From: Streptomyces sp. Mut1
GTDB lineage: Bacteria > Actinomycetota > Actinomycetes > Streptomycetales > Streptomycetaceae
Reading direction: 5' to 3'
DNA length: 64,000 bases
Assembly: GCF_030719295.1 (NCBI RefSeq)
Contig: NZ_CP120997.1
Span: 2,793,501-2,857,500 of the forward strand
In this document: piece after piece, positions 1-64,000 of the stretch
Layout of the letters: each line of letters opens with the position of its first letter
How positions within the stretch are numbered: position 1 is the first letter of the stretch
Program-made: the position numbers and the translations under genes
Notes under the pieces: model-generated
The model's input: only the letters and a program-made list of their open reading frames with translations
Told to the model about the DNA's origin: nothing
The model's database searches: none

Positions 1-2169
1 CCTGCTCTGGGACTGCGTTGCACCGGGCGCCTCGACGACCCCCGTACGGCGCAGCTTCTGCCAGCGCAGCCGGCCTCCGGTGAGAGCGGTGATCCAGGAC
101 TGGAGCAGCACCACGTACATGAGCTGCCGGTAGAGGACCTGCTGGAGGGGCAGCGAGATCAGATGCGTCATCCGCTCCCGGTCGAGCCGGAACGCGTACG
201 CGGCGCAGACGAGCTGCACCCCGAGGACGCCGAGCCACGCGACGACGGTCTTCTGGGTGGGGCCGAAGACGATCCCGTAGAGCAGGAAGACGTCGATGAG
301 GGGGGCGAGCAGCGGGGCGACGACCATGAACAGGGCGACGAAGGGCAGTCCGACGCGTCCGAAGCGGCCCGAGGGACCCCGCTCGATGACCGCGCGGCGG
401 TGCTTCCAGATGGCCTGCATCGTGCCGTACGACCACCGGTAGCGCTGCGACCAGAGCTGCTGGACGGTCTCCGGCGCCTCGGTCCAGGCGCGGGCGTTCT
501 CCGCGTAGACGACGCGCCAGCCGTCCCGGTGCAGGGCCATGGTGACGTCGGTGTCCTCGGCGAGGGTGTCCTCGCTCATGCCGCCGATGCGGTCCAGCGC
601 GTCCCGGCGGAAGGCGCCGACCGCGCCGGGGATGGTGGGCATGCAGCGCAGCAGGTCGTACATGCGGCGGTCGAGGTTGAAGCCCATCACGTACTCGATG
701 TGCTGCCAGGCGCCGATGAGCGAGTCGCGGTTGCCGACCTTGGCGTTGCCCGCGACGGCCCCGACGCGCGGGTCGCCGAAGGGCTGCACCAGCTCACGGA
801 CGGTGGACGGCTCGAAGACCGTGTCGCCGTCCATCATGACGATGATGTCGTTGCGGGCGTGCGCGATGCCGTTGTTCAGGGCAGCGGGCTTGCCCGCGTT
901 GCGCTGGCGCACCACCCGGACGTTCGGCAGGCGCATCCGCTGGACGATGTCCGCGGTGTCGTCCGTGGAGCCGTCGTCGATCACGATGACTTCGACCGGA
1001 TAGTCACTTGCCACGAGCGAGTGCACCGTGTTCGCGATGCACTTGCTCTCGTTGTACGCGGGCACCAGGACGGTCACCGGGCGGGTGAGCGGTTCGCCCC
1101 AGTGGAAGCCGCGTCGGCGGACCCGCCGGGCGTGTGCGAAGGACAGCAGCAGCATCAGCCCGAAGCGGGCGAAGACCAGCACGCCGATGACGGCGAGGCC
1201 GGCCACCATCACATCGGTGATGTGGTCCGAGACGTCCACGGCGTAGACGAACGCCTTGCCCTTCCACAGGTCGAAGCCGGTGACCGGGGTGTGCGCGCTG
1301 GGCGCGCCGAGGGCGTCGGTGAGGTTGGCGAACGCGTAGCCCTGCTTCTGCATCTTCGGCAGGAACTTCCCCAGCGCGGTGACGGTCTGCGACCGGTCGC
1401 CCCCGGAGTCGTGCATCAGGATGATCGCGCCCTTGCCGTGCCTGGGCGTGGCCCGCTTGATGATCGACCTGACGCCCGGCCGCTTCCAGTCCTCGCTGTC
1501 GGTGTTGTTGACGACGGTGAGGTAGCCGCGGCTGCCGATGTACTGGGTCACCGGCCAGGACTTGTTGTCCATGGCGTCGGCGTACGAGGAGTAGGGCGGC
1601 CGGAACAGCGAGGTGCGGATGCCGGCGGCGCCCGCCAGCACCAGCTGGTTCTGGGACAGCTCCCAGTCGATGCGGCTGGTGGACTGGTAGGAGAGGTCGG
1701 GGTGGTTGAAGGTGTGCAGCCCGACCTCGTGGCCCTCCTTGACCATGCGCGCGACCAGGTCCGGGTAGCGCGAGGCCATGGTGCCGGTGACGAAGAAGAC
1801 ACCGTGCGCGTCGTACTTCTTCAGCTCGTCCAGCACCTTCGGCGTCCACACCGGGTCCGGGCCGTCGTCGAAGGTCAGCACGATCTTGTGGTCGGGGATG
1901 CGCAGGGACTTCGCGGGCTCGGTGGTGCTCCGGGCGTCGATGACCGGCCCGCCCTCCAGCACCTCGTCGGGCACGCGGTCGGTGCCGACCGGGTGCTGGA
2001 TGCGGTGGTCGGCGAGGATTTCGCTGTGTACGTAGCCACGCAGCATCAGCATGGCGAGCAGGGCAACGAGAAACAGGAGGGGCAGCATGTAGCGCATGGG
2101 AAGTCTGCGCCGGCGCGTCTGCTTCTTCCTGTGGTTGTTGCGCCTGCCCCGGGGGGCAGGGGTGGTCAT
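1..2169 (-). CDS. Bifunctional polysaccharide deacetylase / GT2 glycosyltransferase (3' partial)
   Basis: Membrane enzyme joining a NodB-type carbohydrate esterase (CE4) to a processive family 2 glycosyltransferase, probably acting on an envelope or exopolysaccharide glycan. The frame reads from ATG at 2169 to the window edge with no stop, so about 723 residues are visible and the C-terminus is missing. After a short Arg/Lys-rich tail comes a membrane anchor (about residues 25–45). The NodB domain follows with TFDDGPDP (about 100), LHTFNHP (about 151), RPPYSSY (about 190) and MHDSGG (about 255). A second hydrophobic segment (about 320–345) precedes the GT2 domain with PAYNES (about 370), MDGDT (about 445), EDTD (about 540) and QRYRW (about 572), then more membrane segments. 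The start directly abuts the stop of the upstream gene (TAGATG), so the two are co-translated. The family is clear; the substrate is unknown. Confidence 0.9.
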   Translation of the reverse strand, partial: MTTPAPRGRRNNHRKKQTRRRRLPMRYMLPLLFLVALLAMLMLRGYVHSEILADHRIQHPVGTDRVPDEVLEGGPVIDARSTTEPAKSLRIPDHKIVLTFDDGPDPVWTPKVLDELKKYDAHGVFFVTGTMASRYPDLVARMVKEGHEVGLHTFNHPDLSYQSTSRIDWELSQNQLVLAGAAGIRTSLFRPPYSSYADAMDNKSWPVTQYIGSRGYLTVVNNTDSEDWKRPGVRSIIKRATPRHGKGAIILMHDSGGDRSQTVTALGKFLPKMQKQGYAFANLTDALGAPSAHTPVTGFDLWKGKAFVYAVDVSDHITDVMVAGLAVIGVLVFARFGLMLLLSFAHARRVRRRGFHWGEPLTRPVTVLVPAYNESKCIANTVHSLVASDYPVEVIVIDDGSTDDTADIVQRMRLPNVRVVRQRNAGKPAALNNGIAHARNDIIVMMDGDTVFEPSTVRELVQPFGDPRVGAVAGNAKVGNRDSLIGAWQHIEYVMGFNLDRRMYDLLRCMPTIPGAVGAFRRDALDRIGGMSEDTLAEDTDVTMALHRDGWRVVYAENARAWTEAPETVQQLWSQRYRWSYGTMQAIWKHRRAVIERGPSGRFGRVGLPFVALFMVVAPLLAPLIDVFLLYGIVFGPTQKTVVAWLGVLGVQLVCAAYAFRLDRERMTHLISLPLQQVLYRQLMYVVLLQSWITALTGGRLRWQKLRRTGVVEAPGATQSQSR

Positions 2170-2868
2170 CTAGTTGGCGCCTTCTTGTTCTTCCGCGGGC
2201 GGGTCCGGGGGCCCGGCGGTGGGAGACGTGGTGTCGGGGGCCGGCGGATCCGGATCGGCGACCGGGGTCCCGTCGTCGGCGGGCCGCCCGGAGGCCGTCG
2301 CCTCCCCGGCGGGTGTGCTGCTGCCGCTGCTCCCGGCGGTGCCCGCGTCCCCCTTCGGGGTGGCCGGCGTCGAGGCGGCGGAGCTGGTTCCGGGGGCCGG
2401 GGAGCGTTCGGTGCCGGTGCCGCCCGGCAGGACCGCGCTGCTTCCGGGGTCGGGGGCGGACTGCGAGGCGCCGGTGCTCGCACCGGGGGTGGCTTCGGTG
2501 CTGGGGCTCGCGTCGGGCGATGCGGGCGCCTGCACCTCTTCCGTCTTCTGGTGCTCCTCCTGGCCGGAGATCGGGAGGGAGGGGGCGCTGGAGTTGCCGC
2601 CGAGCATGGCGATGACCAGGGTCACCGCGTAACAGACGAAGACCGCGGCCAGGACCCAGCCGACCCGGCGCAACGTCTTGCCGCGACGGCCGCTCTCGTC
2701 CACGAAGACGGGGCCGTCGGAGTCATCCGGAGCGCTGGGTTCCGGGAGGAGCTCGGAGAGCTGCCGTCCCAGGCCGTCCAGCTGGATGGTGACTTCGTTC
2801 GGCTCGTGTGTGTGCCCCGTCCGGGCACCTTCACGCCAAGTTTCCACTGGTGTACGCACTTCCCCCAC
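2170..2868 (-). CDS. Single-pass membrane protein with Ser/Pro/Thr-rich outer region, hypothetical
   Basis: No enzymatic domain recognised. The 232-residue product has a cytoplasmic N-terminal part (1–66), one hydrophobic helix (about 67–90, VGWVLAAVFVCYAVTLVIAML) and a long low-complexity tail rich in Ser, Pro, Thr, Ala and Gly. This is the shape of an extracytoplasmic linker or wall-spanning region. Its stop codon touches the start of the deacetylase/glycosyltransferase gene, so the two form one operon and this protein may be an accessory or scaffold for that enzyme (inference). The low-complexity composition makes homology calls unreliable. Start codon chosen as the first in frame; no convincing ribosome binding site decides it. 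Confidence 0.75.
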   Translation of the reverse strand: MGEVRTPVETWREGARTGHTHEPNEVTIQLDGLGRQLSELLPEPSAPDDSDGPVFVDESGRRGKTLRRVGWVLAAVFVCYAVTLVIAMLGGNSSAPSLPISGQEEHQKTEEVQAPASPDASPSTEATPGASTGASQSAPDPGSSAVLPGGTGTERSPAPGTSSAASTPATPKGDAGTAGSSGSSTPAGEATASGRPADDGTPVADPDPPAPDTTSPTAGPPDPPAEEQEGAN

Positions 2869-3146
2869 TCAGGATCGGGTGCGCACAACTGACCGGCCGT
2901 GTGTCTCAGGACCGGGCCCCCACCCTGTCCACGAGCCCATACCACGTGCACCCGGTCCCTGAATGTAGCGCACGCCGAGGACAGTCCGAACCCGCTGACC
3001 GTTGTTGTTCAACATGAGAGATACATCTGTTTTCGAACCGTGCTGCGAACGTCTCTCCGGTGGGAGCGCGGCACAGGCACGCACGCCGGGCGCACGCCCC
3101 TTCGCGCCGGACCCGCGCGTGAGCCCGTCCGGGCGCACAACGCGAA
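2869..3146. other. Intergenic region, no gene seen
   Basis: Lies between the start of the membrane-protein gene at 2868 and the terminator beyond the ssrA 3' end. It must hold the promoter for the leftward operon. The A/T-richer patch around 2996–3020 is a plausible promoter area, but I cannot assign boxes. Short open frames here have no coding character. Confidence 0.4.
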
Positions 3147-3174
3147 GACCCCGCTGCCGGGTGGCAACGGGGTC
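3147..3174 (-). terminator. Probable terminator of ssrA
   Basis: Inverted repeat with 7-bp arms GACCCCG (3147–3153) and CGGGGTC (3168–3174), with further pairing inside (GCC/GGC). It lies about 20 nt beyond the tmRNA 3' end on the minus strand. There is no long U tract, as is common for Streptomyces terminators. Confidence 0.6.
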
Positions 3175-3193
3175 CTCGTTCACATGGGAATTG

Positions 3194-3577
3194 TGGAGAT
3201 GGCGGGAATCGAACCCGCGTCCAACGGTGCGGAACCAGGGCTTCTCCGAGTGCAGTCCGCTGCGCTTTTCTCGGCCCCGGAGGTCACACGGACAAGCCTC
3301 CGACAGGCCCAGTCACTGTTTGATTTCCTTCAGAGACCCGTGACCGGACTCAGAAGTTTAGATCCCTGAATGATGCCAGGATCCGGGTCGGGATCACCCC
3401 CGGGCTGACACTCCGCAGAGTCTTCGCTAGCTGCTAATTAGGCAGCAAGGGCGAAGGCGGAGGAATCGCGCTTGGAATTGGCGATTATTGGTTGCGACAT
3501 ATGGTTTACGAGATCATTGCCGCTTCCTCGACTCGCTTCCCCTGCTTCGACATCCGCTGTCGAAACCGATCATCCCC
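3194..3577 (-). ncRNA. ssrA: tmRNA (transfer-messenger RNA)
   Basis: Rescues stalled ribosomes together with SmpB by acting first as alanyl-tRNA and then as template for a degradation tag. On the minus strand the 5' end GGGGAUG (from 3577) pairs with CAUCUCC near the 3' end (3201–3195), forming the acceptor stem. The T-arm sequence GGTTCGATTCC lies just before it. The discriminator A is at 3194, and CCA is not encoded. The tag reading frame at 3482–3438 gives ANSKRDSSAFALAA followed by TAA, the actinobacterial tag type ending in ALAA. Length is about 384 nt, normal for the family. smpB lies immediately upstream on the same strand (gap about 120 nt), so both partners of trans-translation are adjacent. 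Confidence 0.96.
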
Positions 3578-3699
3578 ATGTTGATTTTTCAAAGGTGGTA
3601 CACACCCTCGCCGGGGTGCGGTGCCATCGTACGTGAACAACACGGACCGATGCCAGCGTATTCCTGCCGGACCGGCCGGCGGCCGGTGCCGGGACCCTC

Positions 3700-4188
3700 T
3701 CAGGCGCTCCGCTGACGGCGGCGGGCCGCCGAGATGGCGCGGTTCGTCTCCCTGGTGTCCTGCTTCTCGCGCAGCGTCTGGCGCTTGTCGTACTCCTTCT
3801 TGCCCTTCGCGAGCGCGATCTCGACCTTGACCCGGCCGTTCAGGAAGTACAGGGCGAGCGGCACGATCGTGTGCCCGGTCTCCTGCGACTTCGACTCCAG
3901 CTTGTCGATCTCGGCGCGGTGCATCAGCAGCTTGCGCTTGCGCTTGGCGGAGTGGTTGGTCCAGGTGCCCTGGACGTACTCCGGGACGTGGATGTTGTGC
4001 AGCCACGCCTCGCCGCCGTCGATCTGGACGAACCCGTCGACCAGGGACGCGCGGCCCATGCGCAGCGATTTGACCTCGGTGCCCATGAGCACGAGGCCGC
4101 ACTCGTAGGTGTCGAGGATGGTGTAGTCGTGGCGCGCCTTCTTGTTCTGCGCGATGAGCTTGCGCCCGGTGTCCTTTTCCTTAGCCAT
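3700..4188 (-). CDS. smpB: SsrA-binding protein SmpB
   Basis: Small basic RNA-binding protein that delivers tmRNA to stalled ribosomes in place of a codon–anticodon pair. The 162 residues show the expected SmpB core: [10 protein letters not shown] near the start, GTEVKSLR, the VQGTWTNHS segment, and [27 protein letters not shown] leading into the basic C-terminal tail that enters the mRNA channel. Length is typical (about 150–165). The gene ends about 120 nt before the ssrA 5' end on the same strand and begins 18 nt after the S41 peptidase gene, so it may be read from the upstream genes as well as its own promoter. Start is the ATG at [10 protein letters not shown]. Confidence 0.97.
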
Positions 4189-4206
4189 AGTGCGGCCATT
4201 TTCGCA

Positions 4207-5388
4207 CTACGACCCACCCCCGAGGCCACTCAATACCGTCTCGGCCCGCTCCTGGGCCCGCGAGCTGACCGCGAGGTCCGGTGTGATGCCCTTCCCGTCG
4301 ACCCCGCGCCCGGCCGGTGTGCGGTAGTGGCCCACAGTCAGCTCGGCCACCGAACCGCCCGCCAGCTCGCTCGGCATCTGGACGGAACCCTTGCCGAAGG
4401 TGCGCGAGCCGACCGTGACCGCGCGGCCCCGGTCCTGGAGGGCACCCGTCACCAGCTCCGCCGCGCTCATGGTGCCGCCGTCGACGAGGACGACGACCGG
4501 GCGCTCGGTGTCCCCGCCCGCCCCCGCGTACAGGGCGTGCTGCTCACCGTGCACGTCGTACGTGGCGACCAGGCCGCCGTCCAGGAACGCGGAGGCCGCG
4601 GTGACCGCCTCCGTGACGAGCCCGCCCGGGTTGCCGCGCAGGTCCAGCAGCACCCCGGCGCCCGCCGGCGCCTGCCGGACCGCGTCGCGCACCGCCGTAC
4701 CCGAGCCCTTGGTGAACGAGCCGACCTCGATCAGCACGGCCCCGGCGGAACCGGAACCCCCGATCCGCCGCACGGTCACCGCCTCGACGGCGAGACGGGC
4801 CCGGCGCAGCGTCTCGGTCCTGCTGACGGTCCCGCGCCGGACGCCCAGGCTGACCGTGCTCCCTACCTCGGCCGATGTGGCGTCGCCGCGCAGCAGGGCC
4901 ACCACGTCGGAGACCGGCAGGCGGTCGACGCGGCGGCCGTCGATCGTGCGGAGCAGGTCGCCCGCGCGGATGCCCGCCCGGTCGGCCGGGCTGCCCGGCT
5001 GGACGCGGGAGACGGAGACCTGCCCGTCCGCCGAGCGCCTGGCGGCGAGCCCGACCCCGGTGTACGTGCCGTCGAGGGCCTGCTCGAACTCCTGGTACTC
5101 CCGCTCGTCGTAGACGGCGCCCCAGCGGTCGCCGCTCCGGCTGACGGCCTCCTCGGCCGCCTCCGTACCGGACTTGCCGTCGGCGACCGCCTCCGCGGCG
5201 GCCTCGGCCACCGCGTCGCGGTCGGCGGTGGCGGCCACGGAACGGGCGTGCACCGGGGGTTCCGGTTTCTCCCCGTGGGGCAGCGCACCGGTCGCGGCTC
5301 CGGCGGCGAGGACGCTCGCGAAGACCAACGTCAGGGCCGCCCCGCGGCGCAGACCGCGGGGCCCGACGCGACACTCGGGGTCCGACAT
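4207..5388 (-). CDS. S41 family C-terminal processing peptidase, membrane-anchored or secreted
   Basis: Tail-specific (Ctp-type) serine protease acting outside the membrane. The 393-residue protein has an N-terminal hydrophobic segment (about 12–36, ALTLVFASVLAAGAATG) that is a signal anchor or signal peptide. A PDZ domain follows (about 115–190; VQPGSPADRAGIRAGDLL), then the S41 catalytic domain. The expected Ser is in GGTMSAAELVTGAL (about residue 306) and the Lys in TFGKGSVQ (about 331), the Ser/Lys dyad of the family; LDLRGNPGG is also present. It stands between ftsX and smpB on the same strand, with a 68-nt gap to ftsX. An association with ftsEX is seen in several bacteria, where the protease acts on wall or division proteins; here that is inference. 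Confidence 0.93.
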   Translation of the reverse strand: MSDPECRVGPRGLRRGAALTLVFASVLAAGAATGALPHGEKPEPPVHARSVAATADRDAVAEAAAEAVADGKSGTEAAEEAVSRSGDRWGAVYDEREYQEFEQALDGTYTGVGLAARRSADGQVSVSRVQPGSPADRAGIRAGDLLRTIDGRRVDRLPVSDVVALLRGDATSAEVGSTVSLGVRRGTVSRTETLRRARLAVEAVTVRRIGGSGSAGAVLIEVGSFTKGSGTAVRDAVRQAPAGAGVLLDLRGNPGGLVTEAVTAASAFLDGGLVATYDVHGEQHALYAGAGGDTERPVVVLVDGGTMSAAELVTGALQDRGRAVTVGSRTFGKGSVQMPSELAGGSVAELTVGHYRTPAGRGVDGKGITPDLAVSSRAQERAETVLSGLGGGS

Positions 5389-5456
5389 GGCGCCGATTCT
5401 AGGACAACGTCCAGGGGGCGCATGGTGCGTTGGCCACGCGCCTCACGGGGCGCACA

Positions 5457-6374
5457 TCACACCTTCAGGTACTTGCGCAGCGCGAAGAGAGCGGCAACGG
5501 CGGGCATCAGAAGGCCGATCGCCAGCACCAGGGGCAGCTTGGTGAGGACCGCGTCCCAGCCGATGAAGTCGATCAGATTCAGCTTGTCCTGGAGGGCGAG
5601 TCCGCCGTCGATCAGGAAGTAGCGCCCGGCCAGCAGCATCACGCAGGCCAGCACACCGCCGATCAGACCGGCGAAGGCCGCCTCCATGATGAACGGCGCC
5701 TGGATGTAGAAGCCGGACGCGCCGACGAGCCGCATGATGCCCGTCTCCCGGCGCCGGCTGAACGCGGAGACACGGACGGTGTTCACGATCAGCATCAGCG
5801 CGATGACGAGCATCAGCGCCATCACGAACAGCGCGGCGACGTTCATGCCGTTCATCAGGCCGAAGAGGTTGTCCAGGATGCTTCTCTGGTCCTGGACCGA
5901 CTGCACCCCGTCCCGGCCGGCGAAGGCGGTGGCGACCACCTTGTACTTGGTCGGGTCGTGCAGTTTGACGCGGAAGGACTCCGGCATCTGGTCCGGCGTG
6001 ATGTTGCCGGCCATCGGGGAGTCGCCGAACTCCTCCTGGTAGTGCTTGTACGCCTCGTCAGAGGACTCGTAGAGCACCTTCTCGACGACGTCCATCTTTC
6101 CGAGATCGGCCTGGATCTCGTCCTTCTGCTGCTTGGTGACCGCACCCTTGGCGCACTGGACCACCGTCTCCGCGTCGCCCTTGCCGCAGAGGTAGATGGA
6201 GACGTTGACCTTGTCGTACCAGTAGTCCTTCATCGTGCTGACCTGCTCGCGCATGAGCAGCGCGCCACCGAACAGGGCGAGCGAGAGGGCGACGGAGACG
6301 ACGACGGCGAAGGTCATCGTGAGGTTGCGACGGAGGCCGACGCCGATCTCCGACAGGACGAACTGGGCGCGCAT
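5457..6374 (-). CDS. ftsX: Cell division ABC transporter permease FtsX
   Basis: Membrane partner of FtsE. The pair couples ATP hydrolysis to activation of peptidoglycan hydrolases at the division site. The 305 residues have the FtsX layout: a first membrane helix (about 20–43), a large extracytoplasmic domain (about 45–170, containing YLCGKGDAETVVQCAKGAV with two Cys), and three more helices. The sequence between the second and third helices has the conserved VNTVRVSAFSRRRETGIMRLVGAS segment. It lies 23 nt downstream of ftsE in the same operon. Start is the ATG at MRAQFVLSEIGVGLRRNLTM. The extracellular domain is where an actinobacterial partner such as an RipC-type hydrolase would bind (family knowledge). 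Confidence 0.96.
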   Translation of the reverse strand: MRAQFVLSEIGVGLRRNLTMTFAVVVSVALSLALFGGALLMREQVSTMKDYWYDKVNVSIYLCGKGDAETVVQCAKGAVTKQQKDEIQADLGKMDVVEKVLYESSDEAYKHYQEEFGDSPMAGNITPDQMPESFRVKLHDPTKYKVVATAFAGRDGVQSVQDQRSILDNLFGLMNGMNVAALFVMALMLVIALMLIVNTVRVSAFSRRRETGIMRLVGASGFYIQAPFIMEAAFAGLIGGVLACVMLLAGRYFLIDGGLALQDKLNLIDFIGWDAVLTKLPLVLAIGLLMPAVAALFALRKYLKV

Positions 6375-6397
6375 GGCGTCCTTTCAGTGCTGGGTGC

Positions 6398-7087
6398 TCA
6401 GTGCTGGTAGCCGTAGACGCCGCGCGCCTGGTCGCGTACGAGACGGCCCTTTTCGAGCTCGATGACGCGTTTGCGCATCTGGTCGACGATGTTCTGGTCG
6501 TGCGTCGCCATGATCACGGTGGTGCCGGTCCGGTTGATCCGGTCCAGCAGCTTCATGATGCCGACGGAGGTCTGCGGGTCGAGGTTTCCGGTCGGCTCGT
6601 CCGCGATCAGCAGCATGGGCCGGTTGACGAAGGCCCGCGCGATCGCCACGCGCTGCTGCTCACCACCGGAGAGCTCGCCGGGCATCCGGTCCTCCTTGCC
6701 GCCGAGTCCGACGAGGTCGAGGACCTGCGGCACCGCCTTGCGGATCTCGCCGCGCGGCTTGCCGATCACTTCCTGGGCGAACGCCACGTTCTGGGCGACG
6801 GTCTTGTTCGGCAGCAGCCGGAAGTCCTGGAAGACGGTGCCCAGCTGGCGGCGCATGTGCGGCACCTTCCAGTTGGACATGCGCGCGAGGTCCTTGCCGA
6901 GGACGTGGACGGCCCCCGTGCTGGCGCGTTCCTCACGCAGGATGAGTCGCATGAAGGTGGACTTGCCGGAGCCGGAAGAGCCCACCAGGAAGACGAACTC
7001 GCCCTTCTCGATATCGAGAGACACATCCCGTAGAGCGGGACGGCTCTGCCTCGGGTAGGTCTTGGACACGTTGTCGAATCGGATCAC
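6398..7087 (-). CDS. ftsE: Cell division ABC transporter ATP-binding protein FtsE
   Basis: Cytoplasmic ATPase of the FtsEX complex. From the GTG at 7087 the protein is 229 residues, the usual FtsE size, starting (M)[13 protein letters not shown]. Walker A is GSSGSGKST (residues 36–44), with the Q-loop near [14 protein letters not shown], signature [14 protein letters not shown], Walker [13 protein letters not shown], and the switch His in MATHD. The frame stays open further upstream to 7357, but homology begins exactly at the GTG, so the longer reading is not used. No strong Shine–Dalgarno is visible. It is divergent from the zinc-ribbon miniprotein gene, leaving 268 nt that must contain both promoters. 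Confidence 0.95.
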
Positions 7088-7355
7088 GGATGCACCACGG
7101 TCGGCCGGGAGTAGGTGAGCGTGACCATACGCGAACCGGGCTCTGGCGTGCAGGCACGTATACCGGGATGGGTGATTTACGGTGAAACAGCCCCGATTCC
7201 CGGGCGATGCGGCGGGGAAGAGGCGGGGGCGAATCCGCCGGGACGGGCCGAAAGCCCGGCGAGCTGGCACAGTGGTAGGGGAACGGTTGCGTTTCCGTGA
7301 GCGTTGTGCGGAGGGATTGCTTGTGCGGCTCCGCCGCGCGGGAGGAGGAAAGCGC

Positions 7356-7553
7356 ATGACCTATGACCGACTGGTGTGCGCGAACTGCGCGGCGCCGGTG
7401 AACGAGGGCCGATGCCCCGTGTGCCGGGCGAGCCGCGAACGGATGCGGGAGCAGGGACAGGGGCTCTTCGCCGGAATCAGCCCCGCGACGCTGGCCGTCC
7501 TGATGGTGGTGCTCCTGGGCGCCCTGGCCCTGCTGGCCCACCAGACCGTGTAG
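7356..7553 (+). CDS. Small zinc-ribbon membrane protein, hypothetical
   Basis: A 65-residue protein of unknown function. The N-terminal half has two CxxC knuckles (CANC and CPVC, separated by APVNEGR) able to bind one zinc ion. The C-terminal half is a single hydrophobic helix (about 41–63, [19 protein letters not shown]). The start is fixed by GGAGGAGG at 7341–7348, about 7 nt before the ATG. It is divergent from ftsE and ends before a bidirectional terminator shared with the LAETG protein gene. A cytoplasmic zinc finger tethered to the membrane could be a small regulator or assembly factor, but nothing in the sequence decides this. Confidence 0.8.
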
Positions 7554-7580
7554 ACCGACACCTGCCACCGGCTCACACAG

Positions 7581-7617
7581 GAGGGGCCCGGACCGCCGAT
7601 CGCGGTCCGGGCCCCTC
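7581..7617. terminator. Bidirectional terminator between convergent genes
   Basis: Near-perfect stem with 15-bp arms GAGGGGCCCGGACCG (7581–7595) and CGGTCCGGGCCCCTC (7603–7617) and a 7-nt loop, between the convergent zinc-ribbon and LAETG genes. Confidence 0.8.
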
Positions 7618-7639
7618 TCGTAGCTGTGCGTCAGCACCC

Positions 7640-8311
7640 TCAGGCGGCCGTGCGGCTGTTCACCAGGCGCGGCAGGATGCGGAAGCCGATGCCTCCGGCG
7701 ATCATCGTCGCGGCGCCGACCAGCAGGAACGTGGTCTCGGCGGCGCCGGTCTCGGCGAGCTCGTCCTTGCCCTTGCCCTGCTCGACCGGCTGGTTGCCGA
7801 CCGAGTCGGTGTCGGTGTTGCCGCCGCCACCGGTCGAACCGGTCTGACCGGCGGTGGCGCTGCCGTCACCGGGGTCGGTCGGGTCGGTGGTCGGGTCCGA
7901 GGGGTCGGTCGGGTCCGTCGTCGGGTCCGTCGGGTCCGGGGTGGGGTCCGTCGGGTCGGTCGGCGGGTCCGTGGGATCCGTCGGGCCCGTCGGCGGGTCC
8001 GTGGGATCGGTCGGCGGGTCGGTCGGGTCCGTGGGCGGGTCCGTCGGGTCGGTCGGCGGGTCCGTCGGGTCCGTCGGCGGGTCCGTGGGATCGGTCGGCG
8101 GGTCCGTCGGCTCGCACCGCGGGTCGACCGGGCTGCACGGCTCGCCGTCGTCGTCACCCGGGTCGTCGGCCGACGTTCCGGCGCCGATCTGCACCCCCGC
8201 GACATTGATGCCGACGGCCTGCGCCGCGCCCGCGGCGGTCAGCGAGGCACCCGCGGCGATGACCGCGCCCGCCGCGATGCGCGCGACGCGTACGCGCGTC
8301 TTCTTCGTCAT
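7640..8311 (-). CDS. DPT-repeat surface protein with LAETG sortase signal
   Basis: Predicted secreted and wall-anchored protein of 223 residues. It has an N-terminal signal peptide (about 1–32, ending AAGAAQA). A short unique segment with CSPVDPRC follows (about 50–66), then a long stalk of Asp/Pro/Thr repeats (DPTDPPT, about 67–145). The C-terminus is a classic sorting signal: LAETG (about 185), hydrophobic stretch FLLVGAATMIAGGIGF, and basic tail ending RLVNSRTAA. LAxTG is the motif recognised by class E sortases of Streptomyces. No ligand-binding domain is visible, so the protein looks like a stalk or spacer. The repeats are also visible in DNA as short tandem copies (7880–8115) and are a likely site of length variation. 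The gene stands alone between a terminator and a 300-nt leader region. Confidence 0.85.
   Translation of the reverse strand: MTKKTRVRVARIAAGAVIAAGASLTAAGAAQAVGINVAGVQIGAGTSADDPGDDDGEPCSPVDPRCEPTDPPTDPTDPPTDPTDPPTDPTDPPTDPTDPPTDPTDPPTGPTDPTDPPTDPTDPTPDPTDPTTDPTDPSDPTTDPTDPGDGSATAGQTGSTGGGGNTDTDSVGNQPVEQGKGKDELAETGAAETTFLLVGAATMIAGGIGFRILPRLVNSRTAA
7880..8115 (-). repeat. In-frame tandem repeat coding for DPTDPPT units
   Basis: Short tandem direct repeats (units of about 9, 18 and 21 nt built on GGGTCCGTC/GGGTCGGTC on the + strand) inside the LAETG protein gene. They keep the reading frame and encode the Asp-Pro-Thr stalk. Confidence 0.8.
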
Positions 8312-8614
8312 GTACTGCTACCCCCAGTAGCCGTTCTCGTCAGTGGAGCAGCGGTATACGGGGTGGTTCTCCGGCAGGGTTCGCTCCGAGCGCCGGCTCA
8401 CGTGGTGCTGTGGCCATGCCGCCCGCCCCCGCTCACAACCGTCCAGACATACACACGCTGCCCCAGCACCCTTGCCAGAGTTAAGGAGAACGTCAAGGCG
8501 GTTCCGGGGCAGTATGGCCGGTTTCAGGGGGAGTTGACGGCGTTTCAGGGCCACGACTGTGACGCACCCGCCACACCTTCTCCGCATTCCGGCCCGCGGG
8601 CCGCCGCCTGCCGG
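8312..8614. other. Intergenic region upstream of the LAETG gene and downstream of prfB
   Basis: No gene seen. A 12-bp perfect palindrome GGCCCGCGGGCC at 8591–8602, just past the prfB stop, could act in prfB termination. The rest is presumably promoter and leader of the LAETG gene, but no clear boxes are visible. Confidence 0.4.
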
Positions 8615-9721
8615 CTACTTCTCGCTCTGCTTGCGCCAGCGGATACCGGCCTCGATGAAGCCGTCGATCTCGCCGTTGAAGACCGCTTCCGGGTTGCCCA
8701 TCTCGAACTCCGTACGCAGGTCCTTGACCATCTGGTACGGGTGCAGGACGTAGGAACGCATCTGGTTGCCCCAGGAGTTGCCGCCGTCGCCCTTGAGGGC
8801 GTTCATCCGGGCCTGCTCCTCCTGGCGGCGGCGCTCAAGGAGCTTCGCCTGGAGGACGTTCATCGCGGACGCCTTGTTCTGGATCTGCGAGCGCTCGTTC
8901 TGGCAGGAGACGACGATGCCGGTCGGCAGGTGGGTCAGGCGCACCGCGGAGTCCGTGGTGTTGACGCCCTGGCCGCCGGGGCCGGAGGAACGGTAGACGT
9001 CGACCCGCAGGTCGGACTCGTCGATCTCGACGTGGTCCGTCTGCTCGACCACGGGCAGCACCTCGACACCCGCGAAGGAGGTCTGGCGGCGGCCCTGGTT
9101 GTCGAACGGGGAGACACGGACGAGGCGGTGGGTGCCCTGCTCCACGGAGAGCGTGCCGTAGGCGTACGGGACCTCGACGGCGAAGGTGGTCGACTTGATG
9201 CCGGCCTCCTCGGCGTACGCCGTCTCGTAGACCTCGGTCTTGTAGTTGTGCCGCTCGGCCCAGCGCAGGTACATCCGCTGGAGCCGCTCGGCGAAGTCCG
9301 CCGCGTCGACGCCCCCGGCCTCGGCCCGGATGGTGACGAGCGCCTCGCGGGCGTCGTACTCGCCGGACAGCAGGGTGCGGACCTCCATCTCGTCCAGCGC
9401 CTTGCGGACGGCTTCGAGCTCGGTCTCGGCCTCGGCCCGCGCGTCCGCGTCGCCCTCGTCCTCGGCGAGCTCGAAGAGGACTTCGAGGTCGTCGATCCGG
9501 CCGCGCAGGGCCTCGGCCTTGCGGACCTCGGCCTGGAGGTGCGAAAGCTTGCTGGTGATCTTCTGCGCCGCCTCCGGGTCGTCCCACAGGGACGGGGCGG
9601 CCGCCTGCTCCTCGAGCACGGCGATGTCCCCCCTCAGCGCATCCAGGTCAAGGACGGCCTCGATCGACCCCATGGTCGAGGAGAGGGACTTCAGCTCTTC
9701 GGAAATATCGACGACTGCCAC
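8615..9721 (-). CDS. prfB: Peptide chain release factor 2
   Basis: Class I release factor that reads UGA and UAA. The 368 residues contain the RF2 recognition tripeptide SPF (in RVSPFDNQG, about residue 205) and the catalytic GGQ (in SGPGGQGVN, about 245). The frame is continuous from GTG at 9721, so the autoregulatory +1 frameshift known from E. coli prfB is absent. Just upstream is TTACGCT with TACGCT ending 6 nt before the GTG and no Shine–Dalgarno, so the mRNA may be leaderless (inference). The gene follows the kinase genes on the same strand. Confidence 0.97.
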
Positions 9722-9813
9722 GGGTCCAGCGTAACGGCTGTCGGCGCGTACGTTCCTCGGGCCGCCCGATCACCGCCCGCCGGGCCGTCCCGGCGCGGCG
9801 GGCCGGGCCGCCC

Positions 9814-11055
9814 TCAGGGGGCCGCGGGGGCGGAGTTCCTGGTGTCCTGCGGGCCCTCGCCGGAGTCGTCGCCGCTCAGCGCGAACCAGCCGCCCACCCC
9901 GATCCCGGCCACCAGGAGGAGCGCGGCCGCGCCCAGGGTGAGGCGGCGCTTGCGGATGGCGGCGGACCTGTTGCGGGCCGAGCCGGGGCGGGGCCGGCCG
10001 GGGGCGCGCGGGGCGCGGGCGGTGCCCCGGGGGCCGCCGGACAGCTCGTCGGGGGCCGGGACGCGCATGCTCGTGTGGGTGTCCCGGTTGGAGTCCGGGG
10101 AGGAGCCGGGGACCAGCGGTACGGCTCCGCGCCTGCGGGGCTCGTCGCCGGCCGGGGTGTACTGCTGCTCGTCGTAGCCCTGCGGGGCCTCCGGCTCGTC
10201 GTCCGGCTCGTCCACCTCCAGCGGCGGGATGCCGGCCAGGTGCGGCAGCTGCTCCCGGAGGCGGGCGGCCAGCTCGGAGGCGCGCAGCCGGGAGGCCGGG
10301 GCCTTGGCCAGGCACTGGACGAGCAGCTGCCACAGCTCGTCGGGGATGCCGGGGAGCGGGACGACGGTCTCGGTGACATGGCGGCGCAGGACGGCTCCGG
10401 GGTGGCCGCCGCCGAACGGCGTGAAGCCCGCGAGGAGTTCGTAGAGGACGGTGGCCAGCGCGTAGATGTCGACGGCGGCGCGCGGCGGCAGGCCCTCGAC
10501 GATCTCGGGCGCCAGGTAGTCCGGGGTGCCGATGATCTTGGTGGTCTTGGTGCGGCGCGGGGTGTCGATGAGCTTGGCGACGCCGAAGTCGGTGAGCAGC
10601 GCGGGGTGGGCGTTGCCGGGGCCGAGCGGGCCCTCCATGTCGAGCAGGATGTTCTCGGGCTTGACGTCGCGGTGGACGATGCCCGCGGCGTGCGCGGCGG
10701 CGAGACCGTCGGCGACGTCCGCGACGATGGCGACGGCGGCCTCGGGGGCCAGCCGGCGTTCGCGGTCGAGCCGGGTGCGCAGATCGGTGCCCCGGACCAG
10801 GTCCATGACCAGGGCGAGGTCGTTGCCGTCGACCACGAGGTCGCGGACGGCGACGACATGCGGATGGCCGAGCCCGAGCAGCGCGGTGCGCTCCTGGACG
10901 AAGCGGCCGACGAGCTCCTGGTCGGACGCGAGGTCCTCGCGGAGCAGTTTGATGGCCACGGGCCCCTCGGGGCCGTCCCCGAGCCACACCGTGCCGGCGC
11001 TGCCGCGCCCCAGTATCTGGTGGGCGGTGTACCGGCTGCCGATTTTCCGTGCCAA
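9814..11055 (-). CDS. pkaB: Serine/threonine protein kinase, membrane-anchored (PkaB-like)
   Basis: Eukaryotic-type protein kinase of 413 residues. The kinase domain (about 8–270) has a Gly-rich loop LGRGSAGTVW, the VAIKLL lysine, HRDVKPENILL, DFGVAK and GTPDYLAPE, all intact. A Pro/Arg-rich linker leads to one membrane helix near the C-terminus (about 371–391, LTLGAAALLLVAGIGVGGWFAL) and a 22-residue outer tail without PASTA domains. Start is taken as the TTG at 11055, because GAGGGAG lies about 6 nt upstream and the kinase fold begins just after; an in-frame TTG at 11097 is less likely. It sits downstream of a second kinase, matching the pkaA/pkaB pair described in S. coelicolor. Its stimulus is unknown. 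Confidence 0.9.
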   Translation of the reverse strand: MARKIGSRYTAHQILGRGSAGTVWLGDGPEGPVAIKLLREDLASDQELVGRFVQERTALLGLGHPHVVAVRDLVVDGNDLALVMDLVRGTDLRTRLDRERRLAPEAAVAIVADVADGLAAAHAAGIVHRDVKPENILLDMEGPLGPGNAHPALLTDFGVAKLIDTPRRTKTTKIIGTPDYLAPEIVEGLPPRAAVDIYALATVLYELLAGFTPFGGGHPGAVLRRHVTETVVPLPGIPDELWQLLVQCLAKAPASRLRASELAARLREQLPHLAGIPPLEVDEPDDEPEAPQGYDEQQYTPAGDEPRRRGAVPLVPGSSPDSNRDTHTSMRVPAPDELSGGPRGTARAPRAPGRPRPGSARNRSAAIRKRRLTLGAAALLLVAGIGVGGWFALSGDDSGEGPQDTRNSAPAAP

Positions 11056-11262
11056 GACTGCTCCCTCAGCGGCTGGCGATGGACCCTCGCTCAACAACCC
11101 CCGGTCGACAAAGTTACGCGGCGATCGGGGGCCTGTGCGCCCTGGTTGGCGCCAACCTTCACTTCTGCGGGCGAATTGCCTCGGAATTGGTCCGCGGAAG
11201 TCGATATAGCTACAGAGTTGTGCGGCCGGCCGGGGTTCTCCGGCCGGCCGGTGGCGGCGCGG

Positions 11263-12954
11263 TCAGGCTCCGCCGCCCAGGTCGGAGATCCAGTCCTTCA
11301 CCGTGGAGACGGCGTCGGTGATCGCGTGCCAGTAGCTCTGGCCCTCGCCGATCCAGTCCTTGAGCGGGGTGAGTTCCCAGATCAGCCAGCTCGCCACGAC
11401 GAGCAGGACGAGCGTGAACAGGCAGCCCTTGAGGCAGCCGAGCCCGGGGATCTTCATCGGGTTGGCGCTGCGCTGCCTCGGCTCGCGGGGCGGGCGCTGC
11501 GCGGGCTGCTGGGGCTGCTGCGGCGGCGCGTACGGCTGTTGCTGCGGCTGCGGCTGGTACTGCTGTTGCTGCGGCTGGTACTGCTGCTGGGGCTGGGGCC
11601 TGTACTGCTGCTGTTGTTGTTGCTGCGGCGGGTACTGCTGCTGCCGGCGCTGGGGGTACTGCTGCTGCGGCTGCTGCTGCTGTTGCTGGGGGTACTGCTG
11701 CCGGCCGCGCTGCGGCTGCTGCTGCGGCGGCTGCTGCTGGCGCTGCGGGCGGCGGCGCAGCGGGTCCTGGCTCGGGTCGAGGTACTGGACCTGCGTCTGC
11801 TCGTTGCGGTCCCGGGCGGCCTGGAGCTGGGACTGCCAGGGGTGCGGCTCGTCGGAGGGCGGGACGCCGTCGTTCGGCGGCACGGGCGGCAGCACGGCGG
11901 TCGGGTCGGCCTGGGAACCGGCGCCGGGACCGCCGCTGTGCGGCAGCACGCTGGTGGGCGCGCCCGGGTCGTACGAGCCCGCGTTGCTCGGCAGCACCTG
12001 CGTCGGGTCGGCGGCTCCGGGGACCTCCGGGACCGCGGTGGGCGCCGGGTCGGGCGCGAGGAGGGCCCCGACGCCGTCGGCGGCCGCGATCTGCGCGGCG
12101 TTCGCGTGGACCCCGATGCCGGCGGCGACCGTACGCAGGCCGCGGGCCAGGCTCTCGGCGCTCGGCCTGCGGTCCGGGTCCTTGCTCAGGCAGCGCTCGA
12201 TGACCGTCCACAGCGGTGCCGGGACGGTGCTGGGGCGGCGGGGCTCCTCGCTGAGGTGCCGTTGCAGGACTTCGAGCGCGGTGCCGCCGGCGAACGGCGG
12301 GCGGCCGGTGAGCAGCTCGTACAGCAGGATGCCGGCGCCGTAGATGTCGACGGCGGAGGTCTGCGGGCGGCCCTCGGCCGACTCCGGCGCCACGTACGCC
12401 GGGGTGCCGACGAACTCGTGGGTCCTGGTCAGGCCCGGGGAGTCGGCGAGGCGCGCGATGCCGAAGTCGGTGAGCATCGGGTGCATCTCGCCGTCGGGGT
12501 CGGCCAGCAGCACGTTGGCGGGCTTCAGGTCGCGGTGGACGACGCCGTCGGCGTGGCTGGCGGCGAGCGCGTCGGCGATCTGCGCGGTGAGCAGGGAGGC
12601 GGCGACCGGGGTGAGCGGGCCGTTGTCGCGGAGGTAGCGGTGCAGGTCGGGGCCGTCGATCAGGTCCATCACGAGGGCGAGGAGGTCGCCCTCGACGACG
12701 AGGTCGCGGGTGCGCACGATGTTGGGGTGGGTCAGCCGCAACAGGACGGAGCGCTCCCGCAGGAACCGCATCACGACGTCCGCGTCGTTGGCCAGCTCCT
12801 CCTTGAGGACCTTGATCGCCACGGTCTCGCCGGGCCGGCCGGTCACGGCCGCCTCGGCGCCCGCCTCCTCGCGCTGGCGGGCACGCCAGACGGTGCCCGT
12901 GGCGCCGCGTCCGAGCGGCTCCTCAAGCAGGTACTTGCTGCCTACCGGCCGCAC
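11263..12954 (-). CDS. pkaA: Serine/threonine protein kinase with Gln/Pro-rich linker (PkaA-like)
   Basis: Second eukaryotic-type kinase, 563 residues from GTG at 12954. AGGGAG lies 8 nt upstream of this GTG; the frame is open to 13041, but homology starts here. The kinase domain (about 4–290) has LGRGATGTVW, VAIKVL, HRDLKPANVLL, DFGIAR and GTPAYVAPE. A long disordered region (about 320–500) is dominated by Gln, Pro and Tyr-rich repeats. It is followed by one hydrophobic segment (about 515–538, GCLFTLVLLVVASWLIWEL) and a short C-terminal tail. The Gln repeats differ strongly from the surrounding codon pattern and may vary in length. It is divergent from the FHA-domain gene across 421 nt, so the phosphothreonine reader and this kinase are natural candidates for partners (inference). 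Confidence 0.93.
   Translation of the reverse strand: MRPVGSKYLLEEPLGRGATGTVWRARQREEAGAEAAVTGRPGETVAIKVLKEELANDADVVMRFLRERSVLLRLTHPNIVRTRDLVVEGDLLALVMDLIDGPDLHRYLRDNGPLTPVAASLLTAQIADALAASHADGVVHRDLKPANVLLADPDGEMHPMLTDFGIARLADSPGLTRTHEFVGTPAYVAPESAEGRPQTSAVDIYGAGILLYELLTGRPPFAGGTALEVLQRHLSEEPRRPSTVPAPLWTVIERCLSKDPDRRPSAESLARGLRTVAAGIGVHANAAQIAAADGVGALLAPDPAPTAVPEVPGAADPTQVLPSNAGSYDPGAPTSVLPHSGGPGAGSQADPTAVLPPVPPNDGVPPSDEPHPWQSQLQAARDRNEQTQVQYLDPSQDPLRRRPQRQQQPPQQQPQRGRQQYPQQQQQQPQQQYPQRRQQQYPPQQQQQQQYRPQPQQQYQPQQQQYQPQPQQQPYAPPQQPQQPAQRPPREPRQRSANPMKIPGLGCLKGCLFTLVLLVVASWLIWELTPLKDWIGEGQSYWHAITDAVSTVKDWISDLGGGA
11500..11760 (-). repeat. CTG/CAG-type repeats encoding poly-Gln/Pro linker of PkaA
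   Basis: Imperfect triplet-rich repeats of CTG, TTG and CGG on the + strand, coding for QQQ, QQP and QQY runs in the PkaA linker. Confidence 0.75.
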
Positions 12955-13375
12955 GTCATGCGCTCCCTGCTGGTCATGGTGGTTGATGGTTCTCGTCGGT
13001 GCTCGCGGTCCCCGGATGTCCCTCCGGAGTTTCCGGCCCACTCTAGGTCCTGTACGGAGTACCGCGCCTGTGGCCCCGATCGCGGAGGAAGACGTCCGCG
13101 CGGACGGGAAGGTTGCCGGGCGGGGTCCGGGCGGGGCCGGGAGAACCGGTCATGCGGCACTTTTGGGGCCACAGCAGACCTTTCAAGATCACTTACTGGT
13201 CACCGCCGGGCGTGTTGTCAGTGGCAGGTGCGAGGATGCCTCCAGCACGACTGTGGGTCGGGAGCCCCGCGGTGCGTGACGAACCTGTACCGGACGACGC
13301 GTCCGTGCCGGGTGGGGGGAATCACAGGGCGTTCCCCCTGCCGGGCACCACGCGCAGAAGGGACCGCTGACGGCG
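12955..13375. other. Divergent promoter region between pkaA and the FHA gene
   Basis: Contains the TTGTCAGTG element listed separately at 13215–13237. The pkaA start side carries the AGGGAG ribosome site. No coding region seen. Confidence 0.6.
13215..13237 (+). promoter_or_regulatory. RecA-NDp/PafBC-type promoter candidate for the FHA gene
   Basis: TTGTCAGTG (13215–13223), an 8-nt spacer, and GAGGAT (13232–13237) as -10. The -35 half matches the actinobacterial damage-promoter consensus TTGTCRGTG-N8-TAnnnT exactly. The -10 keeps A at position 2 and T at position 6 but lacks the first T. The predicted leader to the ATG at 13376 is about 130 nt. Confidence 0.5.
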
Positions 13376-16300
13376 ATGCAGATCCGGCTGACCGTCCTCG
13401 CGCCGCCCAGCGGCCAGACCCCGGCGCGCGCCTGCGATGTGCTGGTCACCGCCCCCGCGGGGACGGCCCTGGCCGCCGTCGCGTCCGGCCTGGCGATGGC
13501 CGTCGCCGGTCCCGACGGGTCCCTCGGCAGCGGCGCCGTGGTGCTCTTCGCCGGACGGGAGCGGCTGGACGCCCAGCGGTGCGCCCTCGGTGAACCGCCC
13601 CTGGTGGACGGGGCGGTGCTCTCGCTCCAGGCGCCCGGCGAGGGCGAGACGGCGGACGATCCCGTCCCCGCCCAGCTGCGGGTGATCGCCGGACCGGACG
13701 CGGGCGGGGTCCACCTGCTGCACGGCGGCACGATACGGATCGGCCGCTCGGCCGAGGCCGACGTCCCGCTGGACGACCCCGATGTGTCCCGGCTGCACTG
13801 CGAGGTCACCGTCGCGGACGACGGCCGGGTCACGGTGGCCGACCTGGGCTCCACCAACGGCACCTCGCTGGACGGGGCGGAGGTCCGCGACCGCCCGGTC
13901 CGGCTGAAGCCCGGCGCGCTGCTGCGCCTCGGCGAATCGACGCTCAGGCTCGCGTCGGGCGCGCGTACGCCGACGCTGCGGACGACCCCGGACGGCGAGG
14001 GCCACCTGCGGGTGGCCAAGGCCCCGGCCGAGCCCGTCCCCGACCCCGCGTACGACGGCCCGGACGCCCCCGCCGCCCCCGGCAGCGGCCCCGAGGGCCG
14101 GCCGGCCGGCCACGACCGCCCCGAAGCCGACGACGGGACCGGGGCCCGGCCGGGCTCGGCGGACGGGCACCCCGGCCGCTTCCCGGAGCAGGAGATGCCC
14201 CGGCGCGGCGGCATAGGCGCCTGGGCCCGCCGGTTCAAGGGCGGCAGATCCGAGCCCGTCCCCGCGAGCGCCCCCGAGGCGCCCGCCCCGCCCGCCCCCG
14301 ACGCCACGTTCACCTCGCTGCCCACCGCCCCGGAGTGCACCTGGCCCGATCCGGCGGCCATCCTGCTGACCGCCCTCGGGCCGGGCCCCCGGCTCTGGGA
14401 GCGCGACCCCGCGCACCCGGAGGCGCTGGTGGTCCGGCTGGGCACGACCGACCGGGCCGACCTGCCCGCCGTGCCGGTGACCGTCGGGCTGCGGGAGGCC
14501 GGTTCGCTGGGGCTCGCCGGTCCCCCGGAGCGGCTGTCGGGGCTCGCCAGGTCCGCCGTGGCGCAGCTGGCCGCACTGCACTCCCCCACGGATCTGGAGA
14601 TCGTGCTGATCAGCACGGACCGGTCGCGCACCGTCGAGGAGCGGCGCCGCGAGTGGGCCTGGCTGGGCTGGCTGCCCCATCTGCGGCCGATGCACGGCCA
14701 GGACTGCCGGCTGCTGCTGGCGTACGACCGCGACCAGGCCCTCGCCAGGACGGCCGAGCTGGTGCGGCGGCTGGACGACGGGCCGCTCGGCCCCGGCTGG
14801 GCGAGCCTGGATCCGGCGACGGTCGCCGAGGCGGTCGCGCGGTACGAGGGCCCGTTCACCGTGGTGATCGTGGACGGCGACCCGGGCTCGGCGGTGCTCC
14901 GGGAGAACACGGCACGGCTGGCCGCGGCCGGCGCTGCGGCGGGCATCCATCTGATCTGTCTGGCCCGGACCCCGGCCGCCACGCCCACCTCGCCGGTCGC
15001 CGCGACGTACGAGGCGGCGTGCCACGCGTCGATCGCCTTCCGCGAGTGCGGGGCGGTGGGGATGCTGAGCGGCGACGTGGCGACGGCGCTGCGGCTGCTG
15101 CGCACGGCGGGCGGACGCGCGGCCGGGCACGGCACGGTCGCGGCGGTGGACGCGGTGTCGGCGCACTGGGCGCAGCGGTTCGGCCGGGCGCTGGCCCCGC
15201 TGCGCGCGGAGGGCTCGGCCGCGCTGCCGGGCCGCCAGGCGCCCGTGGCGCTCCCGCCGTCCACGCGCCTCCTCGACGAGCTGGGCCTCGCCCGTGCCAC
15301 CCCGGCGTCCCTGATGGCCCGCTGGGCGTCCACGGCGGACGACCAGCCGGGGGCGACGGTGCGCGGAGCGGGCGACGAGGCCCGTCCGGCGGCGCCGCGG
15401 GTGGGCGCCCAGCGGACGTCTCCGGAGTCCCTGGACTCCCCGGGTTCGGGGCGTTCCCGGTATCCGGGCCCCACCACGGGCGGCTCCGGCCGCACCCCGT
15501 ATCCGAGCGCCGCCGAGCCGGACCCGAGGACCCCGAGGACACGGACGGGCACCGGCACGTCCTCCGGCGCCCCCGTCCCCCGCCCCGCCGTCTACGCCGG
15601 GCGGCCGGTCGTCGTGCTCGGGGCCGGGCCGCGGGGTCCGGTGAGTGTGGATCTCGCCGACGAGGGGCCGCACCTGCTCATCGAGGGCCCCGGCGGCAGC
15701 GGGCGTACGGAACTGCTGCGGGCCGTCGCCGCGTCGCTGGCGGCCGCCGCCCGGCCGGACCGGCTGGGCATCGTGCTGGTCGACGGGGCGGGCGGCGAGC
15801 GCGGCGAGAGCCTGCGCCCCTGCACCGAGCTGCCGCACGCGTTCACGCACCTGGTGGCCTCCGACCCGGTCAGGATGCGGGAGTTCGCGCAGGCGCTGGG
15901 CGGTGAGGTGAAGCGGCGCGCCGAGCTCCTGGGCGGGCTGGACTTCGCCGAGTGGCACAGCCGGCACGAGGCGGGGCGGATGTCCGCGCCCGTTCCGGCA
16001 CAGAAGTCGGCGTCGGCCCAGGAGGCGGACCGGCGCGCGGCCGGCCCGCGCTCCCCCGGCGCGTCCGAGCAGCGGGGCGATATCGAGGCGCCGCTGAGCG
16101 GCACCCTGCGGCTGCGCCCGGCGGCCGGCCGGACCGTGGACCCGGGGCCGTCGCCGCTGCCCCGGCTGGTGGTGCTCGTGGACGACTTCGACGCGCTCAT
16201 AGCCCCGGCGCTCGGCAGCCCGGGGCGGCCCGCCGCCGGTTCGGTCGTGCGGGCGCTGGAGGCGGTGGCCAGGGACGGCGGCCGGCTGGGCATCCACCTG

Positions 16301-16675
16301 GTCGCGACCTCGGCCCGCCCCGACCGTACGGAGGACACCGAGCTGGCCCGCGGGGCGCGGCTGCGCATCGTGCTCGACCCGCCCGCCGTGCCGCCCTCGC
16401 CGGACGAGCCGGCGCCGGGCCGGGGCCGGCTCGGGCATCCGGACGGGCGGGTGACGCCGTTCCAGGGCGGCCGGGTGACGGGCCGCATCCCGCGTACGGC
16501 GACGCTGCGGCCGACGGTCGTCCCGCTGGAGTGGGAGCGGATGGGCGATCCGCCGACCCGCCGCCCGGTCCGGGAGCTGGGCAACGGGCCGACGGACCTG
16601 GCGCTGCTCGCCAGCGCGCTGGAGCGGGCGGCCCGCTCGGTCAACGCGGAACCGCTCACGCCCCTGCACGTCTGA
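13376..16675 (+). CDS. FHA-domain protein with degenerate FtsK/SpoIIIE (EccC-like) modules
   Basis: Large cytoplasmic protein of 1099 residues. An FHA domain (about 110–190; IRIGRSAEADV, VSRLHCEV, DLGSTNGTSLDG) has the Arg, Ser-Arg-x-His and Asn residues needed to bind phosphothreonine. After a disordered linker, residues about 330–600 resemble an FtsK-type domain but have GPPERLSG where a P-loop would be. A second module (about 745–1070) has GPGGSGRTE, with Arg for the usual P-loop Lys, and Walker B-like VVLVDDFDAL. Both modules therefore look impaired for ATP hydrolysis, unlike true EccC. No WXG100 or EccD gene is nearby. It faces the kinase PkaA, a likely source of its phosphorylated ligand (inference). 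The protein may be a signalling scaffold. Start is the ATG at MQIRLTVLAP, with AGAAGGGA upstream. Confidence 0.85.
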   Translation: MQIRLTVLAPPSGQTPARACDVLVTAPAGTALAAVASGLAMAVAGPDGSLGSGAVVLFAGRERLDAQRCALGEPPLVDGAVLSLQAPGEGETADDPVPAQLRVIAGPDAGGVHLLHGGTIRIGRSAEADVPLDDPDVSRLHCEVTVADDGRVTVADLGSTNGTSLDGAEVRDRPVRLKPGALLRLGESTLRLASGARTPTLRTTPDGEGHLRVAKAPAEPVPDPAYDGPDAPAAPGSGPEGRPAGHDRPEADDGTGARPGSADGHPGRFPEQEMPRRGGIGAWARRFKGGRSEPVPASAPEAPAPPAPDATFTSLPTAPECTWPDPAAILLTALGPGPRLWERDPAHPEALVVRLGTTDRADLPAVPVTVGLREAGSLGLAGPPERLSGLARSAVAQLAALHSPTDLEIVLISTDRSRTVEERRREWAWLGWLPHLRPMHGQDCRLLLAYDRDQALARTAELVRRLDDGPLGPGWASLDPATVAEAVARYEGPFTVVIVDGDPGSAVLRENTARLAAAGAAAGIHLICLARTPAATPTSPVAATYEAACHASIAFRECGAVGMLSGDVATALRLLRTAGGRAAGHGTVAAVDAVSAHWAQRFGRALAPLRAEGSAALPGRQAPVALPPSTRLLDELGLARATPASLMARWASTADDQPGATVRGAGDEARPAAPRVGAQRTSPESLDSPGSGRSRYPGPTTGGSGRTPYPSAAEPDPRTPRTRTGTGTSSGAPVPRPAVYAGRPVVVLGAGPRGPVSVDLADEGPHLLIEGPGGSGRTELLRAVAASLAAAARPDRLGIVLVDGAGGERGESLRPCTELPHAFTHLVASDPVRMREFAQALGGEVKRRAELLGGLDFAEWHSRHEAGRMSAPVPAQKSASAQEADRRAAGPRSPGASEQRGDIEAPLSGTLRLRPAAGRTVDPGPSPLPRLVVLVDDFDALIAPALGSPGRPAAGSVVRALEAVARDGGRLGIHLVATSARPDRTEDTELARGARLRIVLDPPAVPPSPDEPAPGRGRLGHPDGRVTPFQGGRVTGRIPRTATLRPTVVPLEWERMGDPPTRRPVRELGNGPTDLALLASALERAARSVNAEPLTPLHV

Positions 16676-17162
16676 CGGAACCGGGCCCGGCCACCGCGAA
16701 GCCCCGCACGCCCGACCGAGGTCCCGCACGCCCTCCCGAAGTCCCGCACGCCCGGACCGAGGTCCCGCACGCCCTCACGAAGTCCGACAGGCCCTACACC
16801 CCGCGTGCGGGGCCGCGCCACCCCCGTACCCCCCTCGGGGGACGCCGGCGGGCCCCGTACGGGAGGCCGGGCCGACCCCTGGGAACGGGCCGCGCCCTGA
16901 GCGGAACCCGAGTCATGCCGGAGCCACCCCTGAGCGGCACCGGAGCCCCACTCCCCCCTCATCCCCCAATGGCCGGATACCTGCACTGAGGGGACGTCAC
17001 GAGCCCATCACGATCAAGGAGTTGGCCCCGAAGACGGTATTGCGGCGCCCGGTCACCGGGCGTAGGACTGTGCGCACACGACGACGTGACGCACGACCGG
17101 CAGCGCGGTTTTTCCGGACCGGTGCCGGTCACGGCGCACGCGCACAGAGAGACGGGGCAGGA
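16676..17162. other. Intergenic region with short repeats before the sugar ABC operon
   Basis: No gene seen in 487 nt. It holds the repeat cluster at 16700–16785 and presumably the promoter of the transporter operon near its right end. Open frames through it are low-complexity read-through. Confidence 0.5.
16700..16785 (+). repeat. Four tandem units containing GTCCCGCACGCCC
   Basis: Four consecutive units of about 20–21 nt built on CCCGCACGCCC, alternating with the tails CCGAG and CGAA, directly after the FHA gene stop. Function unknown. Confidence 0.7.
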
Positions 17163-18533
17163 ATGGGCACAACCCTTCGGATGCGCAGGGCAGCCGTGGT
17201 GTTCGCCGCCATCGGCGCACTGGCCCTCACCGGTTGCAGCGACGACGGTGACGGCGGAGACAAAAAGACGGACGAAGGCGGCTCCACGACGGGCAAGGAC
17301 TCCACACCGAGCGTCGTTCTACCGAAACTGGACGGCGAGAAGCTCTCTGTCGCCGCGGTCTGGACGGGTGCCGAACAGGCCAACTTCGTCAAGGTCCTCA
17401 AGGAGTTCGAGAAGCGGACCGGCGCAAAGGTGACGTTCGTCCCGGCGCAGGACCCGATCGTCAACTTCCTCGGTACGAAGATCGCGGGCGGGCAGCCGCC
17501 GGACGTCGCGGTGATCCCGCAGGTCGGGGCGATCCAGCAGGCCGTGGCGAAGAAGTGGGCCAAGCCGCTCGGTGACGAGGCGAAGGCCCAGCTCGGCAAG
17601 AACTACGCGAAGGTCTGGCAGGACCTCGGCGCGGTGGACGGCACCCAGTACGGCGTCTACTACAAGGCCGCCAACAAGTCGCTGGTCTGGTACAACACCG
17701 CGGTGTTCGAGAACGCGGGCGCGTCCGAGCCGAAGACCTGGAAGGACTTCCTGGCGACGGCCGAGACGGTGTCCGCGTCGGGCATCACCCCGGTCTCGGT
17801 CGGCGGCGCGGACGGCTGGACGCTCACCGACTGGTTCGAGAACGTCTACCTCTCCCAGGCGGGCCCGGAGAAGTACGACCAGCTGGCCCAGCACAAGATC
17901 AAGTGGACGGACCCGTCCGTCAAGGACGCGCTGACCACGCTGGCCCAGCTCTTCGGCAAGCCGTCCCTGATCGCGGGCGGCGCCGACGGCGCGCTCCAGA
18001 CCGAGTTCCCGGCGTCGGTCACCCAGACCTTCACCGGGGGCGACCAGCCCAAGGCCGCCATGGTCTACGAGGCCGACTTCGTCGCCGTCAACATCGGGCA
18101 GACGAAGGCGAAGATCGGCACGGACGCCAAGGTCTTCCCGTTCCCCGCGGTCGGCGCCGAGTCGCCCGTGGTGACCGGTGGCGACGCGGCGATCGCGCTG
18201 AAGGACGGCAAGGGCGCCCAGGCGCTGCTGACCTGGCTGGCCTCCACCGAGGCCGCGAAGATCGCCGCCGAGCAGGGCGGGTTCATCTCGCCGAACAAGG
18301 CCCTGGACCCGGCCGCGTACCCGAACGAGGTGCAGCGCACGATGGCCCAGGCGCTGATCGCGGCCGGTGACGCCGTCCGGTTCGACATGTCCGACCAGAC
18401 TCCGCAGTCGTTCGGCGGGACGCCCGGCAAGGGCGAGTGGAAGATCCTCCAGGACTTCCTGAAGAACCCGAAGGACATCGCCGGGACCCAGGCAGCGCTG
18501 GAGTCGGCGGCGGCCAAGGCGTACAAGAGCTGA
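17163..18533 (+). CDS. Carbohydrate ABC transporter substrate-binding lipoprotein
   Basis: Extracytoplasmic binding protein for an oligosaccharide importer, 456 residues. The signal peptide ends in a lipobox LTGC (Cys about residue 23), so the mature protein is lipid-anchored. A Gly/Asp/Lys/Thr-rich spacer precedes the family 1 solute-binding fold (VAAVWTGAEQANFVKVLKEFEKRTGAKV onward). Start is the ATG at 17163, preceded by GGGGCAGGA; upstream in-frame codons are not used because the signal peptide begins here. Two permease genes follow, the first 4 nt after the stop. The sugar cannot be read from sequence; the family includes maltose- and alpha-glucoside-type binders. Confidence 0.93.
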   Translation: MGTTLRMRRAAVVFAAIGALALTGCSDDGDGGDKKTDEGGSTTGKDSTPSVVLPKLDGEKLSVAAVWTGAEQANFVKVLKEFEKRTGAKVTFVPAQDPIVNFLGTKIAGGQPPDVAVIPQVGAIQQAVAKKWAKPLGDEAKAQLGKNYAKVWQDLGAVDGTQYGVYYKAANKSLVWYNTAVFENAGASEPKTWKDFLATAETVSASGITPVSVGGADGWTLTDWFENVYLSQAGPEKYDQLAQHKIKWTDPSVKDALTTLAQLFGKPSLIAGGADGALQTEFPASVTQTFTGGDQPKAAMVYEADFVAVNIGQTKAKIGTDAKVFPFPAVGAESPVVTGGDAAIALKDGKGAQALLTWLASTEAAKIAAEQGGFISPNKALDPAAYPNEVQRTMAQALIAAGDAVRFDMSDQTPQSFGGTPGKGEWKILQDFLKNPKDIAGTQAALESAAAKAYKS

Positions 18534-18537
18534 CGGC

Positions 18538-19962
18538 ATGACGACAGCGGCAGCGGGGGGCGCCGACGAGGCGCCCCCCGCCGACAAGCAACCTCCAGGC
18601 GGGACTTCGGTACCCGCCCCCAGAAAGGCCGGGCCCGCCCCGTCCGGCTCCCCCGGCGCGCGGAGCGGACGGAGCGTAACGGGCACCCGCAGGGTGATCG
18701 CGGCGGTCTTCCTACTGCCCGCGCTGGTGCTGCTCGGGGCGCTCGTGGTGTACCCGATCGTGTACTCCGTCTACCGGTCGTTCTTCGACCAGGCGGGTAC
18801 GGGCTTCGCCGGCATCGACAACTACAAGGCGCTGTTCACGGACGACACCATCCGTACGGCGGTCAAGAACAACGCGATCTGGGTGGTGTTCGCCCCGACC
18901 GTCGCCACCGCCCTCGGGCTGATCTTCGCGGTCCTCACCGAACGCATCCGCTGGGGCACGGCGTTCAAGCTGGTCGTCTTCATGCCGATGGCGATCTCGA
19001 TGCTCGCCGCGGGCATCATCTTCCGGCTGGTGTACGACCAGGCGCCGGAGCGCGGGGTGGCCAACGCGGTGTGGGTGGGCGTGCACGACACGTTCGCCGA
19101 GTCGTCGGGCTTCCCCAAGGCGCATCCGCTGCCCGTCCACCCGCTGAAGGCGGCGGGCGGCGGGGCCTTCGTGACGAAGACTCCGGTACGGGCGGGAGAG
19201 CCGGTCCAGCTGCCCCTGGTCGGCGTCCTTCCGGCGAAGATGCCGGGTGACGCCAAGCCGGCCAGGGCACCCGGACCGGGGAACGAAGGGGAGATCACCG
19301 GCACCGCGTGGCTGGACTTCACCAAGGGCGGCGGGGGCAGACCCAATGTCATCGACGCCAAGGAGCTGGGGCTCAAGGGCATCAAGGTGGAGGCCGTCAA
19401 GGACGGCAAGGTGGTCGCCTCGGCCACGGCTGGCGCCGACGGTACGTTCACGCTGCCCGCGTCCGCGGACGGCGCCGAACTCCGGCTCCCGGCGTCCAAC
19501 TTCAAGGAGCCGTACAACGGCGTGGAATGGCTCGGCCCGAGCCTCGTGACGCCCGGCATCATCGGGAGTTACGTCTGGATGTGGGCGGGCTTCGCCATGG
19601 TGCTGATCGCGGCGGGCCTCGCCGGTCTGCCACGTGAACTCCTCGAAGCGGCCCGGGTGGACGGGGCCAACGAGTGGCAGGTGTTCCGCCGGATCACCGT
19701 GCCGATGCTCGGCCCGGTCCTCGCGGTGGTGCTGGTCACGCTGATGATCAACGTGCTGAAGGTCTTCGACCTGGTGTTCATCATCGCGCCGGGCTCGTCC
19801 CAGGACGACGCGAACGTGCTGGCGCTCCAGCTCTACCGGTCCTCGTTCGGCACGGACGCGGACCTGGGGATCGGCAGCGCCATCGCCGTACTCCTGCTGC
19901 TGCTGGTGATCCCGGTGATGCTCTTCAACATCAGGCGGATACGGAAGGAGGGGCGCCGATGA
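18538..19962 (+). CDS. Sugar ABC transporter permease (MalF-type) with inserted extracellular domain
   Basis: First membrane subunit of the importer, 474 residues, much longer than the roughly 300 usual for Gram-positive MalF-type permeases. An N-terminal cytoplasmic Pro/Gly-rich tail (1–50) precedes the membrane part. After the third helix (MLAAGIIFRLVYD, about 155–170) there is an insert of about 165 residues. It contains GTAWLDF…GLKGIKVEAVKDGKVVASATAGADGTF, the pattern of an Ig-like/SdrD B-like or Cna-B beta-sandwich. The membrane part resumes at GPSLVTPGIIGSYVWMW. The EAA motif is ELLEAARVDGANEWQVFRRITVPML. The insert sits where E. coli MalF carries its P2 loop, which contacts the binding protein. 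The gene overlaps the next by 4 nt (ATGA). Confidence 0.9.
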   Translation: MTTAAAGGADEAPPADKQPPGGTSVPAPRKAGPAPSGSPGARSGRSVTGTRRVIAAVFLLPALVLLGALVVYPIVYSVYRSFFDQAGTGFAGIDNYKALFTDDTIRTAVKNNAIWVVFAPTVATALGLIFAVLTERIRWGTAFKLVVFMPMAISMLAAGIIFRLVYDQAPERGVANAVWVGVHDTFAESSGFPKAHPLPVHPLKAAGGGAFVTKTPVRAGEPVQLPLVGVLPAKMPGDAKPARAPGPGNEGEITGTAWLDFTKGGGGRPNVIDAKELGLKGIKVEAVKDGKVVASATAGADGTFTLPASADGAELRLPASNFKEPYNGVEWLGPSLVTPGIIGSYVWMWAGFAMVLIAAGLAGLPRELLEAARVDGANEWQVFRRITVPMLGPVLAVVLVTLMINVLKVFDLVFIIAPGSSQDDANVLALQLYRSSFGTDADLGIGSAIAVLLLLLVIPVMLFNIRRIRKEGRR

Positions 19963-20882
19963 CGACTCCCTCGGCCACCACCGCCCCCGGCGGGCCGAAC
20001 GGCGCCCCGGACATCGGCACGCTGAAGGCCCGGCGGTCGCGGGGCGCCCGGATCGCGGCGCGTGCGGGCGGCGGCGCGATGCGGGTCTTCCTGATCCTGG
20101 TGGGCCTGTTCTGGCTGATGCCGACCATCGGGCTGCTGCTGTCCTCGCTGCGCAGCCCGGAACGGATCGCGTCGACCGGCTGGTGGAAGATCTTCACCGC
20201 CCCGTCCGAGCTGACCTTCGACAACTACTCCCGGCTGCTGGACAATTCGACGTTCACCCACTCGCTGTTCAGCACGATCATGATCACCGTGCCCTCCACG
20301 GTCCTGGTGGTGGTGATCGGCTCGCTCGCCGGGTACGCGTTCGCCTGGATGGACTTCCCCGGCCGGGACTGGTGGTTCCTGCTGGTCGTGGGGTTGCTGG
20401 TGGTCCCGGTGCAGGTCGCGCTGATCCCCGTGTCGAAGCTGTTCGGCGAGATCGGGATCTTCGAGACGACGCTCGGGGTGATCCTGTTCCACACGGCCTT
20501 CGGGCTGCCCTTCGCGATCTTCCTGCTGCGCAACTTCTTCGCGGAGATCCCCCGGGAACTGCTGGAGGCGGCGCGGCTGGACGGGGCGGGTGAGATCCGC
20601 CTCTTCACCCGGGTCGTGATGCCGCTGGGCGGGCCGGCCATCGCCTCGCTCGGGATCTTCCAGTTCCTCTGGGTCTGGAACGACATGCTGGTCGCGCTGA
20701 TCTTCGCGGACTCCGGGTCCCCGCCGATCACGGTGGCGCTCCAGCAGCAGGTGCGGCAGTTCGGCAACAACATCGACGTGCTGGCTCCCGGCGCCTTCAT
20801 CTCGATGGTGATCCCGCTCGCCGTCTTCTTCGCCTTCCAGCGCCAGTTCGTCTCGGGCGTGATGGCGGGGGCGGTGAAATAA
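19959..20882 (+). CDS. Sugar ABC transporter permease (MalG-type)
   Basis: Second membrane subunit, 307 residues, with six predicted helices and the EAA loop ELLEAARLDGAGEIRLFTRVVMPLGGP. The ATG overlaps the TGA of the preceding permease gene (19959–19962), giving translational coupling; GGAAGGAGG lies just upstream. No ATP-binding subunit gene follows. Instead there is a terminator at 20912. In Streptomyces such importers usually share the multi-use ATPase MsiK encoded elsewhere, so the system is probably complete in the cell (family knowledge). Confidence 0.94.
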   Translation: MTTPSATTAPGGPNGAPDIGTLKARRSRGARIAARAGGGAMRVFLILVGLFWLMPTIGLLLSSLRSPERIASTGWWKIFTAPSELTFDNYSRLLDNSTFTHSLFSTIMITVPSTVLVVVIGSLAGYAFAWMDFPGRDWWFLLVVGLLVVPVQVALIPVSKLFGEIGIFETTLGVILFHTAFGLPFAIFLLRNFFAEIPRELLEAARLDGAGEIRLFTRVVMPLGGPAIASLGIFQFLWVWNDMLVALIFADSGSPPITVALQQQVRQFGNNIDVLAPGAFISMVIPLAVFFAFQRQFVSGVMAGAVK

Positions 20883-20911
20883 CCGGCGGGACACACGCGC
20901 AGACGCGAGCA

Positions 20912-20946
20912 GGCGGGGCGGTCCGGCAGTCACGGACCGCCCCGCC
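20912..20946 (+). terminator. Terminator of the sugar ABC operon
   Basis: Perfect 14-bp stem GGCGGGGCGGTCCG (20912–20925) and CGGACCGCCCCGCC (20933–20946) with a 7-nt loop, 29 nt after the last permease stop. Confidence 0.85.
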
Positions 20947-21027
20947 CTGCCGCGTACGGGCCGTTGGCACCGCCGCGCACGGGCCGGGGCGCCCGGCATC
21001 CACCCGTGCGCCCCGAATTGCCCAAGG

Positions 21028-21059
21028 TTCACTTACTGTCCCGGGTAGTATGATAAGTG
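21028..21059 (+). promoter_or_regulatory. Candidate promoter of the GT2–TagF gene
   Basis: TTCACT (21028–21033) and TATGAT (21049–21054) with 15-nt spacing form a vegetative-type promoter. An inverted repeat CACTTA (21030–21035)/TAAGTG (21054–21059) brackets it and could be an operator. The ATG is at 21216, giving a leader of about 150 nt. Confidence 0.4.
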
Positions 21060-21215
21060 GGGCCTTTATCAGCCGCGCGGTCGACCACTCACCCGGGCCC
21101 GACGCGCCCGTCTCTTCGACCCTCGTACGTCTGCCCGCCCCCTGACCGTCCTGCGGAGCGCACCCCCAGTACGCTGTGTGCTCTCCCAGTACGCACAGTC
21201 CGAGAAAGAGTCCGT

Positions 21216-23390
21216 ATGCCCCGGCTGAGTGTCATCATCCCCGTCCGTCGCGCCCGAGGCAGTCTGCGCGAGTGCCTGGAGTCGGTGCTCTCCCAGTCGT
21301 TCGCGGACATCGAGGTCATCGGGGTCGACGACGGTGCTCCGGACGGCTCCGGCCTGGTTCTGGACGAGTTCGCCGCGCGCGACAGCCGCGTACAGGCCGT
21401 GCACCTGGCGCCCGGCGCCGGCGCGCACGGACGGCGCAACGCCGGTGCCGAGCGGGCGACCGGGGACTACCTCCTCTTCCTGGAGGGCCACTACATCCAC
21501 CTGCCCGGCGCGCTCCAGGCCATCGCCGACCGGCTGGAGGCCACCGGCGACCCGGACGCCCTGCTGTTCGGCCACCGCAAGCGCCCCTTCCGCGGCAAGA
21601 CCCGCTCGACCAGGTCGCTGGAGAAGCTGGCCGCGATGCCCGAGGGACCGTTCACCCTCGCCGAGCGCCACGACCTCCTCGACATCGCCCCGGTGTCCTG
21701 GAACCGGGCGGTGCGCCGCACCCTCGCCGAGCGCGAGAGCCTGGTCTTCGGCCCCGGCCCGCACGGCGAGCGGATGTACGCGCTGGAGGCCGTCGCCGTC
21801 GCCGCTTCCGTCGCCACCCTGGACACGGCCTGCGTCGAGCACCGCACGCAGCGCCACCTGCCCGGCCTCGTGGACGACGCCGAGCCCTCGGTCGGCTCGA
21901 CGCCGCTGGAGCTCGTCGACGCGTACGACGCGCTGATGACCTTCGTCGAGGCACGCCCGGCCCTGAAGCCGGTGCGCGGCCTCCTCTTCGACCGCGCGGT
22001 CCAGGAGCTGCTGTCCGCCTACCCGGGGGTGACCAGGCGCCGCCGCCAGTACGTGAGCGCGGTCGCCTCGTTCCACGGCGCCCACCGCCCGGACGGCTTC
22101 AAGTTCCCCGGCGGCGCCAAGGGCCTGCGCCCGCAGCTGATGGGCGGCGGGAAGTACGCCGCGCTCGGCGCCCTGGACACCGCGCTCGCCACCCGCCGCA
22201 ACCTGCGCTCCGCGCCCACCACCGCGCGGGCGAAGGCGAAGAAGCAGTTCACCAAGCGCTACTACAAGGCGCAGCTCAAGCTCCCGCTCGACCCCAAGCT
22301 GGCCGTGTACGCCGCCTACTGGAACCGCGGCGTCAGCTGCAACCCCGAGGCGATCTACCGCAAGGCGAAGGAACTGGCACCGGACATCCACGGAGTGTGG
22401 GTGGTGTCGAAGAACCAGGTGGACTCGGTGCCCAAGGGCATCGACTACGTGGTGCCCGGGACCCGCCGCTACTGGTCGGTGCTGGCCCGCGCCACGTACT
22501 TCTTCAACAACGTCAACTTCCCCGACCACCTGGTCAAGCGCCCCGGCCAGATCCATGTGATGACCCATCACGGCACCCCGCTGAAGATCATGGGCATGGA
22601 CCAGCAGAACTACCCGGCGGCCGCCCAGGGGCTCAACTTCGACCGGCTGCTCAAGCGCGTCGACCGCTGGGACTGGAGCGTCTCCGCCAACCCGCACTCC
22701 ACCGAGGTGTGGTCCCGCGCCTACCCGAGCGCCGCGCGTGCGCTGGAGACGGGCTACCCGCGCAACGACGTCTTCGCGACGGCGACCGAGGAGCAGATCG
22801 CCAGGATCCGCGAGGACCTCGGCATCCGCCCCGGGCAGCGCGCCCTGCTGTACGCGCCGACCCACCGCGACTACGAGTCCGGCTTCACCAACCGCCTGGA
22901 CCTGGACGAGTTCTGCGCGGAGGTGGGCCCCGACACCGTGGTCCTCATGCGCGCCCACTACTTCTACGGCGGGGCGGGCCTGCCCGAGAACGCGTCGGTC
23001 ATCGATGTCTCCACGTACCCGCGCGTCGAGGACCTGTGCCTGGCGGCGGACGCGCTGATCACGGACTACTCGTCGGTGATGTTCGACTACGCCCACCTCG
23101 GCCGCCCGATCGTCGTCCACGCCCCGGACTGGGAGACGTACCGCACGGTGCGCGGTGTCGTCTTCGACCTGCTGTCCGGGCAGCCGGGCGAGACGCCGGG
23201 CGCCGTGGCCACGACCACCGAGGAGCTGGCGGCGGCCTTCACCGACGGCAGCTGGGACAGCCCGGAGAACGAGGCGCTGCTCAAGGCGTTCAAGGAGCGG
23301 TTCTGCCCGTACGACGACGGCCGCGCCTCCGAGCGCGTCGTGCGCCGCGTCCTGCTGGGCGAGGAGCCGCCGGCCGCCGGGACCGTCTGA
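21216..23390 (+). CDS. GT2 glycosyltransferase fused to CDP-glycerol glycerophosphotransferase (TagF/TagB-like)
   Basis: Two-domain polymer synthase of 724 residues, probably peripheral on the inner membrane face. Residues about 1–200 are a GT-A glycosyltransferase (SVIIPVRRARGSLRECLESV, IGVDDGAPDGSG). Note that LEGHYIHLPG stands where GT2 enzymes usually show a DxD motif, so activity may be altered. Residues about 370–715 are a TagF/TagB domain with HHGTPLK, YAPTHRD and TDYSSVMFDYAHLGRP, the motifs of glycerol- or ribitol-phosphate transferases. Start is the ATG at 21216 with GAGAAAGAG upstream, since homology begins at MPRLSVIIPV. A second and larger chimera lies at 26773–30315, and a TagGH-type exporter at 31460, so the locus makes a teichoic-acid-like or teichulosonic wall polymer (inference). 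Confidence 0.88.
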   Translation: MPRLSVIIPVRRARGSLRECLESVLSQSFADIEVIGVDDGAPDGSGLVLDEFAARDSRVQAVHLAPGAGAHGRRNAGAERATGDYLLFLEGHYIHLPGALQAIADRLEATGDPDALLFGHRKRPFRGKTRSTRSLEKLAAMPEGPFTLAERHDLLDIAPVSWNRAVRRTLAERESLVFGPGPHGERMYALEAVAVAASVATLDTACVEHRTQRHLPGLVDDAEPSVGSTPLELVDAYDALMTFVEARPALKPVRGLLFDRAVQELLSAYPGVTRRRRQYVSAVASFHGAHRPDGFKFPGGAKGLRPQLMGGGKYAALGALDTALATRRNLRSAPTTARAKAKKQFTKRYYKAQLKLPLDPKLAVYAAYWNRGVSCNPEAIYRKAKELAPDIHGVWVVSKNQVDSVPKGIDYVVPGTRRYWSVLARATYFFNNVNFPDHLVKRPGQIHVMTHHGTPLKIMGMDQQNYPAAAQGLNFDRLLKRVDRWDWSVSANPHSTEVWSRAYPSAARALETGYPRNDVFATATEEQIARIREDLGIRPGQRALLYAPTHRDYESGFTNRLDLDEFCAEVGPDTVVLMRAHYFYGGAGLPENASVIDVSTYPRVEDLCLAADALITDYSSVMFDYAHLGRPIVVHAPDWETYRTVRGVVFDLLSGQPGETPGAVATTTEELAAAFTDGSWDSPENEALLKAFKERFCPYDDGRASERVVRRVLLGEEPPAAGTV

Positions 23391-23394
23391 GTTT

Positions 23395-23454
23395 GTACGA
23401 CGCCGAAGGGCCCGCCGCCGGAACGTTCCGGTGGCGGGCCCTTCGGCGTCGTAC
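23395..23454. terminator. Long bidirectional terminator hairpin
   Basis: A 30-bp nearly perfect inverted repeat centred at 23424/23425 (…GCCGGAAC|GTTCCGG…), interrupted by one G:U-type mismatch. It lies between the convergent TagF-like gene and the SMR gene. Confidence 0.85.
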
Positions 23455-23458
23455 GGAC

Positions 23459-23911
23459 TCAGCCCTGTTGACCGGCCATGACCGTGACGAGGCCGACCAC
23501 CACGAGCAGCGAGCCGCCCCAGGTCCACAGCGAGGTCCGCTCGTGCAGCACGGTCGCCCCGGCGAGCACGATCAGCAGGTAGCCGAGCGCGTTGAAGGGG
23601 TACGCGACGGAGAGCGGCACCTTGGCCAGTGTCGTCATCCAGGCGAGCGCGGACACCGCGAAGACCACCAGGCCGAGCACGACCCAGGGGCTGCCGGCGG
23701 CGCGCAGGGCGACGGAGCCGCCGTCCCGCCCGGCGGCGGCAGCGGCGCCCTTCATCCCGTGCTTGAGCATGATCTGGCCGCCCGCCGACGAGAACACGGC
23801 GAACAGGAGCAGCAGCACACTGGGGAGGGTCAAGGCCTTGCTCCTGACTGCGGGGGCGGGGGGCTCGGGCGCCGGGACCGCGGCGGGCCCGGGGCGGGGT
23901 GCCTCAGACAC
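23459..23911 (-). CDS. Small multidrug-resistance/EamA-type membrane protein, possible lipid-sugar flippase
   Basis: Protein of 150 residues with four hydrophobic helices in the second part, in the EmrE/ArnE-like arrangement: LPSVLLLLFAVFSSAGGQIMLKHGM, VVLGLVVFAVSALAWMTTLAKVPLSVAYPF, GYLLIVLAGATVLHE and WGGSLLVVVGLVTVMAG. The PLSVAYPF segment is typical of this superfamily. Start is taken as GTG at 23911, overlapping the last 8 nt of the upstream fusion gene; the frame is open further but lies inside that gene. Genomic coupling to a DPM1-type transferase suggests an ArnE-like role, flipping a polyprenyl-phosphate sugar across the membrane rather than exporting drugs (inference). Confidence 0.8.
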   Translation of the reverse strand: MSEAPRPGPAAVPAPEPPAPAVRSKALTLPSVLLLLFAVFSSAGGQIMLKHGMKGAAAAAGRDGGSVALRAAGSPWVVLGLVVFAVSALAWMTTLAKVPLSVAYPFNALGYLLIVLAGATVLHERTSLWTWGGSLLVVVGLVTVMAGQQG

Positions 23912-25418
23912 CGACCCGGTCGGCGGGGACGTACTGTCGGTTGAGGATGTCCTGTACATCGACGTGCTCTCCAGCGATGATCGTCTCGGCCGCATGCGGG
24001 GTGAGCAGTGCGACGTGCTGATAGCCGAACAGCGTCGGCCTGATGCGGGTCAGCAGCCGCGACATCCCGCCGAGCACCGCGGCGAGCGGTCCCCGGCCGA
24101 GCAGCGACCAGAACGGCGCCCCGGTGGACGCGAGGTCCAGGACGTCGTATCCGGCGGCGCGCACGGTACGGCGCAGGCTGGCCCGGGTGAAGAAGCGCAG
24201 ATGCGTTTCGTCGAGGATGCCCCGGCGGTCGTAGCCGAAGGCCCCGACGGCGACCCGCAGCCGGGAGTACCAGTGGCTGAAGTTGGGCACGGACAGCAGC
24301 ACCCGGCCGCCGGGCCGCAGCACGCCCGCGACCTCGGCGAGGACGCGTTCGGGGCGGGAGAGGTGCTCGATGACGTCCCCGGCCACCACGTAGTCGAAGC
24401 CGGTGCCGATGTCCGCGGGCAGCCCCTCCTCCAGGTTGGCGAGGTGGAAGTGGGTGCACCTCTCGCGCACGCCCGGCACCTCGACGTAGTCCACGCCGGT
24501 CACCTCGTGGCCCAGGGACTCCAGGCGTTCGGCGAACAGGCCGCCGGAGCAGCCGAGATCGAGGACCCGGCCGGGCGGCAGCCGGCGCATCTTCTCCAGG
24601 ATGACGGCGTGCGAGGAGCCGTCGCCCTCCTTGAAGGCGTAGTCGACGGGCTTGGGGATCCAGGGGCAGGTCCCGAACCCCTTGACGGCCAGCCGGTATT
24701 CGAGGACGTCCTTGACGACGTCCTTGGCGTACTTCATGCCGTTGACGTAGCAGATCTCGTCGCCGTAGTACGTGGGCACCGGGATCTCCTTGATCCGCAT
24801 GCCCGCGTTCAGCAGCTGGACGATGATCTGGGTGTCGAAGTCGAAGGCGTCGGTGTTCCGGTCGATCGGCAGCTGCTTCAGGGCGGCGACGCTGTAGGCG
24901 CGGTATCCGGAGTGGAATTCGGTCAGTCCGGAGCCGAGCAGGCCGTTCTCCAGCCGGGTGAGGACGCGGTTGCCGAGCCACTTGTACATCGGCATGCCGC
25001 CCTTGAGGGCGCTGCCCGACGTCATCATCCGTGACCCGAACACGGCTTCGCACTCGCCGCGTTCGATGGGGGCGACCATCTCGGGGAGGAGTTCGGGGGC
25101 GTACTGTCCGTCGCCGTGCAGCAGCACGACGATGTCCAGTCCGTGCTCGGCCGCCAGGGCGTATCCGGCCTTCTGGTTGCCGCCGTAGCCGAGGTTCTTG
25201 GTGTGCCGCATCACCACGGTCCGCGGCATTCCCTCGGCCTGCGACCAGCGGCAGCCCGCGGTGAAGGTCGCGTCGTGGCTCGCGTCGTCGAGGATGAGGA
25301 CCTCGTCGATCCTCGACCGGAAGTCCTCCGGAATCCGGTCGAGGGTCTTCTCCAGCGTTGTCTCCGCGTTGTACGCGACCACCAGGATGCCGATCCTGGG
25401 ACTCGGGCTTTCCTTCAC
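23904..25418 (-). CDS. DPM1-like polyprenyl-phosphate glycosyltransferase fused to SAM methyltransferase
   Basis: Fusion protein of 504 residues. Residues 1–235 form a GT2 domain of the dolichol-phosphate-mannose synthase type (ILVVAYNAETTLEKTLDRIP, LDDASHD, GDGQYAPE, FHSGYRAY). Residues about 270–500 are a class I methyltransferase with VLDLGCSGGLFAERLESLGH as the SAM loop, GVDYVE, and AGDVIEHL. Start is the GTG at 25418, whose GTGA overlaps the stop of the upstream membrane glycosyltransferase; GGAGAAC lies just before. The SMR gene starts inside its last 8 nt. The three coupled genes look like one pathway making, methylating and flipping a lipid-linked sugar. The product is not known. Confidence 0.87.
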   Translation of the reverse strand: MKESPSPRIGILVVAYNAETTLEKTLDRIPEDFRSRIDEVLILDDASHDATFTAGCRWSQAEGMPRTVVMRHTKNLGYGGNQKAGYALAAEHGLDIVVLLHGDGQYAPELLPEMVAPIERGECEAVFGSRMMTSGSALKGGMPMYKWLGNRVLTRLENGLLGSGLTEFHSGYRAYSVAALKQLPIDRNTDAFDFDTQIIVQLLNAGMRIKEIPVPTYYGDEICYVNGMKYAKDVVKDVLEYRLAVKGFGTCPWIPKPVDYAFKEGDGSSHAVILEKMRRLPPGRVLDLGCSGGLFAERLESLGHEVTGVDYVEVPGVRERCTHFHLANLEEGLPADIGTGFDYVVAGDVIEHLSRPERVLAEVAGVLRPGGRVLLSVPNFSHWYSRLRVAVGAFGYDRRGILDETHLRFFTRASLRRTVRAAGYDVLDLASTGAPFWSLLGRGPLAAVLGGMSRLLTRIRPTLFGYQHVALLTPHAAETIIAGEHVDVQDILNRQYVPADRVGV

Positions 25419-26662
25419 GGGGCGTTCTCCAGTTGCGCTCGGGGGGCGGTTTCGGTCGACGGATGGGCAGGGCCGGCGGCCGCGAGGACCCGGCGCAGAC
25501 CGGTGGCGAGCCCGGCCGCCAGTACGAGCCAGCCGGCGGCGCCCAGGTACAGCACGGGCTCGCTCCAGCGCACGGCGGAGCGCCCGCTGTAGCCGAGTAC
25601 GGCGACCAGGCCGACGACCGCGCTGTACGTGAACCCCTCGGCCGCGCCGAGTACGAACATCCCGGCGGCCGCCCAGGTCAGGTACTGGAGGCCGGAGGCG
25701 GTGGACAGGAGCAGCAGCAGGCCCAGGGTGAGGGCGACGACACCGGGGAGCTGGGCGGGCCGCAGCCAGGCGAGCCGGATTCCGGCGGCCACACAGACGA
25801 GTACGACGAGGAAGTGGCCGCCGCCCTGCATGAAGGTGATGACGGACTCGGGCAGCCCGATGACGTCCGCGAACCGTACGAGGCCCCACAGCCGGTAGCT
25901 GCCGCCCGCGTACTCCAGGACGTTGCGCTCCAGGTCCAGTGGCACGGTCACCAGGGCCGGCCCCCACACGAGCGCGCCGAGCCCCGCGAAGCCGGCGGCG
26001 AAGCGGACCAGGACCGGGCGCCCGCCGCGCAGCGCGGCCACGAACAGGGCGGGGATCACCACCACCGGGATGAACTTGACGCTGATCGAGAGCGCCGCGG
26101 CCACGCCCGCGGCGAGCGGCGCCTTCCGGTCGGCCAGCAGGTGGGCCGCGGCCAGGGCGAAGGCGATGGCGACCGCGTCGGTGTTGCCGTGGTAGCCGGA
26201 GGTGGCGATGAGCACCGGGCTGACGGCGACGCCGATGCCGCAGAGCATCGCGGTGCGCGGGGCGGCCCGGCGGCGGACGATCTCGAACACGAGGAGCGCG
26301 CAGCAGAAGTCGGCGGCCGACGCGGGGATCCTGATCAGGGTGGAGAAGGAGAAGCCGAGGCCGGTGAGGCTGTCCAGCCCCATCAGCATCCAGCCGGCCA
26401 GCGGTGGGTGGTTGTAGACGGGCAGGCCGGGAAGCGGGTGCTCGTAGATGCGGACGGGGCCGTACACGGTGATGGCCTCGGCGAACCCCCGGAAGATGCG
26501 CACGTCGGCCGGGCCGGGCGAGTTGGCCGCGATGATCATGCGGGCGATGAGGCCGGCGGCCGCCGCGAGGAGTACGGCGGCTCCGGCCCGCCGTACGTCC
26601 CTTTCGCCCCACATTCGGATACCCATGAAAGCAGAACGTAGCAAGGAGGCGACGCTAAGCAA
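25415..26662 (-). CDS. Polytopic membrane glycosyltransferase (GT-C/GT87-like)
   Basis: Integral membrane protein of about 415 residues with roughly ten hydrophobic helices. The first outer loop carries DVRIFRGFAEAI and a YNHPPLAGW segment, acidic and aromatic features of GT-C enzymes that use polyprenyl-phosphate sugars. YHGNTDAVA in the middle is another family-like loop. It would use a lipid-linked donor made by the neighbouring DPM1-like fusion and flipped by the SMR protein (inference). The start is uncertain: the long form begins at 26662, while an ATG at 26626 (MGIRMWGERD) is equally plausible; neither has a strong ribosome site. Confidence 0.78.
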   Translation of the reverse strand: MLSVASLLRSAFMGIRMWGERDVRRAGAAVLLAAAAGLIARMIIAANSPGPADVRIFRGFAEAITVYGPVRIYEHPLPGLPVYNHPPLAGWMLMGLDSLTGLGFSFSTLIRIPASAADFCCALLVFEIVRRRAAPRTAMLCGIGVAVSPVLIATSGYHGNTDAVAIAFALAAAHLLADRKAPLAAGVAAALSISVKFIPVVVIPALFVAALRGGRPVLVRFAAGFAGLGALVWGPALVTVPLDLERNVLEYAGGSYRLWGLVRFADVIGLPESVITFMQGGGHFLVVLVCVAAGIRLAWLRPAQLPGVVALTLGLLLLLSTASGLQYLTWAAAGMFVLGAAEGFTYSAVVGLVAVLGYSGRSAVRWSEPVLYLGAAGWLVLAAGLATGLRRVLAAAGPAHPSTETAPRAQLENAP

Positions 26663-26772
26663 CGCACCGAACCGTCACCGTCGCGTAAACCCCCCGCCCC
26701 GGACACACCCGTGCCCGGCCGGTGGCGGTACCGGCCGGGCACGGGAGGGGCGGTGGGCCCCAGGGGTGTCGG

Positions 26773-29700
26773 CTACAGCATGCGGTCGACCACGCGGGCG
26801 GACGCCCGGCCGTCGTCGAGGTCGCAGAAGTCGTGCCGGAACTGCTCGTACGCCTTGGCGTGTCCCGCGATGGCCCGCTCCGGGTCCCGCAGCGCCTCGA
26901 TCAGGTCGTCGGAGCCCGGGATCAGGGGTCCGGGCGCCCGGGACTCGAAGTCGAAGCTGAATCCGCGCAGCGTGTCGCGGTAGTGCTCCAGGTCGTAGGT
27001 GTGGAAGAGCATCGGCCGCCCGGTCTGGGCGAAGTCGAACATCAGCGAGGAGTAGTCGGTGACCAGGGCGTCGCTGATGAGCATGAGTTCACCGACGTCG
27101 GGGTAGCGGGAGACGTCGCGGACGAAGCCGGTGCCGCTGTCCGGGAGCCGGTCGGTGACCATGTAGTGACGGCGCACCAGAAGCACGGTGTCGTCGCCGA
27201 GTTCGCGTTCGGCGGCGGCCAGGTCGAGCTGGAGGCCGAGCGAGTAGCGGCCGCCGCCCAGGCGCTGGTCCTCGCGCCAGGTCGGCGCGTACAGGACGAC
27301 GCGCTTGCCGGCCGGGATGCCGAGCTTCTCCCGTACCGCCGCGGCGACCTTGGCGCGGTCGGGGGCGTGGAAGATGTCGTTGCGCGGGTAGCCGCACTCC
27401 AGGACCTCGCCCTCGAAGCCGAACGAACGGCGCAGGACGGGTGTGGAGTACGTGTTCGGCGAGACCAGGAAGCTCCACTGCCTGGCCCGCTCGGCGAGGG
27501 TGGCGATGTAGGCGGCGTTCGCCTGGGCGGTGCCCGCGAGTTCGAGGCCGATGCGCTTGAGCGGGGTGCCGTGCCAGGTCTGGACGACGGTCTGGTCCTC
27601 GCGCCGCTCGAACCACTCGGGCAGCTGCGTGTTGGTGACGATGTAGCGGCTGCGGGCCAGCGCCTCGTGCCAGGCGACCGAGCCGTGCTCGACGGCGGTG
27701 GCGCCCTCGGGGATGATGGCCTGCTGGTCGCGGACGACCCAGAGGTGCTCCACCTCGGTGCCCCGGCGCACCAGCTCCTCGTAGACGGCGCGCGGCGAGT
27801 CGGAGAACTGGCGGCCGTCGAAGGTGCTGTAGAGGGCGGCGGCGCGCACCGGTTCGGTGCGCTGGGCCGCGTAGGCCTCGCTCAGCAGGCGCTTGGCGCG
27901 CGGGCCGCGTTCGGCGGCGCCGAGCACGGAGCCGGAGACGACGAGGAGCTGGTCGCCGAAGCGCCGTTCCAGGGTGTAGTCGCGGCCGGAGAGGTGGCGG
28001 GTGACGGGCAGGGTGTGGAAGGCCGAGGCGGGGATGCGCAGCGCGCGGTCGCGGCTCTCGTCGGCGGCGCCCCTGTCCCGGAGGAAGAAGTACCAGTTGC
28101 CCTCGCCCAGCGGCAGCGCGCCGCCCGGTCCCTCGACGGCGTCGGGCCGCAGTTCGGCGCGGAAGCGGCGCGCGTCCTCGGGTCCGGTGAACTCGACCGG
28201 GAAGATCTGCTCCTCGCGGTGGCTGCTGTTCTGCGCGACCAGCTCGACCGGGTGCTCCGGGTCCTCGGGGTAGGTGCCCTCCAGGAACAGCCGGCCGTCG
28301 TCCGTCCAGCTCGCCAGTTCGACGGCGGGCTGCACGGGGCGGTCGCTGATCACCAGGTTGCCGCGCGCGCTGGCGAAGAAGGCCAGCTCGCCGGCCCCGC
28401 CGCCGGAGGAGTCGGCGAGGGGGTAGCGGCCGGGCGGCACCGCGCCCGGTGTGTCGAGCGACGCCTTCAGGCCGCCCGGGCCGGTCAGGTGGACGCTGTA
28501 CGCCACGCTCCTGGGCGCGTCGTCCTCCGTGGGGCGGGCCTCCTCGATCGCGGAGAGCCGGAGTTCGGCGGTGAAGCGGCTCCAGCCGGCGGCGGGGCCG
28601 CCGCCTCCGCTCACGGTGACCGGGGCCTCGTACGTGGCCTTGGTGGCGCCGTGCGTCAGACGCAGCGTCAGTTCGCCCTTGACGAGGCGGGACCGGACCA
28701 CGCCGGTGACCCGGACGGTGCCGGCCGTGTCGCCCGCGTCGTGCGACTCGAACCGGGCGTCGACCCGCTCGGCGTGCACCACCAGCTTGTCGCCCTCGAA
28801 GGCGGGCACGATGCGGTGGTCGCCGTCGGGGCGGTGGACGGGCGGCGCGACGGATGCCTCCCGGACGGACGGGTAGGCGCGGCGCAGCAGGCCGTTCCTG
28901 GCGATGCCGACCTCGAACTGCCAGGTGAGCTGCTTGGGGCCGCCGTCGCCCCGGATGCGGAGCTTGGAGGCGTCGACGGAGGTCTCGAAGCCGGACCGGT
29001 GGTAGTCGTGCAGGCTCTGGCGGGCGCGGGCGGTGGCCTCGGGCTCGTCGACCCGGCGCAGCCGCAGCGGGACGACGTTGCGCCGGCCGGCGCGGAGCCA
29101 GCCGATCCGGAACTCGCTGGGCCCGGAGGTGACGGGCAGGTTGCGGACGTACGCGTAGCCCTTGAGGTGCAGCTTGCCGTCGCGCCACTGGGCGTCGCGC
29201 AGCCGGGCGGCGAGCGGCAGGTCGCGGTCGGCGACGCGCAGCACCGGGGCGGGCACGGGCCGGGTGAGGACGGGGTAGTTGGCCTGGCGCCGGCGCACAC
29301 CGCTGACCTCGAAGGCGCCGGGTTCGCGCTTTTCCTGGATCAGCAGCGCCAGCAGCTCGTCCATGCGGTGCTCGCGCACCAGGTACCACATCACGCGCAG
29401 GCGCAGCGGAAGCCCGTCGAGCACCGAGGGGTCGACCTGGTCCAGGAACTTGTTGGTGTACGTGAGGAACGCGGCGCGGTATTCCTCGTCGCCGTCGGGC
29501 AGGACCTCCATGAAGTACCAGAGGTCGTTGGCCAGCGCGTGGTCCTCGTAGTGGTTCTTGTCGGCGGGCGTGCGGTTCTGGGCCAGGAACGTCGAGACGC
29601 CCTGCACGTGCGCGACGCGGTCGCGGACGCCCCGGACGACGGCCCGGCTGGTGGTGATCGAGCCGGGGCGGTCGCGCCAGTGGTAGACGGGGTCCTTGAT

Positions 29701-30315
29701 GATGTCGACCGACTTGGCCAGGAAGTGCGCGGGCAGCACGACGGGGATGTCCTCGTACAGCGCGCCGACCGGGAAGGCGAACTCGTTCTTGTCCCAGAAG
29801 GAGCGCCGGAAGACCTTGTTGCAGGCGATGCGGTCGCCGAGGAGGTCCAGGTCGCGGGAGACGTGGGTCTTCAGCCGGGTGGTGGCCATCGGCTTGCGGA
29901 ACATCGGCGACTGCTGGAGCTTGCCGCCGCCCCGCAGGCGCAGCACGTTGCCGGACGCGAGGTCCGAGCCGGTCTCCTCCAGGGCGCCGACGAGCAGTTC
30001 GTACGCGTTCGGCGGGATCACGTCGTCGCTGTCGACGAAGGCCAGGTAGCGGCTCTCCGGGTCGCAGTTGCGGACACCGGTGTTACGGGCGTGCCCGAGT
30101 CCGCCGTTCTTCTGGCTGACCAGCTTGAAGCGGTCGTCCCGCGCGGCGAATTCGGCGGCCAGAGCGGCACTGCCGTCGGTGGACCCGTCGTCGACCATCA
30201 CCACCTCGAGGTCGGTCATGGTCTGCTCCGCGAGGGACTTCAGGCAGTCCGTCAGGAAGAGTTCCACGTTGTAGACGGGGACAACGACACTGAGCCGTGG
30301 CGGCATGTTGAGCAC
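26773..30315 (-). CDS. Large GT2 – TagF/TagB chimeric teichoic-acid-type polymerase
   Basis: Protein of 1180 residues. The N-terminus (about 1–230) is a GT2 transferase with VVVPVYNVELFLTDCL, VDDGSTDGS and FVDSDD. The middle (about 400–780) is mostly beta-rich sequence without a recognised family. The C-terminal part (about 790–1170) is a CDP-glycerol glycerophosphotransferase domain with TWHGTPLKRIG, YAPTWREDQ and TDYSSLMFDFAQTGRP. It likely builds a sugar/polyol-phosphate wall polymer on the inner membrane face. Start may be the GTG at 30315 or the ATG at 30306 (MPPRLSVVVPV); the latter better fits the fold. A terminator-like hairpin (30481–30499) separates it from tetR. Confidence 0.88.
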   Translation of the reverse strand: MLNMPPRLSVVVPVYNVELFLTDCLKSLAEQTMTDLEVVMVDDGSTDGSAALAAEFAARDDRFKLVSQKNGGLGHARNTGVRNCDPESRYLAFVDSDDVIPPNAYELLVGALEETGSDLASGNVLRLRGGGKLQQSPMFRKPMATTRLKTHVSRDLDLLGDRIACNKVFRRSFWDKNEFAFPVGALYEDIPVVLPAHFLAKSVDIIKDPVYHWRDRPGSITTSRAVVRGVRDRVAHVQGVSTFLAQNRTPADKNHYEDHALANDLWYFMEVLPDGDEEYRAAFLTYTNKFLDQVDPSVLDGLPLRLRVMWYLVREHRMDELLALLIQEKREPGAFEVSGVRRRQANYPVLTRPVPAPVLRVADRDLPLAARLRDAQWRDGKLHLKGYAYVRNLPVTSGPSEFRIGWLRAGRRNVVPLRLRRVDEPEATARARQSLHDYHRSGFETSVDASKLRIRGDGGPKQLTWQFEVGIARNGLLRRAYPSVREASVAPPVHRPDGDHRIVPAFEGDKLVVHAERVDARFESHDAGDTAGTVRVTGVVRSRLVKGELTLRLTHGATKATYEAPVTVSGGGGPAAGWSRFTAELRLSAIEEARPTEDDAPRSVAYSVHLTGPGGLKASLDTPGAVPPGRYPLADSSGGGAGELAFFASARGNLVISDRPVQPAVELASWTDDGRLFLEGTYPEDPEHPVELVAQNSSHREEQIFPVEFTGPEDARRFRAELRPDAVEGPGGALPLGEGNWYFFLRDRGAADESRDRALRIPASAFHTLPVTRHLSGRDYTLERRFGDQLLVVSGSVLGAAERGPRAKRLLSEAYAAQRTEPVRAAALYSTFDGRQFSDSPRAVYEELVRRGTEVEHLWVVRDQQAIIPEGATAVEHGSVAWHEALARSRYIVTNTQLPEWFERREDQTVVQTWHGTPLKRIGLELAGTAQANAAYIATLAERARQWSFLVSPNTYSTPVLRRSFGFEGEVLECGYPRNDIFHAPDRAKVAAAVREKLGIPAGKRVVLYAPTWREDQRLGGGRYSLGLQLDLAAAERELGDDTVLLVRRHYMVTDRLPDSGTGFVRDVSRYPDVGELMLISDALVTDYSSLMFDFAQTGRPMLFHTYDLEHYRDTLRGFSFDFESRAPGPLIPGSDDLIEALRDPERAIAGHAKAYEQFRHDFCDLDDGRASARVVDRML

Positions 30316-30480
30316 GTCCGTTCATCAAGGGCCTGGCTATCCGTAGGGCTCAACCGTATGGACGGTCGGGGGTCACCGGTTACGGTCCCGAACGAGTGAC
30401 TACGCCTGCACCGTGCTCGCCTGCCCGGGGCTTCACCCGGGCGGTCCTGGTGCACGGTGAACGCGTGCTCCGGAAGGCCC

Positions 30481-30499
30481 GGTGGGCGGCCCGCCCACC
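30481..30499 (-). terminator. Hairpin downstream of tetR
   Basis: GGTGGGCG (30481–30488) and CGCCCACC (30492–30499) with a 3-nt loop, about 57 nt after the tetR stop on the minus strand. A second hairpin based on GCCCGGG/CCCGGGC lies nearby at about 30427–30451. Confidence 0.55.
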
Positions 30500-30556
30500 A
30501 GACTAACCGATGGAAGGGTGACCCCTACAAGCACGCTTGGACACATGATCGAAGCG

Positions 30557-31180
30557 TCACACGGCGGGGTCCGCCCGGTGTGTGAGGGCGGCCACGGCGG
30601 AGGCGGCGAGGTCGTCCAGATACCCCGCCGGCAGCTCGCCCCGGACCACCGCGAGCCGCCAGTAGAGCGGGCCGACGATCAGGTCGAGGGCGCGGTCGGG
30701 GTCGCTGTCCGGCGGCAGCTCGCCGCGTGCGACGGCGTCCCGGACGACCACGGCTGCGACGCCCTGCTGGGGGTCGAGCAGGGCGGCCTTGATGGCATCG
30801 GAGATCTCCGGGTTCCGGGCCGCCTCGACCAGCAGGTCCGGGATGACCTGGGAGGCCAGCGGGTGGCGCAGGGCGTACGCGGCCAGTTCGAGCACGGCGC
30901 GCACGTCCCCGTACAGCGAGCCGGTGGCCGGGGCGGGCATGCCCTGTGCGGCGACGGCGGAGACCAGGTCCAGGACCAGGTGCAGCTTGGACTTCCAGCG
31001 CCGGTAGACCGCGGTCTTGCCGACGCCCGCCCGCCGCGCGATGCCCTCGATGGACATCCGCGCGAAGCCGACCGCCGCCAGCTCCGCGAACACCGCGCTG
31101 CGGATGGCGTCGGTCACGTCCTCGCGCAGGACGGCGGCTCCCGCCGGGGCTCGGCGGCGGCTTCCGGGGTCGGTGGTCAT
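30557..31180 (-). CDS. TetR family transcriptional regulator
   Basis: Repressor-type protein of 207 residues. The N-terminal helix-turn-helix (about 20–65) reads FARMSIEGIARRAGVGKTAVYRRWKSK, the canonical TetR DNA-binding pattern. The C-terminal helical domain (about 85–200) would bind a ligand. It is divergent from the tagG/tagH-type exporter operon. A 13-bp-arm inverted repeat begins 18 bp upstream of its ATG (31198–31227), so autoregulation is likely. Control of the exporter is possible but the operator is about 230 bp from that start. The effector is unknown. Confidence 0.93.
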   Translation of the reverse strand: MTTDPGSRRRAPAGAAVLREDVTDAIRSAVFAELAAVGFARMSIEGIARRAGVGKTAVYRRWKSKLHLVLDLVSAVAAQGMPAPATGSLYGDVRAVLELAAYALRHPLASQVIPDLLVEAARNPEISDAIKAALLDPQQGVAAVVVRDAVARGELPPDSDPDRALDLIVGPLYWRLAVVRGELPAGYLDDLAASAVAALTHRADPAV

Positions 31181-31197
31181 GGCCGAATCATAGTCCG

Positions 31198-31227
31198 CGA
31201 CGACGAAACGGTTGCGTTCCGGCGTCG
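31198..31227. promoter_or_regulatory. Candidate TetR operator (inverted repeat)
   Basis: Arms CGACGACGAAACG (31198–31210) and CGTTCCGGCGTCG (31215–31227), 11 of 13 positions complementary, with a 4-nt centre. It starts 18 bp from the tetR ATG. Confidence 0.6.
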
Positions 31228-31366
31228 GACCGTCCTACCCTCGGCGTAGCGACGATACGGTCCCGTCCCGTCGCCGAGCGGTCCTTTCCTGGCCACGCGG
31301 CCTGGCTCGCGGGCCCTGCGGTGCCGGTTCCCTCTTCGCCGTCCCGCCCTACCCGCTTCCCTGCCT

Positions 31367-31430
31367 TGACCTGCCCGCACCCCCGCACCCCGCACCCCCG
31401 CACCCCCGCACCCCGCATCCCCGCTTCTCC
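31367..31430 (+). repeat. C-rich tandem tract CCCCGCA in exporter leader
   Basis: About eight imperfect copies of CCCGCACC/CCCCGCA in a row, upstream of the exporter start at 31460. The strand asymmetry (C-rich versus G-rich) is marked. Confidence 0.7.
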
Positions 31431-31459
31431 GCTTCCTCCGCCTCCCGTCGAAAGCGATC

Positions 31460-32428
31460 GTGGTGAGCCAGACAACAGCCCAGGCCCCGGCGGACGCCCC
31501 GCCGCCCGCCTCCCCGCCCCTGCACGAACCGCCGGTGTACGAACCGCCCGTGTACGGATCGGGCGAGCTGGCGGCCCTCGCCGCACGGCACGGGCTGACC
31601 GTGAGCGGAGCGCGGCCGTCCCTGCCGGCGTACGTACGGCAGCTGTGGGGGCGGCGGCACTTCATCACGGCCTTCGCCACCGCCAAGCTCACCGCCCAGT
31701 ACAGCCAGGCGAAGCTCGGCCAGATCTGGCAGATCATGACCCCGCTGCTCAACGCGACGGTCTACTACTTCATCTTCGGCATCCTGATGAAGACCAAGCA
31801 CGGCGTGCCGGACTACGTCCCGTTCCTGGTCACGGGCGTCTTCATCTGGACCTTCACCAGCTCCTCGATCACCGCGGGCACCCGTGCCATCAGCGGCAAC
31901 CTCGGGCTGGTCCGGGCGCTGCACTTCCCGCGCGCCTCGCTGCCCATCGCGCTCGCCCTGCAACAGCTCCAGCAACTGCTCTTCTCGCTGGGCGCGCTGA
32001 CCCTGATCCTGCTGGCCTTCGGCCAGTACCCGCGCCCGTCCTGGCTGCTCGCGGTGCCCGCCCTGGCCCTCCAGGCCGTCTTCAACACGGGCGTCTCGAT
32101 GGTCGTGGCCCGCCTGGCCGCGCGCACGCCGGACATCGCCCAGCTCACCCCGTTCATCCTGCGCACCTGGATGTACGCGTCGGGCGTGATGTGGAGCATG
32201 GACACGATGCTGCGGGGCAACAGCGTCCCGCACGTGGTGAAGCTCGCCCTGGAACTCAACCCGGCGGCCGTCTTCATCGACCTCATGCGGTTCGCGCTCA
32301 TCGACAGCTTCGGCGCGGGCCAACTGCCCCCGCACGTATGGGCCGTCGCGGCGGGCTGGGCACTGATCTGCGGAGTGGGCGGCTTCATCTACTTCTGGAA
32401 GGCCGAGGAGAGTTACGGACGTGGCTGA
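31460..32428 (+). CDS. Polysaccharide/teichoic acid ABC exporter, permease subunit (TagG/Wzm type)
   Basis: ABC-2 family membrane protein of 322 residues with six predicted helices, preceded by a Pro/Tyr-rich cytoplasmic tail. The region FITAFATAKLTAQYSQAKLGQIWQIMTPLLNATVYYF is typical of the TagG/RfbA group. It exports a lipid-linked wall polymer with the ATPase encoded next. Start is GTG at 31460, chosen as the first possible in frame; no strong ribosome site, so a slightly later start is possible. The stop overlaps the ATPase start by 8 nt. The glycosyltransferases upstream are the likely source of its cargo (inference). Confidence 0.92.
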   Translation: MVSQTTAQAPADAPPPASPPLHEPPVYEPPVYGSGELAALAARHGLTVSGARPSLPAYVRQLWGRRHFITAFATAKLTAQYSQAKLGQIWQIMTPLLNATVYYFIFGILMKTKHGVPDYVPFLVTGVFIWTFTSSSITAGTRAISGNLGLVRALHFPRASLPIALALQQLQQLLFSLGALTLILLAFGQYPRPSWLLAVPALALQAVFNTGVSMVVARLAARTPDIAQLTPFILRTWMYASGVMWSMDTMLRGNSVPHVVKLALELNPAAVFIDLMRFALIDSFGAGQLPPHVWAVAAGWALICGVGGFIYFWKAEESYGRG

Positions 32429-33212
32429 GCACACGGATTCCGCGGTGCCGACGGTCGTCGTCGACGACGTCCACATCACGTACAAGGTCAACGGCGCCCG
32501 CGCCGGCAGGGGCAGCGCCACCTCCGCCCTGAGCCGCATCGCCTCGCGCCGCAAGAGCCCGGGGGTGCGCGAGGTGCATGCCGTGAAGGGCGTCAGCTTC
32601 GCCGCGTACAAGGGCGAGGCGATCGGGCTGATCGGCTCCAACGGCTCGGGGAAGTCCACCCTGCTGAAGGCCATCGCCGGACTGCTGCCCGCCACGAAGG
32701 GCCGCGTCCACACGCACGGACAGCCCTCGCTGCTCGGGGTGAACGCGGCACTGATGAACGACCTGACCGGTGAACGCAACGTCGTGCTCGGCGGCCTCGC
32801 GATGGGCATGACCCGCGCGGAGATCCGCGAGCGCTACGAGGAGATCGTCGACTTCTCCGGTATCAACGAGAAGGGCGACTTCATCACGCTGCCGATGCGC
32901 ACGTACTCCTCCGGCATGGGCGCCCGCCTGCGCTTCTCGATCGCCGCCGCGAAGAACCACGACGTCCTGCTGATCGACGAGGCCCTGTCGACGGGCGACG
33001 CGAAGTTCCAGCGCCGCAGCAAGGACCGGATCATCGAACTCCGCCGTCTGGCCGGCACGGTGTTCCTGGTCAGCCACAACAACAAGTCGATCACCGAAAC
33101 CTGCGACCGGGCCCTCTGGCTGGAGGCCGGCACGCTACGCATGGACGGCCCGGCGAAGGAAGTGGTGGCAGCCTACGAAAAGTCCACCCGCCCCGACCGA
33201 CGAACCAAGTGA
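32421..33212 (+). CDS. Polysaccharide/teichoic acid ABC exporter, ATP-binding subunit (TagH/Wzt type)
   Basis: ATPase of 263 residues. Walker A is GSNGSGKST, signature YSSGMGARLRFSIA, Walker B VLLIDEAL, and the switch His VSHNN, all intact. The short length means it lacks the C-terminal carbohydrate-binding extension seen in some Wzt proteins. An N-terminal insert (NGARAGRGSATSALSRIASRR) is basic. GTG at 32421 overlaps the permease stop, so the two subunits are translationally coupled. A hairpin repeat array follows. Confidence 0.94.
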   Translation: MAEHTDSAVPTVVVDDVHITYKVNGARAGRGSATSALSRIASRRKSPGVREVHAVKGVSFAAYKGEAIGLIGSNGSGKSTLLKAIAGLLPATKGRVHTHGQPSLLGVNAALMNDLTGERNVVLGGLAMGMTRAEIRERYEEIVDFSGINEKGDFITLPMRTYSSGMGARLRFSIAAAKNHDVLLIDEALSTGDAKFQRRSKDRIIELRRLAGTVFLVSHNNKSITETCDRALWLEAGTLRMDGPAKEVVAAYEKSTRPDRRTK

Positions 33213-33625
33213 GCCCACCCGGCCCACCCACCTGAGACCAACCCAACCCGCCCGACACGTGAGGACGTCCTTCAAGCCGGTCCAGCGCTTGAGGACGTCC
33301 TTCAAGCCGGTCCAGCGCTTGAGGACGTCCTTCGAGCCGTCCGGCGCTTGAGGACAAGGCCCCGGCCAGAAACCGCGACAACGCTTCCAAGCCCGCCCGA
33401 CCACCCCCAGCCCGTCCGGCGCTTGAGGACATCTTTCAAGCCCGTCCGGCGCTTGAGGACACTTTTCAAGCCCGTCCGGCGCTTGAGGACGTCCTTCAGC
33501 CCGTCCGGCGCTTGAGGACAAAGCCCGAGCCGCAATCACCGCGCCCCCACCCAAGCCCGTCCGGCAAGGACAAGGCGGCTGCCGGGACGCCCCGGCAGCC
33601 GCCTCACCTCACCGCCACACCACGC
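33213..33625. other. Convergent intergenic region
   Basis: No gene. It contains the repeat array 33255–33520, and a possible gdh terminator GGCGGCTGCCGGG…CCCGGCAGCCGCC at about 33574–33603 (perfect arms around a short loop). Confidence 0.7.
33255..33520. repeat. Array of 29–30-bp palindromic units containing GCTTGAGGAC
   Basis: Seven exact copies of GCTTGAGGAC begin at 33287, 33317, 33346, 33421, 33451, 33481 and 33510. Spacing is 29–30 bp except for one 75-bp interruption. A degenerate copy starts near 33257. Each unit pairs TCAAGC with GCTTGA around GTCCGG-like sequence, so it can fold as a hairpin. A related sequence lies at 41630–41700. The motif is of a type widely scattered between Streptomyces genes. 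Confidence 0.85.
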
Positions 33626-36600
33626 CTACACGTGCGTACGCAGCAACGTCCGCATCGTCCGCATGGCCACCGACAGGTTCGCCAGGTCGAACGCGTCCGA
33701 CCCCTGGATCTCCTCCAGCGTGGACCGCGACCGCGCCAGGATCGCCGCGTTCTTCTCCTCCCACGCCTCGAACCGCTCCTGCGGCGAGGACGCCCCGTCG
33801 CCCACGCTCAGCACATCGCCCGTGAGCGCCGCGTGCGCCGCGTACAGGTCCTCACGGATGGACGCACGGGCCATGGACTGCCAGCGGTCGGCCCGCGGCA
33901 GCTCGATGATCCGGTCCATCAGCTGGGTGATCCCCAGCCGGTCCGCGAGGTCGTAGTACACCTCGGCGACGGCCAGCGGATCCTTGCCCGTACGGTCGGC
34001 GATCGCCACGATGTCGAGCGCCGGGAAGGCGGACGAGAAGCCGGCGACGCGCTGCGCCAGCTCGTCCGGGACGCCCGCCTCGGTGAGCTCGTCGAGGATG
34101 CCCTGGTACCACTCCTGGTCGGCACCCTTCAGCATCTTGGGCAGCCCGGCCCACACCTGCTCGACGCCGTCGCGGAAGAAGTCGACCGTCTCGGAGATGG
34201 CGAGCGGCTGCGGCCGGTTGCCGAGCAGCCAGCGCGAACCCCGCTCGACGAGCCGGCGCGAGTGCAGCCGGATACGGGTCTGCACAGCGGCGGCGACCTT
34301 GTTGTCGAGGGCCTCGACGGCGTCCCACACCTGGCTGAGCCCGAAGATCTCGCGGGCCGCGAACTGCGCCCGCACGATCTCCTCGATCGAGGCACCGGTC
34401 TCTTCCCGCAGCCGGTGCAGGAAGGTCGAACCACCGCTGTTGACCGTGTCGTTGACGAGGACCGTGGTGATGATCTCGCGCCGCAGCGCGTGGGCGTCGA
34501 CCGCCTCGGCGTAACGCTCGCGCAGCTGCTGCGGGAAGTAGGCGTGCAGCAGCTTCTGCAGGTGCGGGTCGTCCGGCAGGCTGGTCCCGATCAGCTCCTG
34601 CGCCGCCGTGATCTTCGTGTACGCGAGCAGCACGGCCAGCTCGGGCTGGCTGAGCCCCTTGCCGGCGGCCAGCAGTTCACGGATCTGCCGGTCGGTGGGC
34701 AGGAACTCAAGGGCCCGGTCGAGATACCCGTCGCGGCCCAGCCGGCGCATGAACCGCTGGTGGGCGTGGAGCAGCGAGGGTGCCTGGGTGACGGCGTTGG
34801 CCAGGGCGGTGTTCTGCGCGTAGTTGTTGCGCAGCACCAGGTGGCCGATCTCGTCGGTCATCTCGGCGAGCAGCTTGTTGCGCTGCTTGACGGTCATGTC
34901 GCCGTCCCGGACGAGGCCGTTGAGCAGGATCTTGATGTTCACCTCGTGGTCGGAGGTGTCCACACCGGCGCTGTTGTCGATCGCGTCGGTGTTGATCCGG
35001 CCGCCGCCCCGGGAGAACTCGATCCGGCCGAGCTGGGTGGCACCGAGGTTGCCGCCCTCGCCGACGACCTTGGCGCGCAGGTCGGCGCCGTTGACGCGGA
35101 TCGCGTCGTTGGCCTTGTCGCCGACGTCCGCGTTCGATTCGGCGGAGGACTTGATGTACGTGCCGATGCCGCCGTTCCACGCCAGGTCGACGGGGGCCTT
35201 GAGGATGGTCTGCATCAGCTCGGCGGGCGTCATCTTGATGACCCCCGGCTCGATGCCGAGCGCCTCGCGCATGTGGGCGTTGACCGGGATGGACTTGGCG
35301 CTGCGCGGGTGGACGCCGCCGCCCGCGGAGATCAGTTCCTTGTCGTAGTCGGCCCAGGAGCTGCGCGGCAGGTCGAAGAGGCGGCGCCGCTCGGCGTAGG
35401 AGGTCGCGGCGTCCGGGGTCGGGTCGATGAAGATGTGCCGGTGGTCGAAGGCGGCGACGAGCCGGATGTGCTCGGAGAGCAGCATCCCGTTGCCGAAGAC
35501 GTCGCCCGACATGTCGCCGACGCCGACGACGGTGAAGTCCTCGGTCTGGGTGTCGTGCCCGAGTTCCCGGAAGTGCCGCTTGACGGACTCCCAGGCGCCG
35601 CGGGCGGTGATGCCCATGCCCTTGTGGTCGTAACCCGCGGACCCGCCGGAGGCGAACGCGTCACCGAGCCAGAAGCCGTAGTCGACGGCGACCTCGTTGG
35701 CGATGTCGGAGAACTTCGCGGTGCCCTTGTCGGCGGCGACCACGAGGTAGGTGTCGTCCTCGTCGTGCCGGACGACGTCCTTGGGCGGCACGACCTCGCC
35801 GGCCACCAGGTTGTCCGTGATGTCGAGCAGCGCGGAGATGAAGGTGCGGTAGGCGGCGACGCCCTCGGCCATCCAGGCGTCCCGGTCCACGGAGGGGTCG
35901 GGAAGCTGCTTGGCGACGAAGCCGCCCTTGGCGCCGACCGGCACGATGACGGTGTTCTTCACCATCTGCGCCTTGACCAGGCCGAGGATCTCGGTACGGA
36001 AGTCCTCGCGCCGGTCCGACCAGCGCAGTCCGCCGCGGGCGACCTTGCCGAAGCGCAGGTGGACGCCCTCCACGCGCGGCGAGTAGACCCAGATCTCGAA
36101 CGCCGGGCGGGGCGCGGGCAGGTCCGGGATGGACTGCGGGTCGAACTTCATCGACACGTACGCGTGCGGCCCGCCGTCGTCCCCGCGCTGGAAGAAGTTG
36201 GTGCGCAGGGTCGCCTTGATGACGGTGAGGAAGGACCGCAGGATGCGGTCCTCGTCCAGCGAGGCGACCTGGTCGAGGGCGCCGTCGAGCTCTTCGAGGA
36301 GCCCGTCGATCAGCTCGGTGCCCGCGCTCTGGCGCCCCGGGGACATCCGGGCCTCGAAGAGCGAGACCAGCAGCCGGGTGGTGTGGACGTTGTTCTGGAG
36401 GGTGGACTCCATGTAGTCCTGGCTGAACGTGGAACCGGCCTGGCGCAGGTACTTCGCGTAGGCACGCAGCACCACGGCCTGCCGCCAGTCGAGACCGGCG
36501 CCCAGCACCAGCGCGTTGAAGCCGTCGTTCTCCGCCTCGCCGGTCCAGACGGCGGCGAAGGCCTCCTGGAACCGCTCGCGGGCGCCGTCGGCCAGGTAGC

Positions 36601-38659
36601 CGGCGCTGCCCGTGCCCTGCGGCATCCGCAAACCGAAGTCGTAGATCCACGCGTGTGTACGGTCGGCGCAGCGCAGCTCGTACGGGCGCTCGTCCACGAC
36701 CTCGACGCCGAGCCGCTGGAGGGCGGGCAGGACGGCGGACAGCGAGACCTGCTCGCCGGTGCGGTAGATCTTGAAGCGGCGCTCGCCGGGGGCGGCGCCG
36801 ACCGGCTCGTACAGGCTGAGGGAGAAGTTCCGCTCGCTGTCCTTGAGGGCTTCGAGGTGGACCAGGTCGGCGACGGCGGCGCGCGCCGAGTGGTCGGCCT
36901 TGTAGCCCTCGGGGAACGAGTGCCCGTACAGGCGCAGCAGTTCGGCGGCGCGCTCCTCGCCGCACTCGGCGTTCAGCGCCTCCTGGAAGCCGTCGGCCCA
37001 GGAACGGGCGGCCTCCACCAGGCGGGCCTCGATGCGGTCGGCCTCGGCGTCGGTGAGGCTCGGCAGCTCGCTGCCCTGGGCGACCCGGACGACGAAGTGC
37101 AGCCGGGACAGGATCGACTCGGTGTTCCAGGCGGTGAAGTCGACGCTGGTGCCGTTCAGCTCCTCCTTGAGGATGTCGATCAGCCGCAGCCGCACACCGG
37201 TGGTGTAGCGGTCGCGCGGCAGGTAGACGATCGCGGAGTAGTAGCGGCCGTACTCGTCCTGGCGCAGGTAGAGCCGCAGCCGGCGGCGCTCCTGGAGGTA
37301 GAGCACCGAGGTGACGACCGAACGCAGCTGGTCGACGGGCGTCTGGAACAGCTCGTCGCGCGGGTAGGTCTCCAGGATCTGGAGCAGGTCGCGGCCGTCG
37401 TGGCTGTTGGGCGTGAAGCCCGCGCCGTCCAGCACCTCGGCGACCTTGCGGCGGACGACGGGGACCCGGCGCACGGACTCGGTGTAGGCGGCGGACGAGA
37501 ACAGGCCGAGGAAGCGGCGCTCACCGATGACGTTGCCCTCGGCGTCGAACTTCTTCACGCCGACGTAGTCGAGGTAGCCGGGGCGGTGCACGGTCGCCCG
37601 GCTGTTGGCCTTCGTCAGGACGAGCAGCTTGTGCTCGCGGGCCTTGGCGCGGGCGTCGGCGGGCAGCCGGTCGAAGGAGGGGCTGACCGGGTGCGCCTCG
37701 TCCTCGGTGTGGTGCGGGTCCGAGCGCAGGATGCCGAGGCCGGTGCCGGGGACGGCGGCCAGGGCGTCGTCGTCCTTCAGCTCGTACTCGCGGTAGCCGA
37801 GGAAGGTGAAGTGGTCGGCGGCGAGCCAGCGCAGCAGTTCCCTGGCCTCGTTGATCTCGTCGTCGGCGAGGTCGTCGAGCGGCTCGCCGGGCAGGTCGTC
37901 GGCGATGCGCAGCGCCGCGTCCCGCATCTTCTCCCAGTCCTCGACGGTCTCCCGTACGTCGGACAGGACGCGCAGCAGGTCGCTCTGGATCTGCTTGAGG
38001 TCGGCGCGGTCGGTCTCGCGGTCGATCTCGACGTGGATCCAGGACTCGACGACCGCGTCGTGCGGCAGCGCCGCCTTGGCGTCCTTCGCCCCCTTGGCGT
38101 TCTTCCGGCCGAGCTGGGGTCCGGTGGAGATACCGGCGCCCTCGGTGAGGACCTCGACCAGCTTGCCGGTCAGATCACGCCGGACGATGACCTGCGGGTG
38201 GATCACGACGTGGATGCCGCGGCCCTGGCGGGAGAGCTCGTTGGTGACGGAGTCCACGAGGAACGGCATGTCGTCCGTGACGACCTCGATCACGGTGTGG
38301 CTGCACGTCCAGCCGTTCTCCTCGACGGTCGGGGTGTGCACCCGGACGTTCGCCTTGCCCTGGGGCCGGTCCTCGGCGAGCCGGTAGTGGGACGAGGCGG
38401 CGCCGAAGACGTCGACCGGGTCCCGGCCCGCGAGGTCCTCGGGAGCGGTGTGGAGGTAGTAGCGCTGGAGATAGGAGAGCAGGACGTCCTGGCGGGAACC
38501 CTCCTGACCGGCCCCCGTGCCGTCGTCGGCCGAGGCGGCCGCGACGCGCACCCGGGCCGCACCGCCCGGCCCGCCGACACCACCGCCCGGGCTGTTGTCA
38601 GCTACCTTGGCAGCCCGTGCGAGCAGCTCGGCCTTGGCTTCGTCCAGCTTGGTCTGCAT
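33626..38659 (-). CDS. gdh: NAD-specific glutamate dehydrogenase, large (180-kDa) class
   Basis: Catabolic enzyme converting glutamate and NAD+ to 2-oxoglutarate and ammonium. At 1677 residues it belongs to the L_180 class first described in Streptomyces clavuligerus. A long N-terminal half (with ACT-like regulatory segments in this class) precedes the catalytic core. The core includes the segment FGKVARGGLRWSDRREDFRTE and the catalytic Lys region VIVPVGAKGGFVAK (about residue 905). Further on are VVGVGDMSGDVFGNGML (dinucleotide fold) and GGGVHPRSAKSIPV. The ATG at 38659 is preceded by AGGAG with 9-nt spacing. It appears to be monocistronic, with a repeat array downstream and a 390-nt region upstream. 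Confidence 0.96.
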   Translation of the reverse strand: MQTKLDEAKAELLARAAKVADNSPGGGVGGPGGAARVRVAAASADDGTGAGQEGSRQDVLLSYLQRYYLHTAPEDLAGRDPVDVFGAASSHYRLAEDRPQGKANVRVHTPTVEENGWTCSHTVIEVVTDDMPFLVDSVTNELSRQGRGIHVVIHPQVIVRRDLTGKLVEVLTEGAGISTGPQLGRKNAKGAKDAKAALPHDAVVESWIHVEIDRETDRADLKQIQSDLLRVLSDVRETVEDWEKMRDAALRIADDLPGEPLDDLADDEINEARELLRWLAADHFTFLGYREYELKDDDALAAVPGTGLGILRSDPHHTEDEAHPVSPSFDRLPADARAKAREHKLLVLTKANSRATVHRPGYLDYVGVKKFDAEGNVIGERRFLGLFSSAAYTESVRRVPVVRRKVAEVLDGAGFTPNSHDGRDLLQILETYPRDELFQTPVDQLRSVVTSVLYLQERRRLRLYLRQDEYGRYYSAIVYLPRDRYTTGVRLRLIDILKEELNGTSVDFTAWNTESILSRLHFVVRVAQGSELPSLTDAEADRIEARLVEAARSWADGFQEALNAECGEERAAELLRLYGHSFPEGYKADHSARAAVADLVHLEALKDSERNFSLSLYEPVGAAPGERRFKIYRTGEQVSLSAVLPALQRLGVEVVDERPYELRCADRTHAWIYDFGLRMPQGTGSAGYLADGARERFQEAFAAVWTGEAENDGFNALVLGAGLDWRQAVVLRAYAKYLRQAGSTFSQDYMESTLQNNVHTTRLLVSLFEARMSPGRQSAGTELIDGLLEELDGALDQVASLDEDRILRSFLTVIKATLRTNFFQRGDDGGPHAYVSMKFDPQSIPDLPAPRPAFEIWVYSPRVEGVHLRFGKVARGGLRWSDRREDFRTEILGLVKAQMVKNTVIVPVGAKGGFVAKQLPDPSVDRDAWMAEGVAAYRTFISALLDITDNLVAGEVVPPKDVVRHDEDDTYLVVAADKGTAKFSDIANEVAVDYGFWLGDAFASGGSAGYDHKGMGITARGAWESVKRHFRELGHDTQTEDFTVVGVGDMSGDVFGNGMLLSEHIRLVAAFDHRHIFIDPTPDAATSYAERRRLFDLPRSSWADYDKELISAGGGVHPRSAKSIPVNAHMREALGIEPGVIKMTPAELMQTILKAPVDLAWNGGIGTYIKSSAESNADVGDKANDAIRVNGADLRAKVVGEGGNLGATQLGRIEFSRGGGRINTDAIDNSAGVDTSDHEVNIKILLNGLVRDGDMTVKQRNKLLAEMTDEIGHLVLRNNYAQNTALANAVTQAPSLLHAHQRFMRRLGRDGYLDRALEFLPTDRQIRELLAAGKGLSQPELAVLLAYTKITAAQELIGTSLPDDPHLQKLLHAYFPQQLRERYAEAVDAHALRREIITTVLVNDTVNSGGSTFLHRLREETGASIEEIVRAQFAAREIFGLSQVWDAVEALDNKVAAAVQTRIRLHSRRLVERGSRWLLGNRPQPLAISETVDFFRDGVEQVWAGLPKMLKGADQEWYQGILDELTEAGVPDELAQRVAGFSSAFPALDIVAIADRTGKDPLAVAEVYYDLADRLGITQLMDRIIELPRADRWQSMARASIREDLYAAHAALTGDVLSVGDGASSPQERFEAWEEKNAAILARSRSTLEEIQGSDAFDLANLSVAMRTMRTLLRTHV

Positions 38660-39050
38660 GTCCTCTGGCTCCTGTCGCGCGCCGTTGCGTGACGTAGGTG
38701 AAAAGGTCGGCGTAACGCCAAGACGCGGGGTTTCCGGTCTGGGTCGACGCTATGCCGCGATGAGAGATCCCCGGGACCTTATTGGCCATTTTCGGCGGTC
38801 GGGCCGGGCAAGAAGGATCAGTCGGGACGACCCGGGCACTGTGGCGCTCCGGGCGGCGGCCGGGGGCTTCGCTGCCCCCGAGGCGTATCGCGCTGATCAC
38901 GGGGTCCAGGCTATCTCGCCCGCGCCCGTCACCGTCACGTTCCGGATGTGTACAAAAGAACGCCACGAAATTTGACACTCTGGACAGACCGGGCCCGCCG
39001 CGCGGGGAACGGCTGCGCACCCGGGAACGGCCCACCCGACCGGGAACGCC
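38660..39050. other. Upstream region of gdh
   Basis: No gene seen in about 390 nt between the HAD gene stop and the gdh ATG. It must contain the gdh promoter. I looked for a GlnR box and found only an isolated GTTAC half-site. Confidence 0.4.
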
Positions 39051-39734
39051 CTACTCCGCCAGCCGCTCCGCGAGGGCCGTGGCCTCGGCCAGGCTGTCCA
39101 CGACGGGCACACCGGCCTTCTCCAGACCGGCCCGGCTGTGCGAGCCGCCCGTGTAGAGGACCGCCTTGGCCCCGACGTGGGCGGCGGCCACGGCGTCGTC
39201 CACCGCGTCGCCTATGACGACCGTGTGGCGCGGGGATATCCCGCCCAGGGCCGCGAGCTCCGCGAGGTGCCGCTCCATGTACCGCGCCTTGCTGCCGCCG
39301 GACGGTCCGGTGCGCCCGTCGACGCGCACGAAGTGCCGCTCGATGCCGTACCCCCGTACGACGGGGACCAGCTCCTCGTGCTGGTACATGCTCATGATCG
39401 ACTGGCTCCGCCCGGTCAGCTGCCACTGGGCGAGCAGCTCGGCGGCGCCGGCGGTCAGCCCGCAGGCGTCCCGCTGCTCGGTGTAGTGGCGGTGGAAGGC
39501 GCCGTCCATGCGCTCCCACTCGGCGTCGGTGGGAAGGCGGCCCATCAGCCGCTCGTAGAAACGGGGTATCGGGACGCAGTACGTCTCCCGGTACCGCTCC
39601 ACGGTGATCGGGGCCAGGCCGATCTCGCCGAACGCGGCGTTGGTCGCGCCGACGACGGCGGTGTTGTCGTCGAGCAGCGTGCCGTTCCAGTCCCAGACCA
39701 GATGCGTGCGGCGATTTCCCGGCGTAGTACCCAT
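39051..39734 (-). CDS. HAD family hydrolase, phosphoglycolate-phosphatase-like
   Basis: Probable phosphatase of 227 residues. Motif I is VWDWNGTLLDD near the N-terminus: the nucleophile Asp is present, but the usual second Asp (DxD) is Asn. Motif II Ser lies in QSIMSMY, a motif III Lys in GGSKARYM, and motif IV is VVIGDAVDDAVAA. The helical cap lies between motifs I and II. Start is the ATG at 39734: a TTGTCAGTG-N8-TATTTT promoter ends 7 nt before it, so the transcript would begin at the start codon. Upstream in-frame codons lie inside the promoter. In other bacteria Gph-type enzymes remove phosphoglycolate released during DNA end repair, which would suit the promoter type (inference). The substrate is not shown by sequence. 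Confidence 0.87.
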   Translation of the reverse strand: MGTTPGNRRTHLVWDWNGTLLDDNTAVVGATNAAFGEIGLAPITVERYRETYCVPIPRFYERLMGRLPTDAEWERMDGAFHRHYTEQRDACGLTAGAAELLAQWQLTGRSQSIMSMYQHEELVPVVRGYGIERHFVRVDGRTGPSGGSKARYMERHLAELAALGGISPRHTVVIGDAVDDAVAAAHVGAKAVLYTGGSHSRAGLEKAGVPVVDSLAEATALAERLAE

Positions 39735-39741
39735 GCCCAGA

Positions 39742-39764
39742 AAAATACTCGCCCCCACTGACAA
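39742..39764 (-). promoter_or_regulatory. RecA-NDp/PafBC-type promoter of the HAD gene
   Basis: On the minus strand, TTGTCAGTG (39764–39756), 8-nt spacer, TATTTT (39747–39742). Perfect match to TTGTCRGTG-N8-TAnnnT. The ATG lies after 7 further nt, predicting a leaderless mRNA. Confidence 0.75.
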
Positions 39765-39772
39765 CGGACCGG

Positions 39773-40279
39773 CTACCCGATGAGGTGGGGAATCTCCTGG
39801 ACCCCGAACCAGAGCAGTTCGTGGTCCTCGGCGCCGTCCACGGTGAACTGCGCGTCGTCGTCACCGAGGTCCGCGGCCCCGAGCGCGGCGGCGGCGGCCG
39901 TGACGTCCTTGTCCGCGTCGTCGGAGTCGACATGGACCGCTGCGGCGGCGGTCAGCCGCACGGCGACGGGGATCGTGACCTCGCCGAGCGAGGAGGCGTC
40001 GAGAATGTGGTCCGGGTCGGCGACCGCGGCGTTGTCCGGGACATCGACGGCGACGACGACCCGGCGCCGGACGGCCTGCGGGTCCCCGGCGATCAGCCGC
40101 AGCGAGGCGGAGGCGGCCCGGCTGAGCGCCGCGTACTCCAGCTCCTCGATGTCGTCGGAGACGTACCACTCGCGCAGGGCGGGGGTCACCGCGTAGGCGG
40201 TGAACGGACCGGGCCCCAGTTCGCCGGCCCGGTGCGCCGCTGCGAGACCGGCGAGGGTCAGAGGAACGTACACGCGCAT
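39773..40279 (-). CDS. Conserved actinobacterial hypothetical protein (possibly DUF6912 family)
   Basis: Soluble acidic protein of 168 residues, start ATG at 40279 (MRVYVPLTLAGLAAAHRAGEL). It has no signal peptide or membrane segment. The first part, VYVPLTLAGL…AYAVTPALREWY, is a conserved opening that I associate from memory with a Streptomyces hypothetical family. The rest is rich in Ala and Asp and ends ELLWFGVQEIPHLIG. It stops 8 nt before the promoter element of the HAD gene on the same strand, so read-through into that gene is possible. No function can be proposed. Confidence 0.8.
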   Translation of the reverse strand: MRVYVPLTLAGLAAAHRAGELGPGPFTAYAVTPALREWYVSDDIEELEYAALSRAASASLRLIAGDPQAVRRRVVVAVDVPDNAAVADPDHILDASSLGEVTIPVAVRLTAAAAVHVDSDDADKDVTAAAAALGAADLGDDDAQFTVDGAEDHELLWFGVQEIPHLIG

Positions 40280-40568
40280 GGCAGGGCCGCTTTCGTAGTC
40301 GGAGACCCCCTCAGGATACGTGCGACGTCCCCCTTTGGAGTTACGCGTACGGGCCCCGCCCCGTCCACCCGGTGACGTCCGCTCACCCTGCCCGGCCCGC
40401 CCCGGGCCCCCGCTCCGGCAGGCCCCGACCACCCGGACAGGTGAATTCGAGCCGGTACCCGACCGGCCCCACCCACGCTTGCGGCGGCCCCCGCGCCCCC
40501 GTAGAAGATCACCAGCAGAAGTTACCGCCCGGTATTCACCGGGCCTCTGGAGCACGGGGGCTACAGCG

Positions 40569-40987
40569 ATGACCACGAACAGGACCCGGCCCGCAGGCCG
40601 GCACGACGCACGCAGGCCCGAGACCGTACCCGCCCAACGCCACCGGACCCCGAGGCGCATGCGCCCCCACCACTGGTTCGCGGAACGCCTGCTGGCGGTC
40701 CTGAGCGGCCAGCGCCCGGTCCACTGGATGCTCGGCCACACCATCGGCGAGGCCTACGACCAACTCGCCGAACTGGCCCCCCACACCCCCCTCAGAACCC
40801 GAGGCACCCGCCCGGCATCCGCCTCTGCCGAGGCGCCCAGCCGGCCCCCGGCGTGGTGGAGGCCTGCGCCAGCATCGCCGCGGGCGAAGAGGTACGAGCC
40901 ATGGCCTTCCGCCTGGAACAGGGCCCCGACCTCCGCTGGCGCTGCGCGGCGGTGGAACTGGGCAACACCCCGATGCGAACACGATGA
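40569..40987 (+). pseudogene. Rv3235-family protein gene, apparently frameshifted
   Basis: The frame from ATG at 40569 encodes an Arg/Pro-rich start and then HHWFAERLLAVLSGQRPVHW…GEAYDQLAELAPHTPLRTRGTRP, the first half of the Rv3235 family, which neighbours secA in actinobacteria. Near 40813–40825 the homology moves to the -1 frame, where RLCRGAQPAPGVVEACASIA and RAMAFRLEQGPDLRWRCAAV lead to a stop at 40985–40987. So one nucleotide is missing relative to an intact gene. In the original frame translation runs on into the low-complexity spacer until 41507. This could be a real mutation or a sequencing error. The function of the family is not known. The position before secA matches Mycobacterium, where Rv3235 is near secA1. 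Confidence 0.75.
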
Positions 40988-41087
40988 CCCACCGATGCCA
41001 ACAAATCCGCGCCCCTCCGGCGCACCTGCCCACCGAGCCCCTCCACCCGCCAACACCCCTCCCCCGCCCGCGCCGGCGCCTCTCCGG

Positions 41088-41178
41088 GGCCGCAGGGGCG
41101 CAGGGGCGCAGGGGCGCAGGGGCGGACGAGCGCAGGGGCGGACGGGACAGCAGGCCCGCAGGGGCGGCCGGGGCGCCG
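41088..41178 (+). repeat. Tandem GCAGGGGC repeats
   Basis: Four back-to-back copies of the 9-mer GCAGGGGCG followed by variants (GCAGGGGCGGACG twice). Strongly G-rich on the + strand. Confidence 0.75.
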
Positions 41179-41629
41179 GCAGGCGCCACAGGGGGCTGAA
41201 GAGGTCGGCGGTGGCCCCGCGGCTTCACAAGGACTGCGGAGGGGCCCGTCGGCCCGCAGGGGCCTGTCAGGGGGCCTACAGACCCCTGACAGAGGCCCGC
41301 ATGAGCCCTCAAAGGCCCCAGAAACCCCCAGGGGCCGCCCTGAGAGCGCCCAAGAGGCTTGGGGCGCTCTCAGGGGCCCTTTTGCGGCTCTGGGGGCCTC
41401 TGGGGCCAAGCAGGGACCCAGGGAACCATCAAGAGAGCCCAAGGGTGGCGGTGGGGGCCCTGGAGGCCTCCAGGGCCCCTGAGGCACCCCAGCCCCGCCG
41501 GCTTTGAGGCCCCGGGGCCAGGGGCGGAGCCCCGAACCCGGGCAGAGCCCCGAACCCCGAACCCCGGGCCGATCCCCAGCCCCACCCACCTCCCAGCCCG
41601 CGGGTCACCCCCGCCCACGCCCCACCCCA

Positions 41630-41700
41630 GCCCCTCCGGCGATTGAGGAGCGGGGCCCGGGGCAGCGCCCCGGTTTCGGGAAGGGGCGGGTAGGGGAACA
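41630..41700. repeat. Dispersed intergenic repeat with CTCCGGCGATTGAGGAG core
   Basis: The CCTCCGGCGATTGAGGAG palindromic core followed by GGGGCAGCGCCCC hairpin and TTTCGGGAAGGGGCGGG. Related to the GTCCGGCGCTTGAGGAC units at 33255–33520 and of a kind common between Streptomyces genes. Confidence 0.65.
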
Positions 41701-41762
41701 GGCCCGCCGCAGGCGCCCCACACCCGCACCCTCACCGCCACACACGCCCCCACCCCCACACA

Positions 41763-41800
41763 CGGCCGGGCCGGACACCAATCGGTGTCCGGCCCGGCCG
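41763..41800. terminator. secA terminator
   Basis: Perfect 17-bp stem CGGCCGGGCCGGACACC (41763–41779) and its complement (41784–41800) with a 4-nt loop, 22 nt past the secA stop. Confidence 0.88.
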
Positions 41801-41822
41801 CAAACCACAACGTCAGCGCAAG

Positions 41823-44657
41823 CTACTTCTTACGCCGCCGCCCCCCACCGCCCCCACTCTTCTGCGCCTTACGCCGCTCCGCCCGAGTAAGCCCGTCCGA
41901 CCCGGCCCCGGCACCACCCGCGCCCGATCCCGCAGCGTCCGCGTTGGAGAAGTCGCCCTCGACCACGCCGCCCTCCCCGTCCACCGTGGGAGCGGAGAAG
42001 TGCAGCCGGTCCGGCCGCTGCGGAGCGTCCAGCCCCTTGGCCCGGATCTCCGGCCGCGCGGCCGGCACCGCGTCCTCCTTGGTCAGCGACGTCTCCGCGT
42101 CCTGGACCGGCACCTCCTCGACCTGCTGCTCGACCTGGACCTCCAGGTTGAACAGGTAGCCGACGGACTCCTCCTTGATGCCCTCCATCATGGCGTTGAA
42201 CATGTCGAAGCCCTCGCGCTGGTACTCGACCAGCGGGTCCTTCTGCGCCATGGCCCGCAGGCCGATTCCTTCCTGGAGGTAGTCCATCTCGTAGAGGTGT
42301 TCACGCCACTTGCGGTCCAGCACCGAAAGCACCACGCGCCGCTCCAGCTCACGCATGATCTCGGAGCCGAGCGTCTTCTCCCGCTCGTCGTACTGCTCGT
42401 GGATGTCGTCCTTGACGGACTCGGCGATGAACTCCGCGGTGACCCCGGCCAGGTCCCCCGCCGCCTCCTCCAGCTCGGCGACGGTGACCTTCACCGGGTA
42501 GAGCTGCTTGAACGCGCCCCACAGCCGGTCCAGGTCCCACTCCTCGGCGAAGCCCTCCGCCGTCTCCTGGCGGATGTAGTCGTCGATGGTGTCGTCCATG
42601 AAGTGGCGGATCTGCTCCTGGAGGTCCTCGCCTTCCAGAACCCGGCGCCGCTCGCCGTAGATGACCTCACGCTGCCGGTTGAGCACCTCGTCGTACTTCA
42701 GGACGTTCTTACGGGTCTCGAAGTTCTGCTGCTCGACCTGCGACTGCGCCGACGCGATCGCCCGCGTCACCATCTTGTTCTCGATCGGCACATCGTCCGG
42801 CACGTTGGCCATCGACATGACGCGCTCGACCATCTGCGCCTTGAACAGCCGCATCAGGTCGTCGCCGAGGGACAGGTAGAAGCGGGACTCGCCCGGGTCG
42901 CCCTGACGGCCGGAACGACCGCGCAGCTGGTTGTCGATACGGCGCGACTCGTGCCGCTCGGTGCCCAGGACGTAGAGCCCGCCCAGGTCCTTGACCTCCT
43001 CGAACTCCGCCTTCACCGCCTGCTCGGCCTTCTCCAGCGCGGCGGGCAGCGCGGCCGCCCACTCCTCGACGTGCTCGACGGGGTCGAGGCCCCGCTGCCG
43101 CAGCTCGGCCTCGGCGAGGTCGTCCGGGTTGCCGCCGAGCTTGATGTCGGTGCCTCGTCCGGCCATGTTCGTCGCGACGGTCACCGCGCCCTTGCGGCCG
43201 GCCTGGGCGACGATCGTCGCCTCCCGGTCGTGCTGCTTGGCGTTGAGCACCTCGTGCTGGACACCGCGCTTGGAGAGCTGCTGCGAGAGGTACTCGGACT
43301 TCTCGACGGAGGTCGTGCCGACGAGGATCGGCTGCCCCTTCTCGTGCTTCTCCGCGATGTCGTCGACGACGGCGGCGAACTTCGCGACCTCGGTGCGGTA
43401 GATCAGGTCCGACTGGTCGGCCCGGACCATCGGCCGGTTCGTCGGGATCGGCACGACGCCCAGCTTGTAGATCTGGTGGAACTCGGCGGCCTCGGTCATC
43501 GCCGTACCGGTCATGCCGGAGAGCTTGCCGTAGAGGCGGAAGAAGTTCTGCAGGGTGATCGTGGCGAGCGTCTGGTTCTCGTCCTTGATGTCCACCCCTT
43601 CCTTCGCCTCGATCGCCTGGTGCATGCCCTCGTTGTAGCGGCGGCCGGCGAGGATACGGCCGGTGTGCTCGTCGACGATCATGACTTCGCCGTCGATGAC
43701 GACGTAGTCCTTGTCCTTCTTGAAGAGTTCCTTGGCCTTGATGGCGTTGTTGAGGTACCCGACGAGGGGGGTGTTCACCGACTCGTAGAGGTTCTCGATG
43801 CCGAGCCAGTCCTCGACCTTGGAGACGCCGGGCTCGTGGATCGCGACGGTCCGCTTCTTCTCGTCGACCTCGTAGTCGCCGGTCTCCTCGATGCCCTTGA
43901 GCGGGTTGCCCGCCTCGCCCTTGGTCAGGCGGGTGACCAGCTTGGCGAAGTCGCCGTACCACTTGGTGGCCTGGTCGGCCGGGCCGGAGATGATCAGCGG
44001 CGTACGGGCCTCGTCGACCAGGATCGAGTCGACCTCGTCGACGATCGCGAAGTTGTGGCCGCGCTGGACCAGCTCGTCCTTCGACCACGCCATGTTGTCG
44101 CGGAGGTAGTCGAAGCCGAACTCGTTGTTCGTGCCGTACGTGATGTCGCAGGCGTACTGCTCACGGCGCTGGGCCGGAGTCATGTTCGCGATGATGCAGC
44201 CGACGTCGAGGCCGAGGAACTTGTGGACCCGGCCCATCATCTCGGAGTCACGCGAGGCGAGGTAGTCGTTCACCGTGATCAGGTGCACGCCCTTGCCGGA
44301 CAGGGCGTTGAGATACGCGGGCAGCGTGCCGACGAGGGTCTTGCCCTCACCGGTCTTCATCTCCGCCACATACCCCAGGTGCAGCGCGGCACCACCCATG
44401 ATCTGGACGTCGTAGTGGCGCTGGCCGAGGACGCGCTTGGCCGCCTCGCGGACGGTCGCGAACGCCTCGGGAAGCAGGTCGTCCAGGCTCTCGCCGTCCG
44501 CGTACCGTTCCTTGTACTCGTCGGTGAGCGCCCGCAGCTCGGCGTCGGAGAGGTTGACGAAGTCCTCTTCGATGGAGCTGACCTGGTCCGCGATGCGGTG
44601 CAGTTTGCGCAGGATCTTGCCTTCGCCTGCACGCATGAGCTTGTTGAAGACGGACAC
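41823..44657 (-). CDS. secA: Preprotein translocase ATPase SecA
   Basis: Motor ATPase that drives proteins through SecYEG. From GTG at 44657 (AAGGAG 9 nt upstream) it has 944 residues beginning (M)[13 protein letters not shown]; the frame is open to 44750 but homology starts here. Walker A is MKTGEGKT (residues 100–107), then the [19 protein letters not shown]-like region, the preprotein cross-linking domain, and the second motor domain ([41 protein letters not shown]). The C-terminus is a Gly/Ala-rich linker ending in [17 protein letters not shown]. The Cys-rich SEC-C zinc motif of E. coli SecA is absent, as in other Streptomyces SecA. This is the only SecA gene in the window. Confidence 0.98.
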
Positions 44658-44897
44658 TGAGGCTGGTCTCCTTGCCGGTCGGGCCTGGCACTGGGTCGTG
44701 TTATGGACTCTGGCGCGGGCACGGCAGGTGGGCCCCACCGCAACGGCCATCGTAAGCGAGGACCCCGCCGCGCCGGGAGGGCTGCCACCGCGTTGTCCCC
44801 GCGGTGCCCTTCCGAATCAACGGACGAAGGGTGCGGAAGGTGCCGGGAAACGCGAAAAGTCCTCGCTTCCCCGCCGCCGTCTCACCAGAATCCCTTC

Positions 44898-45488
44898 ATG
44901 GAACCGATCATTCTCACCAGCGGCCGCCTGCGGCTGCGCCCCTTCGCCCCGGACGACGCGGACGCGGTGTACGAGGCCTGTCAGGACCCGGACATCCAGC
45001 GCTGGACGGTGGTCCCCTCGCCGTACGGCCGCCCCGACGCGGAGTTCTTCACCGCGCGGCTCTGTCCGGACGGCTGGCGGGACGGCTCGATGTACAACTT
45101 CGCCGTGGTGCCCCGCACGGGCGGGGCCCTCATAGGCGCCCTCGGCATCAACAGCCGGAGCGGACCGGGCACGTACGAGGTCGGGTTCTGGACCGCGAAG
45201 GAGCACCGGGGCCTCGGCTACATGACCGAGGCGGTCCTGTGCGCCGCCCGCTGGAGCTTCACCTCGCTGGGCTGCGACCGGCTGGAGTGGAAGGCCGAGA
45301 CCGGCAACGTCCCGTCGCGGGCCGTCGCGCTGCGGGCGGGCTTCCGGATGGAGGGCGACCAGCGCTCGGGGCTGCTCAACAAGGGCGTGCGCCGCGATAC
45401 GTGGGTCGGCGCGCTGCTCCCCTCCGACCTCGGCCTGCCCAGCACCCGGGTCTACATCCCGGCGGGCGATGTCAGTGCCGCCCCATAA
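44898..45488 (+). CDS. GNAT family N-acetyltransferase
   Basis: Acetyl-CoA-dependent transferase of 196 residues (RimJ/RimL-like subgroup). Recognisable segments are LRLRPFAPDDADAVYEACQDPDI at the start, YEVGFWTAKEHRGLGYMTEAVL as the acetyl-CoA-binding motif, and NVPSRAVALRAGFRMEG. The substrate is unknown; RimJ-like members modify ribosomal protein N-termini or small molecules. Start is ATG at 44898. It is divergent from secA. Its TAA stop (45486–45488) lies inside the -10 box of the glycosylase promoter downstream. Confidence 0.9.
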   Translation: MEPIILTSGRLRLRPFAPDDADAVYEACQDPDIQRWTVVPSPYGRPDAEFFTARLCPDGWRDGSMYNFAVVPRTGGALIGALGINSRSGPGTYEVGFWTAKEHRGLGYMTEAVLCAARWSFTSLGCDRLEWKAETGNVPSRAVALRAGFRMEGDQRSGLLNKGVRRDTWVGALLPSDLGLPSTRVYIPAGDVSAAP

Positions 45489-45491
45489 AGT
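45469..45491 (+). promoter_or_regulatory. RecA-NDp/PafBC-type promoter of the YcaQ-like gene
   Basis: ATGTCAGTG (45469–45477), 8-nt spacer, TAAAGT (45486–45491). Matches TTGTCRGTG-N8-TAnnnT except the first base. The ATG at 45499 follows after exactly 7 nt, the same geometry as the HAD gene promoter. Confidence 0.7.
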
Positions 45492-45498
45492 GCGGGGC

Positions 45499-46674
45499 AT
45501 GACGTCTGTGCAGCCACCCGCAGTCGAACTCTCCGCCGACCAGGCCCGCAGGATCGCCCTGCGCGCCCAGGGCTTCCTGGGCGCCCCGGACCGCCGATCC
45601 GGGGTGCCCGGAGTGCTGCGCCACCTCGGCGCCGTACAGCTGGACACGATCTCGGTGCTGGCGCGTTCGCACGAACTGATTCCGTACGCGCGCCTGGGCG
45701 CGATCGGCCGGCGCACGGTCGAGGAGGCGTACTGGTCGGGCGGCCGCGCCTTCGAGTACTGGTCGCACGCGGCGTGCATCCTGCCCGTCGAGGAGTGGCC
45801 GCACTTCGCCTTCCGCCGCCGCGCCTACCGCGCGCGCCCGCAGTGGCACCACGACCTGCCCGACGGCGCGTACGACAAGGTCATCAAGCAGCTGACCGCC
45901 GAGGGCCCGCTGACGGCGACGGAACTGGGCGGCGCGAAGAACGGCGGGGAGTGGTGGGACTGGTCGGCGTCGAAGGTCGCCGTCGAGCGCGCCCTGATGT
46001 ACGGCGAGGTGGTGTGCACCGAGCGGCGCGGCTGGAAGCGGATCTACGACCTCGCGGAGCGCGCCCTGCCCGACGCCGTGCTGCACGACGATCTGGACGA
46101 CGCGGAGTGCCTGCGCCGGCTGGTGGCGCTCGCCGGACAGTCGCTGGGCGTGGGCACCCGGACGGACATCGCGGACTACCACCGGCTCAAGGGGGAGCAG
46201 TTCGACGCGGTGGTGGCGGATTCCGGTCTGGTCCCGGTGACCGTGCAGGGCTGGGCGAAGCCGGCCTGGGCGGACCCGGCGGCGCTTGCCGTCGAACCGC
46301 GCGGCCGGCACCGGACGACGCTGCTGTCGCCCTTCGACTCGTTGGTCTGGGAGCGTGCGCGCACCGAGCGGATCTTCGGCTTCACGCACCGCCTTGAGGC
46401 GTACGTGCCCAAGCCGAAGCGGATCCACGGCTACTTCGCGATGCCGCTGCTGGCCGGCGGCAGGCTCCAGGGCCGGGTCGACCCGGCCCGTGACGGCACC
46501 ACGCTGATCGCCCGGCAGGTGTCCCTGGCCGGCAGGAAGGCCGTGGCGCCGATGGCCCAGGCTCTGGTGGAGGCCGCTTCCTGGGTCGGCTGCACGGACG
46601 TCCGGCTGGAGCGGGTGGAGGCGCCGGAGCTGCGCGGTCCGCTCACGGCGGAAATCGCGCGCCTCCTGGCCTGA
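45499..46674 (+). CDS. YcaQ/AlkX-like winged-helix DNA glycosylase (HTH_42 family)
   Basis: Probable DNA repair glycosylase of 391 residues from the family of E. coli YcaQ (AlkX) and the azinomycin-resistance enzyme AlkZ, which unhook interstrand crosslinks and remove bulky alkyl lesions. The sequence shows the family pattern: ADQARRIALRAQGF, then VQLDTISVLARSHELI, where QLD fits the catalytic QxD motif of the YcaQ branch. FEYWSHAACILP, WEWSASK-like WWDWSASKVAVERAL and LLSPFDSLVWERARTERIFGF follow. Start is chosen as ATG at 45499, because a damage-type promoter ends 7 nt before it and an alternative start at 45469 lies within that promoter. The gene thus appears to be expressed separately from the GNAT gene that precedes it by 10 nt. 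Confidence 0.88.
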   Translation: MTSVQPPAVELSADQARRIALRAQGFLGAPDRRSGVPGVLRHLGAVQLDTISVLARSHELIPYARLGAIGRRTVEEAYWSGGRAFEYWSHAACILPVEEWPHFAFRRRAYRARPQWHHDLPDGAYDKVIKQLTAEGPLTATELGGAKNGGEWWDWSASKVAVERALMYGEVVCTERRGWKRIYDLAERALPDAVLHDDLDDAECLRRLVALAGQSLGVGTRTDIADYHRLKGEQFDAVVADSGLVPVTVQGWAKPAWADPAALAVEPRGRHRTTLLSPFDSLVWERARTERIFGFTHRLEAYVPKPKRIHGYFAMPLLAGGRLQGRVDPARDGTTLIARQVSLAGRKAVAPMAQALVEAASWVGCTDVRLERVEAPELRGPLTAEIARLLA

Positions 46675-46716
46675 CCCCGCCGGGCGCGCCGCCGTTCGCC
46701 GCGCCGTGCCCGCGGG

Positions 46717-47472
46717 TCACCTGATTTCGAGGATCTTCTCCCGCATGGCATAGACCACTGCTTCCATGCGGGAGTGCAGCTGGAGCTTCTCCAGAATGTT
46801 GCGGACGTGGTTCTTCACGGTGTTCTCGGAAATGAACAGTTCCTTCGCGATATCGCGATTGTTCATGCCGGTGGCAACCAGTTTGAGGACTTCGAGTTCG
46901 CGCTCGGTGAGCCGGGGCGCCGGTACCAGCCGGCGTTCATCGGTCCGCTGGATCATCGATTTGAACTCGGTGAGCAGTTTGGACGCCATGGACGGGCTGA
47001 TCTGTGACTGCCCGTCGGCGACCGCGCGAATCGCGGTGGACACCTCGTCCGTGGAAATCTCCTTGAGGAGATATCCCGTGGCACCGGCCTTGATGGCGTC
47101 GTAGAGGTCGGCCTCCTCGTCGCTGATCGTCAGCATGATGATCTTCGCACTGGGGGCCACCTCCTTGATCGAGGTGCAGGCCTCGATGCCGCCCCGCCTG
47201 GGCATCCGCACATCCATCAGCACGATGTCCGGGAGCAGGTCGGCCGCCTTGTCGACCGCCTCCGCCCCGTCCCCCGCCTCGCCGACGACCTCGATGTCCT
47301 CCTCGTGCGCGAGGACGATTTCCAGGCCTCTGCGGAAAAGGGCGTGGTCATCGACGACCAGGACCCTGATCGGCTCCTTGCGGTAGCCGTTGTCCCGGTC
47401 GTCACCGGCCGGGACGGCCGCCGTTTCGCCGGCGCCCCTCGCATCGCGCACGGGCCCGAAGGTGTCCGCCAT
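46717..47472 (-). CDS. Orphan NarL/LuxR-type response regulator
   Basis: Two-domain regulator of 251 residues. The receiver (about 35–155) contains DDHALFRRG, phospho-acceptor Asp in [10 protein letters not shown], Thr in MLTISD and Lys in YLLKEIS. The C-terminal LuxR helix-turn-helix (about 180–245) reads [36 protein letters not shown]. No sensor kinase gene lies next to it, so it is an orphan here. Start is the ATG at 47472 with a strong GGGGGAGGAA site. It sits between the glycosylase (convergent) and hpf (same strand, with a terminator between). Confidence 0.95.
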
Positions 47473-47607
47473 CGTTCCTCCCCCTGAAGGCCACGGCCTG
47501 AAGTTCACGAACTGTCCGCCAACGGCAGTTCACAGAGCACCGATTGGCTTGGGCCGCCATGATTTCATGCCGTGGCGCTCAGCGCGGTGATCCCTCGGTG
47601 GCACACA

Positions 47608-47644
47608 GGTGCCCCTGGGGGCGCACAGACGCTCCAGGGGCACC
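47608..47644 (-). terminator. hpf terminator
   Basis: Arms GGTGCCCCTGG (47608–47618) and CCAGGGGCACC (47634–47644), 12 nt past the hpf stop on the minus strand. Confidence 0.8.
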
Positions 47645-47656
47645 ACGCGGGTGGCG

Positions 47657-48346
47657 TCAGCCGCCGAGCGCACCGCCGGCGCCGCCCGCCTCATCGGCGG
47701 CCAGCGGATCGGTCCTCAGGTGGATGACACCGTAGTCGTAGGCGTGCCGTCGGTAGACGACACTGGGCTCCTTCGTCTCGTTGTCGACGAACAGATAGAA
47801 GTCGTGTCCGACCAACTCCATCTCGTAGAGCGCCTGGTCGAGCGACATGGGCGCCGCGACGTGCGTCTTCTCGCGCATCACCAGCGGCCCTTCGCCCTGG
47901 ACTTCGAGCGAGCCGATCCTGGTGGTGGGTACGGGCTGTGCCGTCTCGTCGGCGATCAGTTCGCCGTCGCCGTTGAACGATGCCGCGTCCGGCACCATTT
48001 CGCCGACCTCCGCAGCGGGGATGCGCCCCGAACCCCGACGGCTGTAGCGCTTGTCGTGCTGCTTGCGCAGCCGGGCCTCCAGCTTGCCGGTGGCCAGGTC
48101 CAGCGCTGCGTACGGGTCGCCTGCGGCCGCTTCTGCCCTGATGACCGGTCCACGCGAGCGGAGCGTGATCTCCACCCGGTCGGAACGGTCTGCCTGACGA
48201 GGGTTCGGCTCCTTGGACACCTCCACGTCGAGGCTGATCACCTTGCCGTCGAACTTCTGGATCTTGTCCAGCTTCAGCTTCTCGGCCACGTGCTTGCGGA
48301 ACCGCTCGGGCACCTCGGTCTTGCGGCCCTTGACGACGATGTCCAC
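47657..48346 (-). CDS. hpf: Long-form ribosome hibernation promoting factor
   Basis: Binds the small subunit and, through its C-terminal domain, pairs ribosomes into inactive 100S dimers. The 229-residue product has the S30AE N-terminal domain ((M)DIVVKGRKTEVPERFRKHVAEKL…RVEITLRSRG) and the C-terminal dimerisation domain (HVAAPMSLDQALYEMELVGHDFYLFVDNETKEPSVVYRR, YDYGVIHL), joined by a flexible linker. The start is GTG at 48346 with CGGAG 6 nt before. The open frame extends upstream to 48565, but that part lacks family similarity. Its leader of more than 100 nt has two hairpins (48369–48386 and 48405–48426). Expression probably responds to stress or growth phase, but no promoter is certain. 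Confidence 0.95.
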   Translation of the reverse strand: MDIVVKGRKTEVPERFRKHVAEKLKLDKIQKFDGKVISLDVEVSKEPNPRQADRSDRVEITLRSRGPVIRAEAAAGDPYAALDLATGKLEARLRKQHDKRYSRRGSGRIPAAEVGEMVPDAASFNGDGELIADETAQPVPTTRIGSLEVQGEGPLVMREKTHVAAPMSLDQALYEMELVGHDFYLFVDNETKEPSVVYRRHAYDYGVIHLRTDPLAADEAGGAGGALGG

Positions 48347-48684
48347 GCAGAACTCCGTTCCCGGATCACTCCGCTCAGTGGCGGAGCATCTCCCTTTTGC
48401 ACCTGGCTCCGGTGACGACCGGAGCCGCGGACTCGGTGACTTCCACCTCCTCCTCCCCCGTCGGCAGGGGATCCACCCCACCGAATTTCCGGTTCTTCGG
48501 CTACTGCCGGCTACTGGTGGGTCGCCTGCCCGAAACCTGATGGTGCATTCGTCGAGGTTTGGCATTCACCATTCCTCACAACCGAACATAGCCTGCCCGG
48601 ACGGATGTCGGCACCCGCTACTCACGCGTACCTCCGTTCAGGTCTCTTTACCCACTCACTACCTGCAACGATGCAAGTTCAGTT
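48347..48684. other. hpf leader and promoter region
   Basis: 338 nt without a gene. On the minus strand it shows two stable hairpins near hpf (GGCTCCGG/CCGGAGCC at 48405–48426, CTCCGC/GCGGAG at 48369–48386) and a purine-rich GGGGGAGGAGGAGG stretch near 48445. Confidence 0.55.
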
Positions 48685-49431
48685 TCAGTTCCGGTTTATT
48701 TCGCGGGCGGCGGGACATGCTGCGTCGAAGGCCGCGGGGGACGCCGCGACGACGGCAGCGTCGCGCACCGCCGCACCGCTGCCCGCACGCCCCTGGGCGC
48801 AGGTGAGCGCGCGTGCCGCCTCGGCCAGCGTGGCCCCCGTTGTCAGCAGGTCGTCCACCAGCACCACCCGCCCGTTGGCGAGCAGCCGGCCGCCTCCCGT
48901 CACCACGCTCAGCGCGTCCGCCAGATTCGCCCGGCGCTCCGGCGCGGTGAGACCGGCCTGGTCCGCCACCGCCCGCCGCAGGCGCAGCACCGCGGCCACC
49001 GTCGCCGGCGTACCCGTCCGCCTCAGGTGCGCGGCGGCCGCCCACGCGATCCGCCGCCCCGGGTCGTGCCCGCGCGCCGCCACCGCCCGCCGCGTGGACG
49101 GCACGGGGACGAGCAGCAGCGGCCGCCCGTCCGGTACCTGCCCCGCCCCGGCCCTCACGGCCACCGCCAGGGCCCTGCCGAGCGGCCGTGCCAGGGCGAG
49201 CACGCCCCGCTCCTTGTGGGCCAGCAGCGCCGCCCGTACCGCGTTCTCGTATCCGGCGGCGGCATGGACCACGGGCAGGCCGGGCGGCTCGGGGGCGGGC
49301 CGCACCCGGCGTGGCGCCCCGCCGTGCAGCTGTGCGCCGCAGGTCTCGCACAGCTCCGTACGCGCTCTGCCGCAGCCGCCACAGGACACCGGCAGAACGA
49401 GTCCGGTGATCTCCCGCCACCACCCGCGCAT
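48685..49431 (-). CDS. ComF family phosphoribosyltransferase-like protein
   Basis: Protein of 248 residues related to ComFC of naturally competent bacteria. It has an N-terminal zinc-binding part with CGGC and CETC (about 17–35) and a type I phosphoribosyltransferase fold. The PRPP loop is VVLVDDLLTTGATL (about 190). The family LVPVPSTRRAVAARGHDP segment is present. In organisms without transformation, such as Streptomyces, its role is not established. Start is taken as ATG at 49431 (MRGWWREITGL); an in-frame start further up at 49479 would lie near the lpqB end. It follows lpqB by 57 nt and is likely part of the mtrA–mtrB–lpqB operon. Confidence 0.9.
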   Translation of the reverse strand: MRGWWREITGLVLPVSCGGCGRARTELCETCGAQLHGGAPRRVRPAPEPPGLPVVHAAAGYENAVRAALLAHKERGVLALARPLGRALAVAVRAGAGQVPDGRPLLLVPVPSTRRAVAARGHDPGRRIAWAAAAHLRRTGTPATVAAVLRLRRAVADQAGLTAPERRANLADALSVVTGGGRLLANGRVVLVDDLLTTGATLAEAARALTCAQGRAGSGAAVRDAAVVAASPAAFDAACPAAREINRN

Positions 49432-49488
49432 GACTCCACTGTGCGCGCATCGGGGCGACCGGGCCACCCCTGTGGACAACCGCCGGTC

Positions 49489-51354
49489 TCAGCCCGGGTA
49501 GACGAGCGCGGAGCCCTCCTTGAGGACCGTCTGCCAGTTGTCGCCCGGCAGCAGTTTCACTATCCCGTCGCCGAACGTGTCCGCCATCAGCGGCAGCTGA
49601 TCGTCGTCCGCGGCGGCGATGGCGAGCACCTGGTTGACCCCGGGCAGCACCCCGGACGAAGGCGTCGAGCCGTCCGCCTGGACGTAGCGGACCTGCTGCA
49701 CGCCGCCCTGCTCCTTGCCGACCACCACGAGGCGGCTGCGGCCGGACCAGGACATCGCCGTGACGTCCGCGAGCTGCGGTGCCGCCTGCCGCAGGTCCAC
49801 CACGGACACCTGCGCGTCGTCCTGCGGTCCCTGCCGCTCGATCCGGCCGATCTTCAGCGTCGTGTGGTCGTCCTTGGTCAGCAGGAGCGCTATGCGCACC
49901 CCGTCCGAGGACAGCCGCAGCGCCGTGATCCGGCTGCCGTCGAGGCTCGGCACCGTGACCTCCTGCGGCTTGCCCTTGCCCTGGGGCAGGCGCAGCAGCC
50001 TGGAGTTCTTCGGGTCGCGGTCGGCGACCCAGAGGTCGCCCCGGCCGTCCCAGCTGGGCGCGGTCAGCCGGTCCTCGGCCTTGCCCGCCAGACTGGTCAC
50101 GGCGGGTACGGGCAGCTCGCCGTCCACGGCTATGGACGTCACATAGAGCGCGTCGTTGTGCTGCGAGAGCGCCGCCGCCGACTGCTCGTCCCGGGCCACC
50201 CCGACCGCGCTCACCCGCAGCGCGCCGTTGCCGAAGGGGCCGGACACCGGCTCCGGCTCGCCGCTGCCCCTGGTGCTGCCGGGGATGCGCTCCACGCGCC
50301 CCTTGGCGTCCACGAAGTACTGGCTGTCGGGTCCGCCCGAGGAACGGTCGGGGGCGTACTCCTCGGCCTGGTCCGCGGCGAGCACACACAGCGGCGAACC
50401 GTCCGAGCGCTGCAACTCCACCTGCTCGACCCGCGCGGAGGTCAGGTCGCGGAGGGTGAAGAGGACCTGCGAGGCCATCATCCGGCAGGACCGCTGCCCG
50501 GTCCCGTCGGCCTTCTTGTCGAGCGGCACCTTCAGGACGTTGCGGTCGTCGGGCGTCAGGGAGGCGACGCCCTTCTTCAGTCCGGTCCCGGCGGGGAAGC
50601 TCGACTTGACCACCGGCCGCAGCCAGTCGGTCGGGCCCCGCAGAAGGCTGCGGACCGCCTGCGTCACCGTGTCCATCCCGGTGGCGGGGTCCGTCCGGTT
50701 CCGGAGGTAGACGGGGTCGGCGACGAGGGTGGCCTGCGCGTCGGACAGGCCGGACGCGAAGTAGAACTTGTTGACGGAGCGGTAGAGCCGTTTGAAGTCC
50801 GACTGGCCGAGCACCAGCCCGTCGGACACGAAGTCGATGCGCCACTCCTTGCCGTCCGGCCCCTTCTCCCGCACCAGGTGGAGCGTGCGCGAGTAGTCGG
50901 AGGGGGCGAGCGGCTGGTACGCGTTCTGCTCGTCGACCGTCGCGACCTTCTCCCCGGTCAGGGTGTAGGTGACCTCCGTGGTGCTGTGGTCACCCTCGTG
51001 GATCGGCCGGTCGCTCCGGTTCGGCGCCTTGGCCAGGACGGTGGTCCCCGCGCTCGGCTTCCAGCGGCGCGACGCCTCCTTGGTGAGGTACTTGCGCGTC
51101 GTCCGGAAGTCGGAGTCGTCACTGGTCATCGACTCCAGGAAGCCGTCGACCACCTCGTTCGGTGTGGCGCCGTCCCGCGGGGCGACCGCGTACACCTGCA
51201 CCTGCGAGTCCCCGGGCTGCGAGGCGTCTACGGCCTTGACGTCCCCGGTGACGGGCATCGAGCCGCACGCGGACAGCAGCAGCGCGCCGCACCCGATCAG
51301 CACGGTCGTCCCCGCCGCACGCCGACGGCCGCCCTGAAGACGCTCAGTGCTCAC
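49489..51354 (-). CDS. lpqB: Lipoprotein LpqB, MtrAB-associated
   Basis: Lipoprotein of 621 residues that acts with MtrB outside the membrane, as shown for the mycobacterial homologue. Signal peptide ends with lipobox LSAC (Cys about 30). A GerMN-type domain (about 60–350, including APNRSDRPIH and FYFASGLSDAQATLVADPVYL) is followed by a beta-propeller-like C-terminal half. GTG at 51354 overlaps the mtrB stop by 4 nt (GTGA), so translation is coupled. Confidence 0.96.
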   Translation of the reverse strand: MSTERLQGGRRRAAGTTVLIGCGALLLSACGSMPVTGDVKAVDASQPGDSQVQVYAVAPRDGATPNEVVDGFLESMTSDDSDFRTTRKYLTKEASRRWKPSAGTTVLAKAPNRSDRPIHEGDHSTTEVTYTLTGEKVATVDEQNAYQPLAPSDYSRTLHLVREKGPDGKEWRIDFVSDGLVLGQSDFKRLYRSVNKFYFASGLSDAQATLVADPVYLRNRTDPATGMDTVTQAVRSLLRGPTDWLRPVVKSSFPAGTGLKKGVASLTPDDRNVLKVPLDKKADGTGQRSCRMMASQVLFTLRDLTSARVEQVELQRSDGSPLCVLAADQAEEYAPDRSSGGPDSQYFVDAKGRVERIPGSTRGSGEPEPVSGPFGNGALRVSAVGVARDEQSAAALSQHNDALYVTSIAVDGELPVPAVTSLAGKAEDRLTAPSWDGRGDLWVADRDPKNSRLLRLPQGKGKPQEVTVPSLDGSRITALRLSSDGVRIALLLTKDDHTTLKIGRIERQGPQDDAQVSVVDLRQAAPQLADVTAMSWSGRSRLVVVGKEQGGVQQVRYVQADGSTPSSGVLPGVNQVLAIAAADDDQLPLMADTFGDGIVKLLPGDNWQTVLKEGSALVYPG

Positions 51355-53372
51355 GAGTCGTGTCCTCCCGCCCCGGTACCGCGCCCCGGAGAGTCGTTGG
51401 ATCCGGCCTGCCGCTCCTCGGCGGGGCGCGGCACCACACGCGCCCCGTTGCCCGGCAGGGCCGCCGGGTTCACCGAGGCGGGCGCGGTCCTGGCCCGCAT
51501 GGGGGCGCGGGACGGGACGGGCAGCGGCGAGCGGCCCGTGGTGGCGTGCTGCGAGGGCACCGCGAGCAGCCTGTGCTCGCTGCCGGTGGCGGAGGGGTCC
51601 GCGGCCCGGTCCCGGTCCTCCCGGTTGCGCCGCGAGTCCTCGGGTTCCAGTGGTATCGGCGAGCCCCGCAGCGGCTCGTCCGCCGTGCGCGGCAGCGTCA
51701 GCCGGAACTGCGAACCCCCGCCCGGCTCGCCCCAGGCCTGCAGCCAGCCGCCGTGCAGCCGTGCGTCCTCGACGGCGATGGACAGGCCGAGGCCGGTGCC
51801 GCCGGTCGTCCGCGCACGGGCCGGGTCGGCCCGCCAGAAGCGGTTGAACACCCGGGTCGCCTCGCCGGGCTTGAGCCCGACGCCGTAGTCCCGGACGGCG
51901 ACGGCGACCGCTCCGCCCGCCGCTCCCATCCGCACCACGACATCGCGTCCCTCGCCGTGCTCGACGGCGTTGACGACGAGATTGCGCAGGACCCGCTCGA
52001 CCCGCCGCGCGTCGGCCTCGGCGATCACCGGCTGCTCGTCCCCGACCACCCGGATGCGGGTGCCCTTGCGCTCGGCCAGCGGCTCGGCGCCGCCGATCAC
52101 CCTGCGCACGACCTGCCGCAGGTCTATCGGCTCCGCCTCGAGCGCGGCCGCGCCGGCGTCGAAGCGGCTGATCTCCAGCAGGTCGGACAGCAGCGATTCG
52201 AAGCGGTCGAGCTGGTCCCCCAGCAGCTCGGCCGACCGGGCCGTGACGGGGTCGAAGTCGACGCGCGCCTCGTGGATGACGTCTGCGGCCATCCGCACCG
52301 TGGTCAGGGGTGTGCGCAGCTCGTGCGAGACGTCCGAGACGAAACGCCGTTGCATCCTGGACAGCTCCTCCAGCTGCTGGATCTTCAGCTGGAGGTTCTG
52401 CGCCATCTTGTTGAAGGCTTCACCGAGGCGGGCGATGTCGTCCTCGCCGGTGACCTTCATCCGTTCCTGGAGCCGGCCCGCGGAGAGCCGTTCGGCGATC
52501 CCGGCGGCCATGCGTACCGGGGTGACGACCTGGCGCACCACGAACCAGGCGATGGCCCCCAGCAGCACGACCACGAACAGCCCCGCCGTCGCCAGGGTGC
52601 CCTTGACCAGGGTCAGGGACTTCTCCTCCTGCGTCAGCGGGAAGACGTAGTACAGCTGGTAGGGATTGCGGTCGATGTCGTAGAGGCGCTTGCCCACGAT
52701 GAGACCGGGCTGCGATTCCTGCCCGTTCGCGTACTGGATCAGGGAGTACGTCTGGAACGCCCCGGGGCCCTTGTTCACCGAATCGCGCAGGCTCTGCGGA
52801 ATGCTCGCGGCCTCGACGCTTCCCGAGCCGCGTGGCGCACGGGAGCCCTCGTCGGCGCTGAGCGCCACCACGTTGAAGGCGTTCTTCCCGCCACTGGCGA
52901 GCTGGTCGACGAGCTCGGTGCGCCAGGAGTTGTTGGCCGTCGTGCCGTCCACTGCGTCGTCGCCCTGGCCGGTGGCGGGGGTGAGAGGCGCGTTGGCCTT
53001 CTCCTGGGCCGCCGCGAACCCGCCCGCGGCCTGCGTCTGGGCGGCCTTGCCCTTCGCGTCCAGCAGGCCGTTGCGCACCTGCCCGATCACGACGAGGCCG
53101 AGCAGCAGCACCACTCCGAGTGACATCAGCAGCGTGCCGGCGACGACCCGCAGCTGGAGGTTGCGCCGCCACAGCCGTACGGCGGGCAGCAGCGGACGCC
53201 GCACCCAGCGCATCAGCAACCGAGGCACCGGCCCGCCGGGCGCCCGGTCCTGGAACAACCGGCCGCCCTGCAGGAAGCGCTCGACGGGAGACGACGTGTG
53301 CCCTGAACCGGCAGCCCGCTCCGCACGGACTCCCGGCTCCCCGGGCTTCGGAGCAGTGCTACCCAGGGACAT
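51351..53372 (-). CDS. mtrB: Sensor histidine kinase MtrB
   Basis: Membrane kinase of 673 residues pairing with MtrA. A Pro/Arg-rich cytoplasmic start is followed by a first membrane helix (about 75–97, VVAGTLLMSLGVVLLLGLVVIG), an extracellular sensor domain (about 98–255), a second helix (about 258–280) and HAMP (TPVRMAAGIAERLSAGRLQER). HisKA has the phospho-His in SHELRTPL, and the HATPase domain shows NLVVNAVEHGEG, DYGVGLK and GTGLGLSIA. A long C-terminal Pro/Arg-rich tail (about 585–673) is extra. It starts 1 nt after the mtrA stop. In Streptomyces MtrAB links cell-cycle, development and antibiotic genes (published family knowledge). Confidence 0.96.
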   Translation of the reverse strand: MSLGSTAPKPGEPGVRAERAAGSGHTSSPVERFLQGGRLFQDRAPGGPVPRLLMRWVRRPLLPAVRLWRRNLQLRVVAGTLLMSLGVVLLLGLVVIGQVRNGLLDAKGKAAQTQAAGGFAAAQEKANAPLTPATGQGDDAVDGTTANNSWRTELVDQLASGGKNAFNVVALSADEGSRAPRGSGSVEAASIPQSLRDSVNKGPGAFQTYSLIQYANGQESQPGLIVGKRLYDIDRNPYQLYYVFPLTQEEKSLTLVKGTLATAGLFVVVLLGAIAWFVVRQVVTPVRMAAGIAERLSAGRLQERMKVTGEDDIARLGEAFNKMAQNLQLKIQQLEELSRMQRRFVSDVSHELRTPLTTVRMAADVIHEARVDFDPVTARSAELLGDQLDRFESLLSDLLEISRFDAGAAALEAEPIDLRQVVRRVIGGAEPLAERKGTRIRVVGDEQPVIAEADARRVERVLRNLVVNAVEHGEGRDVVVRMGAAGGAVAVAVRDYGVGLKPGEATRVFNRFWRADPARARTTGGTGLGLSIAVEDARLHGGWLQAWGEPGGGSQFRLTLPRTADEPLRGSPIPLEPEDSRRNREDRDRAADPSATGSEHRLLAVPSQHATTGRSPLPVPSRAPMRARTAPASVNPAALPGNGARVVPRPAEERQAGSNDSPGRGTGAGGHDS

Positions 53373-53373
53373 G

Positions 53374-54063
53374 TCAGCTCGGTCCGGCCTTGTAACCGAC
53401 GCCCCGCACGGTCACCACGATCTCCGGCCGCTCCGGGTCCTTCTCGACCTTGGAGCGGAGCCGCTGAACATGCACGTTGACCAGGCGGGTGTCCGCGGCA
53501 TGGCGGTAACCCCACACCTGCTCCAGCAGGACCTCACGGGTGAAGACCTGCCACGGCTTCCGGGCGAGGGCGACCAGCAGGTCGAACTCGAGCGGCGTCA
53601 GAGCGATGGACTGCCCGTCCCGCTTCACCGAGTGCCCGGCGACATCTATGACCAGATCCCCGATGGTCAGCTGCTCCGGGGCCGGCTCTTCGGACCTGCG
53701 CAGACGTGCCCTGATGCGGGCGACCAACTCCTTCGGTTTGAACGGCTTGACGATGTAGTCGTCGGCCCCGGACTCCAGGCCCACCACCACGTCAACCGTG
53801 TCGCTCTTGGCAGTGAGCATGACGATCGGCACACCCGACTCGGCCCTGATCAGCCTGCAGACCTCGATGCCGTCCCTGCCGGGCAGCATGAGGTCGAGCA
53901 GGACCAGGTCCGGCTTCGCCTCTCGAAATGCAGCAAGTGCCTTGTCACCGTCCGCTACGAACGACGGCTCGAAACCCTCACCACGCAACACAATGCCGAG
54001 CATCTCGGCCAGTGCGGTGTCGTCGTCGACGACAAGGACGCGTCCCTTCATAAACGACATCAT
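53374..54063 (-). CDS. mtrA: OmpR-type response regulator MtrA
   Basis: Response regulator of 229 residues. Receiver: VLVVDDDTALAEML, Asp in DLVLLDLMLPGRDG, MLTAKSD and KPFKPKEL. C-terminal winged helix: LTPLEFDLLVALARKPWQVFTREVLLEQVWGYRHAADTRLVNVHVQRLRSKVE. Very similar to MtrA of mycobacteria. The listed start is ATG at 54063 (MMSFMKGRV); the ATG at 54051 (MKGRV) is the other option. The start is only 4 nt from the stop of mtnA on the same strand, so mtrA may be partly read from the mtnA promoter. Confidence 0.97.
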   Translation of the reverse strand: MMSFMKGRVLVVDDDTALAEMLGIVLRGEGFEPSFVADGDKALAAFREAKPDLVLLDLMLPGRDGIEVCRLIRAESGVPIVMLTAKSDTVDVVVGLESGADDYIVKPFKPKELVARIRARLRRSEEPAPEQLTIGDLVIDVAGHSVKRDGQSIALTPLEFDLLVALARKPWQVFTREVLLEQVWGYRHAADTRLVNVHVQRLRSKVEKDPERPEIVVTVRGVGYKAGPS

Positions 54064-54067
54064 CCCA

Positions 54068-55213
54068 TTAGCTAATCGTTACCTGCGATGATCTGGCACA
54101 CAGCTCTGCCAGCCCGGCCCCCGTGACCGGCGAGATTACGCCCTCCTCCGTGACAATCGCCGTGACCAGTTCCGGCGGCGTGATATCGAATGCGGGGTTG
54201 TACGCCTGGGTTCCCACCGGGGCCACGGGCACCCCGCCGGTCCCCTCGTCCCCCGCCCCGCGCGGCGGGAATGTGAGCTCCGTCACTTCTCGCCCGGATC
54301 GCTGCTCCACGGTGATCGACGCCCCGTCCGCGGTGAGCAGATCCACGGTCGTCGTCGGCGCCACCACGATGAACGGTACGTGGTGGTACTTCGCGAGCAC
54401 CGCCAGCGGATAGCTCCCCACCTTGTTGGCCACGGAACCGTCCGCGGCGATGCGGTCCGCCCCGATCAGCACCGCGTCCACCTCCCCCGCGGCGAACAGC
54501 GAACCGGCCGCGTTGTCCGTGAGCAGGCTGTACGGCATGCCATTGCGCGCCGCCTCGTACGCCGTCAGCCGGGCGCCCTGGAGCAGCGGACGCGTCTCGT
54601 CCACCCACAGCCGCCGCAACCGGCCTGCCCGGTGCGCCCCGATCGCCACCGCGAGGGCGGTCCCCTCGCCCCCGGAGACAAGCGCCCCGGTGTTGCAGTG
54701 GGTCAGCAACCGGTGGCTGCCGCCCGAAACCAGCTCGTCCAGCAGGTCGAGCCCGAACCGGGCCATCCGCCCGCTGGCCTCGGCGTCCTCCCGGTGCAGC
54801 GCCCTGGCCTCCGCCAGCGTGACCGCCCCCGCCTGCTCCGGCCCGGCCCCCTTGTCGAGGGCCGCCCAGTACGCCGCGGCAGCCCGCCGTACGCCGTACC
54901 CGAGGTTCACCGCGGTGGGCCGCGCCTGCTCCAGCAGCCCGGCGGCCTCCGCCACGTCAAAGCCCCGCACCGCTGCCAGAGCCACCCCGTAGGCCCCCGC
55001 GATGCCCAGCAGAGGGGCGCCCCGCACGGCGAGGGTCCTGATCGCATCCACCAGTGCCGGTACGTCGGTGCACACCAGCTCCGTTTCCTCGGCCGGCAGC
55101 CGTGTCTGGTCGAGGAGCACCAGTACGGGGCCTTCCGGAGGTTCTTCCCAGCGGAGTACGGATAGCCCGGCGGGCTCGCTGCCCACCGGCGATTGTGCGT
55201 CCTGATCAGCCAT
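54068..55213 (-). CDS. mtnA: S-methyl-5-thioribose-1-phosphate isomerase
   Basis: Methionine-salvage enzyme that converts methylthioribose-1-phosphate to methylthioribulose-1-phosphate. The 381 residues carry the family motifs: AVRGAPLLGIAGAYGVALA, LLTHCNTGAL with the catalytic Cys (about residue 165), and VLIGADRIAADGSVANKVGSY with the catalytic Asp (about 245). Start ATG at 55213 (MADQDAQSPVGS); longer readings extend over the promoter. It ends 4 nt before mtrA. No other methionine-salvage gene is near. It is divergent from the membrane protein gene at 55354. Confidence 0.95.
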   Translation of the reverse strand: MADQDAQSPVGSEPAGLSVLRWEEPPEGPVLVLLDQTRLPAEETELVCTDVPALVDAIRTLAVRGAPLLGIAGAYGVALAAVRGFDVAEAAGLLEQARPTAVNLGYGVRRAAAAYWAALDKGAGPEQAGAVTLAEARALHREDAEASGRMARFGLDLLDELVSGGSHRLLTHCNTGALVSGGEGTALAVAIGAHRAGRLRRLWVDETRPLLQGARLTAYEAARNGMPYSLLTDNAAGSLFAAGEVDAVLIGADRIAADGSVANKVGSYPLAVLAKYHHVPFIVVAPTTTVDLLTADGASITVEQRSGREVTELTFPPRGAGDEGTGGVPVAPVGTQAYNPAFDITPPELVTAIVTEEGVISPVTGAGLAELCARSSQVTIS

Positions 55214-55353
55214 CCGCCCAGTCTGCCCGGTGACTCGCCCGGACATGAAGGGACTGGGGAGATACAGGGCCAGGCCCGCACCCGTGCGACGCGTGGCACG
55301 ATGGCTGCCAACCTGACGCCCCGATGCGCGGCCAGGACCGTGAAGGAGCAACA

Positions 55354-56595
55354 ATGAACGACACTCCGGGCTGGGCCTCGCCCGGATCTGCCCCCTCCGA
55401 TGCCTCCTCCGACGGCCAGGAGACGGGCGTCCCCCGGCCTTCCGAGCCCGTCGACGGCAGCGGCACCACGGGAACCTGGGCTTCCACGCAGCCGCCCGCC
55501 GGGCAGTGGTCCCCGCCGAGCAACACCCCGACCGGCCCCGGCACCCAGCCTCCCCGCCCCGGCTGGGGCCCCTCCCCGAAGGGGCAGGGCTGGGGCTCCG
55601 CCCCGCAGGGGCCCGGCTGGGGCCGTCAGCCGGACGCTGCGAAGCCCGGCGTCATCCCGCTCCGGCCGCTCGGCGTCGGCGAGATCCTGGACGGTGCCGT
55701 CACCGCGATGCGCGCGCACTGGCGCACGGTCCTCGGCATCTCGCTCCCGGTCTCCGTGGTCGCCCAGACCGCCAACCTCCTCGTTCAGCGATACCTGCTG
55801 CCCGAACCTCCGGCATTCGACCGGAACGCCACCGGCCCGGAGGCCCTGCGCCAGACCGCGGACTCCCTCCGCTTCCGCCTGCTCGAGTCCGCCCCGTCCA
55901 TGCTCATCTCCATGCTGGCCCTGATCTTCATCACGGCGGTACTGACCGTGGTGATCAGCCGCTCGGTGCTGGGGCGCCCGGTCACCCTGTCCGACGCCTG
56001 GACCGAGGCCCGGCCCAGGCTCCTTCCCCTGCTGGGCCTCACGCTCCTGATTCCCGTCCTGGGCGCGGCGGTCATGGCCGTGGGCATCCTCCCGGTCTTC
56101 CTGGTCGGCGACACCGCGGCGGCCGGCCTCGCGGTGCTCGTGCTGCTCGCGGCAACGGGCGTCTTCCTCTGGCTGACGGTCCGTTTCAGCCTCGCCTCCC
56201 CGGCGCTGATGCTGGAACGGCAGCCGATCATCCTGTCCATGCGACGCTCCGCCAAGCTGGTCCGCGGTGCCTGGTGGAGGATCTTCGGCATCCTCGCCCT
56301 GACCATGGCTCTGGTGCTCGTCGTTGCCGTGCTCGTCGGCATCCCCTTCGCGCAGATCGCGATCAGTGCCGACGGCGGCACAATGGACTCTTTCCTCGAT
56401 GGCAGCATCACCGGTTTCGGCTGGCCGTTCCTGATCATCTCCGCCATCGGCGACGTGGTCGTCACGACGATCACCTATCCCCTCTACGCCGGCGTCATGG
56501 CCCTGCTCTACGTGGACCAGCGGATCCGCCGCGAGGCACTCGACCTCGACCTCGCCAGGGCAGCGGGCCTGCCGGGCTACGACAGCAGGAACTGA
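55354..56595 (+). CDS. Polytopic membrane protein with Pro/Gly-rich N-tail (GDPD membrane-domain-like)
   Basis: Integral membrane protein of 413 residues. The first 100 residues are disordered and rich in Pro, Gly, Ser and Trp (PGWGPSPKGQGWG repeats). Next is the segment IPLRPLGVGEILDGAVTAMRAHWRTVLGIS, which opens a family often labelled as glycerophosphoryl diester phosphodiesterase membrane domain. About six helices follow. No phosphodiesterase catalytic domain is present. GAAGGAG precedes the ATG at 55354. It is the first gene of an operon with DUF4129, DUF4350, MoxR and DUF58 genes, an arrangement common in actinobacteria, and it probably serves in assembly of that membrane complex (inference). 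Confidence 0.85.
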   Translation: MNDTPGWASPGSAPSDASSDGQETGVPRPSEPVDGSGTTGTWASTQPPAGQWSPPSNTPTGPGTQPPRPGWGPSPKGQGWGSAPQGPGWGRQPDAAKPGVIPLRPLGVGEILDGAVTAMRAHWRTVLGISLPVSVVAQTANLLVQRYLLPEPPAFDRNATGPEALRQTADSLRFRLLESAPSMLISMLALIFITAVLTVVISRSVLGRPVTLSDAWTEARPRLLPLLGLTLLIPVLGAAVMAVGILPVFLVGDTAAAGLAVLVLLAATGVFLWLTVRFSLASPALMLERQPIILSMRRSAKLVRGAWWRIFGILALTMALVLVVAVLVGIPFAQIAISADGGTMDSFLDGSITGFGWPFLIISAIGDVVVTTITYPLYAGVMALLYVDQRIRREALDLDLARAAGLPGYDSRN

Positions 56596-56599
56596 CACC

Positions 56600-57286
56600 G
56601 TGTCGGGGGCGGGCGGGGCAGCAGCACTCCGGCTGATGCGGACGGGCGACGGCACTCCCGTGGACACCGGGCGCCTCCCGGCCCGGGAGGCGGCGGAACG
56701 CGAACTGTCCAAGGGCGCGTACCACGAGAACGACCCGAACCTCCTCCAACGCGCTCTCGACCATGTGTGGACCTGGTTCGGCGACCTCATCTCGGCTGCC
56801 GCCGGGGCCTCGCCGGGCGGCCCGGCCGGATTGGTCGTGCTCCTCCTGATCGTCGTCGCCCTGGCCGCCGCCCTCTGGTGGCGGCTCGGCATTCCGCAAC
56901 GTGGCGCGCGGCCCGCCGACACGCTCTTCGAGGACGGCCCCCGCAGCACCGCGGACCACCGCGCCGCCGCCGAGGCCCACGCCGCCGCCGGTCGTTGGAA
57001 CCAGGCCGTCCAGGAACGGATGCGCGCCATCGTCCGCTCCCTGGAGGAACGGGCCCTGTTGGACCCGCGCCCCGGACGGACCGCCGACGAAGCGGCCGCG
57101 GAAGCGGGGCTCGCCCTCCCGGCGCACGACAGCCGCCTGCGGGCGGCGGCCCGCCGGTTCGACGACGTCGCATACGGCGGCCGCATCGCCGACCAGTCGA
57201 CGTATCTGCCCCTGCTCGATCTGGACCTCGCCCTCCAGTCCGCCAAACCACACCTGTCCGGCACGCGCGAGGGGGCCGCCGAGTGA
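56600..57286 (+). CDS. DUF4129 domain membrane protein
   Basis: Protein of 228 residues, start GTG at 56600. After a soluble start (AREAAERELSKGAYHENDPNLLQRALD, typical of the family) there is one membrane helix (about 75–95, GLVVLLLIVVALAAALWW) and a cytoplasmic DUF4129 domain. That domain (about 120–220) includes AAAGRWNQAVQERMRAIVRSLEERALLDPRPGRTADEAAAEAG and a DDVAYGGR segment. DUF4129 proteins occur with MoxR and DUF58 genes, sometimes fused to transglutaminase domains. Function unproven. The stop overlaps the next start (GTGA). Confidence 0.88.
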   Translation: MSGAGGAAALRLMRTGDGTPVDTGRLPAREAAERELSKGAYHENDPNLLQRALDHVWTWFGDLISAAAGASPGGPAGLVVLLLIVVALAAALWWRLGIPQRGARPADTLFEDGPRSTADHRAAAEAHAAAGRWNQAVQERMRAIVRSLEERALLDPRPGRTADEAAAEAGLALPAHDSRLRAAARRFDDVAYGGRIADQSTYLPLLDLDLALQSAKPHLSGTREGAAE

Positions 57287-58503
57287 CCGCGGTATCCACC
57301 CCTCCCACCTCGTCCTCCGTCACCCCTCGCCAGGTCTGGCTCCGCGCCCGCGGAGTACTGCTGGCCGTCCTGTTGCTCGTCGTCACGGGCACAGCCCTGG
57401 CCGCCACCCGCTCCGGGGACCAGCACGGTCGCCTCGACCCCCGCTCCGCCGACCGCTACGGCAGCAAGGCCATCGCCGAACTCCTCAAGGACCACGGCAT
57501 ATCCGTCCGCGTCGTCACCACGCTCCAGGACGCCGTCTCCGCGACCGGCGCCGACACAACCCTCCTGGTCACCGCCCCCAATCTGCTCACGCCCCACCAG
57601 CAGACCACTCTGCGCGCGGCCACCACCGCCACATCCGGCCGCACCGTTCTCCTCGGTGCGAGTTCCGCATCCTTGGGCACCCTGGCCCCCGGCGTCCGCG
57701 CCGAACCCTCCGCCTCCGTGGTGACACGTCCCCCCGGCTGCTCCATGGCCGAGGCCCGGAGAGCCGGCGCCGTTGAGACGGGTGGCATCCGCTACGCATC
57801 GAGCGGCCTCGACGCCATCGCCTGCTACCCGGCCGCCGGCCTGCCCTCCGTTCTCCTCCTGCGGCAGCCCACAGCGGGCGACACCGTTCTTCTCGGCTCC
57901 CCCGACCTCCTGTACAACGAGCGCCTGGCCCACCAGGGGAACGCCTCCCTGGCCCTGCAACTCCTCGGTTCCCGCCCCCATCTGGTCTGGTACCTCCCCT
58001 CGCTCGCTGATCCCTCCGCCGCCGGCGCCCCGGGCGACGGCACTACGAACGGCGACACGGCCGACGGTGAGAGCAGCTTCATCGAGCTGATCCCGTCCGG
58101 CTGGCTGTGGGGCACGCTGCAACTCGCACTCGCCGCGGTGCTCGCCGCGATCTGGAGGGCCCGGCGCCTGGGTCCTCTCGTCACCGAACGCCTGCCGGTG
58201 GCCATCCGAGCCTCCGAGTCCACGGAAGGCCGCGCCCGGCTCAACCGCAAGGCCAACGCACGCGACAGGGCCGCCGCCTCACTCCGCCGCGCCACCCGTA
58301 CCCGCGTGGCGCCCCTCGTGGGCGTCTCTCCCCGGGACGCCCACTCCCCCGCCGTCCTCCTCCCCGCTCTGTCGGCGCGCCTCCCCCGTGGTCACGGCGT
58401 GACCAACGACCTGCTCTTCGGCCCGGCCCCTGCCGCGGACGCCGCCCTCGTGCTTCTTGCAGACCAACTCGACTCCCTCGAAAGAGAGGTCCGAACCTCA
58501 TGA
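57283..58503 (+). CDS. DUF4350 domain membrane protein
   Basis: Protein of 406 residues from GTG at 57283, overlapping the previous stop by 4 nt. One helix near the N-terminus (about 22–42, VLLAVLLLVVTGTALAA) and another near residue 270 (GTLQLALAAVLAAIW) flank an extracellular domain. That domain starts LDPRSADRYGSKAIAELLKDHGISVRVV, the conserved DUF4350 feature, and resembles a GATase-like/Rossmann fold. The C-terminal part is cytoplasmic. Likely a subunit of the same MoxR-linked membrane complex. Stop overlaps the moxR-like start (ATGA). Confidence 0.87.
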   Translation: MTAVSTPPTSSSVTPRQVWLRARGVLLAVLLLVVTGTALAATRSGDQHGRLDPRSADRYGSKAIAELLKDHGISVRVVTTLQDAVSATGADTTLLVTAPNLLTPHQQTTLRAATTATSGRTVLLGASSASLGTLAPGVRAEPSASVVTRPPGCSMAEARRAGAVETGGIRYASSGLDAIACYPAAGLPSVLLLRQPTAGDTVLLGSPDLLYNERLAHQGNASLALQLLGSRPHLVWYLPSLADPSAAGAPGDGTTNGDTADGESSFIELIPSGWLWGTLQLALAAVLAAIWRARRLGPLVTERLPVAIRASESTEGRARLNRKANARDRAAASLRRATRTRVAPLVGVSPRDAHSPAVLLPALSARLPRGHGVTNDLLFGPAPAADAALVLLADQLDSLEREVRTS

Positions 58504-59501
58504 GCGCCCCGCCACCCGTGCCCGTCGGCACAACCGGGACCGTCAGCGGCGACGACGCGGCCCGCGCTTCCCTGGAGGCGCTGCGCGCCGAGATCGCCAA
58601 GGCCGTGGTCGGCCAGGACCCGGCCGTGACCGGGCTGGTCGTCGCCCTCCTGTGCCGAGGGCACGTCCTCCTCGAAGGCGTCCCGGGGGTCGCCAAGACG
58701 CTGCTGGTTCGAGCCCTTGCCGCGTCACTCGAACTCGACACCAAACGCGTCCAGTTCACGCCCGACCTGATGCCCAGCGACGTCACCGGCTCGCTCGTCT
58801 ACGACTCCCGCACCGCCGAGTTCTCCTTCCAGCCGGGCCCCGTCTTCACCAACCTCCTCCTTGCCGATGAAATCAACCGGACGCCTCCCAAGACCCAGTC
58901 GTCCCTTCTGGAGGCGATGGAGGAACGTCAGGTCACCGTCGATGGAACACCCCGCCCTCTGCCGGATCCCTTCCTCGTCGCCGCGACACAGAATCCCGTC
59001 GAGTACGAGGGCACCTACCCGCTGCCCGAGGCCCAACTGGACCGGTTCCTGCTGAAACTGACGGTCCCGCTGCCCAACCGCGAGGACGAGATCAACGTCC
59101 TCACGCGCCACGCCGGCGGTTTCGATCCACGCGATCTGAAGGCAGCGGGCATACGCCCGGTCGCCGGTCCCACCGATCTGGAAGCCGCCCGCGTCGCGGT
59201 CGCGCGGACAACCGTCTCGCCCGAAATCGCCGGCTACGTAGTGGATATCTGTCGTGCCACGCGTGATTCCCCCTCGGTCTCACTCGGTGTCTCTCCCCGT
59301 GGAGCGACCGCGCTGTTGTCCACCGCCCGAGCCTGGGCATGGCTCACCGGTCGCGACTACGCAACTCCGGACGACGTGAAGGCATTGGCCCTCCCCACGC
59401 TCCGGCACCGCATCCAACTGCGCCCCGAGGCACAGATGGAAGGGGTCACCCCCGACTCCCTCATCACCGCTGTTCTCGCCCATGTCCCCGTACCCCGATG
59501 A
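58500..59501 (+). CDS. MoxR family AAA+ ATPase
   Basis: Chaperone-like ATPase of 333 residues. Walker A is GVPGVAKT (about 62–69), Walker B LLLADEINR, and the sensor-type motifs ATQNPVEYEGTYPLPEAQLDRF and GVSPRGATALLSTARAWA are intact. MoxR proteins often activate partners that carry metal-binding von Willebrand A domains, such as the DUF58 protein next to it. ATG at 58500 overlaps the previous stop by 4 nt. Its function in Streptomyces is not established; the operon context suggests envelope stress or complex maturation. Confidence 0.95.
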   Translation: MSAPPPVPVGTTGTVSGDDAARASLEALRAEIAKAVVGQDPAVTGLVVALLCRGHVLLEGVPGVAKTLLVRALAASLELDTKRVQFTPDLMPSDVTGSLVYDSRTAEFSFQPGPVFTNLLLADEINRTPPKTQSSLLEAMEERQVTVDGTPRPLPDPFLVAATQNPVEYEGTYPLPEAQLDRFLLKLTVPLPNREDEINVLTRHAGGFDPRDLKAAGIRPVAGPTDLEAARVAVARTTVSPEIAGYVVDICRATRDSPSVSLGVSPRGATALLSTARAWAWLTGRDYATPDDVKALALPTLRHRIQLRPEAQMEGVTPDSLITAVLAHVPVPR

Positions 59502-59512
59502 GGCGATGAACT

Positions 59513-60823
59513 GTGACCCTCACCGGACGCGCCGCCTTGCTGGCCGCCCTCGGATCACTCCCTGTAGGCATCGTGGCCCCGAGCTGGACGGGAATGCTCG
59601 CGGTCAATGCCCCGCTCTCACTGGCAATTCTGTGCGACTACGCCCTGGCAGCGCCAGTGCGTTCGCTACAGTTCACCCGATCCGGTGACACATCCGTTCG
59701 ACTCGGTGACGAGGCAGAAGTGCAACTCACCGTAACCAACCCTTCCCGTCGGCGCCTGCGTGCACACCTCCGCGATGCGTGGCCTCCCAGCAGCTGGCTG
59801 CCCGGCACCGAACCGGCCGCGTCCCGTCACACGCTGACGGTTCCGCCCGGCGAACAACGGCGCCTGAGAACTCTGCTGCGTCCGACCCGCCGAGGTGACC
59901 GCCGAGCCGAGCAGATCACCGTTCGCTCGTACGGGCCGCTGGGGCTGGCCGCGCGCCAGGGCAACCACCGGGTGCCGTGGACGATCCGTGTCCTTCCGCC
60001 GTTCGCGAGCCGCAAGCATCTTCCCTCCCGGCTCGCCAGGCTCCGCGAACTGGACGGCCGCACCAGCGTCCTCACCCGCGGCGAAGGCACCGAGTTCGAC
60101 AGCCTGCGTGCCTATGTCCCCGGTGACGATGTCCGCTCGATCGACTGGCGGGCCACCGCCCGCCAGTCCGCGGTCGCTGTCCGCACTTGGCGCCCCGAGC
60201 GCGACCGGCACGTCCTTGTCGTCCTGGATACCGGCCGCACCTCGGCGGGCCGGGTCGGCGACGTGCCACGCCTTGACGCGGCCATGGACGCCACGCTGCT
60301 CCTCACCGCTCTCGCGACCCGCGCCGGCGACCGTGTCGCACTGCTCGCCTACAGCCGCCGCGTCAGGGCGAGGGTCCAGGGCCGGGGTGCCGGGGAGGTT
60401 CTGTCAGCCGTGGTCGATGCACTGACGCCACTCGAACCGGAACTGGTGGAGACCGATGCGCGCGGTCTCATTGCCGCAGCTCTGGCAGATGCTCCTCGCC
60501 GTTCACTGATCGTACTTCTGACCACTCTCGACGCCGCCCCCGTCGAAGAGGGTTTGTTGCCCGTGCTGTCCCAGCTCACCCAGCGCCACACCGTGCTGCT
60601 GGCGGCCGTGAGTGACCCGCATGTCGAGGAAATGGCCCGGGTACGAGGCACAGTGGACGCGATATACGAAGCGGCTGCCGGCGCTGAGGCCGAGGCCCGA
60701 CGCCGTAGGACCGCCGAGCAACTCAGGCGCCACGGAGTGGTCGTCGTCGATGCCCCGCCGGACAGCCTCGCACCCGCCCTTGCCGACGCCTACCTGGCTC
60801 TCAAAGCAGCGGGGCGTCTTTAG
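59513..60823 (+). CDS. DUF58 / vWA-like protein, MoxR partner
   Basis: Protein of 436 residues with a membrane N-terminus (about 5–47) and a DUF58 domain. The family motif lies in YVPGDDVRSIDWRATAR (about 205–222) and is followed by a vWA-like fold opening HVLVVLDTGRTSAG. The standard MIDAS DxSxS pattern is therefore altered (DTGRTS), so metal binding is not certain. It completes the gdpd-like–DUF4129–DUF4350–moxR–DUF58 operon. GTG at 59513 is 12 nt after the MoxR gene stop. It is convergent with the rRNA operon. Confidence 0.92.
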   Translation: MTLTGRAALLAALGSLPVGIVAPSWTGMLAVNAPLSLAILCDYALAAPVRSLQFTRSGDTSVRLGDEAEVQLTVTNPSRRRLRAHLRDAWPPSSWLPGTEPAASRHTLTVPPGEQRRLRTLLRPTRRGDRRAEQITVRSYGPLGLAARQGNHRVPWTIRVLPPFASRKHLPSRLARLRELDGRTSVLTRGEGTEFDSLRAYVPGDDVRSIDWRATARQSAVAVRTWRPERDRHVLVVLDTGRTSAGRVGDVPRLDAAMDATLLLTALATRAGDRVALLAYSRRVRARVQGRGAGEVLSAVVDALTPLEPELVETDARGLIAAALADAPRRSLIVLLTTLDAAPVEEGLLPVLSQLTQRHTVLLAAVSDPHVEEMARVRGTVDAIYEAAAGAEAEARRRRTAEQLRRHGVVVVDAPPDSLAPALADAYLALKAAGRL

Positions 60824-60885
60824 TGGGCATGACTACCGGAGGCGGCGTCGAGCACATCAACACAAACAGGTCCGTAAACGCAGAA

Positions 60886-60912
60886 AAGCCCCGTGCCAGA
60901 GGCACGGGGCTT
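60886..60912 (-). terminator. rRNA operon terminator
   Basis: Perfect 12-bp stem AAGCCCCGTGCC (60886–60897)/GGCACGGGGCTT (60901–60912) with a 3-nt loop. On the minus strand it is followed by TTTTC, a normal factor-independent terminator. It may also stop the convergent DUF58 operon. Confidence 0.92.
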
Positions 60913-60925
60913 TCCCACAATAATT

Positions 60926-61044
60926 GTTCGGCGGCGTCCTACTCTCCCACAGGGTCCCCCCTGCAGTACCATCGGCGCTGAAAGACTTAGCTTCCGGGTT
61001 CGGAATGTAACCGGGCGTTTCCCTAACGCAATGACCACCGAAAC
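60926..61044 (-). rRNA. rrf: 5S ribosomal RNA
   Basis: The minus strand reads GTTTCGGTGGTCATTGCG at the 5' end (61044) and ends GACGCCGCCGAAC (60926); the two ends pair. CCCGGTTACATTCCGAACCC and GGGAGAGTAGG are the standard actinobacterial 5S blocks. About 119 nt. Last gene of the rRNA operon. Confidence 0.95.
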
Positions 61045-61121
61045 ACTATGAAATAAACAAAACCGGACAACAACACGGCAGTTCGTTATTTCAGAACCAA
61101 CACAGTGGACGCGAGCAACTG
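61045..61121 (-). other. 23S–5S internal spacer
   Basis: About 77 nt, A/T-richer than the rest of the window, with a GAAATAA/TTATTTC inverted repeat likely used in RNase processing. No tRNA. Confidence 0.7.

Positions 61122-64000
<2,879 letters not shown>

Follow-up and report, generated by a model that had tools for sequence, protein, structure and literature searches.

The conservation of its boxes and spacing makes it very probable that the site at 45469-45491 is a genuine promoter of the RecA-NDp (PafBC-type) class and that the ATG downstream of it begins a leaderless mRNA. The window is the whole stretch of DNA that was analysed, 64 kb in length. Our best explanation, which we regard as quite likely, is that this promoter serves the gene of a YcaQ-like crosslink glycosylase alone, and that DNA damage, PafBC and a leaderless mRNA would be the successive steps of its expression. 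It would serve this gene alone because the next gene (46717-47508) runs opposite to it, on the other strand. The features are as follows.

44898..45488, + strand, GNAT acetyltransferase gene upstream, whose end carries the promoter (PF13302, E=5.8e-31; stop 45486-45488)
45469..45477, + strand, -35-side box ATGTCAGTG of the putative RecA-NDp (PafBC-type) promoter (direct reading and motif scans)
45470-45475, + strand, core TGTCAG of the -35-side box
45478..45485, + strand, 8-nt spacer CCGCCCCA (direct reading)
45486..45491, + strand, -10 box TAAAGT (T, A and the final T invariant in 80/80 relatives)
45492-45498, + strand, GCGGGGC between the -10 box and the start codon
45498..45499, + strand, predicted leaderless transcription start (from the 7-nt gap here and 6-8 nt in 80/80 relatives)
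45499-45501, + strand, ATG of the glycosylase gene
45499..46674, + strand, YcaQ-like (YQL/AlkX) interstrand-crosslink DNA glycosylase gene, 391 aa (PF06224, E=2.1e-64)
45524..45539, + strand, possible LexA box with 1 mismatch in the early codons of the glycosylase gene; disfavoured

The probable promoter site and the glycosylase gene

The window was read again at the positions given in the preliminary description, and the motif ATGTCAGTG-N8-TAAAGT was located at 45469-45491 as described. Its single mismatch to TTGTCRGTG-N8-TAnnnT is the first base, A for T, and 7 nt, filled by GCGGGGC, separate the end of the -10 box from the ATG at 45499, both as earlier claimed. The promoter had also been placed inside the end of the GNAT gene and over its stop; indeed, the GNAT ORF ends at 45488 and its TAA is made of the first three bases of the -10 box. 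The M. tuberculosis PafBC motif is given as TGTC(G/A)G-N10-TA-N3-T, and its direction matters (PMC8151990). The boxes are equal to this motif, which bears out the claimed fit to a PafBC-type consensus.

The product had been assigned to the YcaQ/AlkX-type family, and this assignment was sustained by PF06224 (E=2.1e-64; nearly full length, profile positions 1-327 of 329), by PDB 9zd6 (E=2.1e-53) and by the catalytic motif QLD in the context AVQLDT. SCO3007 is presumably the orthologue of the gene in S. coelicolor, and a literature search for SCO3007 found no paper. Q-aliphatic-D is described as the catalytic motif rule of the YcaQ-like subfamily (PMC9040887), and 9ZD6 is named once in PMC13303869. 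By analogy with its family, the glycosylase would unhook N7-guanine crosslinks. Among the neighbours, 46717-47508 looks response-regulator-like and the ORF 48685-49479 ComF-like, both recognised by eye from the ORF list. Two PF06224 paralogues (L081 and L083) were found above the cut-off in the same genome. The motif was considered as a mark of every PF06224 gene and this was rejected, as the two paralogues have no site within 2 mismatches.

The pattern TTGTCRGTG-N8-TANNNT with up to one mismatch gave 3 sites in the 64-kb window against a shuffle mean of 0.07, and exact TGTCRGTG-N8-TANNNT gave 2 against 0.01 expected from shuffles. At 39742-39764 (-) lies a second site, an exact one with the sequence TTGTCAGTG-N8-TATTTT; a HAD-type hydrolase gene (ORF 39054-39734, -) has its ATG 7 nt further on, and the leaderless layout recurs here. 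The one-mismatch site TTGTCAGTG-N8-GAGGAT at 13215-13237 (+) has no start codon just downstream, and the next plausible gene after it is the ORF 13376-16675.

Conservation among relatives and the start codon

As relatives we used the 80 best among 555 confirmed loci; their titles name Streptomyces, or Kitasatospora in two cases. A check of the boxes in such relatives had been proposed earlier, and TGTC[AG]G-N10-TAnnnT proved to be kept at 80/80 loci, with the full TGTCRGTG present in 67/80. The spacer was exactly 8 nt in 80/80 in a search that permitted 7-9 nt. After removal of similar flanks, a non-redundant set of 57 loci was obtained, in which the core columns reached 0.98-1.00 consensus versus a mean of 0.47 for columns -40 to -2. 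In further genomes of the genus (L173-L187), the same boxes were kept at the glycosylase gene in 15/15.

These data bear directly on another explanation, in which chance or coding constraint at the end of the GNAT gene would have produced the motif, with the glycosylase gene read from an upstream promoter. The overlap of the motif with the GNAT stop codon in the window is in its favour. However, an ORF of 150 or more codons has its stop inside the motif in only 15/80 relatives, whereas the boxes are present in 80/80 and the flank consensus is 0.47; the shuffle expectation of 0.01-0.07 per window also argues against it. Because a long ORF ends inside the motif in so few relatives, the GNAT gene end does not explain the motif, and on this comparison the promoter overlaps the GNAT stop only incidentally. 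The conservation of the boxes across the 80 relatives led us to reject chance and coding constraint, and we find this explanation hardly credible. With the RecA-NDp promoter retained as the preferred reading, read-through from upstream into the glycosylase gene may be added to it.

An ATG follows the -10 box in 80/80 relatives, at 6 nt in 7 loci, 7 nt in 61 and 8 nt in 12. A Shine-Dalgarno search from -16 to -4 in the 80 relatives found no locus above 3/5 matches to GGAGG. The predicted leaderless layout is thus upheld by a gap of 6-8 nt at every locus and by the lack of any locus that matches GGAGG at 4 or 5 positions. The motif itself begins with an in-frame ATG (45469), from which an ORF of 401 aa extends. 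This alternative start was disfavoured since only 14/80 relatives have an in-frame ATG in the 60 nt upstream, though 60/80 have some in-frame ATG, GTG or TTG in that interval; in 7/80 an in-frame stop occurs in the 30 nt upstream. Because upstream in-frame start codons are so frequent (60/80), it is chiefly the conserved spacing that supports the start at 45499.

The layout was also searched at divergent AlkZ-like loci from other families, using a site matrix trained on the 40 other sites of this genome. The matrix was run on 53/54 of these loci (L218 had no tblastn anchor). The best site stood 6-9 nt before an open in-frame start at 31/53 loci, versus a mean of 3.0 (sd 3.0, max 25) for 500 permuted matrices on the same loci. 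In 20 of the 31, the real score was reached by at most 5/100 shuffles. The same matrix search gave 22/53 loci without the layout; this, like the permuted-matrix maximum of 25, counts against the preferred reading. Two of the 22 (L190 and L191) have a strong site and a glycosylase start 53 nt further on. By eye, an ATG 6 nt after the NDp site of these two loci opens a short ORF that ends across the GTG start of the glycosylase gene, an arrangement resembling a leaderless small ORF coupled to the glycosylase.

The promoter class and its predicted leaderless layout

The host genome has 7,990,879 bases in 4 contigs. Scanning it with TTGTCRGTG-N8-TANNNT and up to one mismatch gave 88 sites (24 exact), against 8 for the reversed-pattern control. 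With NTGTCRGTG-N8-TANNNT, 41 sites were obtained, namely the 24 exact ones and 17 differing at the first base, the glycosylase site included. The genes downstream of 31 sites were examined, consisting of 30 that were Pfam-scanned from 40 fetched sites (10 sites unscanned) and the glycosylase gene. Repair, recombination or replication families were found in 14/31 of the proteins: UDG, MgsA-type, RuvC, RecD2-type, UvrB, the sliding clamp, two UvrD-type helicases, RecA, a Helicase_C_2 helicase, a PD-(D/E)XK nuclease, HhH-GPD, an Exo_endo_phos protein and the YcaQ-like glycosylase. In our reading, the Helicase_C_2 helicase is DinG-type and the Exo_endo_phos protein is ExoIII-like. The other 17 include a transporter, a HAD hydrolase, PhoH, a TnpB-like protein and unknowns. 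The exact site of the TnpB/OrfB-like gene (L103, own genome, C1 near 5223947) stands 7 nt before its ATG, which suggests damage-linked control of a mobile-element gene.

Outside the 41-site set there are 47 one-mismatch sites, of which 40 were fetched and 7 left out; 12 proteins were located and 10 scanned. Some of these sites, with the mismatch elsewhere than at the first base, stand upstream of genes for an IMS polymerase, a 5'-3' exonuclease, ExoVII, a DnaX-type protein and two DEAD helicases. A group among them (within L125-L164) keeps TTGTCAGTG and has CAnnnT instead of TAnnnT, and several of the CAnnnT sites stand 6-8 nt before a start codon, such as those of the IMS polymerase (L128), the 5'-3' exonuclease (L134) and a DEAD helicase (L159). 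Because several of these sites keep the start-codon spacing, the -10 box may tolerate C at its first base.

In the class sample, TGTCAGTG-N8-TANNNT occurs at 13-58 sites per genome in 16/16 Streptomyces, with 0 or 1 for the reversed control. Summed over the 16 genomes, this makes 560 sites versus 2. Two genomes of family f19 in the class sample (G154 and G174) carry 118 and 198 TGTCRGTG-N8-TANNNT sites, with a start codon at 6-9 nt for a minority of them only. The spacer TGTCAGTGCCCGCCCGTAGGGT is identical at many of these sites, as if a repeated element carries the motif.

The leaderless layout was then counted across the class. In this genome, ATG or GTG stands 6-9 nt after the -10 box at 29/41 sites, none counted twice, against a background of 9.6% per four offsets at 10-59 nt of the same 41 sites. 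When an ORF of at least 60 codons was required, 26/41 sites had their start at 5-9 nt versus 0-7 per other 5-nt bin, and 25/41 also passed the GC3 filter. Among 3382 sites of 101 Streptomyces genomes, ATG stands at 6-9 nt after 1424 (42%) and at 20-23 nt after 104 (3%). GTG stands at 6-9 nt after 556 of them (16%), a slight overcount, as are the ATG/GTG genome counts, because, with a variable gap, a site that has two fitting start codons can be counted twice (one case seen). In the class sample, 473/775 Streptomyces sites (61%) and 1095/2082 non-Streptomyces sites (53%) are followed by ATG or GTG at 6-9 nt, the background figure for these counts being that of this genome's own sites. The latter sites come from 181 genomes, and the count is 1044/1703 (61%) after removal of the three with more than 60 sites. 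All these counts are to be read with sites in related genomes as non-independent and with a start codon at 6-9 nt as something different from a mapped 5' end. The pattern looks like leaderlessness is a property of the promoter class and is not special to the glycosylase gene, whose site is, by its sequence layout, typical of its class. We propose that the glycosylase gene would be one member of a broad regulon, with the leaderless layout as its commonest arrangement.

At the recA gene of this genome (L105), an in-frame GTG stands 7 nt after the NDp site; the ATG that fits the usual recA start lies 36 nt further downstream, at +43. The gene may therefore have a leaderless, N-terminally longer form. 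A further proposal, which we put forward tentatively and regard as somewhat doubtful, is that the PafBC promoter of actinomycetes would have leaderlessness built in. The spacing from the -10 box to the start would be selected class-wide, so that a large part of the damage response that is independent of LexA, including the unhooking of crosslinks, would use leader-independent translation. If this is true, such a route would sustain the supply of repair proteins while canonical initiation is impaired. Against a general rule of this kind, as against the preferred reading, stands at least one NDp promoter, Rv1955 P1 of M. tuberculosis, whose message is reported to have a leader (PMC2897130).

Regulation and comparison with known systems

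The pafB and pafC genes are adjacent ORFs in this genome and match the solved PafBC chains PDB 7p5x, 9fnd and 6sj9. PafB is encoded in 187/197 class genomes; therefore its presence is weak evidence, and it is too uniform for a correlation with the motif. In the proposed mechanism, DNA damage would yield ssDNA that activates PafBC, and PafBC would let the housekeeping holoenzyme use the TGTCAG-N10-TAnnnT promoter. Both steps are reported for mycobacteria, where sigma adaptation by PafBC and triggering by ssDNA have been described (PMC11804915), and would be transferred here. Transcription would then start at or next to the ATG at 45499, as the conserved spacing suggests, and the leaderless mRNA would be translated without a Shine-Dalgarno leader. 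More glycosylase would finally unhook N7-guanine crosslinks, if the protein acts as its family does.

The promoter class could be genuine and yet be read in Streptomyces by another factor, such as ClgR or a dedicated sigma factor. ClgR has been proposed for the mycobacterial P1 motif (PMC5656591), and when the Streptomyces motif was first compiled, it was taken for a possible sigma-factor site (PMC2375139). However, boxes identical to the PafBC motif (PMC8151990) and neighbouring genes for PafB and PafC make another reader seem rather improbable to us.

Dual control is also to be weighed. Here the leaderless promoter would be real, and PafBC-type activation would be combined with a LexA operator at 45524-45539, so that the gene would not be LexA-independent. 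Using the LexA consensus tCGAAC-N4-GNNCGa (PMC9380542), the match at 45524-45539 has 1 mismatch and is as good as the best LexA match upstream of recA in this genome. The mean mismatch at this position was 2.03 versus 2.99 (sd 0.11) when codons were redrawn at background usage (75 of the 80 loci; 5 had no anchor), and the Glu codon GAA, which favours the box, is used in 65/69 loci versus 9% background. A 1-mismatch LexA match also lies within 250 nt upstream in 6/80 relatives, and several mycobacterial genes are reported to carry both elements (PMC8223512). On the other hand, equally good matches are common, with 19 in the 64-kb window versus 7.8 expected, or about one per 3.4 kb. The Ser codon TCC in 68/74 loci opposes the box, as it breaks a conserved G that TCG would give. 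The codon bias also spans codons 2-18 (45502-45550), beyond the box, and the orthologues show there an unusual synonymous choice with the rare TCT, CCT and GCA. Dual control is, in our estimate, of low probability. LexA control of the glycosylase gene is unlikely as far as its sequence tells, and the LexA independence of the preferred PafBC-type promoter stands as a prediction.

The bias of the early codons may come from an element in the RNA or the DNA, or from low structure at a leaderless 5' end. Avoidance of G in early codons was not borne out as a mark of all leaderless regulon genes, since third-position G (codons 11-20) was 0.20 in the glycosylase orthologues versus 0.39 in 23 other leaderless-type genes.

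The motif of S. rimosus recA was extended computationally to 67 S. coelicolor genes (PMC2375139), among which the glycosylase gene may be. SCO6735 is reported to be NDp-controlled and UV-inducible in S. coelicolor (PMC5087735). A 2022 study, after an initial search, reported no conservation of the M. smegmatis PafBC motif in S. venezuelae, which counts against the preferred reading; whether Streptomyces has a LexA-independent damage response run by PafBC was left open there (PMC9380542). The pathway of the Streptomyces YQL glycosylases is described as unknown in PMC9040887. The present site links these two questions. With one clean promoter and 41 close sites listed for a single genome, an unproven damage-response pathway becomes directly testable. 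Most sites of the class lie where a leaderless message would begin, in and beyond Streptomyces, which would provide a functional grouping for leaderless genes; the class-wide layout is also a reason for re-checking the annotated start codons of repair genes. A search of open-access literature gave no report tying the NDp motif to YcaQ-like genes or to leaderless mRNAs. What is new here, at the level of sequence, is the conservation of the boxes in 80/80 relatives and the class-wide leaderless layout; the prediction of the motif in Streptomyces is older.

The gene resembles the other YQL/AlkX glycosylases (HTH_42/PF06224) in PF06224, in QLD, in being the one copy of its type in the genome and, apparently, in adjoining secA and a response-regulator-like gene, a neighbourhood reported as invariant in Streptomyces (PMC9040887). 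For this gene an NDp-type promoter is predicted, in contrast to E. coli ycaQ, suggested to be constitutive, and A. baumannii alkX, induced by mechlorethamine (both PMC13303869).

As with other leaderless mRNAs of Streptomyces, the 5' end should lie no more than a few nt from the start codon. In S. coelicolor, leaderless messages are about 21% of primary starts, and membrane and regulatory genes were noted among them (PMC4895711); an ontology analysis of 264 leaderless mRNAs reported no linked group (PMC4681348). In contrast, leaderlessness here would track one promoter class with linked function.

The site shares with the known RecA-NDp promoters of mycobacteria, of S. rimosus recA and of SCO6735 the motif TGTC(A/G)G-N10-TAnnnT with fixed spacing and direction, and with those of the PafBC regulon the downstream genes rich in DNA repair and the presence of the PafBC genes. 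It differs from them in its first base, A and not T, in its position 7 nt from the start codon and inside the end of another gene, and in its predicted target, a YcaQ-like glycosylase.
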